A stretch of 32,687 nucleotides of DNA, taken from IMG/VR virus record IMGVR_UViG_3300035201_000363, positions 1 through 32,687 of that record; one strand, given 5' to 3'. The position numbers and the translations under genes were made by a program. The notes under the pieces were generated by a model, which did not search any database, was not told the DNA's origin, and worked only from the letters and a program-made list of their open reading frames with translations. Of this stretch, positions 1 through 32,687 are shown piece after piece; position 1 is the first letter of the stretch, and each line of letters starts with the position of its first letter. Origin of the DNA: a virus.

Positions 1-1
1 T

Positions 2-1387
2 GGTAAGGGTACAGGTAATGCATTGATGAAGACAGGAAAGAAAGTTCTTGCACCTGTTAAGGGATTTCTTTCTAATATTTTTGATTGGATAAAGAAAGTT
101 CTTATGGCTAAGGTGGTTATAGAACTTTTTAAATGGTTTAGTGATCCTGCAAATTCATCAAAAGTTTCTAGCATATTTCGATTCATTAAGGATTGGTGGC
201 CTGCAATACTAACTGGTCTTCTTCTATTTGCAGGGTCGATGTTAGGTCCTGGTGGATTAATACTGGGAGCAATTATTTTAGTAACAGGGTTCATTCCTAA
301 ACTTATAAGTACAGTAAAGACTCTTCTTGGATTTGGTAAATCAACTGAAAAGGATGCAGCGAATCTTGAACAACAAGCAAAGAAAGAAGGGGCAATTGAT
401 GCTGAGACAGGACAGAGACAAGATGTTAAACCAGATGATATAGCAAATACACCTGAACCTGGACAGCAGGATAAACCCACGGGAATGAATAAGGGTGGAT
501 TAGTTCCTGGTACTGGAGATAAAGATACTGTTCCTGCTATGCTAACTCCTGGTGAGTTTGTGATAAGTAAGGATGCTGTTGGTGCATGGGGTAAGGATAC
601 TCTTGCTGGAATGAATGCTGCTGCTGGTGGAACAAATAAACCGGAAGGTGGTGCGGTTAAGAGATATGCTGGTGGTGGTGAAGTTCTTAATAATGAGACA
701 GGTAGTCTAGCAAAACGTATTGATCCTTTGATTACTGCCCAAGATCCAAAACCAGAAGGGTTTGGTGGGATGCTTGCTGGTGCTGCTGATTTTATGACTG
801 GTGGTTTATTTGATTTTGATGGTAAGAGTGGTGGTGGTCTTTTATCTAAGGGTGCTAATGTATTGGGTGGTATGTTTGGTGGTAAAGATAAAGATGGTGG
901 TGCAGATTTAACTGGAGCGATTGCAGATCTGCAGAATAGATTTAATCATTCAATTTATGAAAAGAAAGGTGTTGATGGTGCTAAGGGTGCTACTGGTGCT
1001 GTTGGTGCTGCTGGTAGTAGTGGTCTTCTTGATGGATTTGTTCAAAAACTTTCTGGGATTCCCATTGTTGGACCTAAATTAGCAGAAGCTGGTAATACAT
1101 TGGTGACTGGTGTGGAAGGTATGATTCAACAGCAGCATGAAGTTTTGCATAAAGTTTCTGGTGAGGGTGGAAAACCTATGCAGGTAGCGCAAGGTCAGAG
1201 CAAGACAGAACCAGTAGGTACTCCATCTAAAGGTACAACAACAATTTCTTATGCAGATGCTCAATCAAAAGCAGCAACTAGTGGAGCAGCTGGTGCGACT
1301 GGAGATCCTGGTGGTAAGGTTCCTTCTTTTGATGTAGGTACAAAGGTTTCTTCTGCAAAGATAAAAGTTTTGGGGATAACGAGATAA
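2..1387 (+). CDS. Tape-measure-like virion protein, 5' truncated
   Basis: The frame is open from base 2 with no stop upstream, so the real start almost certainly lies before the window. The TTG at 23 and ATG at 26 are only the first in-frame start-type codons. Counting from 23, residues about 59-93 form a long hydrophobic stretch. Residues about 158-188 carry a GGLVPGTGDKDTVPAML-type segment followed by TPGEFVISKDAV; from memory this is common in tape-measure-like and fibre-associated proteins of marine phages. The C-terminal half is Gly/Ala rich with a few collagen-like G-x-y triplets. The next gene starts one base after the stop, and that gene is also hydrophobic. The role is inferred: tail interior or tape measure, or a hub accessory. 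No enzymatic motif is visible. Confidence 0.6.
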   Translation, partial: GKGTGNALMKTGKKVLAPVKGFLSNIFDWIKKVLMAKVVIELFKWFSDPANSSKVSSIFRFIKDWWPAILTGLLLFAGSMLGPGGLILGAIILVTGFIPKLISTVKTLLGFGKSTEKDAANLEQQAKKEGAIDAETGQRQDVKPDDIANTPEPGQQDKPTGMNKGGLVPGTGDKDTVPAMLTPGEFVISKDAVGAWGKDTLAGMNAAAGGTNKPEGGAVKRYAGGGEVLNNETGSLAKRIDPLITAQDPKPEGFGGMLAGAADFMTGGLFDFDGKSGGGLLSKGANVLGGMFGGKDKDGGADLTGAIADLQNRFNHSIYEKKGVDGAKGATGAVGAAGSSGLLDGFVQKLSGIPIVGPKLAEAGNTLVTGVEGMIQQQHEVLHKVSGEGGKPMQVAQGQSKTEPVGTPSKGTTTISYADAQSKAATSGAAGATGDPGGKVPSFDVGTKVSSAKIKVLGITR

Positions 1388-3502
1388 ATGGGTTGGGCAG
1401 CAGCACTAGGAGGAGCATTAAAGACTGCAGGGAAATCTGCAGCAAAGTCTGCAGTAGGGAAAGCTGTGACTGGTCGTAGAGGTCGTGGAACTGATAAGAA
1501 ATCTGAAAGAAGAGAAAGGGTCTCAAAAATAATGGGTGTAGGTGGTGATTCTCAGGGTCCATCTGTTAGTTCTGGTACTGGTACTGAAACATCTCTTGCA
1601 TCAAGACCTATTAAATTAGTTTCTCCTACCATTGATAGGGTTCAAAATATTTCTAAATCATCTGGGAGTAATACTTTTTCAGATGAGTCTATTGAAAATA
1701 TTAGTATTATTGCATCTAAATTAATTGATGTTAATACTATCCTTAAGGGAAGTCTTGCATTGGATAAGATGCAAGAGAAGAAGAAAAAGCAAGCAGCACA
1801 ACGGAAGAAAAGAAATTTAAAAGAGCAGTCAATAGAAAAATTAAAGAATACTGGTAAAGGAATAAAAGACCAGGCAGTTAAGGCTACAGGTGGAGTACGA
1901 AACTGGTTGAATAAACTTGTCTTTAGTTTTGTAATGATTGGTCTTATGAAGTTGGCACCGCTTTTGAAACCATTGCTTCCTGTGATTGCTGCATTTGTTG
2001 ATGGTGCATTGATGATTGTGGGATGGATAGGTAAGTTTGTTGTAACATTAATTGACTGGGCATATAAGGCTTATGATGGTCTTAGAGGATTTGTAAAGAA
2101 TATTTTTGGTGAGGAGGGAGTAAAGAAATTTGATTCTTTAATGGGGCATTTGAATACATTGTTCAATGCTGTTCTGATGGTAGGTATGGCCTTCCTGAAG
2201 TTTGGTTTCCTTCGTCAGATCTTTAGAAGAGGACTTGGTAGGGTACTTAAGAGAGGAGCAATTAAAATATTTGGAAGAGGTGGAGGAAAAGTAGTACAAA
2301 AAGTAGGGCAGAAATTATTTGGTGCCACTGGTAAGGGCATCATGAAGCACGGGGTTGGTAGAGCCGCTAAACGTGCAGCAATTAAGATGTTTGGTAAGAC
2401 TGCCACTAAGATGTTTGGTAGGATACCTATCATCGGTCCTTTAATTGTTGGTATTGTTTCTTTACTATCAGGGGAACCAGTAGGGCAAGCATTATTTAAA
2501 GCATTTGGTGCTGCAATTGGTGGATTCCTTGGAACTTTTATACCTATTCCTATTCTTGGAACAATAATTGGTGAGATTATTGGTACATTTGTTGGTGATA
2601 TGTTCTACTCTTTACTGTTTAAGGGTGGACTTGGTGCATTGGGTCAGAAACTTATGAATGCCTTTAAAGGTATTACTGAACCCATATTTGAATTCTTTGG
2701 GTCAGGGTTTAAACGATTCACTGAGGATTTTCCAACAATTACTATTCCAGATATAAGTCCTGGAGATATAGTTGCTAATATAATAGAGAAATTACCTGGT
2801 GGTAAACAAGTGTTAGGACTTGGTGTTCCTTTCACTGATTGGAATGTAAAGGGTTTATTACAATCACTTCCATCAATACAAGAGTTTTTAGGGTTCTTTG
2901 CTAAATTTATTCCTGGTCTTAATAATTATGTTGAGGATGGAAAGTTAACAGAGTTACCAAATCTTTTATTACTTACTCCACTTGGAATGCCTTTCCTTAT
3001 ACCACATGTTGCTAAGTCATTTTTACCTGGAATGTTTGGTGGTTCTTCTGATGCTCCTTCCGCTTCTACTGAGAGTGCTCCACAGTCTGATGATAAAGAG
3101 AAGAAGGAAGAGAGAGGAATACAAAAAAATAAACTTGTATCTAGTTTAAGGACTCGTGCATCAGAGAAGAAAGAAGAAGAGGATAAAGCCAAAGTTAAGG
3201 CTGAAGCATTAAAGTCTTCACAACTTGCAGAGTCTACTAAAAACATTCAAGAATTTATGAGTAAACCTCTTGATCCTAAGACTTCTGAAGTCGCAGCATC
3301 AACTAGTCCTAGTGAAGTAGCAAGTTCAGTAGAAGGTTATCCTTCATATGATTCTGCTGCTGGTCAGACTGCGATGCTTCCTCTTCCACCTCAAATAATA
3401 CCAGGACCATCTAGAACAGAACAGGGTTTATCTATAGGGAAGGGTGATAGTGGTGGTAGTGAAGATCCTTTCGAGGTTCTTTACGCAGGTAGACTTGCTT
3501 AA
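1388..3502 (+). CDS. Tape-measure-like hydrophobic tail protein
   Basis: 704 residues, with the ATG directly abutting the previous stop (TAAATG). The N-terminus (1-45) is basic, and a Lys/Arg/Gln-rich charged helix lies around 128-165. Hydrophobic segments follow at about 177-222, 257-272 and 346-410; the last is Gly/Ile rich. Residues about 570-640 are strongly charged, with a Ser/Pro-rich tail. Alternating amphipathic and hydrophobic helices are typical of tail tape-measure proteins, which occupy the tube lumen and can enter the host membrane on DNA ejection. It lies immediately upstream of the hub gene. T4 gp29 is the analogous protein by position, but I see no motif proving homology. It could instead be a baseplate accessory protein. 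Confidence 0.6.
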   Translation: MGWAAALGGALKTAGKSAAKSAVGKAVTGRRGRGTDKKSERRERVSKIMGVGGDSQGPSVSSGTGTETSLASRPIKLVSPTIDRVQNISKSSGSNTFSDESIENISIIASKLIDVNTILKGSLALDKMQEKKKKQAAQRKKRNLKEQSIEKLKNTGKGIKDQAVKATGGVRNWLNKLVFSFVMIGLMKLAPLLKPLLPVIAAFVDGALMIVGWIGKFVVTLIDWAYKAYDGLRGFVKNIFGEEGVKKFDSLMGHLNTLFNAVLMVGMAFLKFGFLRQIFRRGLGRVLKRGAIKIFGRGGGKVVQKVGQKLFGATGKGIMKHGVGRAAKRAAIKMFGKTATKMFGRIPIIGPLIVGIVSLLSGEPVGQALFKAFGAAIGGFLGTFIPIPILGTIIGEIIGTFVGDMFYSLLFKGGLGALGQKLMNAFKGITEPIFEFFGSGFKRFTEDFPTITIPDISPGDIVANIIEKLPGGKQVLGLGVPFTDWNVKGLLQSLPSIQEFLGFFAKFIPGLNNYVEDGKLTELPNLLLLTPLGMPFLIPHVAKSFLPGMFGGSSDAPSASTESAPQSDDKEKKEERGIQKNKLVSSLRTRASEKKEEEDKAKVKAEALKSSQLAESTKNIQEFMSKPLDPKTSEVAASTSPSEVASSVEGYPSYDSAAGQTAMLPLPPQIIPGPSRTEQGLSIGKGDSGGSEDPFEVLYAGRLA

Positions 3503-3523
3503 ATAGATGTAGGAGGTATAACT

Positions 3524-4870
3524 ATGGCTAAACAAGTAACATCCAGCAGTACTTTACCAGCTTCAGTAACTAAGGCTGAGATAACAGGTAATGAAGGTGG
3601 TAAGGTTAATACACTAAATGGACTTGTTCAGGTAATGTATCATGAAAGTCTTATGCAAGATTCTATTAAGGTAGATTATCTTTTTGCTGATGCAGGTAAT
3701 ACTATTAAAGGAAAATCTGCTATGGAAGGTTTACCTATAGTAGGAACAGAAGATTTTGAATTAACAATGGAAGATAATCAAGAGGTTAAACTTGAGTTTT
3801 CTAATGGTAACAGTAATTGTTTGATTGTTAATAAAGTAACACCGATGGAGGGTGAGGCTTCGAAGCAACTTGTTAATTTTAGTTTAGTTAGTGAGGAATT
3901 CATTAAGAATGAGGAAGGAGAGACTCGTGTAAACCAGAGGTTGGATGGAAAGATTTCTGATCATATTAAGGAGATATTGGAGGAAAATTTAAAGACAGAA
4001 AAAGATATTAGTGATATAGAAGTTACATCTAATAATTATAATTTCGTGGGGAATAGTAAGAAACCATTTTATACTTTGAATTGGTTGTCTAAGTTTGGTA
4101 TTACCACCGAAGATGGTGAAGAGGGGAAGACTGCTGGGTTCTTTTTCTGGGAAACTTCAGAAGGATATCACTTTACATCTATGGATAAATTGTTTGCACA
4201 AGAAGAAAAGAAAAAATATATTTTTAATTCTTCTCCAGATGGAAAGGGACAACTTCCAGAAGGTTATGATGGAAAAATATTAGAAATAGTAAAAGATAAT
4301 CGTATTGATTTTCAAGATAAGTTGAGGATGGGAGCATATTCAACTAACTTAATTTTATTTGATCCGTTCAATTGTTTTTATGAACATATTGAGGAGACAG
4401 CAGAAGAATCTAAAGGGGGAACAACAATGGCAGGTGATGACCTTCCAAAATTTAATAAGAAATTTGGTGATCCATCAAAGCAGGAGAATGCAACACGTTC
4501 AACCTTTATGTTGGTTAATAAAGGAGTTCTTCCAGAAGGAGAGACTAAAGAACAAATTGAAAAAAATGAGAAGGAGACGTTTGAAGCTGAAAAGATACTT
4601 AATCAAGGTATTCGTAGATACAATCAGTTCTTCTCTCAACAACAGACTATTACCATTGCAGGAGACTTTAGTTTACATGCAGGGGATGCTATCTATGTTG
4701 ATAGTCCATCAATTCAAGCTGAGACAACTGATGAAATGGATAGGGAGACTGGTGGTAAATATATTGTGGCAGATTTGTGTCATTATGTTACTTCCAAGGA
4801 GATTTATACTAAGATGAACATAGTTAGGGATTCTGTTGGAAGAAAACCTGGTTCTCCAGCAGCACTATAA
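3524..4870 (+). CDS. Baseplate hub protein, gp27-like
   Basis: 448 residues, with a strong AGGAGG ribosome site at 3511-3516, seven bases before the ATG. Residues about 30-55 (LVQVMYHESLMQDSIKVDY) begin the first beta-domain. Residues 205-217 (GFFFWETSEGYHF) and the end (ADLCHYVTSKEIYTKMNIVRDSVG) match what I recall of hub proteins related to T4 gp27, which form the trimeric ring that carries gp5 and joins the tube. T4 gp27 is 391 residues, a similar length. The position just before a gp5-like gene supports the call. Residues about 285-345 are a charged, probably disordered insertion. Identity is from motif memory and synteny. Confidence 0.7.
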   Translation: MAKQVTSSSTLPASVTKAEITGNEGGKVNTLNGLVQVMYHESLMQDSIKVDYLFADAGNTIKGKSAMEGLPIVGTEDFELTMEDNQEVKLEFSNGNSNCLIVNKVTPMEGEASKQLVNFSLVSEEFIKNEEGETRVNQRLDGKISDHIKEILEENLKTEKDISDIEVTSNNYNFVGNSKKPFYTLNWLSKFGITTEDGEEGKTAGFFFWETSEGYHFTSMDKLFAQEEKKKYIFNSSPDGKGQLPEGYDGKILEIVKDNRIDFQDKLRMGAYSTNLILFDPFNCFYEHIEETAEESKGGTTMAGDDLPKFNKKFGDPSKQENATRSTFMLVNKGVLPEGETKEQIEKNEKETFEAEKILNQGIRRYNQFFSQQQTITIAGDFSLHAGDAIYVDSPSIQAETTDEMDRETGGKYIVADLCHYVTSKEIYTKMNIVRDSVGRKPGSPAAL

Positions 4871-4897
4871 TAAATATTATGGTAAGCAATTAATAAC

Positions 4898-5152
4898 ATG
4901 ACTATTAAACACGACCTAGACCATGAAGTTTATCTTGATCCAAAAGATCATAAGGAACATGTTAATCATGGAATGTTAGAGTACAGTGAAGCAGACTTAA
5001 AGGATGTTCATGCCAACTATGAAGAGTACCATAAGGATGATGAACCCGAAACTGGTATCAATGATTGGCACACAAGGCATACTGATAAAAATTTAGAAGT
5101 ATATTGTGATAATCATCCAGATGCATTTGAATGTAGAGTATACGACGAGTAA
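4898..5152 (+). CDS. Small acidic His-rich hypothetical protein
   Basis: 84 residues, very rich in Asp/Glu and His (about eleven His). It ends in a YCDNHPDAFECRVYDE-type segment with two cysteines. It sits between the hub gene and the gp5-like gene, two bases before the latter's ATG, so it is probably co-translated with the hub and spike. I recognise no catalytic family. The Cys/His composition could bind metal, or the protein could be a small chaperone or cap for the hub-spike complex; both are guesses. The 27-base gap upstream contains an AATAAATA that weakly resembles a late promoter. Confidence 0.65.
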   Translation: MTIKHDLDHEVYLDPKDHKEHVNHGMLEYSEADLKDVHANYEEYHKDDEPETGINDWHTRHTDKNLEVYCDNHPDAFECRVYDE

Positions 5153-5154
5153 GT

Positions 5155-7173
5155 ATGGAAGGTTCGTTATTTAATTCAGGATTTTTAGGGTCTAAGTTTC
5201 TATGGTGGATCGGTCAAGTTGCCGATGACAGAACTTGGCGTGACAATCAAGACCCTGCTAAAAAAGAGGACCCTGAAAAAGATCCTGCATGGGGGTATCG
5301 TTATAAGGTGAGAATTATGGGTCTTCATGATAAAAAAGAAGACCCCATAAAGTCTGACAATTTACCTTGGGCCCAAGTAATGTACTCCGTTTGGGGTGGT
5401 GGTTTGGGAGGATCACGTCAGACTCCTGGAATTAAACAGGGGATGTTTGTCTTTGGTTTCTTTTTAGATGGTTCTGATCAGCAAGTTCCTATAATAATAG
5501 GAATCTTAGGTGCAAATGCTAAGACTAAAGTTGAAAAATTAAAGACAGGAAAGGATGATGAAGAGCAGAATTTTGGACCGCAGAGTGCATGGTCTAATTC
5601 TGATGATGATGAGACTAAAGTATGTCCTGATGAACAAGTTGCAGTTGTAAAACATTCTATACCAACTGTAGAATCATCAGATGCTGTACACCAAGAGACA
5701 GCACATGATGTTAAGAAGAAGCAGGTTTTAGATAAGGAACATGCATTGGGGTGTTGTGACCCTCAGAGTCAGTCTGATACTAAGAATATGCAGACCAATA
5801 TGCAACAACTTTCTAAGGATATACAAGCACTTCAGCAAGCAGAAGTAAAACGTGCTCAAGCAATGGGTCTACCTGTAGTACCTAGGAATGATGAAATTGA
5901 TAGACAGATAAAGGATAAAACTGGTGAAATGACTGGTCCTATGAAAGGTATTATGGATCAAACCCAACAGTTAGTTATTAATGATTATAATGAAGATGTT
6001 CAGGAAGCATTAAATTTAGCAGTTCCTTCTTTTAAAAATAAATTATTAGAGGAGAATATTGCAGCATTAGAGGAGATATCTTGTATGTTTAATACTCTCA
6101 ACCAAGGTTTGGCTGGGATGATGGGTGGGGCAATAAAGAAATCAATGAAAAAGAAAAAGGAACAAAGTTCATCTGCAGTAGGTATTGGAACTACTGTACC
6201 TGGAAATACTAGAGAAAAGAATGGAGTGATTGAGACATTTGTTCCTATTGTAAATGATAGTGGTGAAGTTCATGGTAATTGGGTACCAACATCGACAGGT
6301 CAATCAAGTGTAGATGTTCCGCCCCTACCACATGATGGATATTATAATCCTAGTCCTATTTGTTCTACAGAGGAATTATTAGGTGAGGTATTGGGAACTA
6401 CTATTAATACAATTATGAATGTTAGGTCAAGTGCTAAGAGTAGACTTTTAAGAACAACTCAGAATAGTTTAGCTGGAACTGATACTGATGTGATGGGTAC
6501 AGAAGATACTCCATTAGTTGATATGTCTCTTAGTGAGGCTAATGTTGCTGAGTCACTAAAAAGTGGTGCTCTTGTTGGTGCTGCGGTAGGGGTATTTGCA
6601 AAAGCAGCAGGAGTTGATCGAAATGTTATGGGTAGAGTGACTAATGCATTTAAACAAGGTCAATATGGTTATGGTTTAGAAACTATGATGAATCTTGCTA
6701 ATGTTGTTGGTACGGATGCGGGTAGGGCAGCTGCACTAAGTCGTATTACTAGCGGTGATATACTTGGTGGGTTTATGGAAGCTGCTGGACCATTAGGGAT
6801 AGATACTGGCATGATGTCTAATTTGGGCAATGCTTTTAGTGCTATTCAATCTGGTGATATGGGTTCTCTTACTGGGGCAATACAAGGTCTTGCTGGATTT
6901 GATCCAGGTGTTTTAAATGCTGTTGCTGGATTGTCAGCAGGTGCAGATTCTTTGATGGGAATGGGTTCAATGGGTGGAAAACCTGTTAATATTGCAAAAG
7001 CAATGAACTTTGTTCAGTCTGTTACAAAGATTTTTGAATGCGATCCTGAACAAGAATGCTCACCAAATACTGAACATACATTGGGTGAAGGTGGTAGTGG
7101 TTCCAAGGATGAACCAAACTGTGCATCAATTGCAGAAAAGGCTGAGAATGCTAGGCGTGGAGGTGGAGCATGA
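5155..7173 (+). CDS. gp5: Baseplate spike/hub protein with gp5-type OB fold
   Basis: 672 residues. Residues about 15-125 look like the gp5 N-terminal OB fold: FLWWIGQVADDRTW, then YRYKVRIMGLHDKKEDPIKS, NLPWAQVMYSVWGGG and GMFVFGFFLDGSDQQVPIIIG. This is the pattern by which gp5/VgrG-type spikes sit on the hub. T4 gp5 (575 residues) next carries a lysozyme domain and a beta-helix. I see neither here: the middle (about 190-350) is Gln/Lys-rich and helical, and the rest is Gly/Ala/Met-rich with a Cys-containing tail. The spike tip may therefore be supplied by another gene, for example 8138-8743. The stop overlaps the next start (ATGA). Confidence 0.75.
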   Translation: MEGSLFNSGFLGSKFLWWIGQVADDRTWRDNQDPAKKEDPEKDPAWGYRYKVRIMGLHDKKEDPIKSDNLPWAQVMYSVWGGGLGGSRQTPGIKQGMFVFGFFLDGSDQQVPIIIGILGANAKTKVEKLKTGKDDEEQNFGPQSAWSNSDDDETKVCPDEQVAVVKHSIPTVESSDAVHQETAHDVKKKQVLDKEHALGCCDPQSQSDTKNMQTNMQQLSKDIQALQQAEVKRAQAMGLPVVPRNDEIDRQIKDKTGEMTGPMKGIMDQTQQLVINDYNEDVQEALNLAVPSFKNKLLEENIAALEEISCMFNTLNQGLAGMMGGAIKKSMKKKKEQSSSAVGIGTTVPGNTREKNGVIETFVPIVNDSGEVHGNWVPTSTGQSSVDVPPLPHDGYYNPSPICSTEELLGEVLGTTINTIMNVRSSAKSRLLRTTQNSLAGTDTDVMGTEDTPLVDMSLSEANVAESLKSGALVGAAVGVFAKAAGVDRNVMGRVTNAFKQGQYGYGLETMMNLANVVGTDAGRAAALSRITSGDILGGFMEAAGPLGIDTGMMSNLGNAFSAIQSGDMGSLTGAIQGLAGFDPGVLNAVAGLSAGADSLMGMGSMGGKPVNIAKAMNFVQSVTKIFECDPEQECSPNTEHTLGEGGSGSKDEPNCASIAEKAENARRGGGA

Positions 7174-8138
7174 CTCTTTCATTAAGCGATATACATTTAG
7201 GGTATGTTCATCCGACTAAAGGTTATCTTAAGCATAAGTCAATTGCTGATGCAAATGATTATGAATCTTTAAATCCTGGTACTAAATTTATTTTCTTTGA
7301 TGGTAATCGAAAACTTCATTACTTAACTATAGATGAGGTTAATCGTCTTAGTACCAGTGATCTCTTAAGCACAGATCCTTGTGTTACAAGACCACAACCA
7401 TGTGGACCACCTACACTTAAATTCTATGGTGGTAGAGGAGTTGGTGCAGAAGCTAATCCTGTTATTGATAGGAAGGGTCAAATCATTGCACTTGATCTTG
7501 TAAGTAGTGGTGTAGGATATAGTTCACCACCTAGAGTAAAGGTAATTGATCCATGTGGGAATGGTACTGGTGCTATTTTTGATGTGGAGATTAAGAATGG
7601 TCGAGTTGACCAAGTTATCCCTACAGATACTGGGTTTGGATATCTTCCACCACAACCCGCAAGTCCATCATACCCAGCACTTGTTAAACTTAAAGAGGTT
7701 CGTGTTTCGAATCGGGGTTTTAACTATGAATGTGGTATAGATAAGTTGACAATTACACCTAATAATGGTACAGTTTTATCTTATACTTGTAGTCCTTTTG
7801 GGCAAATAAAATCGGTTAAGGTTGAGAATGGAGGAAACTTTACTGAACTTCCAAGGATAACTATTCCAAGTGACACGGGATTAAATGCAAGATTTACTCC
7901 TGTTTTTGAAATTATTCGTGACCCTCTTACCCCAGAGGTAGCGGGCCCTGATGATATTGTTCAAGTATATGACTTGGTTGGGTTAAATCTTAATGGATAT
8001 GTTAATGGTAAAACTTACTATGGGAATGTTTACTTTTCTGAAGGAGTCAAGTATGCTGGTACTCGACAGAGTGGACGTGCTGCAATCAGAGTTTATGATA
8101 CTCTACAAGATAGTATAACTTATAGGAGTTCTGACTGA
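7170..8138 (+). CDS. Baseplate structural protein with SGxGY repeats
   Basis: 322 residues; the ATG overlaps the gp5-like stop (ATGA) and its own stop overlaps the next ATG (TGATG), so all three genes are coupled. The N-terminal 70 residues read like a small globular domain. About 80-245 holds at least three copies of a beta-hairpin motif: ALDLVSSGVGYSSPPRVKV, DQVIPTDTGFGYLPPQP and SVKVENGGNFTELPRITI. The same motif recurs in the giant fibre at 18097-24048. The C-terminus carries YVNGKTYYGNVYFSEGVKYAG. It is probably a baseplate or spike accessory component by position. I do not recognise a specific T4 counterpart. Confidence 0.65.
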   Translation: MTLSLSDIHLGYVHPTKGYLKHKSIADANDYESLNPGTKFIFFDGNRKLHYLTIDEVNRLSTSDLLSTDPCVTRPQPCGPPTLKFYGGRGVGAEANPVIDRKGQIIALDLVSSGVGYSSPPRVKVIDPCGNGTGAIFDVEIKNGRVDQVIPTDTGFGYLPPQPASPSYPALVKLKEVRVSNRGFNYECGIDKLTITPNNGTVLSYTCSPFGQIKSVKVENGGNFTELPRITIPSDTGLNARFTPVFEIIRDPLTPEVAGPDDIVQVYDLVGLNLNGYVNGKTYYGNVYFSEGVKYAGTRQSGRAAIRVYDTLQDSITYRSSD

Positions 8139-8743
8139 TGGCAGGTACCGCAGAGAAGAAAAACTTTTGGGCTCAGGAAATAGGAACTCAGAATGCTGTC
8201 ATGAAATTTGGCGCATTAAGTCCTGAAGGTGATGTTACTGCAAGTTGGAGTGTTACTGGCGTAGATGGACGGCACTTCATCTCTATGGATGAGGATGGGA
8301 AGCGGAAAGGTTGGACAACCATGAATGCTCCTGGTGCTTTTCAGATTAATTCTGGTGAAGACCTTCTTGTCATTGGTGAGAATGCTACAGGAGGACGTGA
8401 GAATAAGGTTGAACAAACTGGTATGTTCTTTAACTGTGAGAATGGTGACCTTGTTATTAGGGCTAGAAATGGTAAAGTTAGAATTGAAGGACTTGATGTT
8501 GAGATATTTGCTAAAGGTAATCAACCTGAAGGTGTGTGTTGGATTAGAGGAAATGAAACTGTTAAACTTGACGGAAAGAATATTACAATAGATGGAAAGC
8601 AATCATATAAAATAGTGAGTACTGGACTATTAACTATAAGTGGTTTATTGGGAGTTCATATCATTGCTCCTATTGTGACAGGAATAACTGCGGCATCGAT
8701 ACCTAAAGGTATAATGCCAAAACCAGGGACGAAGCTTACTTAG
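8138..8743 (+). CDS. Spike-like beta-helical virion protein
   Basis: 201 residues. From about 85 onward, short beta strands repeat about every 8-10 residues (NGDLVIRARNGKVRIEGLDV, then VKLDGKNITIDGKQSYKIV). This resembles the beta-helix/beta-prism tip of phage and T6SS spikes. The C-terminus is Pro/Gly-rich (IMPKPGTKLT) without the PAAR signature. Since the gp5-like protein upstream shows an OB fold but no recognisable beta-helix, this gene may encode the missing puncturing tip; that is inference. Its ATG overlaps the preceding stop. Confidence 0.55.
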   Translation: MAGTAEKKNFWAQEIGTQNAVMKFGALSPEGDVTASWSVTGVDGRHFISMDEDGKRKGWTTMNAPGAFQINSGEDLLVIGENATGGRENKVEQTGMFFNCENGDLVIRARNGKVRIEGLDVEIFAKGNQPEGVCWIRGNETVKLDGKNITIDGKQSYKIVSTGLLTISGLLGVHIIAPIVTGITAASIPKGIMPKPGTKLT

Positions 8744-8751
8744 GAGGGATT

Positions 8752-9651
8752 ATGGCATTAACATTTGATGAAATCTGGGTATACAATGGGCAATTAGTTG
8801 TTGCTGAACCTTTTACTACTCCTAAAGTTTTAGGAACAGGAAGGGATAAGATTAAATGGTCCTCATTTATTCAAGGGTCGCTTCAGGTTGGTTCCGTTGA
8901 TAACTTTGGATCTGGTGATTATCCAGGTACTGCGACTGTAATGGTTGGTCGGACAGATACTAAAAAGACACCTAGATCACTTAATACAAGAGGTAATGTA
9001 TTAGTTGAAGGTGATGCTGGAACTCCATGGGCGGTTAATATTCAAGGTAATACAGAGATAAAAGGAGGTGGACAGACTGCTAATGGTCTTTGGGTAACTG
9101 GTGGATCATCCGTTGATTCTCTTTATGTTGATGGTGATGTATTTGTTACTGGATCTGTTGATTGTCTTTCTAAGGGACGATTAGAAGCAAGACACTCAGT
9201 TGCTGATGGTAAACCAAAACCTTTTGATATACAACATCCATCTAAGGGTGAAGGACATCGACTTAGATATGCATGTATTGAGGGACCAGAGGTTGGTGTA
9301 TATTGTAGAGGACGACTAAGGAATCAAAATGAGATTGCATTACCTGACTACTGGAAAGACTTAGTATATGTTGAGAGTATTTCTGTTCATATACAACCAA
9401 TAAGAGCACATCAAGATATTATTGTGAAGAGATGGGACGATGAGAGAATTTATCTTCAGAGCCAAGGAGGACTTCCTATTGATTGTTTCTATCATGTGTA
9501 TGGAGAGAGAAAGGATGTTAATCCATTACATGTAGAGTATGAGGGAGATAGTTGGGAAGATTATCCAGATCCAAATTATAAACCTGGTGCAGAAAATCCA
9601 GTTTATAATGATCCACAATACGCAGGTCTTAAGAATACTGTAACGATTTGA
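8752..9651 (+). CDS. Beta-rich virion protein with HPxKxxxHRL/EGPE/RG motif
   Basis: 299 residues, with a strong AGGAGGG site just before the ATG. Residues 1-150 are beta-rich (TRGNVLVEGDAG, VNIQGNTEIKGGG, SLYVDGDVFVTGSVD), like a short fibre stalk. Residues about 158-225 carry FDIQHPSKGEGHRLRYACIE, then GPEVGVYCRGRL and ALPDYWKDLV. I recall this cluster near the C-terminus of many fibre and fibre-like proteins, where it may mark a trimerising or processing domain. The tail is acidic with Tyr/Pro (WEDYPDPNYKPGAENPVY). The stop overlaps the TTG start of the next gene. It is probably a baseplate or short-fibre protein. Confidence 0.65.
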   Translation: MALTFDEIWVYNGQLVVAEPFTTPKVLGTGRDKIKWSSFIQGSLQVGSVDNFGSGDYPGTATVMVGRTDTKKTPRSLNTRGNVLVEGDAGTPWAVNIQGNTEIKGGGQTANGLWVTGGSSVDSLYVDGDVFVTGSVDCLSKGRLEARHSVADGKPKPFDIQHPSKGEGHRLRYACIEGPEVGVYCRGRLRNQNEIALPDYWKDLVYVESISVHIQPIRAHQDIIVKRWDDERIYLQSQGGLPIDCFYHVYGERKDVNPLHVEYEGDSWEDYPDPNYKPGAENPVYNDPQYAGLKNTVTI

Positions 9652-10145
9652 AGAAACTACTTTATGTTGAGGAGAATTTTATATCTCCTAGTGAATGTCA
9701 AGAACTTATAGATCTTTCCAAAGCAAATAAGGAAGAGATTCCTTATGGTAATGAAACTAGAGGTGGAGATACATTTCTTACAACTCTTGATGGTATCTAT
9801 TTTGATGAGGGAAAAAATTCTGTAGTTGAAAGGGTAACTAATCTCTGTAAGAATTTTGATGATAGAGTAGTTATAGATTATGCAGGTGTAGTGAGATGGC
9901 CTGTTGGAACCTTTATGAAACCTCATATTGATCCACATAGACCCAACCAAGAACCTGATTTGTTTGCAGCAGTTCTTTATTTAAATGATGATTTTACTGG
10001 AGGTTATACTGGATTTGAGGAGTATGAAGTGAAACCAGAGACGGGGAAGTTACTTCTTTTTTCTAACTCAATCTATAAACATCACGTTACTAAGATTGAA
10101 GGAGTAGAAAGATTTGCTCTTAGTATATGGTACAATCGAAAATGA
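9648..10145 (+). CDS. 2-oxoglutarate/Fe(II) oxygenase (prolyl-hydroxylase-like) A
   Basis: 165 residues. The start is probably the TTG at 9648, which overlaps the previous stop (TTGA); the sister protein also begins MKKLLY. The fold signature is clear. H93-x-D95 (in MKPHIDPH) and H145 (in YKHHV) form the iron facial triad, and R155 lies ten residues after H145 where it would bind 2-oxoglutarate. GVVRWPVGTFMKPH and LYLNDDFTGGYTGF are typical of the prolyl-4-hydroxylase-like group. It should hydroxylate a protein or nucleic-acid side chain using O2, releasing succinate and CO2; the substrate is unknown. Tandem with a paralogue immediately downstream. Confidence 0.85.
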   Translation: MKKLLYVEENFISPSECQELIDLSKANKEEIPYGNETRGGDTFLTTLDGIYFDEGKNSVVERVTNLCKNFDDRVVIDYAGVVRWPVGTFMKPHIDPHRPNQEPDLFAAVLYLNDDFTGGYTGFEEYEVKPETGKLLLFSNSIYKHHVTKIEGVERFALSIWYNRK

Positions 10146-10735
10146 AAAAATTATTGTATATTGAAGAGGAGTTTTTAAATCCTTCTTTGTGTGAATCATT
10201 TACGGATCTTCATGTTAAAGAAAATGATACATTTTTGGAAGCAGTAACACATGCTCCAAATACGACAGAAGGTTTAACTTATGGACCTGATATACCAGAA
10301 CCAGATGGTGATTATGGTGCAATTTATCTTGGTGGAGATGTAAGTCCTGTAGATATTAAACTATCAAAGGATGAACTATTTGCTAATGTCATTGCAAATG
10401 TAACTAAAATTTGTAAGTCATTTCATAATGATATACAGTTAGATTACTGTGGTGTTATAAGATGGCCTACGGGTACATTCATGAAACCGCATTATGATAA
10501 GTCTGATATGTTTGGTGCTAATGTTCTTGCTGCATTCCTTTATTTGAATCATGATTTTGTTGGAGGTCATACACAATTTGATACTTTAGATGAGGAAGTT
10601 TGGTTTGATGTAAAACCAAAGGCAGGTAAATTATTAATATTTTCTAATAGAGAGTATTTGCATCATGTTAGTAAGGTTGAGTCAGGAACTAGATATGTAC
10701 TATCGTTTTGGTTTAATAGGATTGACAAACCTTAA
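10142..10735 (+). CDS. 2-oxoglutarate/Fe(II) oxygenase (prolyl-hydroxylase-like) B
   Basis: I choose the ATG at 10142 because it overlaps the previous stop (ATGA) and gives the N-terminus MKKLLYIEEEFLNPSLCE, matching the paralogue. The in-frame ATG at 10127 would add five residues inside the upstream gene. 197 residues; H117-x-D119, H174 and R184 form the iron and cosubstrate sites. Shared blocks with gene A include GVIRWPTGTFMKPHYD and LYLNHDFVGGHTQF, so the pair arose by duplication. B carries an insertion at about 35-75 (PDIPEPDGDYGAIYLGGD) that A largely lacks, possibly altering substrate choice. The substrate is unknown. Its 3' end contains the -35 box of the next gene's promoter. Confidence 0.85.
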   Translation: MKKLLYIEEEFLNPSLCESFTDLHVKENDTFLEAVTHAPNTTEGLTYGPDIPEPDGDYGAIYLGGDVSPVDIKLSKDELFANVIANVTKICKSFHNDIQLDYCGVIRWPTGTFMKPHYDKSDMFGANVLAAFLYLNHDFVGGHTQFDTLDEEVWFDVKPKAGKLLIFSNREYLHHVSKVESGTRYVLSFWFNRIDKP

Positions 10736-10750
10736 ATTATATGGTATAGT
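10722..10750 (+). promoter_or_regulatory. Sigma70-type promoter
   Basis: A perfect -35 TTGACA (10722-10727) is separated by 17 bases from TATAGT (10745-10750), a one-mismatch -10. It lies over the end of the oxygenase B gene and the 18-base gap before the next gene. The predicted transcription start near 10757 falls at or just after the annotated ATG at 10754. Either the small gene is translated from a leaderless message or from the ATG at 10775, or the promoter position is coincidental. Confidence 0.6.
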
Positions 10751-10753
10751 GCT

Positions 10754-10978
10754 ATGAGTATGATAAGTGCTTGGATGGATGAAGAGTATCTAATGAAGTG
10801 TGTGGTTGATCCACTTAAGAAAACTTTTTACTTATATTCTAATGAAGGGGATACTAAGACGGTAGTGTGTGATAATACAGAACAGTTTATGAATGTGTTG
10901 GAGTTAGTACGTGCTACCTGCCCTGAAGAGAGGTTAGTGTATTCAGATCCAATAGCCTCAGGGGAGGCTAACTTTTAA
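10754..10978 (+). CDS. Small hypothetical protein, monocistronic unit
   Basis: Up to 74 residues (MSMISAWMDEEYLMKCVV...). No ribosome site precedes the ATG at 10754, and the predicted transcription start is at about 10757. The internal ATG at 10775 (MDEEYLMKC..., 67 residues) may therefore be the real start. The protein is acidic with a DPLKKTFYLYSNEGDTKTV beta segment and an amphipathic helix (EQFMNVLELVRATC). No family is recognised with certainty. It is framed by its own sigma70-type promoter and a hairpin terminator overlapping the stop, suggesting expression independent of the late structural genes, perhaps early and by host polymerase. Confidence 0.65.
   Translation: MSMISAWMDEEYLMKCVVDPLKKTFYLYSNEGDTKTVVCDNTEQFMNVLELVRATCPEERLVYSDPIASGEANF
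10953..10976 (+). terminator. Rho-independent-type hairpin
   Basis: TAGCCTC (10953-10959), loop AGGG, GAGGCTA (10964-10970): a perfect seven-pair stem with a four-base loop, followed by ACTTTT. The T run is short, so efficiency is uncertain. The hairpin overlaps the last codons and stop of the small gene. A second, weaker AATTCC...GGAATT pairing (10977-10982 with 11006-11011) precedes another T run and could act as a backup. Confidence 0.55.
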
Positions 10979-11035
10979 TTCCAAAAAGGGCGGCAAAAAA
11001 ACTCCGGAATTTTTTCACTCTATTACTTTTTTACA

Positions 11036-11176
11036 ATGGATACGACAACCACTTTTTCCGATCTTACGCTTTATGACTTTATTTTTCAATATTATCAATA
11101 TCCGGTAGATTCGGTAGATGAGACGGGGTTGTTATCGATATATTTTGAAAAAGACGTAGATTTGGATAAATCATGA
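11036..11176 (+). CDS. Small hypothetical ORF coupled to oxygenase C
   Basis: 46 residues (MDTTTTFSDLTLYDFIFQYY...). The stop overlaps the ATG of the next gene (ATGA), supporting translation coupling. It is acidic and aromatic, with no recognisable domain and no clear ribosome site; an AT-rich tract precedes the ATG. It uses CCG, TCG and ACG codons more than its neighbours, which may point to a different origin or to it not being a real gene. Confidence 0.45.
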   Translation: MDTTTTFSDLTLYDFIFQYYQYPVDSVDETGLLSIYFEKDVDLDKS

Positions 11177-11712
11177 CTATAATTTTTTCTAATTATTTCT
11201 ACGATCTTGTAGAACCTTCGAATAAGGAAGAAATATTGAATATTGCAGAAAATCCACCATTACATGAAAATCAGAATTTTGAGTGGTCCAAAGATTGTTC
11301 TGTAAGTTTAGAAAGGTTATCTTATAATGTATTTGGTGAATTAATTTTTCCAACATTATTAGAGTTTCAAAAAAAGTTTAATATAGACCGTCCATTTGCA
11401 GTAGAAGATGTTTGGAAAACAACTTACGAGAAAGGGTCATTTCAAGAAATTCACGATCATTCGGGATGTGAAATATCTTGTGTTATTTTTTTAGATGACC
11501 AGGAAGAGGATGGATCAAGGTTTTTCTTTTATAATAGACATGGTTCTGAATTATCATTAAGTTGGTTGGATTTTTTACCTGAAGACCCTCTTAATCATTA
11601 TGTTGAATATAAGAGAGGTGATGTTTTATTTTTTCCTTCATATATGTTACATGGTGTATCATGTCATCGAATAGATAAGAAAAGGAGAACAATTGCATTG
11701 AATTTTATATGA
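11173..11712 (+). CDS. 2-oxoglutarate/Fe(II) oxygenase-like protein C
   Basis: 179 residues, different from A and B. The core reads VEDVWKTTYEKGSFQEIHDH, then SCVIFLDDQEEDGSRFFFY, and ends in a GDVLFFPSYMLHGVSCHR segment. H94 and H96 (H-x-H where the usual motif is H-x-D) and distal H160 are likely metal ligands, and R171 or R172 is a candidate cosubstrate anchor. This resembles the 'putative 2OG-Fe(II) oxygenase' group seen in cyanophages. The H-x-H could still bind iron or could mean altered chemistry. The substrate is unknown. It starts by ATGA overlap with the 46-residue ORF. A TATAAATA box follows the stop. Confidence 0.7.
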   Translation: MTIIFSNYFYDLVEPSNKEEILNIAENPPLHENQNFEWSKDCSVSLERLSYNVFGELIFPTLLEFQKKFNIDRPFAVEDVWKTTYEKGSFQEIHDHSGCEISCVIFLDDQEEDGSRFFFYNRHGSELSLSWLDFLPEDPLNHYVEYKRGDVLFFPSYMLHGVSCHRIDKKRRTIALNFI

Positions 11713-11719
11713 TTTTATC

Positions 11720-11727
11720 TATAAATA
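11720..11727 (+). promoter_or_regulatory. T4-type late promoter box TATAAATA
   Basis: An exact TATAAATA lies in the gap after oxygenase C. The start at 11732 would coincide with the expected transcription start about six bases beyond the box. The box therefore either serves a leaderless message, uses the internal ATG at 11762, or mainly drives the fibre genes beyond. Confidence 0.45.
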
Positions 11728-11731
11728 GATT

Positions 11732-11911
11732 ATGGATATTAAGCTCTGGTATTCTAAACGTATGAAGCAATGGCGTTGGACATTGTTGGATAAGGAGATG
11801 CAAAGACAAGAATCGGGGCAGAGATACGATCTTCGTGAAGCAATGAACGATGTTGCTGTTACAGTAGAGTATTTAATAGAAACTCATGAATATGAGGGAC
11901 AAGAGGATTAA
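11732..11911 (+). CDS. Small basic/acidic hypothetical protein
   Basis: 59 residues: a basic, Trp-rich start (WYSKRMKQWRWTLLDKEMQR), then a helical stretch (YDLREAMNDVAVTVEYLIE) and an acidic tail. It is predicted mostly alpha-helical. No family is recognised; it could be a small regulator or structural accessory. It follows a TATAAATA box with almost no leader, so translation may begin at Met11 (11762). A second TATAAATA overlaps the region just after its stop. Confidence 0.55.
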   Translation: MDIKLWYSKRMKQWRWTLLDKEMQRQESGQRYDLREAMNDVAVTVEYLIETHEYEGQED

Positions 11912-11919
11912 TATAAATA
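11912..11919 (+). promoter_or_regulatory. T4-type late promoter box TATAAATA
   Basis: An exact TATAAATA immediately after the 59-residue ORF and 21 bases before the next ATG at 11941, the expected arrangement for a late gene with a short leader. Confidence 0.55.
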
Positions 11920-11940
11920 TAAAAAAAATAGTAGTTAAAA

Positions 11941-12447
11941 ATGGGAATCCGAATAGACGGTACTAGTGACCTAATAAATGCAACCGATGGTTCTCTTACA
12001 ATTGAAGGACAATCTGTAAATACTTCTGGAATTGTAACTGCATCAGGTGGATTTAAGGTAGGAACTGCTGCTACTATATCATCTAATGGTAATGCAACAT
12101 TTTCAGGTATTGTAACTGCTACTTCATTTGTTGGTAATGGTGCTTTATTAACTGGTGTTGCCGCTGGAGTTTGGACAGAAACTGCTGTTGGCGTTTCTAC
12201 AATTAAACAAGCAGGTATTAATACCACTGCTCTTAAAGGAACTGCTACTGGTGCAGCACGGTCAGAAGGAGCATCTCAGGTTCATGGTAATATTTCGTTA
12301 TTTGATGGTGCAATTATGACAGACAAGACTCTGGGAACTAACCTACAAATACCTGCAGGTAAGAATGCATTATTAGTAGGCCCTGTATCTGTTACAACTG
12401 GTATTGCCGTCACGGTAGAGACCAATGCCACTCTTGTTATACTATAA
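11941..12447 (+). CDS. Short tail fibre, AGPV-type C-terminal module
   Basis: 168 residues. N-terminal repeats (SLTIEGQSVNTSGIVTASGG, NATFSGIVTATSFVG) are the same 'SGIVTA' stalk motif as in the long fibres. The C-terminal 90 residues (GVSTIKQAGINTTALKG ... ALLVGPVSVTTGIAVTVETN) resemble the ends of the 28816 and 14543 proteins. The gene looks like a minimal fibre: a stalk plus a terminal trimeric tip. It has its own TATAAATA box upstream and another overlapping the stop. No Shine-Dalgarno is obvious. Confidence 0.65.
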   Translation: MGIRIDGTSDLINATDGSLTIEGQSVNTSGIVTASGGFKVGTAATISSNGNATFSGIVTATSFVGNGALLTGVAAGVWTETAVGVSTIKQAGINTTALKGTATGAARSEGASQVHGNISLFDGAIMTDKTLGTNLQIPAGKNALLVGPVSVTTGIAVTVETNATLVIL

Positions 12448-12450
12448 ATA
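12443..12450 (+). promoter_or_regulatory. T4-type late promoter box TATAAATA
   Basis: An exact box overlapping the stop codon of the 168-residue fibre gene, 18 bases before the ATG at 12469. Confidence 0.55.
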
Positions 12451-12468
12451 TCTAAAAATTGTAAAGTC

Positions 12469-13089
12469 ATGCCAGTAGTAATTCACGGTGGGGGAACAAT
12501 AGAAGGAATCTCAGTCGGTGGACTTCCTGATTCTATAGTGGATGCTGATATGTTAGCCTCCAATGCAGTAACAGCTGCAAAGATTGTTGGTTCGGCTGTT
12601 ACATCAGGATCTTTAGCTACAAATGTAGGAGGTAAGATAATTCAAATAGTTTCTGGAACCCCTGACAGTACACATAGGACTTCAACTTCAACGAGTTTTG
12701 TCACAGCTTCAAGTACTTGTAATGTATCAATCACACCAACAGCTACTTCTAGCAAAATACTTGTTGTATGTAAAACTCAAGTTTCTTGTAACGATGGTAA
12801 TGATGGATGGTCAGCTACTATTTATCGTGATTCTACGAATTTAGGTGCTTCTGATTCAGGATTAGCAAATGGAAATAGTGTTCCAGGTATTACTGGTGTA
12901 TATTTTCCTGTTTCTATGCATTACGTAGATTCACCAAATACTACAAGTTCGGTAACTTATCAGCTTCGTGTGTGTTTACATGATTTAGATGCTGATGGAG
13001 GAAATGTGAACGTTGGTAATACAACATATGGAACATCTTCTGGAGATATTGTTCCTTCGCTAATGTACGCAATGGAGTTTGCATCATGA
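12469..13089 (+). CDS. Adhesin-like fibre protein, DSP-module
   Basis: 206 residues. A short N-terminal region (VDADMLASNAVTAAKIVGSA) resembles the helical or coiled neck of phage fibres. From about 60 the protein has GGKIIQIVSGT, ITPTATSSKILVVCK and YVDSPNTTSSVTYQLRV, ending SLMYAMEFAS. The GGIIQ...ITP.SSKI...DSP.TTS.TY...ME architecture is shared with the four tandem genes at 15781-18034 and is most likely a beta-sandwich receptor-binding head. It is preceded by an exact TATAAATA box and followed by another. Confidence 0.65.
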   Translation: MPVVIHGGGTIEGISVGGLPDSIVDADMLASNAVTAAKIVGSAVTSGSLATNVGGKIIQIVSGTPDSTHRTSTSTSFVTASSTCNVSITPTATSSKILVVCKTQVSCNDGNDGWSATIYRDSTNLGASDSGLANGNSVPGITGVYFPVSMHYVDSPNTTSSVTYQLRVCLHDLDADGGNVNVGNTTYGTSSGDIVPSLMYAMEFAS

Positions 13090-13090
13090 C

Positions 13091-13098
13091 TATAAATA
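13091..13098 (+). promoter_or_regulatory. T4-type late promoter box TATAAATA
   Basis: An exact box in the 34-base gap before the ATG at 13124; a GGAG (13109-13112) lies between the box and the start. Confidence 0.6.
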
Positions 13099-13123
13099 TT
13101 AAAATAATGGAGCATATATCCTA

Positions 13124-14344
13124 ATGTCAGGTATTAGAGTCAACGAATGGTTGCATAACAGCGGAACCGGAGGAATCTGGCAAACTTCTGCTGGTAATGT
13201 CGGTATTGCTAGTTCTGTACCTACTACCAAATTAGAAGTAACTGGTGATGCTAAGATAAGTGGTATTACAACTGCGGAAACATTTGTCCCAACAGTAGGA
13301 CAATTAAGTCATAGAAATTTAATAACAAATGGGGCTTTCATAATTAATCAGAGAAGTAGTGCAATAACTGTCAATTCTGGTAGTAATGTTTATGGTGCTG
13401 ATAGATGGTATGGAAGAGGTGAAGGTTCAAAGGCAGTCTTTACTGTCACACAAACTGAGCATGGAAGTCTTCAAGCATTAGGAACTAAGTATTCTTGGAA
13501 GGTTGCAGTTACAAGTCATACATCAACAGTATCAGGTGATGTTTATAAAGTAGCACAAAGAATAGAAGGTCAAAACATAATTCCTCTCGCTCTTGGAACA
13601 GCAAGTGCTAAAGCCTTTACTCTTTCTTTTCTTGTTAGATCAAATGTGACAGGCACTCATAGTGGTTCGTTTATGAATAGCGCACAGAATAGAAGTTATC
13701 CATTTACTTATACAGTTGATGCTTCTGCTACTTGGGAATCTAAAACAATAACAGTGCCTGGTGATACAAGCGGAACTTGGTTAAATACAAATGGAATTGG
13801 TATGGAATTAAATTTTGATGTGGGTAGTGATGCAGCTAAGAGAGCAGCCGCAGGTTCATGGCATGGTAGTAGAGCAGAAGGAGCAACAGGAGCCGTTCAA
13901 GTAACAGAAACTAGCGGTGGTTATGTTGAATGGGCAAAAGTACAACTTGAAGTCGGCTCAGTAGCTACACCGTTCGAGCACCGTGGTTATGGTGATGAAT
14001 TAGCAAGATGTCAGAGGTATTATTATAGAGCAATCGCTGACACTTCAGACGATTTTGGTAGTGGTTTTAACTCTTCTACGACACAATGTAGACCAACTAT
14101 TGTTTTCCCTGTAACTATGAGAGATGCAATTAGTGCTGTTGAAACAACAGGAACAGCTTCTAATTATAAAGTTGCTCATGGAGGAACAGAAACAAATTGT
14201 TCTTCTGTTCCTACTTACTCTGGTGGATCTACAATTAATGCAAGATGTATTTTTACAGTCAGTAGTGGACTAACTGCAGGAAATGGTTCGGCTGGTCGAT
14301 CCAATGCAGCTAGTGCATACTTAGGTTTTAGTGCAGAATTATAA
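13124..14344 (+). CDS. Tail fibre with carbohydrate-binding-like jelly roll
   Basis: 406 residues. Residues 1-60 are a fibre stalk (VGIASSVPTTKLEVTGDAKI, SGITTAETFVP). From about 65 a well-known phage tail domain begins: RNLITNGAFIINQRS, then YGADRWYGRG, VAQRIEGQN, FTLSFLVRSN and QLEVGSVATPFEHR, closing with DELARCQRYYYRA (291-303). This pattern is a galactose-binding-like/CBM-type sandwich common in tail fibres and probably binds surface sugar. A final 100-residue beta domain follows. The gene has its own late promoter box and is followed two bases after the stop by a small chaperone-like ORF, as is common for fibre plus assembly-protein pairs. Confidence 0.75.
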   Translation: MSGIRVNEWLHNSGTGGIWQTSAGNVGIASSVPTTKLEVTGDAKISGITTAETFVPTVGQLSHRNLITNGAFIINQRSSAITVNSGSNVYGADRWYGRGEGSKAVFTVTQTEHGSLQALGTKYSWKVAVTSHTSTVSGDVYKVAQRIEGQNIIPLALGTASAKAFTLSFLVRSNVTGTHSGSFMNSAQNRSYPFTYTVDASATWESKTITVPGDTSGTWLNTNGIGMELNFDVGSDAAKRAAAGSWHGSRAEGATGAVQVTETSGGYVEWAKVQLEVGSVATPFEHRGYGDELARCQRYYYRAIADTSDDFGSGFNSSTTQCRPTIVFPVTMRDAISAVETTGTASNYKVAHGGTETNCSSVPTYSGGSTINARCIFTVSSGLTAGNGSAGRSNAASAYLGFSAEL

Positions 14345-14346
14345 CC

Positions 14347-14499
14347 ATGAAATACAAACTTTTATATACCGAACAAAACGGTAAGAAAATTTATTCAAAG
14401 ATTGAAGATGATGGAAAGTCTTATCTATCATGTTCAGAAGATCATGAAGATTTTAAAGAATGGGTGGCTGCTGGAAATACCCCAGACCCAGCAGACTGA
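14347..14499 (+). CDS. Small tail-fibre-assembly-like protein
   Basis: 50 residues (MKYKLLYTEQNGKKIYSKIE...). The ATG lies two bases after the fibre stop. The ending WVAAGNTPDPAD closely resembles the 'W.A.GNTP.PAD' segment at the N-terminal part of phage tail-fibre assembly proteins. It may be a stand-alone chaperone fragment for the preceding fibre, with 15402-15776 supplying the other half. Short but coherent in composition and spacing. Confidence 0.6.
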   Translation: MKYKLLYTEQNGKKIYSKIEDDGKSYLSCSEDHEDFKEWVAAGNTPDPAD

Positions 14500-14509
14500 T
14501 TATGACAAC

Positions 14510-14517
14510 TATAAATA
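14510..14517 (+). promoter_or_regulatory. T4-type late promoter box TATAAATA
   Basis: An exact box 25 bases before the ATG at 14543, in a 43-base gap. A GGAG (14526-14529) lies downstream of it. Confidence 0.6.
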
Positions 14518-14542
14518 TACACAAGTGGAGTTTTAGTAACTA

Positions 14543-14854
14543 ATGTCTAATTTAAAGGTTGGTATTGGTCTTACTTTTGATGGTGCTACTGGTAATACCA
14601 ACCAGACTGGTATAGCAACCGCATTAGGTTCAGGTAATATTGGTATTAATACAACTAATATTAATGCTGGTTCTATTGCAGGTGCTGCACAATCCTTTTA
14701 TGGATTGTATATTAATGATGGATATATTGGATTTAATTCCACTATGGATAGAGTAGGTGGTTATTATATTGCCACTCATGTTAATGGACTCAATGCTGGT
14801 CCTGTTACTTTGGGGTCTACTATGACTCTTGACGGCACTTGGGTTATCGTTTAA
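14543..14854 (+). CDS. Short fibre tip protein, AGPV-type module
   Basis: 103 residues, essentially only a fibre tip: IGINTTNINAGSIAGAAQSF, then YGLYINDGYIGFNST, and LNAGPVTLGSTMTLDGTWVI at the end. The last 60 residues parallel the C-terminus of the 752-residue fibre at 28816 (FQGLYISNGMVV ... AGPVTVNGVITVDGNWAVV). It has its own late promoter box and is followed by a strong AAGGAGG that serves the next gene. Confidence 0.65.
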   Translation: MSNLKVGIGLTFDGATGNTNQTGIATALGSGNIGINTTNINAGSIAGAAQSFYGLYINDGYIGFNSTMDRVGGYYIATHVNGLNAGPVTLGSTMTLDGTWVIV

Positions 14855-14863
14855 GGAGGAATT

Positions 14864-15367
14864 ATGGGAACTCTTAATTTAGGAACTGCTGGTGTAGCAT
14901 TATCTGGACAAGGATCAACTTTTAACAATAGTGCTACTAAGTATGATGATGCTATTCCTGGTACTATTATTCAGATGGTAGCTAGTTCAACTACTTCTGA
15001 ACAAACTACAACATCAGCTTCTTATCAAGATTTTATGAGTTGTAGTATTACACCTAGAAATAGTTATTCTTTTTATCAAATCTTTGTCTTTCCAATAAGA
15101 ACAGAAATAAGAACTTCAATGGAAGGTAATATTAGAGTTTCTGATGGAACTAATGTTACAGAAAGATATAGATTCCAAACTGATAGTACTAATGGATATT
15201 ATACTCTTGCACCTATTAGTTGGTATTGGCCTCTTGCCCGTACTGCAGGTGTGAGTGCGACTTTTACTGTACAGTGTAGAGATGGTAGTGGTAGTAGTTC
15301 AGACAGCATAACAATGGGTGATAATGGTTCTACTAGTAGAATGATTATCTACGAAATTGCTCAGTAA
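14864..15367 (+). CDS. Short fibre/adhesin-like protein
   Basis: 167 residues, with a strong AAGGAGG overlapping and following the previous stop. The N-terminus (LNLGTAGVALSGQGSTFNNS) is a fibre-like lead. The rest is a beta-sandwich-like domain: PGTIIQMVASSTTSEQTTTS, DFMSCSITPRNSYSFYQIFV, and an IIYEIAQ ending. It is a divergent relative of the DSP-module proteins (same GTIIQ start and SITP strand) but lacks the DSP motif. Probably a receptor-binding head. Confidence 0.6.
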   Translation: MGTLNLGTAGVALSGQGSTFNNSATKYDDAIPGTIIQMVASSTTSEQTTTSASYQDFMSCSITPRNSYSFYQIFVFPIRTEIRTSMEGNIRVSDGTNVTERYRFQTDSTNGYYTLAPISWYWPLARTAGVSATFTVQCRDGSGSSSDSITMGDNGSTSRMIIYEIAQ

Positions 15368-15369
15368 CT

Positions 15370-15377
15370 TATAAATA
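15370..15377 (+). promoter_or_regulatory. T4-type late promoter box TATAAATA
   Basis: An exact box in the 34-base gap before the ATG at 15402; a GAGGA (15384-15388) follows and may serve as ribosome site. Confidence 0.6.
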
Positions 15378-15401
15378 AACCATGAGGAACTTTAAATCTC
15401 T

Positions 15402-15776
15402 ATGAAATACGAAATTACCGATGCAATTAAAGCTCTTGCACCCAATCAACAGTGGACTATTAGGAATAGGGAGTATAGTACCTTAGTTTGGGAAGCTAGT
15501 AATTCGATATCTAAACCAGGTGCAAGTGAATTAGATAATAAGGTTATTGCTCTTAATGCTGCAGAACCTAGAAGACTTATGCGTGTTGAGAGAGATAAAA
15601 GATTAGCAGCATGTGATTGGAGAGCATCTTCAGATTTAACATTATCATCTTCATGGAGAACTTATCGTCAGGCATTGAGAGATGTACCTGCAAACAATCC
15701 TGGAGATACCCCAAAGTTAGATTCAAATTATGATTTGGATTTAACTTCTGTAACCTGGCCAACCGAACCTTCATAG
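15402..15776 (+). CDS. Phage tail assembly chaperone-like protein
   Basis: 124 residues. The second half reads MRVERDKRLAACDWRASSDL, then SWRTYRQALRDVPANNPG and a Trp-Pro ending (VTWPTEPS). This is the RxxRDxxLxxxDW...W..YRQALRD(V/I)P signature of phage tail assembly chaperones and tail-fibre assembly proteins. Such proteins help fold and trimerise fibres and are usually not in the virion. The N-terminal half (APNQQWTIRNREYSTLVWEA) is a small domain often attached to them. It may serve any of the short fibres around it. Clear start with GAGGA upstream. Confidence 0.75.
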   Translation: MKYEITDAIKALAPNQQWTIRNREYSTLVWEASNSISKPGASELDNKVIALNAAEPRRLMRVERDKRLAACDWRASSDLTLSSSWRTYRQALRDVPANNPGDTPKLDSNYDLDLTSVTWPTEPS

Positions 15777-15780
15777 TATT

Positions 15781-16314
15781 ATGGCATCACAACTCCGAGT
15801 CGATAAAATAGAACCAGTTAATGGTGTCCCCACTGGTGGTGCTGGTGGTATTATACAATGTGTTCAAACTGTTAGATCATCTGTTGGCGCATGGGACCTT
15901 GCAACACAAACTGATAGTGGTGAGGTAATGCAAGCTACAATAACACCCAAATTTACTAGTAGTAAAATAATGATTTGGGCTCATTGTTGTTTGGGTTTTG
16001 CAAATGATGGTAATTGCTCTATAACACTTGTTAGAGGTGGTTCTAATATAGCAGGAGCAACTGGTGATGCATCAGGAAGTAAGACAAGAGTAAGTGCTAC
16101 TGGTCATACTGATGCTACTGCTAGGGATTTTAATATCAGCACTATGTACTTAGATTCACCTTCATCTACAAGTGCATTAACCTATGGTGTTAAATTAAGA
16201 CATGCTGAAAATGGAACAACATGGATATATCTGAATAGAAATCATACTGATTCTGATTCTGCTCTTACATTGAGACCTGTTTCATCATTAACATTAATGG
16301 AGATGTCAGCATGA
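15781..16314 (+). CDS. Adhesin-like protein, tandem paralogue 1
   Basis: 177 residues, starting four bases after the chaperone-like gene. It begins MASQLRVDKIEPVNGVPTGG, then GGIIQCVQ, TPKFTSSKIMIWAHC, LDSPSSTSALTYGVKLR, and ends LTLMEMSA. It is the first of four adjacent genes with the same layout (N-terminal KTNKI.P..G lead, ITP.SSKI.. strand, DSP.TS.TY strand, LME end). It is probably a small trimeric receptor-binding or decoration protein; the role is inferred from context. It is the most divergent of the four, sharing the frame but little of the GHISHN segment. Confidence 0.65.
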   Translation: MASQLRVDKIEPVNGVPTGGAGGIIQCVQTVRSSVGAWDLATQTDSGEVMQATITPKFTSSKIMIWAHCCLGFANDGNCSITLVRGGSNIAGATGDASGSKTRVSATGHTDATARDFNISTMYLDSPSSTSALTYGVKLRHAENGTTWIYLNRNHTDSDSALTLRPVSSLTLMEMSA

Positions 16315-16338
16315 TATTAAAAATATAGACTCTATATT

Positions 16339-16896
16339 ATGACATTAAAGACGAATAAAATTCATCCAAGAAACGGAATTGTTGCTGGTGCTACTGGTGG
16401 TATACTTCAAGTGGTATCAGCAACTAAGACAGATCAACAACATATTAATAGTGGATCTTTGACTCAAGGGACAAAGTATGATATAACTGGTTTGTCTGCT
16501 GTAATTACCCCTACATCAACAAGTAGTAAGATATTATGTATGGGACATATTTCTCATAATATTAAAGGAGGTACACAGGGGTTTTTTCATCTAGAGAGAA
16601 ATAGTAGTATAGTTACTGGAGCAAGTGGTGATGCCGATGGTGCCAGGCTTAGATGTATGGTAACTGGTCAATTAGGAACTGGATCAGGTTATAGTACTTG
16701 GCCGGTAGTTAATGTTCCATTTACTTACGTAGATTCACCTGCTAGTACATCTGCACAAACCTATCAGGTTCAGGTTTCGGATGCTGTAGGTGGTTCTTAT
16801 GATATCTATATCAATCGAAGTATTAGATATTATGCAGGTACATATTATGATGCTTCTTGTACATCTACTCTTGTATTAATGGAGCTTTCGGGATAA
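16339..16896 (+). CDS. Adhesin-like protein, tandem paralogue 2
   Basis: 185 residues (MTLKTNKIHPRNGIVAGATG...). Key shared blocks: ITPTSTSSKILCMGHISHN, YVDSPASTSAQTYQVQV, INRSIRYYAGTYYDA and VLMELSG. It is closer to paralogues 3 and 4 than to 1. The stop overlaps the next ATG (TAATG). The codons for the C-terminal Met-Glu supply a GGAG (16881-16884) upstream of the next start. The 24-base gap before it is AT-rich without an exact TATAAATA. Confidence 0.65.
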   Translation: MTLKTNKIHPRNGIVAGATGGILQVVSATKTDQQHINSGSLTQGTKYDITGLSAVITPTSTSSKILCMGHISHNIKGGTQGFFHLERNSSIVTGASGDADGARLRCMVTGQLGTGSGYSTWPVVNVPFTYVDSPASTSAQTYQVQVSDAVGGSYDIYINRSIRYYAGTYYDASCTSTLVLMELSG

Positions 16897-17447
16897 TGAC
16901 GATAAAAACTAATAAAATTTATCCAAGAGATGGACTTCCTAGTACTGCTAGTGGAGGTGGAGTAATTCAGACAGTAAGTTTTCCTTTTACTGGAACTACA
17001 CAGTTGGGTGGTGGTACTTTAGCGACAGGTACTTACTATGATACTGGATTAACAGCTACAATCACTCCTCAATCAGCAAGTAGTAAAATATTTGTTATGG
17101 GACACATTTCTCATAACTGCTGTAATAGTCAACAGTTATTTTTATTTTTAAATAGAGGTGGTACTATTGTTACTGCTGCTAATGGTGATACTGATGGTGC
17201 CCGTCGTTCATGTTGGGTTTCTGGTCAGAGTAATCAGGCAGATTATTCTGATTGGGGTATTATGACGACTCCATTCCATTACTTAGATTCACCTAACACT
17301 ACATCTTCAACAGTGTATAAGGTACAAGCTCTAACGGCAACTACAACTACTGATATCTTTATAAATCGTAGTGATTCAGATAGAGCAAGTACTTACTATG
17401 ATTCTAGAGTTATGTCTAATATTACATTAATGGAGGTATGTGGATAA
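16896..17447 (+). CDS. Adhesin-like protein, tandem paralogue 3
   Basis: 183 residues from the ATG at 16896, chosen because it overlaps the previous stop (TAATG) and gives MTIKTNKIYPRDG, aligning with paralogue 2. An upstream in-frame start at 16857 would lie inside that gene. Shared blocks: ITPQSASSKIFVMGHISHNC, YLDSPNTTSSTVYKVQ, INRSDSDRASTYYD and TLMEVCG. Its stop again overlaps the next ATG. A GGAGG (17432-17436) made by the 'MEV' codons precedes the next gene. Confidence 0.65.
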   Translation: MTIKTNKIYPRDGLPSTASGGGVIQTVSFPFTGTTQLGGGTLATGTYYDTGLTATITPQSASSKIFVMGHISHNCCNSQQLFLFLNRGGTIVTAANGDTDGARRSCWVSGQSNQADYSDWGIMTTPFHYLDSPNTTSSTVYKVQALTATTTTDIFINRSDSDRASTYYDSRVMSNITLMEVCG

Positions 17448-18034
17448 TGGGTGCATCAGAATTAAGAACTAATAGAATAATTCCAACTGCTGGTGTTCCC
17501 ACTAACGGGGGTGGTGGTATAATTCAAGTTGTAAGTCGTCATAAAACTGATGCTGCTGAATATCCTCTTGATGGTAGTAATGTTGTGGCAGGTGAAGAAC
17601 TTGATATTGGGTTAAGTCTAACAATTGATATTCAGTGTGCATCAAATAAAGTTCTTCTTATGGGTCATATTTCTCATAACTGCGATAATAATCAACAAGC
17701 ACATTTTAATTTATTAAGGCATTCAGAGTATACTACTGTTGCTAATAGTGAGGGTGGAATAGTTAAAGGTGCTCTTGGAGGTAGTCAATGGCGGTGTTTT
17801 GTGACTGCCCAAGCGAATCAGGACCATTTAGATGATTGGGCTATTATGACGACTCCATTTTATTATTTGGATTCACCTGGTTGTACTGGTGCTACTACTT
17901 ATTCTATAATATTAATAGGTGGAGTAAGTGGTTCCAAAAAAATCTGGATTAATAGGGGTGAAAGGGATAACGCGAATACCCATTATGATGGTAGGGCAAC
18001 TTCCAATATGACTGCTATGGAAGTGTCTGCATAA
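17447..18034 (+). CDS. Adhesin-like protein, tandem paralogue 4
   Basis: 195 residues from the ATG at 17447 (TAATG overlap; GGAGG ten bases upstream). It begins MGASELRTNRIIPTAGVP, then GGIIQVVSRHK, NKVLLMGHISHNCDNNQQAH, YYLDSPGCTGATTYSI, INRGERDNANTHYDG and a TAMEVSA ending. It is clearly related to paralogue 3 (the 'WAIMTTPFYYLDSP' and 'WGIMTTPFHYLDSP' segments match closely). It is the last gene before the giant fibre; two near-consensus late boxes follow. Confidence 0.65.
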   Translation: MGASELRTNRIIPTAGVPTNGGGGIIQVVSRHKTDAAEYPLDGSNVVAGEELDIGLSLTIDIQCASNKVLLMGHISHNCDNNQQAHFNLLRHSEYTTVANSEGGIVKGALGGSQWRCFVTAQANQDHLDDWAIMTTPFYYLDSPGCTGATTYSIILIGGVSGSKKIWINRGERDNANTHYDGRATSNMTAMEVSA

Positions 18035-18053
18035 ATATCTCCATTCTGGATTT

Positions 18054-18061
18054 GATAAATA
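18054..18061 (+). promoter_or_regulatory. Near-consensus late promoter GATAAATA
   Basis: GATAAATA, one mismatch to TATAAATA, 35 bases before the ATG of the giant fibre. A second near match, CATAAATA (18030-18037), overlaps the preceding stop. One of them probably serves the giant fibre gene. Confidence 0.4.
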
Positions 18062-18096
18062 ATCCATAACGGATACGTATAGCTCGGAACAATAAC

Positions 18097-21000
18097 ATGG
18101 GTCTTTCCAGATTAGAGAATTTTCTCAAGAATGCACGAGGTAATATCCTGTATGTTAGTCCAAATGACTTGGACTCTACAGATAGTATCGAGAATAAGGG
18201 AAATTCCTTAACCCGTCCTTTTAAGACCATCCAAAGGGCTCTTATTGAGGCATCCAGATTTTCATATCAGCGTGGTTTGAATAATGACCGTTTTGGTCAG
18301 ACCACAATCTTGCTGTATCCAGGGGATCATGTCATTGATAATAGACCTGGATGGATTCCTGATGGTTCTGCTAATTTTATTCGTAGAGATGGTACAACAT
18401 CATCTGATTTTAGTGCATGGGATTTAACAACTGTATTTGACCTAACGAACGCAAATAATGCCTTATATAAGCTTAATAGTATTCATGGTGGTGTAATTGT
18501 TCCTCGTGGTACTTCAATTGTAGGTTATGATTTAAGAAAGACAAAGATAAGACCTAAGTATGTTCCTTCTCCAACAAATGACAATATTGATCCAGGAGCA
18601 ATTTTTCGTGTAACTGGTGAGTGTTATTTTTGGCAATTTTCTATATTTGATGCGGATCCAAATGGTACTGCTTTTATTGATTATACTGCTAATACCTTTG
18701 TTCCTAACTTCTCTCATCATAAATTAACTGCATTTGAGTATGCTGATGGGGTTAATGATGTAGTTATTAAGGATTCATTCCAGACTTATGGAACTGACCG
18801 TACTGATTTGGAGATGTATTATGAGAAAGTGGGTCTTGTATATGGAACGGCTAGTGGTCGTGGAATTGAACCAGATTATCCATCTTCTGCAATAGATATT
18901 GAACCAAAAGTTGATGAGTATAGAATCGTTGGTTCTACGGGTGCATCTGTTGGTATTTCAAGTATTAAAGCAGGTAATGGTTCTGCTTCTTCATCTACTA
19001 TTACTGTTACAACAACAGAAGCAGTTGCTGGTCTTGATGTAGATACTCCATTTGTACTTGATGGAATTAGTGCAACTGGATATGACGGTAAATTTGTAGT
19101 TAGTGAAAAATTAAGTACCACAGAATTTAAGTATGAAGTTCAGAATGCTCCTGTTGATCCACTTCCATCAGTTACTGGTGCAACAGTAGAACTTAACTCT
19201 GATACTGTTACATCATCTTCTCCATATATCTTTAACTGTTCGATGAGATCAGTTTATGGTATGAATGGTCTTCATGCTGATGGTGCCAAAGCAACTGGAT
19301 TTAAGTCCATGGTTGCTGCTCAATTTACTGGTATTGGTCTGCAGAAAGATGATAATGCATTCTTAAAATATAATACAACAACTGGTGTATATGATGATGC
19401 TACTGTTCCTGGAAATGAGAACTTAAGTGTAGATTCACAAGCAATTTATAAACCATCATATGCAAACCAACATATTAGATGTTCGAATGATGCAGTTCTT
19501 CAGATAGTTTCTGTTTTCTGTATTGGTTATGCACGACATTTCTATGCAGAGACTGGTGGTGATATGTCAATCACCAACTCTAACTCAAACTTTGGTGCTA
19601 AGTCACTGGTTGCAAGGGGATATAAGGATAATGCATTCTCTCAAGATGATTTGGGATATATTAGTCATATTATTCCTCCAAAAGAGGTTGCAATTACTGA
19701 GAGTGCTATAGAATTTAATTCTGTTGATATTGAGAAGACAGTAGGTATTGCATCAACAGCACATTTATACCTTTATAATCAGAAGAATTTAGATGCTCCG
19801 CCTGAGAACGTATTAGATGGATATAGGGTTGGTGCAAGAGATTTAGATACACTTAATGTTCTAGTACCTAATGCTGCGGGAACACCAACTCAATATAGTT
19901 CTCGTATTGTGATGCCAGACTCAGAGTCGAGTATGGAGAAATCGTTTACGGTTAATCGAAGTTCTGCTGGAATTAATAGCATCACTGAGGTTACCAATGT
20001 TGTTACGTTAACACAAGCACATACTTTTGCAGATGGTGAATCTGTTCGTATTTTAAGTGATAATGGACGATTACCTGATGGTTTGAAGGGAAATACTGTA
20101 TATTATGCAATTACTAGTGATAATGCTAGTGCAGGAATAACTACTAATACTGATATTAAACTTGCAAAGACTGAAACGGACGCATTAAATGCAACTGCAT
20201 TATCTCTTAACAATCTTGGTGGTACTCTTACAATTGTAAGTAGGGTATCTGATAAGAACTCTGGTGACATTGGCCATCCAGTTCAGTGGGATAGTGACCA
20301 ATCACAGTGGTATATTAAGGTTTCCACTGCTTCTACTGATAATGCCATCTTTAATACTGTATGTGTTGGACTTGGTACAACTACATTAGGAGATGCTACT
20401 CCAAGGTCATACATTTATAGAAAGTCTGATAATAGAAATGCAAATGATACAACTTATAGGTTGAGGTATGTAATTCCTGCAAGTAGTGGTGGTGCAATTG
20501 CAAGACCACCTACTGATGGGTATATTTTACAGGAGTCTAATACTTCAATTGGTTCTACAAATACTGAAATTGATACTTACTTTGGTTCTGGTTCACTTGC
20601 TAATGAGAACCAGCAAAGAAACTTTAGATTTATTGCCAATACTCATTGGCAAGATGATTATGCAAATATCCTTACAGAACTTCCTCACAATCTTTCTGTA
20701 GGTTCTCAAGTAGAATTAGTTAATATTAAATCTACTGTTAACACTGTGGGTGCTGCTAATTCTGGATATAATGGTACATTCCCGGTAACTGGTATTACTA
20801 GTGCAAGACAGTTTACTGTTGGTATTGCTACTGATGCTGGTACATTTACAAGTGATACCTTAGCTAGAACTACATCACTTCCTTATTTCAAGAGGAAGAG
20901 ATATGACAAGACATATTTCATTCAGGGCACAGAAGAAACTCAAAAGTATGTTCAAGGAAAACAGGATGGTATTTACTATCTAACAGTATTAAATGCCTCT

Positions 21001-24000
21001 AATAATCCTGCTATAGATCCATTTACTGGTGATAAATTCTCACAACCAGTTAAGAATTTATATCCACAAACTGATAGGGATAATCCAGTTTCCGACCCAG
21101 AAGGAACACTTTGCTATGCATTATCAGAGACTATTGGTGATGTTATTGTAGATGATGTTAAAAAGAGTATTACTAGAGAAACAATTGATAAGTTTATTTC
21201 TGATATTGATGTTGGTATTGGATTAACTGATATCATAACATCTGTTGGTGGAACATTCCATAGGTTTAATACTGAGATTGATCATGGATTAAATCGTGTT
21301 GCTGCTGTAAGTATTGCAAGTAGTGGTACTGGTTATGGTACGAATGTTGATGCTGATTACTATAATGCAAAACTAGTTGGTATTGGAACTTCTACGACTG
21401 GACTTCATGCTACAGCACGAGTTACTGTAGATGCTACTGGTGGTATTACTGATGTCAAGATAATGGATGGTGGTAGTGCCTATGGTATAGGTAATACCCT
21501 GAATGTTGTTGGTATTGCTACAACTGGTATTCATGCTGCTGCTGTTGTAACGGTAGATGGTATCTATGATAATGTTGGAGATGTAATTAGAATTACTGGA
21601 CTAACATCAGAAACTTATAAGGGTTATAATACTGTTTATAGGGTTGCTGATGTACAGGTTGGGGGTGCTAAGAGCTTTACTGTGATTAGTGACACTGCAA
21701 TTACTGGTGTAACAACTGCTGGTATAGGGTCAATAGCAACTGCTAATGTAACCGCATATTTGACAGGTCAGGCTATTGATATTAGTAATATTTCGTATAA
21801 TCCTACTAGTGGACTCGCAACAGTTACATCCGTTGTTTCTCATGGATTAAAGGCTAATGCTCAGGTTAGAATAACTACTGGTATTGCAACATTAACTACC
21901 TTCGACGGTGACTTTGTTGTTAACCAGAACGTAGACCTTAATAACTTCATAGTTAAGATTGGTGTTAATAAGGGGACTGAACCAGTTGCTGCTGGAGCAT
22001 CGATGTTTGTCCTTCGGAGAGGTGTAACATCTAATGATGGTATTCCAACGATTGAGAATGAGAGTTTGAATGGTAGAATGGTTCCAACATATGCTGGAAT
22101 TACGACAACATTATCAGTTGCTATTGCAGATGCTATTACGACAGAAGTAAGATTGACAGGTGTTGGAACTATAGGAGTGGAGATTGGTGATTATCTTTCT
22201 GTTGATGATGAGATTGTTAGAGTTAAGACAACTTCATCCAATCCAGCTTCAAACCCATTATATGTTTTCCGTGCTGTATTGGGAACAAGGGCAACTTCAC
22301 ACGTTACAGGTTCTGTAGTTCGTAGAGTTTCTCCATTACCAATTGAATTAAGACGACATTCACTTAACAGAGCATCTGGACATACATGGGAATATCTTGG
22401 ATACGGTCCAGGTAACTACTCAACTGGATTACCAGATAAGCAAAACCGTGATGTAACTGGTGTAGAAGAGACATTAGCACAAACCACAAGAATAGATGGT
22501 GGTGCTAACTACTTCACTGGAATGAATGACAAAGGTATTTCATTCTCAGGTAATAAGAAATTAAGTACTGTTAGTGGTACAGAAGAGGTCTTTAATACTC
22601 CAATTAGAAGTATTACTGGTGAGGATATCTCTGAGAAGAGTTCAATTAACTTAACCAAAGCAACAGAAGCAACATTTACGAAGTCAATTCGTGTTGATGG
22701 TGGTGATGAAGGTAAATCAATTTCTGAATTTACTGGTCCTGTTGTCTTTAGTAATAAGATAACCTCATCTTCTTCTAGAGGTATTGAGGCAACTCACTTA
22801 TTCCTACAGGGAGATTCAACAGTTTCTAGGAAATTAACTGTTGGAATTGCAACTCCAACTAATGCAGGAACTCCTGGAGATATTGTTTTCTTCGAAGATG
22901 CTTCACAAGGTGAGAATCTTGGATGGGTTTACACTTCAAATAGAGACTGGAAGAGATTTGGTAATATAAGTCTTGAAAAAGAGCAAAATTATTATGTTTC
23001 TGATAAGCACGGTGTTGCTATAGGAGCAGCAAGTTCTTCATATGATTTTGGTCAATCAACTTTCCAAGTAGGTGGAGGTTCAACAGCATTTGCAGTCACT
23101 AAAGACGGTGTTGGAATTGGTACTACAAATGGTGATGTTACCAACAATTGGAAACTTCATGTCATAGGTGATACTCAGCAATTGGGTAATGTTAATATTA
23201 CTGGTATTTGTACTGCTGGAGAGTTCTGGGGTAATGGTAGTCATATCACCAACCTAGATGCAGCTGCAATTGGATGGTCTCCTACTCTTGACCCAACAGG
23301 TGTTGGACAGACTGGTATATTTGCTGCAGCATCTGGTATTGTAACTACTGCACGAGTTGGTATTGGTACTTCGGTTCCTCAATATAATATGCATTTAGGA
23401 ACTCCTGGAGTAGGTAGAACTGACCTTTATGTTGCTAATAAGGCACTCTTTGATGGATTCTTACATGCTAATGATGTTGCTGTCAGTGGAGCATTGACGT
23501 GTGCTGGTAGTAGTTATAGACTTTGGAGTACTACTCAGGGTTGGGTAACTGCGGGTGTTGTAACTGCATATACTGCTCTTCAAGTTGGTAGCGATAATGC
23601 TAAATTTACAGTTACTGGTGATAAGTGTGGTATTGGAACTGCAACTCCAAGAGCAAAACTTGATGTAGATGGTGCAATTAAGATTCATACATCTTCAGAG
23701 AACATACAGCAACTTGCTATATCTGCTGGAAACGTTGATGTTGACCTTTCTAAGGCACAATCATTTGAATTGAATGTTGTATCTGCAGTAAGTCAATTTA
23801 CTCTACTTAATCCACCAGATGATGCAACATCATTTACGATTAAGATTGAGCAGAATTCTACTGGTTATTCTGTTGGTATAGATACATTTAAGAACGCTTC
23901 TGGTAATGCAATAAACGTTCGTTGGCCTGCTGGTGGAGTTATTCCAATCGTAACACAAGACCCTGATAAGATAGATATATATTCCTTTAAGACCTTTGAT

Positions 24001-24048
24001 AGTGGTGCTAATTTGTATGGCATTGTTGGCGGTCAAAACTTCGCTTAG
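18097..24048 (+). CDS. Giant tail fibre / virion structural protein
   Basis: 1983 residues, the largest gene here. Residues 1-260 resemble a pectin-lyase-like beta-helix (GNILYVSPNDLDSTDS, SLTRPFKTIQRALIEAS, ILLYPGDHVIDN). About 1060-1170 holds SSGTGYG and GGSAYGIG hairpins of the same kind as in the baseplate protein at 7170-8138. Residues about 1240-1420 have TTFDGDFVVNQ-type strands; from about 1580 fibre-stalk repeats appear (VGIGTSVPQYNMHLG, CGIGTATPRAKLDVDG). The final domain (VDLSKAQSFELNVVSAVS, TSFTIKIEQNSTGYSVG, a Trp-Pro-Ala-Gly-Gly turn and LYGIVGGQNFA) is a fibre cap I recall from many marine phages. It is probably a long fibre or baseplate-periphery protein. It is followed directly by a strong AGGGAGGG site for the Hint gene. 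Confidence 0.75.
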   Translation: MGLSRLENFLKNARGNILYVSPNDLDSTDSIENKGNSLTRPFKTIQRALIEASRFSYQRGLNNDRFGQTTILLYPGDHVIDNRPGWIPDGSANFIRRDGTTSSDFSAWDLTTVFDLTNANNALYKLNSIHGGVIVPRGTSIVGYDLRKTKIRPKYVPSPTNDNIDPGAIFRVTGECYFWQFSIFDADPNGTAFIDYTANTFVPNFSHHKLTAFEYADGVNDVVIKDSFQTYGTDRTDLEMYYEKVGLVYGTASGRGIEPDYPSSAIDIEPKVDEYRIVGSTGASVGISSIKAGNGSASSSTITVTTTEAVAGLDVDTPFVLDGISATGYDGKFVVSEKLSTTEFKYEVQNAPVDPLPSVTGATVELNSDTVTSSSPYIFNCSMRSVYGMNGLHADGAKATGFKSMVAAQFTGIGLQKDDNAFLKYNTTTGVYDDATVPGNENLSVDSQAIYKPSYANQHIRCSNDAVLQIVSVFCIGYARHFYAETGGDMSITNSNSNFGAKSLVARGYKDNAFSQDDLGYISHIIPPKEVAITESAIEFNSVDIEKTVGIASTAHLYLYNQKNLDAPPENVLDGYRVGARDLDTLNVLVPNAAGTPTQYSSRIVMPDSESSMEKSFTVNRSSAGINSITEVTNVVTLTQAHTFADGESVRILSDNGRLPDGLKGNTVYYAITSDNASAGITTNTDIKLAKTETDALNATALSLNNLGGTLTIVSRVSDKNSGDIGHPVQWDSDQSQWYIKVSTASTDNAIFNTVCVGLGTTTLGDATPRSYIYRKSDNRNANDTTYRLRYVIPASSGGAIARPPTDGYILQESNTSIGSTNTEIDTYFGSGSLANENQQRNFRFIANTHWQDDYANILTELPHNLSVGSQVELVNIKSTVNTVGAANSGYNGTFPVTGITSARQFTVGIATDAGTFTSDTLARTTSLPYFKRKRYDKTYFIQGTEETQKYVQGKQDGIYYLTVLNASNNPAIDPFTGDKFSQPVKNLYPQTDRDNPVSDPEGTLCYALSETIGDVIVDDVKKSITRETIDKFISDIDVGIGLTDIITSVGGTFHRFNTEIDHGLNRVAAVSIASSGTGYGTNVDADYYNAKLVGIGTSTTGLHATARVTVDATGGITDVKIMDGGSAYGIGNTLNVVGIATTGIHAAAVVTVDGIYDNVGDVIRITGLTSETYKGYNTVYRVADVQVGGAKSFTVISDTAITGVTTAGIGSIATANVTAYLTGQAIDISNISYNPTSGLATVTSVVSHGLKANAQVRITTGIATLTTFDGDFVVNQNVDLNNFIVKIGVNKGTEPVAAGASMFVLRRGVTSNDGIPTIENESLNGRMVPTYAGITTTLSVAIADAITTEVRLTGVGTIGVEIGDYLSVDDEIVRVKTTSSNPASNPLYVFRAVLGTRATSHVTGSVVRRVSPLPIELRRHSLNRASGHTWEYLGYGPGNYSTGLPDKQNRDVTGVEETLAQTTRIDGGANYFTGMNDKGISFSGNKKLSTVSGTEEVFNTPIRSITGEDISEKSSINLTKATEATFTKSIRVDGGDEGKSISEFTGPVVFSNKITSSSSRGIEATHLFLQGDSTVSRKLTVGIATPTNAGTPGDIVFFEDASQGENLGWVYTSNRDWKRFGNISLEKEQNYYVSDKHGVAIGAASSSYDFGQSTFQVGGGSTAFAVTKDGVGIGTTNGDVTNNWKLHVIGDTQQLGNVNITGICTAGEFWGNGSHITNLDAAAIGWSPTLDPTGVGQTGIFAAASGIVTTARVGIGTSVPQYNMHLGTPGVGRTDLYVANKALFDGFLHANDVAVSGALTCAGSSYRLWSTTQGWVTAGVVTAYTALQVGSDNAKFTVTGDKCGIGTATPRAKLDVDGAIKIHTSSENIQQLAISAGNVDVDLSKAQSFELNVVSAVSQFTLLNPPDDATSFTIKIEQNSTGYSVGIDTFKNASGNAINVRWPAGGVIPIVTQDPDKIDIYSFKTFDSGANLYGIVGGQNFA

Positions 24049-24062
24049 GGAGGGTCTAGATA

Positions 24063-26549
24063 ATGTCAAATAACATTTGGAACGAACCCACAACGACCAC
24101 CGACCTTAATGGTCCTAGGATTGCCATAAAAACTGATGCTTATGGTCATGCACCTGATAGTACTGCTGATAAGACAGTTGTAAATCCATTTGGCGATTCT
24201 AGTGGAAGAACTGGTGGTGTCATAGAGATTACTGGTATTGGAACTGCTACCTGGCCAGTAGGATATGGAACTTATGCGAGTAATACTGGATCTATCGGAT
24301 ATCAGTGGTATAGACTTAATGCAGATGGTTCTACTGATACCTTAGGAATTTCTACAAGGTATGAAGGTCAGGATACAAATACTTTAAGACTTAATTATCT
24401 TGATAATCCTGAGGATAATAATAAGCAGTATTATGTAAGAACTCATGTTATTCCGTCTGCATATGCTCAACCAGAAGGAACAGCAGTTATTGCTGGTACT
24501 GCACGTTCTACTGGATATGCTATTAATGAAGTCGCAGATAGTGGTAGAGTTACTGTAACCGTACTTCCAGAGTTAACTCTTAATACTCAACCAACTGATC
24601 AATCAGCAACGGTTAATAATACAGCAAAATTTTCTACAGAAGCATCAGTAACTGATGATACTCCTATTAGTTACCAGTGGTATGTTGATGGTAATTTGGT
24701 TACGGATGGTGATATAATTTCTACAAATCCAGAAGCAGTAAGAAAAGAAAGATATGCAGTAAATACTTCGAATGGTAGAGATAATAGTATTGTTATTCCT
24801 GATGATGCTACTAATGTAAAAGTAAGAATTGGTGCAGGTGCAGGTGGATATGGTGGTAGTGATACAAATGGTGGTGGTGGTGCTGGTGGATATGGACGAG
24901 TTGGATACTTTAATCTTCCTGATGGTGGAAGAACATTAACGATTAGGGTTGGTTCTAGAGGAAATAATGGCGGTGGTGGTACTAATGCTACAGGTGCTGC
25001 TGGTGGTCATGTAACTGATGAGGGTGATGGTGGACGTGGTGGTGGTGCTCCTGACAGTGGTGCAGGTGGCGGTGGCGCATCAGGTTGTTACATATATGAT
25101 GGTCTTACAGGAACATGGATTCTTGCTGCCGGAGGCGGCGGTGGAGGAGGAGGTGGCTCCTGGAATATGGGTGGAAATTCTGGAGGAAATGGTGGAGATT
25201 GGCAGGCAGTAGCAGGTGATTTGGGAAGAAGTTCTCAATGTACTGGTAAGCAAGGTGCTAGTCGTAGTACAGCATCAATAGAAAGAGGACCAACAAGTAC
25301 TAGTGTTACGTTTAGTGCTCGTATGCATAATGCAGAAGGATGTACATGGGTTTCTAGAGCTCCTGGTAAACCTTATGCTTTTAGTATCGGAAGCAATGGT
25401 GCTGACAAAACAGTAAATATACCATTTGGTCATGAAACAGAGGTTCATATAGTAGAAAGTCAGGGTGGATATGGTCATGTGCAGTGGACGAATAATCATA
25501 CAACAATGAAATATTGGCGACCTAATGTTAGTGTAAATTCAAGAGCCAATATCACAGTTACTGTTAATAATGGAAGATTTGATTCACGAGCATGGTTTGG
25601 ATCAGGTGGTCCAGATTGGTATAAAGATGGTCTTCATTATAATTATAGGTATCCTCATTTTATACCAACAATTGTTTGGGAACATAGTCCTAATACGCAA
25701 ATAAGAACCGACGGCGGTGGCGGCGGCGGTGGCGGCGGTGGCTGGATTGGTGGTAATGGTGGTACTGCGGGACTAGATAAAGTTCCTCCACCTCCTCCTC
25801 CTCCACCCCCACCCCCACCACCACCTCCATCAGGAGAAGATGGTGACGGAGGCGGCGGTGGTGGCGGATGCTTCACCGATGAAACCCGTGTTCTTATGAG
25901 GTCTTCTACTATTGTATTATCTGACGATAATGCTACTGAGGAGACGAAACCAATCTCTGAAGTCCTAGTTGGTGATTATGTCATGAATAAGGACAAGACA
26001 GAAGCGAATAAAGTCGTTTTTGTTGAGAAGTGGCCTGCTTTTGCTAAGGACATGAAGTTATATTCACCAAATAAAGAGGATAAACCATTTGCTACAACAA
26101 ATCATATGTTGTATATTAATGGAGAATGGGTAGCAGCTGATAAGGATTTGTATCCTTGGTTAGAAGATTGTGAACTTGTTTCTGACCCAGTTATTGAACC
26201 AGTAGGTCATAGAGACATCTATAACTTATGGGTAACTGGTGATGGTTCTTATGTTGTCAATGGTTATGGAACTCATTCGATTATGTTTGATGGTGGATTT
26301 ATGAAGAATGCACATGATCAGGGGTTACTTGGTTATGACGATGTTCTGAATCTAATGAGTGAGTTTACGGATGAGAAGTCTAATCTTTTATATGGTTCCT
26401 TCTTGGTCAATAGACTTTTAGGGAAGGTTAATGTTAGACTATTAAATAGATTATGGGTTCATATCTTCTGTGCAGATGACTCTTCTAAACGTAAGAAGTT
26501 GGCACATCTAGTAATGAGAGTCCTACAGAAAGTTAGGAGAATAGTTTAA
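24063..26549 (+). CDS. Gly/Pro-rich adhesin with C-terminal Hint domain
   Basis: 828 residues behind an AGGGAGGG site. Domains: an Ig-like strand (IGYQWYRLNADGS, 78-90); a second Ig-like domain (170-220; ISYQWYVDGNLV); a Gly-rich module (255-400; GCYIYDGLTGTWILAAGGGG); a beta domain (400-545); Gly tract 551-560; fifteen prolines 575-589; Gly tract 596-602; then a Hint domain 603 to about 740. Hint features: C603 (CFTDETRVLM), KPISEVLVGDYVMN (629-642), ATTNH (677-681) and IYNLWVTGDGSYVVNGYGTH (719-738). H738 is followed by Ser, not the Asn of splicing inteins, so N-terminal cleavage or transesterification is possible but full splicing is unlikely. A basic helical tail (741-828) ends the protein. 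The stop overlaps the next ATG (TAATG). It is probably a receptor-binding fibre that processes itself. Confidence 0.8.
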   Translation: MSNNIWNEPTTTTDLNGPRIAIKTDAYGHAPDSTADKTVVNPFGDSSGRTGGVIEITGIGTATWPVGYGTYASNTGSIGYQWYRLNADGSTDTLGISTRYEGQDTNTLRLNYLDNPEDNNKQYYVRTHVIPSAYAQPEGTAVIAGTARSTGYAINEVADSGRVTVTVLPELTLNTQPTDQSATVNNTAKFSTEASVTDDTPISYQWYVDGNLVTDGDIISTNPEAVRKERYAVNTSNGRDNSIVIPDDATNVKVRIGAGAGGYGGSDTNGGGGAGGYGRVGYFNLPDGGRTLTIRVGSRGNNGGGGTNATGAAGGHVTDEGDGGRGGGAPDSGAGGGGASGCYIYDGLTGTWILAAGGGGGGGGGSWNMGGNSGGNGGDWQAVAGDLGRSSQCTGKQGASRSTASIERGPTSTSVTFSARMHNAEGCTWVSRAPGKPYAFSIGSNGADKTVNIPFGHETEVHIVESQGGYGHVQWTNNHTTMKYWRPNVSVNSRANITVTVNNGRFDSRAWFGSGGPDWYKDGLHYNYRYPHFIPTIVWEHSPNTQIRTDGGGGGGGGGGWIGGNGGTAGLDKVPPPPPPPPPPPPPPPSGEDGDGGGGGGGCFTDETRVLMRSSTIVLSDDNATEETKPISEVLVGDYVMNKDKTEANKVVFVEKWPAFAKDMKLYSPNKEDKPFATTNHMLYINGEWVAADKDLYPWLEDCELVSDPVIEPVGHRDIYNLWVTGDGSYVVNGYGTHSIMFDGGFMKNAHDQGLLGYDDVLNLMSEFTDEKSNLLYGSFLVNRLLGKVNVRLLNRLWVHIFCADDSSKRKKLAHLVMRVLQKVRRIV
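25713..25868 (+). repeat. GC-rich poly-Gly / poly-Pro / poly-Gly codon tract
   Basis: Ten GGN codons (25713-25742), fifteen CCN codons (25785-25829) and seven GGN codons (25848-25868) form a sharp GC island in AT-rich DNA. The G-rich and C-rich arms are partly complementary (GGN against CCN), so a hairpin is possible. On the minus strand the proline block reads as runs of GG and GGGGG and could form G-quadruplexes. Codons are mixed rather than one repeated triplet. Confidence 0.8.
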
Positions 26550-26950
26550 TGACTGATTGGGTTCTTCAAAAACATACAAATCAGGAATTAGCGGCATGGC
26601 CTACTAACTTTCCTATTGTGACTAGTACTCTTGACAATTGTATTTTACTTAATGCTATTCTTAAGAATAGTGATCCCTATGATGATGACGAGGTGAGATA
26701 TCTTCGTCAACTTCAAGGAGCTGATAAACAAAGTGTGGGTGAGTATTATCATCGTTCTGAGATTATCATTACAGAAATGCGTAAGCAAGGTGCTGATAAT
26801 GAAGGTGTTTGGAATGAGGTAGACAGATTATACATTGATGCTATAATTGAGAAACTTAAAGTTCGTAATTTTAGTAATTTATTTTCTGATATTCGTAATG
26901 TTTTGGAACATTTAGAAACAAAATACGAGGTAGTTTACGATGGCCGCTAG
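26549..26950 (+). CDS. Small helical protein, function unknown
   Basis: 133 residues, starting at a TAATG overlap with the Hint gene and ending 11 bases inside the next gene. Predicted mostly alpha-helical and charged: LQKHTNQELAAWPTNFPIVT, then NCILLNAILKNSDPYDDDEV, and a C-terminal helix (NFSNLFSDIRNVLEHLETKY). No signal peptide or membrane segment. No family is recognised. Its position between two Gly-rich adhesins suggests an assembly chaperone or cap for one of them; a partner of the Hint protein is another possibility. Confidence 0.65.
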   Translation: MTDWVLQKHTNQELAAWPTNFPIVTSTLDNCILLNAILKNSDPYDDDEVRYLRQLQGADKQSVGEYYHRSEIIITEMRKQGADNEGVWNEVDRLYIDAIIEKLKVRNFSNLFSDIRNVLEHLETKYEVVYDGR

Positions 26951-28193
26951 ATCAGGAGGAGGTGGAGGTGGTACAAGTGCCTATAATAGTGAGGCAATAA
27001 CCTTACAGTCTGGTACTAGTGCTGCTACTGGAGTAGACCCTTATATTGAAATTGAATATACTTCTCCATCAAATACAGGTACTCAGGTTACTACAACTAC
27101 TAAAGTAACAGGGACACAGACTGATACTTTAACAATTGAGAGAGATACTGTTGGAGTTCATACAGTACAGTGTGCTATTTCTCATCCTATTGCTGTTAAT
27201 AATCCAGCATCTTCATCTACCAGAGAGAATTCTCCAATATGGACTGATAAGGTAGAGTTTAACACTATGAGTGCAGTGAACCTTACGAGGTCTAATCTTA
27301 CTTATGAGATTACTCAGGATAATCTTACTTCTGTTTTTTCATCAGCAACGGTAAACCTTTTTGTTCAACCAATGCAATTAACTGGTTGGGCAGAGAATGC
27401 AGAACGTAATATTCAAGTATTTGCTGAAGAAGAGGATTTGCAACTTAAGTTTACTATGGCAGGATCTGCAGGACAGGATTTTAATGGGCAGAAGGGAGGT
27501 GAAGGTGGTGAAACTGTTTTTAAGTATACTTTATTAAAAAATGTTGAATATACTTTAAAACTTGGATGCACTGTAGAACCAACATCATCAATTGGTAGAG
27601 GTGGTGGTGGCGCATATTTCTATGAAGGTGGAAGACTTTTAGTTGCTTGTGGTGGTGGCGGTGCTGCTGGATGGGGTCATCGTGGTGGTAAAGGTGGTGG
27701 AGCTGGAGTTGCTGGTGAAAATGGTGGAGGTTCTAATGGTGGAGATGGTGGTAAGAGAGCAAATGATGGTGAACTTCCTGCCTCTGGCATATTACCTTCT
27801 GGAAAAAAAGGTGGTAAAGTAGAATCTTGTACAACAGGACAATTCTTAAGAGATCAGGGACATGCTCCTTGTGAGTATATTGGACCAAGCGAAAGGTTTA
27901 TGCTTTATAATGGAACTAAAAATATGAATACCCGTCTTATTAAGAGAGGATATAAGGCTGATTATGGTAAGCATGGATATCGTCACAATGGAGGAAATAG
28001 TGCTAGTCAGGTGAATGGAACATGGATTGGTGGTGGTGGTGCTGGTGCTTATGGTGGTGAGTCTACTGGTGACCCGACTTCTGCTGGGGGAGGTGGTAGT
28101 GGATATACAAATGGTAGTGTAACTATTATTAGTACCAAACAAGGTGGAAACACAAATGCTTTGTCTCAATGTTTAATTGAATTAGTAGTATAA
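26940..28193 (+). CDS. Glycine-rich adhesin
   Basis: 417 residues. It opens with a Gly tract (residues 6-11), then a beta domain about 35-145 (PYIEIEYTSPS, TLTIERDTVGVHTVQCAISH). From about 185 it is Gly-rich: GGGGAYFYEGGRLLVACGGG (221-240), GGKGGGAGVAGENGGGSNGG and, near the end, GGGGAGAYGGES and GGGGSGYTNGSV. The 'GGG.YFY.G..LLVACGGGG' module parallels the one in the Hint protein and is like the Gly-rich modules of ALK-type receptors and of phage gp38-type adhesins, where poly-Gly helices bundle into a receptor-binding tip. That structural comparison is from memory. It overlaps the upstream gene by 11 bases; the oxygenase starts four bases downstream. Confidence 0.75.
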   Translation: MAARSGGGGGGTSAYNSEAITLQSGTSAATGVDPYIEIEYTSPSNTGTQVTTTTKVTGTQTDTLTIERDTVGVHTVQCAISHPIAVNNPASSSTRENSPIWTDKVEFNTMSAVNLTRSNLTYEITQDNLTSVFSSATVNLFVQPMQLTGWAENAERNIQVFAEEEDLQLKFTMAGSAGQDFNGQKGGEGGETVFKYTLLKNVEYTLKLGCTVEPTSSIGRGGGGAYFYEGGRLLVACGGGGAAGWGHRGGKGGGAGVAGENGGGSNGGDGGKRANDGELPASGILPSGKKGGKVESCTTGQFLRDQGHAPCEYIGPSERFMLYNGTKNMNTRLIKRGYKADYGKHGYRHNGGNSASQVNGTWIGGGGAGAYGGESTGDPTSAGGGGSGYTNGSVTIISTKQGGNTNALSQCLIELVV

Positions 28194-28196
28194 TGA

Positions 28197-28772
28197 ATGT
28201 ATCATCGTGAATTTATTGAACCTTATTATCTGGAAAAATTAAATAAGGGTGAATTAGGAGAAATACAAAAATATATCTCAAATTTATCAGATAGTGATTA
28301 CAAACATAATGAGTTTGAACACTATGATGGATTTGAGAAAAAGCAATATGATAAGTATCGTTCGTGTGAGATACATTATCCAAAAGATTCTAGTATTTTA
28401 CCTCGTATAGGTAGAAAGTATTTTCAGCATCTAAATAATCAGTTTTATCGGTATGATTTAAAAAATCTCTTTGAATTTCAACTGATTAAATATTATGTTG
28501 GTGGGAATTATAATTGGCATTGTGATTATGGAATTGCTCCAAAGAGAGGAATGTCTAGAAAATTGAGTATGAGTATACAATTGACACCACCAGAAGAGTA
28601 TGAAGGTGGAGAACTTGAAGTGGTTGATTATGCTAATCATACATTGATGATTTCAGGTGATTTGGGTACAGTTATTGTTTTTGATTCCAAATTACCACAT
28701 AAGGTATGGCCAGTTACATGGGGTCAGAGGATTTCATTGGTTGGATGGGCAAATGGACCACGATTGAGATAG
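28197..28772 (+). CDS. PKHD-type 2-oxoglutarate/Fe(II) hydroxylase
   Basis: 191 residues, starting just after the Gly-rich adhesin stop. H108-x-D110 (in YNWHCDYG), H168 (in LPHKVWPV) and R178 (in WGQRISLVGW), ten residues after H168, give the full iron and 2-oxoglutarate set. RKLSMSIQLTPPEEYEGGEL and GTVIVFDSKLPHKVWPVT match PKHD/prolyl-4-hydroxylase-type proteins closely. It belongs to a different branch from genes A, B and C. It is the fourth gene of a coupled unit with the poly-Pro Hint protein and a Gly-rich adhesin, which makes those virion proteins candidate substrates (inference). A TATAAATA box follows the stop. Confidence 0.88.
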   Translation: MYHREFIEPYYLEKLNKGELGEIQKYISNLSDSDYKHNEFEHYDGFEKKQYDKYRSCEIHYPKDSSILPRIGRKYFQHLNNQFYRYDLKNLFEFQLIKYYVGGNYNWHCDYGIAPKRGMSRKLSMSIQLTPPEEYEGGELEVVDYANHTLMISGDLGTVIVFDSKLPHKVWPVTWGQRISLVGWANGPRLR

Positions 28773-28778
28773 TGATAA

Positions 28779-28786
28779 TATAAATA
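28779..28786 (+). promoter_or_regulatory. T4-type late promoter box TATAAATA
   Basis: An exact box in the 43-base gap between the hydroxylase and the long fibre gene, 29 bases before its ATG, followed by the conserved leader block. Confidence 0.6.
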
Positions 28787-28795
28787 ATAAAAAAG

Positions 28796-28815
28796 TAGGG
28801 GGAGAGTGAACCCGA
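28796..28815 (+). promoter_or_regulatory. Conserved fibre-gene leader / ribosome site, copy 1
   Basis: TAGGGGGAGAGTGAACCCGA directly before the ATG at 28816. The same block occurs at 31088-31107 with one substitution. GGGGGAG is a strong ribosome site, but the exact conservation of the following GTGAACCC goes beyond what ribosome binding needs. Confidence 0.7.
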
Positions 28816-31074
28816 ATGGCTGTAAATAAGAATTTTGTCATCAAGAATGGCTTGGAGGTCAATACCAACGTTCTGGTGGCAGCAGCAGCAGAAAGTCAGG
28901 TTGGTGTAGGTACTACGCGGCCATATTATAAATTACACGTCGGTGGTGGAGAAGGCAATAGAGGTGGTATTGGTGCAACTGACCTAACCATATCTGGTAT
29001 TGCTACGATTGGTGTTGCACATAGCGATTCGGGTGCTTTTAGGGTACTTGGTATATCTACTTTCCAAGGGGATATAGATTTACTTGGTTCTGCAGGTGTA
29101 TCAACTGTTAGATGGGATGCATCGGAAGATAGATTAGAGTTTAAGGATAATGCATCGGTAGGTTTTGGTACGGGAAATGATCTGACCATATGGCATGATA
29201 GTAGTACGAGTTATATTAAAGATACTATAGGTGATTTAAGGATAGCAGGTGATAAGATTACTCTTGAATTGGAAGATGGAACTGATGTTAAAGTCATCGA
29301 CCAGTTTGGTGTCAATATTACTGGTGTAACGACTACTAATAGATTATATGTTAGTGGTATTGCTACGGTTGGAACTGCTTTATCATTAGCAGATAATATT
29401 AAAGCCCAATTTGGTACTGATGGAGATCTGATTATATATGCTAATAGTAGTGATAGTGCTATAAAGGATACCTCTGGTAGACTTTCTTTAGTAAGTAATG
29501 TAGTATATCTTGAACTTGAAGGTGGTACTAATATTGTAAAAGCAGATCAGTATGGTATTAAGGTTACTGGAGTAACGACTACTAATAGATTATATGCTAG
29601 TGGTATATCTACATTTGCTACTGATACCCATTTCCATGGATCATCAGGAATTACTACATTAACATGGGATAAATCTGCAAATGCATTAAAGTTTAATGAT
29701 CATGCGAAAGCAATTTTCGGGGATTCAACAGACCTTCAGATATATCATAGAGGAGATCACAGTTATATATCAGATACGGGTACAGGTAAGTTATACCTAA
29801 CTGCTAATGAGATAGGTTTTAAAAATGCTGCTACTGATGAAAGTCTAGCTTACTTTACAGAAAGTGCTGATTGTGGTCTTTATTATGCAGGTAATAAGAA
29901 GTTCAGTACAACGGCAATCGGAGCCACGGTATTTGGTGATTTTATAACATCAGGTGTTGGTACATTTGGTAAATTATATGTAACTGGTATTTCTACTTTT
30001 GCTAATACTGTTAATGTCAGCACTGGTGCAACTATCACAACGGCAGGTAATGCTGCATTTGCTGGAATTGTAACTGCTAATGGTGGACTGAGGGTTGGAA
30101 ATGTAGGTACTATTGATGCAAATACTGGTAACGTAAATATTTCTGGTGTCACGACAGTTGGAACTGCTTTATCATTAGCAGATAATATTAAAGCCCAATT
30201 TGGTACTGATGGAGATCTGATTATATATGGTAATAGTAGTTCTACCTACATTAAGGATACCTCTGGTGATCTTTCGATCATGGCGGAAACGATAACTCTT
30301 GAACTTGAAAGTGCTACTAATATTCTAAAAGGAAATCAGTTTGGTATTAATGTTGTTGGAGTAACGACGACAGGACGATTCTACTCTAGTGGTGTTGGTA
30401 CTTTTGCTAGTGATCTTAATGTTCTTGGAAACCTTAATGTTACAGGAGATATCACATATGATGAGGTAACAGGTAGAAACCTTAATATTACTGGTATTAC
30501 CACACTTGTAGGTCAGGCAAACTTTGGTACTTCTGGTGTTGGTGCTACGATTGCTGCAAATGGTAATGCAACCTTCTCTGGTATTGTAACTGCCAAGGAA
30601 TATGTGGGTGTCTTTACATCTGCAGGTGGTGCTGGTATTGGTATTGGTAGCACGACTGCTCATGTTGGTTATGGTGTTACCTATATTGACTTTAAGGGGC
30701 CAGGTGTTAGCACAGTTTATGCGTCATCTGTTACAGGTATTACCACGATTTACTTCCAAGGTGGTGGCGGTGGATCAGGTGTAGGTGCTGCAGGAACATG
30801 GCAGAATGATGGTGCTCAAGGTATATCAACTGCTAAATCTGTTGGTATTAATACCGTTGGTGTTGCTGTTACTGCACTTCAAGGTGGTGAGAAAGGTGCC
30901 AGCAGTGGTATTGGTCAAACCTTCCAAGGTCTTTATATTAGTAATGGCATGGTGGTTAATGATAATACACTAAATGGTAACCATTATATTGGTACTGCAT
31001 TCGGTGGTGTCATGGCAGGTCCAGTAACTGTTAACGGAGTTATAACTGTTGATGGAAATTGGGCTGTGGTCTAA
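28816..31074 (+). CDS. Long tail fibre with repeated stalk
   Basis: 752 residues. The N-terminus (MAVNKNFVIKNGLEVNTNVL, then VGVGTTRPYYKLHVGG) is a virion-attachment region typical of cyanophage fibres. The stalk has at least three units of about 75-90 residues: TTTNRLYVSGIATVGTAL, then LADNIKAQFGTDGDLIIY, IKDTSG.L.L and LELE..TN. One unit is duplicated exactly at DNA level. The C-terminus (GVGAAGTWQNDGAQGISTAK ... AGPVTVNGVITVDGNWAVV) is a tip shared with the short fibres at 11941 and 14543. It is most likely a trimeric receptor-recognition fibre, preceded by a late box and the conserved leader. Confidence 0.8.
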   Translation: MAVNKNFVIKNGLEVNTNVLVAAAAESQVGVGTTRPYYKLHVGGGEGNRGGIGATDLTISGIATIGVAHSDSGAFRVLGISTFQGDIDLLGSAGVSTVRWDASEDRLEFKDNASVGFGTGNDLTIWHDSSTSYIKDTIGDLRIAGDKITLELEDGTDVKVIDQFGVNITGVTTTNRLYVSGIATVGTALSLADNIKAQFGTDGDLIIYANSSDSAIKDTSGRLSLVSNVVYLELEGGTNIVKADQYGIKVTGVTTTNRLYASGISTFATDTHFHGSSGITTLTWDKSANALKFNDHAKAIFGDSTDLQIYHRGDHSYISDTGTGKLYLTANEIGFKNAATDESLAYFTESADCGLYYAGNKKFSTTAIGATVFGDFITSGVGTFGKLYVTGISTFANTVNVSTGATITTAGNAAFAGIVTANGGLRVGNVGTIDANTGNVNISGVTTVGTALSLADNIKAQFGTDGDLIIYGNSSSTYIKDTSGDLSIMAETITLELESATNILKGNQFGINVVGVTTTGRFYSSGVGTFASDLNVLGNLNVTGDITYDEVTGRNLNITGITTLVGQANFGTSGVGATIAANGNATFSGIVTAKEYVGVFTSAGGAGIGIGSTTAHVGYGVTYIDFKGPGVSTVYASSVTGITTIYFQGGGGGSGVGAAGTWQNDGAQGISTAKSVGINTVGVAVTALQGGEKGASSGIGQTFQGLYISNGMVVNDNTLNGNHYIGTAFGGVMAGPVTVNGVITVDGNWAVV
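29368..29440 (+). repeat. 73-bp exact direct repeat, copy 1
   Basis: Begins GTTGGAACTGCTTTATCATT and ends GATTATATATG; identical to 30157-30229 and encodes the VGTALSLADNIKAQFGTDGD stalk unit. Similarity continues beyond it with mismatches. Confidence 0.9.
30157..30229 (+). repeat. 73-bp exact direct repeat, copy 2
   Basis: Identical to 29368-29440, 789 bases downstream and in the same reading frame (789 = 3 x 263), so recombination between copies would delete 263 residues without a frameshift. Confidence 0.9.
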
Positions 31075-31087
31075 ATAGTAAAACAAA

Positions 31088-31107
31088 TAGGGGGAGAGTG
31101 AACCCAA
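31088..31107 (+). promoter_or_regulatory. Conserved fibre-gene leader / ribosome site, copy 2
   Basis: TAGGGGGAGAGTGAACCCAA directly before the ATG at 31108, one base different from copy 1. The 13 bases upstream hold TCTAAATA overlapping the previous stop, a weak late-promoter-like box. Confidence 0.7.
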
Positions 31108-32687
31108 ATGACTGTAGTACGTCCAAATAGTATATCGGGAATTAATTCCATCACCGTAGCAACTGGTGAGGCATTGAGTATTCATGGCGCAGACGGTGCA
31201 TTAGTATCTACTCTTACTAATACTTCTGGTATTGCTACGTATAAAGGAATACATGTAGGTAGTGGAACAACTACTTCTAATCAAGGTGTTATTGTTGGAA
31301 CAGGTGCAAGTATAGTATCTGATGCAGTAAACGAAATCTCCATATACACAAATAATACAGAAAGATTTAATATTAACTCTTCAGGAAGCGCACAAATTGG
31401 GATATCTACTTTTCGTATTCTTGCTGGTTCAGCACCTAAGATAGGTATAGGAACCTATACTCCTGGTTATACTATAGAAGCATTAGCAGCTTCAAATCCT
31501 ACTCTTAGTATAGTAGATACAACTAATGCTGTTACGACTCAAGTAAGATCAAATTCAACTGGAGCATTAGTTAGAACTGCATCTAATCATCCAATAGTTT
31601 TTGCTACGAACCAGGTAGAAAGAGCTCGCTTCAATGCAGCTGGCCAACTGGGTATAGGAACTGATCCTTCAAGAACTTTTCAAGTTTTTGCGGCAACTCC
31701 TCAAGTTAGTTTAAAATCTGCATCTGGTGGAAATTGTGAATTGCAGTTTGGTGATACTGCTGATGAAGTAAGAGCAAATATCATTTATAATTCAACTTCT
31801 AATTATCTTGGTTTTAATGGATATAATAATGCGGAAAGGATGCGTATTGACTCAGCTGGTAGATTATTACAAGGACTTACAAGCAGTAGAGGTAATTATG
31901 GTAACAATACAAGTGGTGTAGATTATATTCGTCAAATAGAAGGAACCAGTGCAACTAGTTCAACTATGACATTGGTTAGAAATTCAGCTGATGCAAATGA
32001 TGGTGGAATAATTATAGGTAAGACACGAAATGCCTCTGTTGGTGGAAATACTGTTGTTCAAGCTGGTGATGATCTTGGTACTATTACATGGGCTGGTAAT
32101 GATGGAACATCGATGCAGTTTGGTGCAGAGATAACATCAACCGTTGAGACTGGTGTTGGTAATGATGATATGCCAGCAGCATTAATTTTTAAAACTAATG
32201 GTGGAACAACAAGCACAACAGAAAGAGTTCGTATCGACTCAAATGGTTATGTAACACATCCTTCTAAACGAGGAGCAGCATTCTGTGCTAGACAGAGTAC
32301 AGGTAACTCAAGTTTATCAGCAAGTGATATTATTGTTTATAATGGAATGTCTGATAACTGGAGTAGTTTTGATCCAGGCGATAATTATAATACATCTACG
32401 GGTAAATATACTGCTCCTGTTGCAGGGGTTTATTACTTTGAAGCACAAGCTATGACGACAGGATGGAGTAATGGTAATACTACACAAGATTTGTTAGCAC
32501 TAACATCTAATAATGGTGTAATTTCTTATCCTAGAGATAGGCGATCTACTTTTGATAGTAGTATAGATGCTAATGGTTATTTTACTAATAGTGTCTCAGG
32601 AATGACTTTATTAGCAGCAGGTGATACTGTTTGGGTTATAGTTCAACAAGCTTGTGGGGTAAGTAATACTCAATATTCTTATTTCCA
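31108..32687 (+). CDS. Tail fibre with C1q-like head, 3' truncated
   Basis: 526 residues are visible without a stop; the gene runs off the window. The N-terminus MTVVRPNSISGINSITVATG and repeats such as ERMRIDSAGRLLQG (243-256) and ERVRIDSNGYVTHPS (372-386) are common in marine phage fibres. From about 388 a C1q/TNF-type jelly roll begins: GAAFCARQSTGN, DIIVYNGMSDNWSSF, YNTSTGKYTAPVAGVYYFEA (428-446) and GDTVWVIVQQACG (505-517). C1q-like heads are trimeric ligand-binding domains and fit a receptor-binding tip. It uses the same leader as the fibre upstream, so the two are probably expressed alike. Confidence 0.8.
   Translation, partial: MTVVRPNSISGINSITVATGEALSIHGADGALVSTLTNTSGIATYKGIHVGSGTTTSNQGVIVGTGASIVSDAVNEISIYTNNTERFNINSSGSAQIGISTFRILAGSAPKIGIGTYTPGYTIEALAASNPTLSIVDTTNAVTTQVRSNSTGALVRTASNHPIVFATNQVERARFNAAGQLGIGTDPSRTFQVFAATPQVSLKSASGGNCELQFGDTADEVRANIIYNSTSNYLGFNGYNNAERMRIDSAGRLLQGLTSSRGNYGNNTSGVDYIRQIEGTSATSSTMTLVRNSADANDGGIIIGKTRNASVGGNTVVQAGDDLGTITWAGNDGTSMQFGAEITSTVETGVGNDDMPAALIFKTNGGTTSTTERVRIDSNGYVTHPSKRGAAFCARQSTGNSSLSASDIIVYNGMSDNWSSFDPGDNYNTSTGKYTAPVAGVYYFEAQAMTTGWSNGNTTQDLLALTSNNGVISYPRDRRSTFDSSIDANGYFTNSVSGMTLLAAGDTVWVIVQQACGVSNTQYSYF

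Follow-up and report, generated by a model that had tools for sequence, protein, structure and literature searches.

Does a phage chemically modify its own host-recognition protein? This question is raised by four coupled genes in the tail region of an aquatic virus. The genes lie in IMG/VR record IMGVR_UViG_3300035201_000363, the whole of which (32,687 bases) was analysed and is here called the window; it represents the cluster of baseplate and tail-fibre genes of a T4-like phage of cyanophage type. Cyanophages carry numerous 2OG-Fe(II) oxygenases, for which 2OG modulation or DNA repair have been suggested as roles (Sullivan et al. 2010, PMC3037559), and according to a Baltic Sea survey the viral use of prolyl 4-hydroxylase 'remains cryptic' (PMC9301287). 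In the open-licence literature, no report of a phage adhesin–hydroxylase pair was found. A sequence-only reading of the window had proposed such a pair, in which a prolyl-hydroxylase-like enzyme acts on the poly-proline tract of an adhesin encoded in the same unit.

All four open reading frames lie on the + strand, downstream of a large tail-fibre gene (18097–24048, + strand; 1,983 aa; phrog_529, E=0) that served as the conserved anchor for collecting related loci. They encode proteins of 828 aa (24063–26549), 133 aa (26549–26950), 417 aa (26940–28193) and 191 aa (28197–28772), and their junctions are, in order, TAATG (a 1-base overlap), an 11-base overlap and a 3-base gap, just as the sequence-only reading had described them. 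The 828-aa protein consists of an Ig-like N-terminus, a Gly-rich domain, a poly-proline tract, a Hint domain and a C-terminal tail. Its N-terminal half and the whole 417-aa Gly-rich protein together cover the two halves of phrog_24848 (799 aa) in order, the former matching residues 2–385 (4e-31) and the latter 390–793 (9e-47).

Both adhesin halves form one protein in the Synechococcus phages Bellamy and S-SM2 and in AG-345-E15, where the adhesin has neither poly-proline nor a Hint domain and is not directly followed by an oxygenase. It follows that the adhesin was split in the window and that its first half gained a poly-proline linker and a C-terminal module. In most relatives, the Hint half and the Gly-rich half are also a single protein. 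As a lone query, the 417-aa half found no relatives in viral contigs; an alignment query found some. The 133-aa protein has homologues of 38–43% identity in 5 loci and occurs in roughly half the loci with a split adhesin, irrespective of Hint domain or oxygenase; a locus scan did not find it in L008, L014, L022 or L116. It is possibly an assembly helper.

A related arrangement is found in SynMITS9220M01 (gp028–gp030), which shares with the window a syntenic split adhesin with 33 prolines, the small protein and the Gly-rich half. Unlike in the window, the prolines and a following Arg run lead into a helical, probably membrane-spanning C-terminus in place of the Hint domain, no oxygenase is adjacent, and a tail-fibre gene comes directly after the Gly-rich half. 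Runs of 28–34 consecutive prolines, usually followed by an Arg run and then a helical domain, occur in the adhesins of L001 (7130–8980), L021, L023, L112 and L113; this helical domain has a hydrophobic segment near its C-terminus and gave no family match.

The poly-proline tract of the window adhesin (residues 575–589; 25785–25829) is the sole run of four or more prolines in seven large window proteins, which total 5,804 residues with 3.6% proline. Its 15 consecutive prolines, followed by a Cys-led domain from residue 603, are as first reported. They are encoded by 6 CCT, 7 CCA and 2 CCC codons. This mixture rules out a DNA microsatellite and argues that it is the residue that has been kept.

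The assignment of the Cys-led domain (residues 603–739; 25869–26279) as a Hint domain holds by its motifs and through its homologues, although Pfam makes no Hint call on the window protein itself (best E 0.22, below the gathering score). Cys603 is the expected N-terminal nucleophile, with TTNH as block B and NGYGTHS as block G. In an alignment of homologues, Cys1, H79 and H136 are invariant in 7/7, and the TxNH and NGxGTH motifs are conserved, as is a basic C-terminal tail after the domain (26280–26546). L008 matches Hom_end_hint at 4e-4, and the wider relative L124 matches five Hint families at 1e-6 to 8e-4, all sub-threshold; the Pfam gathering score is passed only by the Hint form of L033. 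A tblastn search of cultured phages with the Hint region found nothing, and a profile search of the PDB with the Hint alignment gave a chance match only.

Cys1, TxxH and the C-terminal GTH motif are shared with Hint and bacterial intein-like (BIL) domains, the latter of which mainly cleave rather than splice (PMC7664689). The marine forms differ from these in having no terminal Asn (THS or THC), so that splicing is not expected, and in their position, C-terminal on a Gly-rich adhesin and after poly-proline. Intein splicing calls for a C-terminal Asn and a Cys, Ser or Thr at +1; the window has THS followed by Ile, and its relatives have THS or THC. Joining of the two adhesin halves by intein splicing was considered and rejected, given the missing Asn, the complete Hint domain within one gene and the separate starts of the following genes. 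With the splicing Asn absent, the domain probably cleaves at its N-terminal Cys, as hedgehog and BIL domains do; in the window adhesin, this would cut the chain at Cys603.

The same Hint type also ends unrelated phage proteins in L123 (3255–8504) and L124 (3095–4705), and in L123 PPPPPPRRRGR or similar precedes the Hint Cys; the tail of poly-proline/Arg and Hint gives the impression of a mobile C-terminal module. In a Burkholderiales MAG (L197, 1–1026), runs of 14 and more than 30 prolines are followed by a Hint domain of the window-adhesin type (37% identity). No oxygenase was seen within 5 kb downstream, and the upstream side is cut by the contig end.

The last gene of the unit (28197–28772) encodes a 2OG-Fe(II) oxygenase that matches PF13640 with 54.9 bits against a gathering score of 27 (E 1.7e-14). 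The iron ligands H108, D110 and H168 of the HxD...H triad and the 2OG-binding R178 (28518–28730) are present, as had been claimed, and are invariant in an alignment of four. Its best PDB relatives are the PKHD-type Sbal_3634 and PiuC (1e-10 to 4e-9), while true prolyl 4-hydroxylases match weakly (P4H 5c5t, 0.007), so that characterised P4H enzymes are not its closest relatives. The label 'prolyl-hydroxylase-like' thus stands as a family resemblance but not as a substrate assignment, since the nearest solved relatives are not proven prolyl hydroxylases and family membership does not fix the substrate. With the PKHD-type hydroxylases YbiX and PiuC (PF13640) it shares the fold family, the HxD..H iron site and the Arg for 2OG. 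It differs from them in falling below the NCBIfam equivalog cut-offs (57 vs 143 bits; PRK05467, 1.5e-15) and in that its gene adjoins that of a virion adhesin.

The window holds four 2OG oxygenases, with starts at 9648, 10127, 11173 and 28197. The first two are tandem PF13640 genes (9648–10145 and 10127–10735) upstream of the fibre; the pair is also present in L024 and L085, and single relatives lie just upstream of the fibre in about 10 other loci. The third (11173–11712), in the same fibre cluster, is of a different type (PF13759, 7.9e-12).

Whether the adhesin and the oxygenase belong together beyond the window was addressed by a survey of related loci. These were collected with a conserved segment (ELRRHS..) from the C-terminal region of the upstream fibre as anchor, which gave two sets of at most 80 viral loci each, and with alignments of the Hint domain, the Gly-rich half, the oxygenase and the small protein, the last of which gave no new contig; loci were scanned in all six frames. 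The survey comprises 76 adhesin loci with no less than 1 kb of downstream sequence, which group into 46 clusters at 60% identity. All four clusters that combine at least 10 consecutive prolines with a Hint domain have an oxygenase no more than 30 bp from the adhesin unit, as against 0/42 others (Fisher 6e-6); the cut of 10 prolines was chosen post hoc (7 without enzyme, 10 with), independence between clusters is not complete, and the four include the window, which raised the question by its oxygenase. The other three are L008, L015/L016/L117 and L033/L037/L038. No PF13640 gene besides the adhesin-linked one was found in the records of L015 (62 kb) and L117 (30 kb). Adjacency of this kind is not a chance neighbourhood.

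The co-occurrence that the sequence-only reading had seen in one genome thus extends far beyond the window, but not to every Hint adhesin. That reading had taken related genomes with the Hint adhesin and no oxygenase as grounds for refutation, and such genomes exist: no adjacent oxygenase was found in L014 and L116 (Hint, no poly-proline) or in L022/L119 (Hint, 7 prolines), and no PF13640 match occurs anywhere in the L116 record (74.6 kb). All of these have 0–7 consecutive prolines, so that the hypothesis survives in a narrowed form that demands both a long poly-proline tract and a Hint domain. Because the Hint domain without long poly-proline lacks the enzyme, the linker rather than the Hint domain is favoured as substrate. 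Against a dedicated enzyme counts that the five loci with 28–34 prolines and no Hint domain (SynMITS9220M01, L021, L023, L112 and L113) have no adjacent oxygenase either; the complete genome of SynMITS9220M01 has one weak, sub-threshold PF13640 match only, 80 kb away. Poly-proline alone therefore does not require hydroxylation, and it is the combination that goes with the enzyme.

The pairing appears to have been assembled repeatedly. In L033, L037 and L038, called freshwater-type after their branch in the fibre set and not after habitat, the adhesin is one protein with 13–14 prolines followed by tandem Hint/intein domains above Pfam cut-offs (8.6e-12, 1.6e-9), and a distantly related oxygenase lies 5 bp downstream on the opposite strand, in convergent orientation. 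Monophyly of the adhesin-linked oxygenases as a whole is rejected (AU p 0.0026), which implies at least two recruitments of a 2OG oxygenase beside a poly-proline/Hint adhesin and supports the conclusion that the pairing arose at least twice. The marine adhesin-linked oxygenases as one clade are compatible with the data (AU p 0.38); marine lineages A (window, L008) and B (L015, L016, L117) may represent one gain.

A further link is seen in charge. In L015, L016 and L117, linkers of net charge +30, +29 and +25 are paired with enzymes of −44, −41 and −28, whereas in the window and L008 linkers of −3 and −5 go with enzymes of 0 and 0; this match amounts to a single evolutionary contrast. The basic linkers are Pro/Arg-rich, with 29–32 Arg. 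The acidity of their enzymes comes partly from an acidic N-terminal extension, and their catalytic domains are the most acidic among the 47 oxygenases compared. An acidic enzyme where the linker is basic is as expected of an enzyme docking on the linker, and the charge match supports a physical link between the two.

In principle, the adhesin need not be the substrate at all. One of the many cyanophage 2OG oxygenases, with a metabolic, DNA-repair or surface-modifying role, could have landed by chance in a variable fibre region. The four such enzymes in the window are in keeping with this, as are 356 phage records with oxygenase relatives, often in fibre or tRNA hot spots, and the roles in 2OG modulation or DNA repair proposed by Sullivan et al. 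(2010, PMC3037559). Oxygenases are also frequent in fibre regions that have no poly-proline, for example in S-SM2, which speaks against a dedicated enzyme. Chance landing nevertheless seems fairly unlikely, since adjacency in all poly-proline/Hint clusters and in 0/42 others, from at least two independent origins and once in convergent orientation, is not what it predicts, and it leaves the charge covariation without a reason. Still less does common descent account for the linkage. A single adhesin–oxygenase cassette spread by tail-tip recombination would produce linkage by shared ancestry only, and the marine adhesin-linked oxygenases do group with S-CAM7, ACG-2014f and L009 in a supported clade of eight, the window and L008 being 69% identical. 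In the freshwater-type cassette, however, the oxygenase belongs to a different branch and lies on the opposite strand, and the Hint domain is of another type; where the prolines are short, and just there, the marine oxygenase has been lost or is absent. Such hitch-hiking is very improbable.

It is also conceivable that the oxygenase does modify the adhesin but at another place, be it on Arg or Asn in the basic linker, in the Gly-rich loops, in the Hint domain or in the C-tail, with poly-proline merely marking the adhesin type. 2OG enzymes that hydroxylate Arg, Asn or Lys exist, the PKHD/PiuC relatives have no settled substrate, and the linkers of L015, L016 and L117 are rich in Arg. The linkers of the window and L008, by comparison, contain zero Arg, poly-proline followed by Hint is the feature common to all four clusters, and Hint adhesins with few prolines have the same Gly-rich domain without the enzyme. 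Modification elsewhere is thus unlikely, and prolyl hydroxylation is the leading reaction, because proline is the only residue type abundant in the linkers of all four clusters.

Taken together, these data suggest that the host-recognition protein is chemically modified by an enzyme of the phage itself. There is about an even chance that the unit comprises a two-part tail-tip adhesin and a dedicated 2OG-Fe(II) oxygenase acting on the Pro-rich linker before the Hint cleavage site. A more specific and general proposal, that dedicated phage prolyl hydroxylases modify the poly-proline stalk of a self-processing (Hint) receptor-binding protein, in a pair assembled at least twice and with enzyme charge co-evolving with the linker, is put forward tentatively. 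The polyproline-II form is favoured by hydroxyproline. The enzyme would act on the linker that joins the Gly-rich adhesin domain to the Hint domain, and hydroxylated prolines would give a stiffer polyproline-II spacer. Hydroxylation would take place before or during Hint cleavage at Cys603; the Hint domain would then shed itself, and the stiffened spacer would become the adhesin C-terminus. We infer the substrate, proline as the target, the cleavage and the mechanical role from this arrangement, and hydroxylation may in addition control Hint cleavage.

A viral precedent is the prolyl 4-hydroxylase of chlorella virus PBCV-1, which, going by its title, is described with peptide substrates (Eriksson 1999, as cited in PMC9301287). 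It resembles the window enzyme in that it, too, is a 2OG oxygenase encoded by a virus, with Pro-rich proteins of that virus as its proposed targets (PMC9301287). It differs in its algal host and its subfamily, while the window enzyme has one fixed adhesin partner, in a bacteriophage.

For cyanophages, the pairing offers a concrete, testable substrate for one class of their 2OG-Fe(II) oxygenases. If the proposal is true, the maturation of a phage receptor-binding protein would include a step that depends on oxygen and iron, and host recognition could depend on oxygen, iron and 2OG status in the infected cell.

What the first reader, a model, noticed from the sequence alone, without database searches (positions are those of the whole stretch)
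25869..26282. Hint (Hedgehog/intein) domain in a phage fibre protein
C603 at the domain start, the KPI..VLVGDYV strand, the ATTNH block and the IYNLWV...YVVNGYGTHS end match the Hint pattern. The terminal H-N of splicing inteins is replaced by H-S. This predicts N-terminal thioester chemistry (cleavage or transfer to a nucleophile) rather than splicing. The virion could carry a self-released tip, or the Gly/Pro-rich part could become covalently attached to the host surface or another fibre.
Basis: partly seen in the sequence, partly recalled or inferred. Interest (0 to 1): 0.85.

Follow-up and report, generated by a model that had tools for sequence, protein, structure and literature searches.

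The report
Non-splicing Hint–tail module on phage fibres
The end of this phage fibre protein carries a self-processing (intein/Hedgehog-type) domain that has lost the residues for splicing but kept those for cutting itself off, and it is always followed by a conserved helical domain, a combination shared by dozens of uncultured phages on different tail-tip proteins and laid out like the Hedgehog self-modifying domain of animals.

Summary
The Hint domain is real. The window protein alone gives almost no database signal, but 46 distinct relatives make it certain: Pfam Hint in 42 of 47, a confident model (pLDDT 91.6), and Foldseek hits to BIL, Vint, intein and Hedgehog structures. Cys603, Thr678/His681 and Glu655 are invariant in 47/47; the C-terminal Asn is Ser/Thr in 47/47. 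So the N-terminal thioester machinery is kept and the splicing end is lost.

The Hint is followed in every untruncated relative by a conserved, cationic, ~89-residue helical domain (window 26280-26546) with no PDB match. Hint+tail is one mobile C-terminal module on several unrelated structural proteins: a split Gly-rich fibre, gp5-like baseplate hubs and DUF4815 proteins. Where the same polypeptide also has HN-type Hints, only the tail-bearing one lacks HN. This is the layout of a Hedgehog 'Hog' domain (Hint + adduct-recognition region). No close member was found in 50,697 named phage records.

Most likely: a non-splicing autoprocessing module forming a Gly602-Cys603 thioester, resolved by hydrolysis or acyl transfer under control of the tail. 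Cleavage and nucleophile are untested.

The parts
24063..26549 (+). 828-aa fibre/adhesin gene: N part matches phrog_24848 positions 2-385, then Gly-rich domain, polyPro, polyGly, Hint, helical tail
25785..25868 (+). Low-complexity linker: Pro15 (575-589), SGEDGD, Gly7 (596-602), ending at the Gly602|Cys603 junction
25869..26279 (+). Hint domain, residues 603-739
25869..25871 (+). Cys603, predicted thioester nucleophile (Cys in 47/47 relatives)
26025..26027 (+). Glu655, invariant acidic residue in the long strand; candidate functional counterpart of the Hedgehog general base (alignment inconclusive)
26094..26105 (+). Block B T-x-x-H: Thr678 and His681, invariant 47/47
26274..26279 (+). His738-Ser739 in place of the intein His-Asn (family: T31/H10/E3/S2/P1, then S44/T3, never Asn)
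26280..26546 (+). C-terminal helical tail domain, residues 740-828, cationic, invariant Gly778, found only directly after this Hint type
26549..26950 (+). 133-aa ORF overlapping the fibre stop; homologues in L013-L015 and SynMITS9220M01_029, absent in L006, L007, L017
26940..28193 (+). 417-aa second half of the split fibre (phrog_24848 positions 390-793); single ORF with the first half in phages Bellamy and S-SM2

Best explanation
The C-terminal 226 residues are a two-part, non-splicing autoprocessing module: a Hint domain plus a dedicated helical partner domain. Cys603 attacks the Gly602 carbonyl (N-to-S acyl shift helped by Thr678/His681) to give a thioester at the end of the Gly-rich adhesin. 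With no C-terminal His-Asn and no +1 nucleophile, splicing cannot follow, so the thioester is resolved by an outside nucleophile (water or a molecule positioned by the tail). The adhesin is freed from the Hint-tail, with a free or modified C-terminus. Shown here: the fold, the conserved residue pattern, the obligate tail, and spread over several structural proteins. Inferred: that the shift occurs, that cleavage follows, and what the nucleophile is. My split within this statement is about even between plain hydrolysis (module acts during folding/assembly and is shed) and acyl transfer to a chosen acceptor.
For: Cys1, T-x-x-H and Glu invariant in 47/47 with sequences down to 32% identity, although the search patterns came from other motifs. 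Terminal Asn 0/47. Hint fold by structure: BIL2, Vint, inteins, Hedgehog. The tail occurs only directly behind this Hint: 64 ORFs with one Hint plus tail, and 4 array ORFs in which upstream Hints keep HN+Lys and have no tail while the last lacks HN and has it. The module ends the ORF in all untruncated members. Gly at -1 in 28/47. Hosts are tail-tip/baseplate-type proteins: fibre, gp5-like hub, DUF4815.
Against: No biochemical or proteomic data. Two fibre relatives (L006, L007) have Pro at -1, which from general intein knowledge slows the acyl shift. The residue before Cys is variable (G, D, V, S, P, R, E, F, H). A tail could have a purely structural role, and the Hint could be folded but inactive in the virion.
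Confidence: 0.65

Rival explanations
1. Hog-like adduct ligase: the tail works like the Hedgehog sterol/adduct recognition region. It binds a small nucleophile, probably a membrane lipid (e.g. [quoted passage not shown]
For: Same domain order and size (Hint then a 50-100 aa helical region with no known homologues; PMC7242414). GCF junction as in Hedgehog (one search shows the CF; Gly-Cys junction from PMC5874633). The end of the Hint, VNG-YGT-T/H-S, aligns in register with Hedgehog VNS-VAA-S-C (motif J), in the low-confidence part of an hhalign run; motif J Cys is Ser/Thr in several known Hog domains (PMC2362128). Invariant Glu in the strand that holds the Hedgehog Asp46. Tail cationic in 44/47 with an often amphipathic last helix.
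Against: Profile alignment to Hedgehog is confident only over the first 31 columns, and a forced alignment puts Glu one residue off Asp46. The tail is five short helices, not the SRR helix-loop-helix, and has no structural match. Closest solved structures are BIL/Vint, not Hedgehog. No adduct known.
Confidence: 0.25
2. Self-removing folding/assembly cassette: the tail is an intramolecular chaperone or assembly tag for the fibre, hub and DUF4815 proteins, and the Hint only cuts it off by hydrolysis, comparable in role to the autocleaved S74 chaperone of phage tail spikes.
For: Always C-terminal, on several unrelated virion proteins; linkers Gly/Pro/Arg-rich; transferred between host proteins (tree).
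Against: Does not explain why a thioester chemistry is kept rather than an ordinary self-protease; one small tail serving several unrelated folds is unusual for a chaperone; some hosts are small proteins with a hydrophobic segment before the Cys (L028, L029, L039).
Confidence: 0.3
3. B-type BIL domain: the module belongs with bacterial intein-like domains that generate protein variants by N- and/or C-terminal cleavage in variable surface proteins.
For: B-type BILs keep intein motifs except the C-terminal one and cleave at the N-terminus (PMC7765530); best structural matches are BIL and Vint domains; located in variable low-complexity regions of surface proteins.
Against: The sources read here describe no obligate helical C-terminal partner domain for BILs; no B-type BIL profile was available for a direct test.
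Confidence: 0.3
4. Trans-ligation device that rejoins the two halves of the split fibre (828-aa and 417-aa proteins).
For: The fibre is one ORF in Bellamy and S-SM2 and two ORFs here, with the Hint exactly at the split.
Against: The second half starts MAARSGGGG / MSNAGRGGGG with no C-intein and no conserved Cys/Ser/Thr; SynMITS9220M01 has the same split with no Hint; most family members are not at split genes.
Confidence: 0.03
5. Inactive Hint retained as a structural or binding domain.
For: HN lost in all; no activity data.
Against: Cys1, T-x-x-H and Glu invariant in 47/47, the pattern expected for kept N-terminal chemistry.
Confidence: 0.12

Closest known systems
Hedgehog Hog domain (Hint + SRR/ARR)
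   Same: N-terminal Cys with Phe next and usually Gly before; T-x-x-H; no terminal His-Asn; a 50-100 aa helical region of unknown homology directly after the Hint; module at the protein C-terminus
   Different: Phage virion proteins; tail predicted as five short helices; closer in structure search to BIL/Vint; position of the general base not established; no adduct known
Bacterial intein-like (BIL) domains, type B
   Same: Intein motifs kept except the C-terminal one; in variable surface proteins; BIL2 (6y75/6tmm) is the best solved-structure match
   Different: Obligate helical C-terminal domain; always at the ORF end; several unrelated phage tail/baseplate hosts
Vint domain (8r2c, PF14623)
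   Same: Hint fold, second-best structural group; PF14623 matched by 37 of 47 members at E<=0.1
   Different: Partner domain and host proteins differ
Splicing inteins (PI-SceI, gp41-1)
   Same: Hint fold and N-terminal blocks A and B
   Different: No HN, no +1 nucleophile, no C-extein: cannot splice
S74-type self-cleaving intramolecular chaperones of phage tail spikes (from own knowledge)
   Same: C-terminal self-removing module on trimeric tail proteins, if cleavage is confirmed
   Different: Unrelated fold and chemistry

Membership tests
Hint superfamily | Horseshoe all-beta Hint fold | tested here: met
   Model pLDDT 91.6; Foldseek prob 1.00 to BIL2, Vint, gp41-1, 1at0
Hint superfamily | N-terminal Cys/Ser nucleophile and block B T-x-x-H | tested here: met
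   Invariant in 47/47
Splicing intein | C-terminal (His-)Asn and +1 Cys/Ser/Thr with a C-extein | tested here: not met
   Terminal residue S44/T3, +1 is I43/L3/V1; the ORF ends with the tail
A-type BIL | Conserved C-terminal His-Asn | tested here: not met
   0/47 have Asn; upstream Hints of arrays in L010-L012 and L047 do have HNK
B-type BIL | Intein motifs present except the C-terminal one | tested here: met
   definition from PMC7765530
B-type BIL | Groups with B-type BILs in sequence or tree | not tested
Hedgehog Hog domain | Adduct-recognition-like region directly C-terminal to the Hint | tested here: inconclusive
   A helical domain is always there but no homology to SRR shown
Hedgehog Hog domain | Motif J (SCYA-type) in place of intein HN | tested here: inconclusive
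   Ser/Thr in the register of the motif J Cys in a forced, low-confidence alignment; rest of the motif differs (PMC2362128)
Hedgehog Hog domain | Active-site Asp/His general base (D46 in 1at0 numbering) | tested here: inconclusive
   Invariant Glu in the equivalent strand; forced hhalign is one residue off and of low confidence
Hedgehog Hog domain | Covalent adduct on the released N part | not testable with these tools
   Needs mass spectrometry

The most novel reading that the evidence does not exclude
A phage-encoded Hog-like ligase: tail-tip proteins of many uncultured phages are cleaved at Gly-Cys and covalently joined, through a Hint thioester guided by a new helical recognition domain, to a lipid or other small nucleophile (or to another surface molecule). 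As far as I know this would be the first Hedgehog-type protein modification in viruses of bacteria.
Probability: 0.22. Interest if true: 0.92.

Novelty: new variant of a known kind. Interest (0 to 1): 0.62.

Why it matters
Non-splicing Hint domains with a dedicated C-terminal partner domain are best known from Hedgehog, where the partner brings cholesterol to the thioester. Finding the same layout, conserved across dozens of uncultured phages on fibre, hub and other tail-end proteins, gives a direct test of whether phages modify or shed the ends of their adhesins by thioester chemistry. It also gives a candidate prokaryotic counterpart of the Hog architecture and a possible new protein-ligation tool.

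Tried and rejected
Splicing intein: rejected (no Asn, no +1 nucleophile, no C-extein). Trans-splicing of the split fibre: rejected (no C-intein, no nucleophile at the start of the second half; the same split occurs without a Hint in SynMITS9220M01). Tail alone in the viral collection: the pattern scan failed because no stretch was conserved enough; replaced by a profile scan of all fetched loci, which found no tail without the Hint (these loci were all fetched through the Hint, so a tail-only protein elsewhere is not excluded). Tail structure versus PDB: no match. Named-phage searches: no Hint+tail member in 50,697 records with P0002, L001, L018, L024, L057, L059 (only ~25-30% matches over part of the Hint, to Vibrio phage proteins annotated as helicase or P-loop NTPase, probable inteins, and other weak hits). 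Forced alignment to Hedgehog to fix the position of the general base: inconclusive. Literature: no description of this module in the open-access library; absence there is not proof.

Full report
OBSERVATION. The finding lies in the 828-aa ORF at 24063-26549 of a 32,687-bp IMG/VR virus record. Its neighbours match cyanophage-type tail fibre and baseplate families, and relatives of the fibre itself are Synechococcus phages of the Kyanoviridae.

RELATIVES. Three successive scans of viral contigs gave 67 loci; 47 sequences, window included, are non-redundant and complete enough to align. The Pfam Hint module (PF01079) is matched by 42 of 47, Hom_end_hint by 38, Vint by 37 (E<=0.1). A profile of the family finds solved BIL and PI-SceI chains at E 5e-5 to 7e-5 and Hedgehog chains weakly. 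AlphaFold with this alignment gives pLDDT 91.6 and pTM 0.88: beta strands to residue 140 of the construct, then five helices. Foldseek against the PDB: BIL2 of Tetrahymena E 7.6e-8, Vint 3e-6, gp41-1 intein 1.7e-5, Clostridium BIL 8e-5, Hedgehog 1at0 2.7e-3, all probability 1.00. TM-scores normalised to the query are 0.3-0.5 because the matches cover mainly the Hint. The Hint domain is therefore confirmed.

ACTIVE-SITE PATTERN. In 47/47: Cys1, Phe2, Asn649, Val651, Glu655, Thr678, His681, Trp699, Tyr720-Asn721-Leu722-Trp723, Asp727, Asn733, Thr737 and Gly778 of the tail. The penultimate position is T31, H10, E3, S2, P1; the terminal position S44, T3, never Asn; the next residue I43, L3, V1. 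The residue before Cys is Gly in 28/47. The search patterns were from PFATTNH and YNLW, so Cys1 invariance is not built in by the search. Conclusion: the N-terminal acyl-shift machinery is under strong selection, and the C-terminal cleavage/splicing machinery is gone.

THE TAIL. Another 89 residues follow (26280-26546), conserved in the family (I-x-x-D-G-G ... G-x-x-x-x-N-K; invariant Gly) and ending the ORF. The tail alone models less well (pLDDT 77.7) and has no PDB match. A profile scan of all 897 kb fetched found the tail only directly behind this Hint: 64 single ORFs and 4 array ORFs. In the arrays (L010-L012, L047) up to three upstream Hints end in HN-K and have no tail; only the last Hint lacks HN and has the tail. 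Loss of HN and presence of the tail thus go together even within one polypeptide. The Hint is acidic (mean net charge -5.3) and the tail basic (+5.4; positive in 44/47), often with an amphipathic last helix. That would suit membrane binding but equally a charge-paired contact with the Hint.

HOST PROTEINS. The module ends a Gly-rich fibre (window, L006, L007, L013-L017), gp5-like baseplate hub proteins (L018, L021, L044), DUF4815 proteins (about 22) and several small or unknown proteins. In the tree the fibre group is one clade (100/100), whereas gp5-hub carriers need at least two label changes and DUF4815 at least three: the module has moved between genes. It is also seen in two bacterial MAG contigs, one clearly phage-like (L073) and one in a Burkholderiales contig (L074). 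It was not found in 50,697 named phage records at the sensitivity used.

GENE CONTEXT. The fibre gene is split. The first half of the window protein and the downstream 417-aa protein match the two halves of one PHROG family (positions 2-385 and 390-793), which is a single ORF in phages Bellamy and S-SM2. In SynMITS9220M01 the same split carries a different C-terminal piece without a Hint. So the split site takes exchangeable C-terminal cassettes. The second half begins without a nucleophile or C-intein, which argues against trans-splicing.

MECHANISM. Shown: fold, residue pattern, obligate tail, module mobility. Inferred: thioester at Gly602-Cys603 and its resolution by water or by an acceptor positioned by the tail. 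The nearest working model is the Hedgehog Hog domain, in which the region after the Hint recruits cholesterol to the thioester (PMC7242414, PMC7906309, PMC2362128). Resemblances: domain order, tail length, GCF junction, Ser/Thr in the register of motif J. Not established: the general base (invariant Glu, alignment to Hedgehog Asp46 inconclusive), any homology of tail and SRR, any adduct. By features tested, the Hint itself also fits the B-type BIL definition (all motifs but the last; PMC7765530). I therefore describe it as a Hint-superfamily member that may work like a Hog domain, not as a Hog domain. The rival explanations overlap: B-type BIL is a question of kinship, the Hog-like and shed-cassette readings are two ways of resolving the same thioester.

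VERDICT. Observation confirmed; interpretation partly supported and enlarged. The finding is a new variant of a known kind: a non-splicing Hint plus a new obligate helical partner, spread over tail-end proteins of uncultured phages. Cleavage and its product are the decisive unknowns.

Noticed in passing
24063-28193: Fibre gene split into two ORFs (24063-26549 and 26940-28193) that are one ORF in phages Bellamy and S-SM2; the split site carries different C-terminal cassettes in different phages.
   Followed up: partly
26549-26950: 133-aa ORF between the fibre halves, overlapping the upstream stop; homologues at the same place in L013-L015 and SynMITS9220M01_029, no family match.
   Followed up: partly
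25251-25712 approx. (residues ~397-550): Extra stretch of about 150 residues inside the Gly-rich domain, absent from all five fibre relatives aligned; possibly a receptor-binding loop.
   Followed up: no
L010, L011, L012 (1238-1797 aa of the ORF) and L047: Tandem arrays of Hint domains: upstream ones end in HN followed by Lys (A-type BIL-like), the last one is the HN-less Hint plus tail.
   Followed up: partly
L003:10318-12168 (SynMITS9220M01_028): Same fibre with a long polyPro, a polyArg and a different Cys-containing C-terminal domain (GSIICKNLATLGYF...) in the place of Hint plus tail; L013 and L016 have polyArg before GGGC/GGDC.
   Followed up: no
L018, L021, L044: gp5-like baseplate hub N-domains fused to Hint plus tail at the end instead of the usual lysozyme/needle parts.
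   Followed up: partly
L074:1-1026: Hint plus diverged tail after a very long polyPro tract in a Burkholderiales MAG contig, outside an obvious phage context.
   Followed up: partly
11173-11712 and 28197-28772: Two 2OG-Fe(II) oxygenase-type genes among the fibre genes.
   Followed up: no
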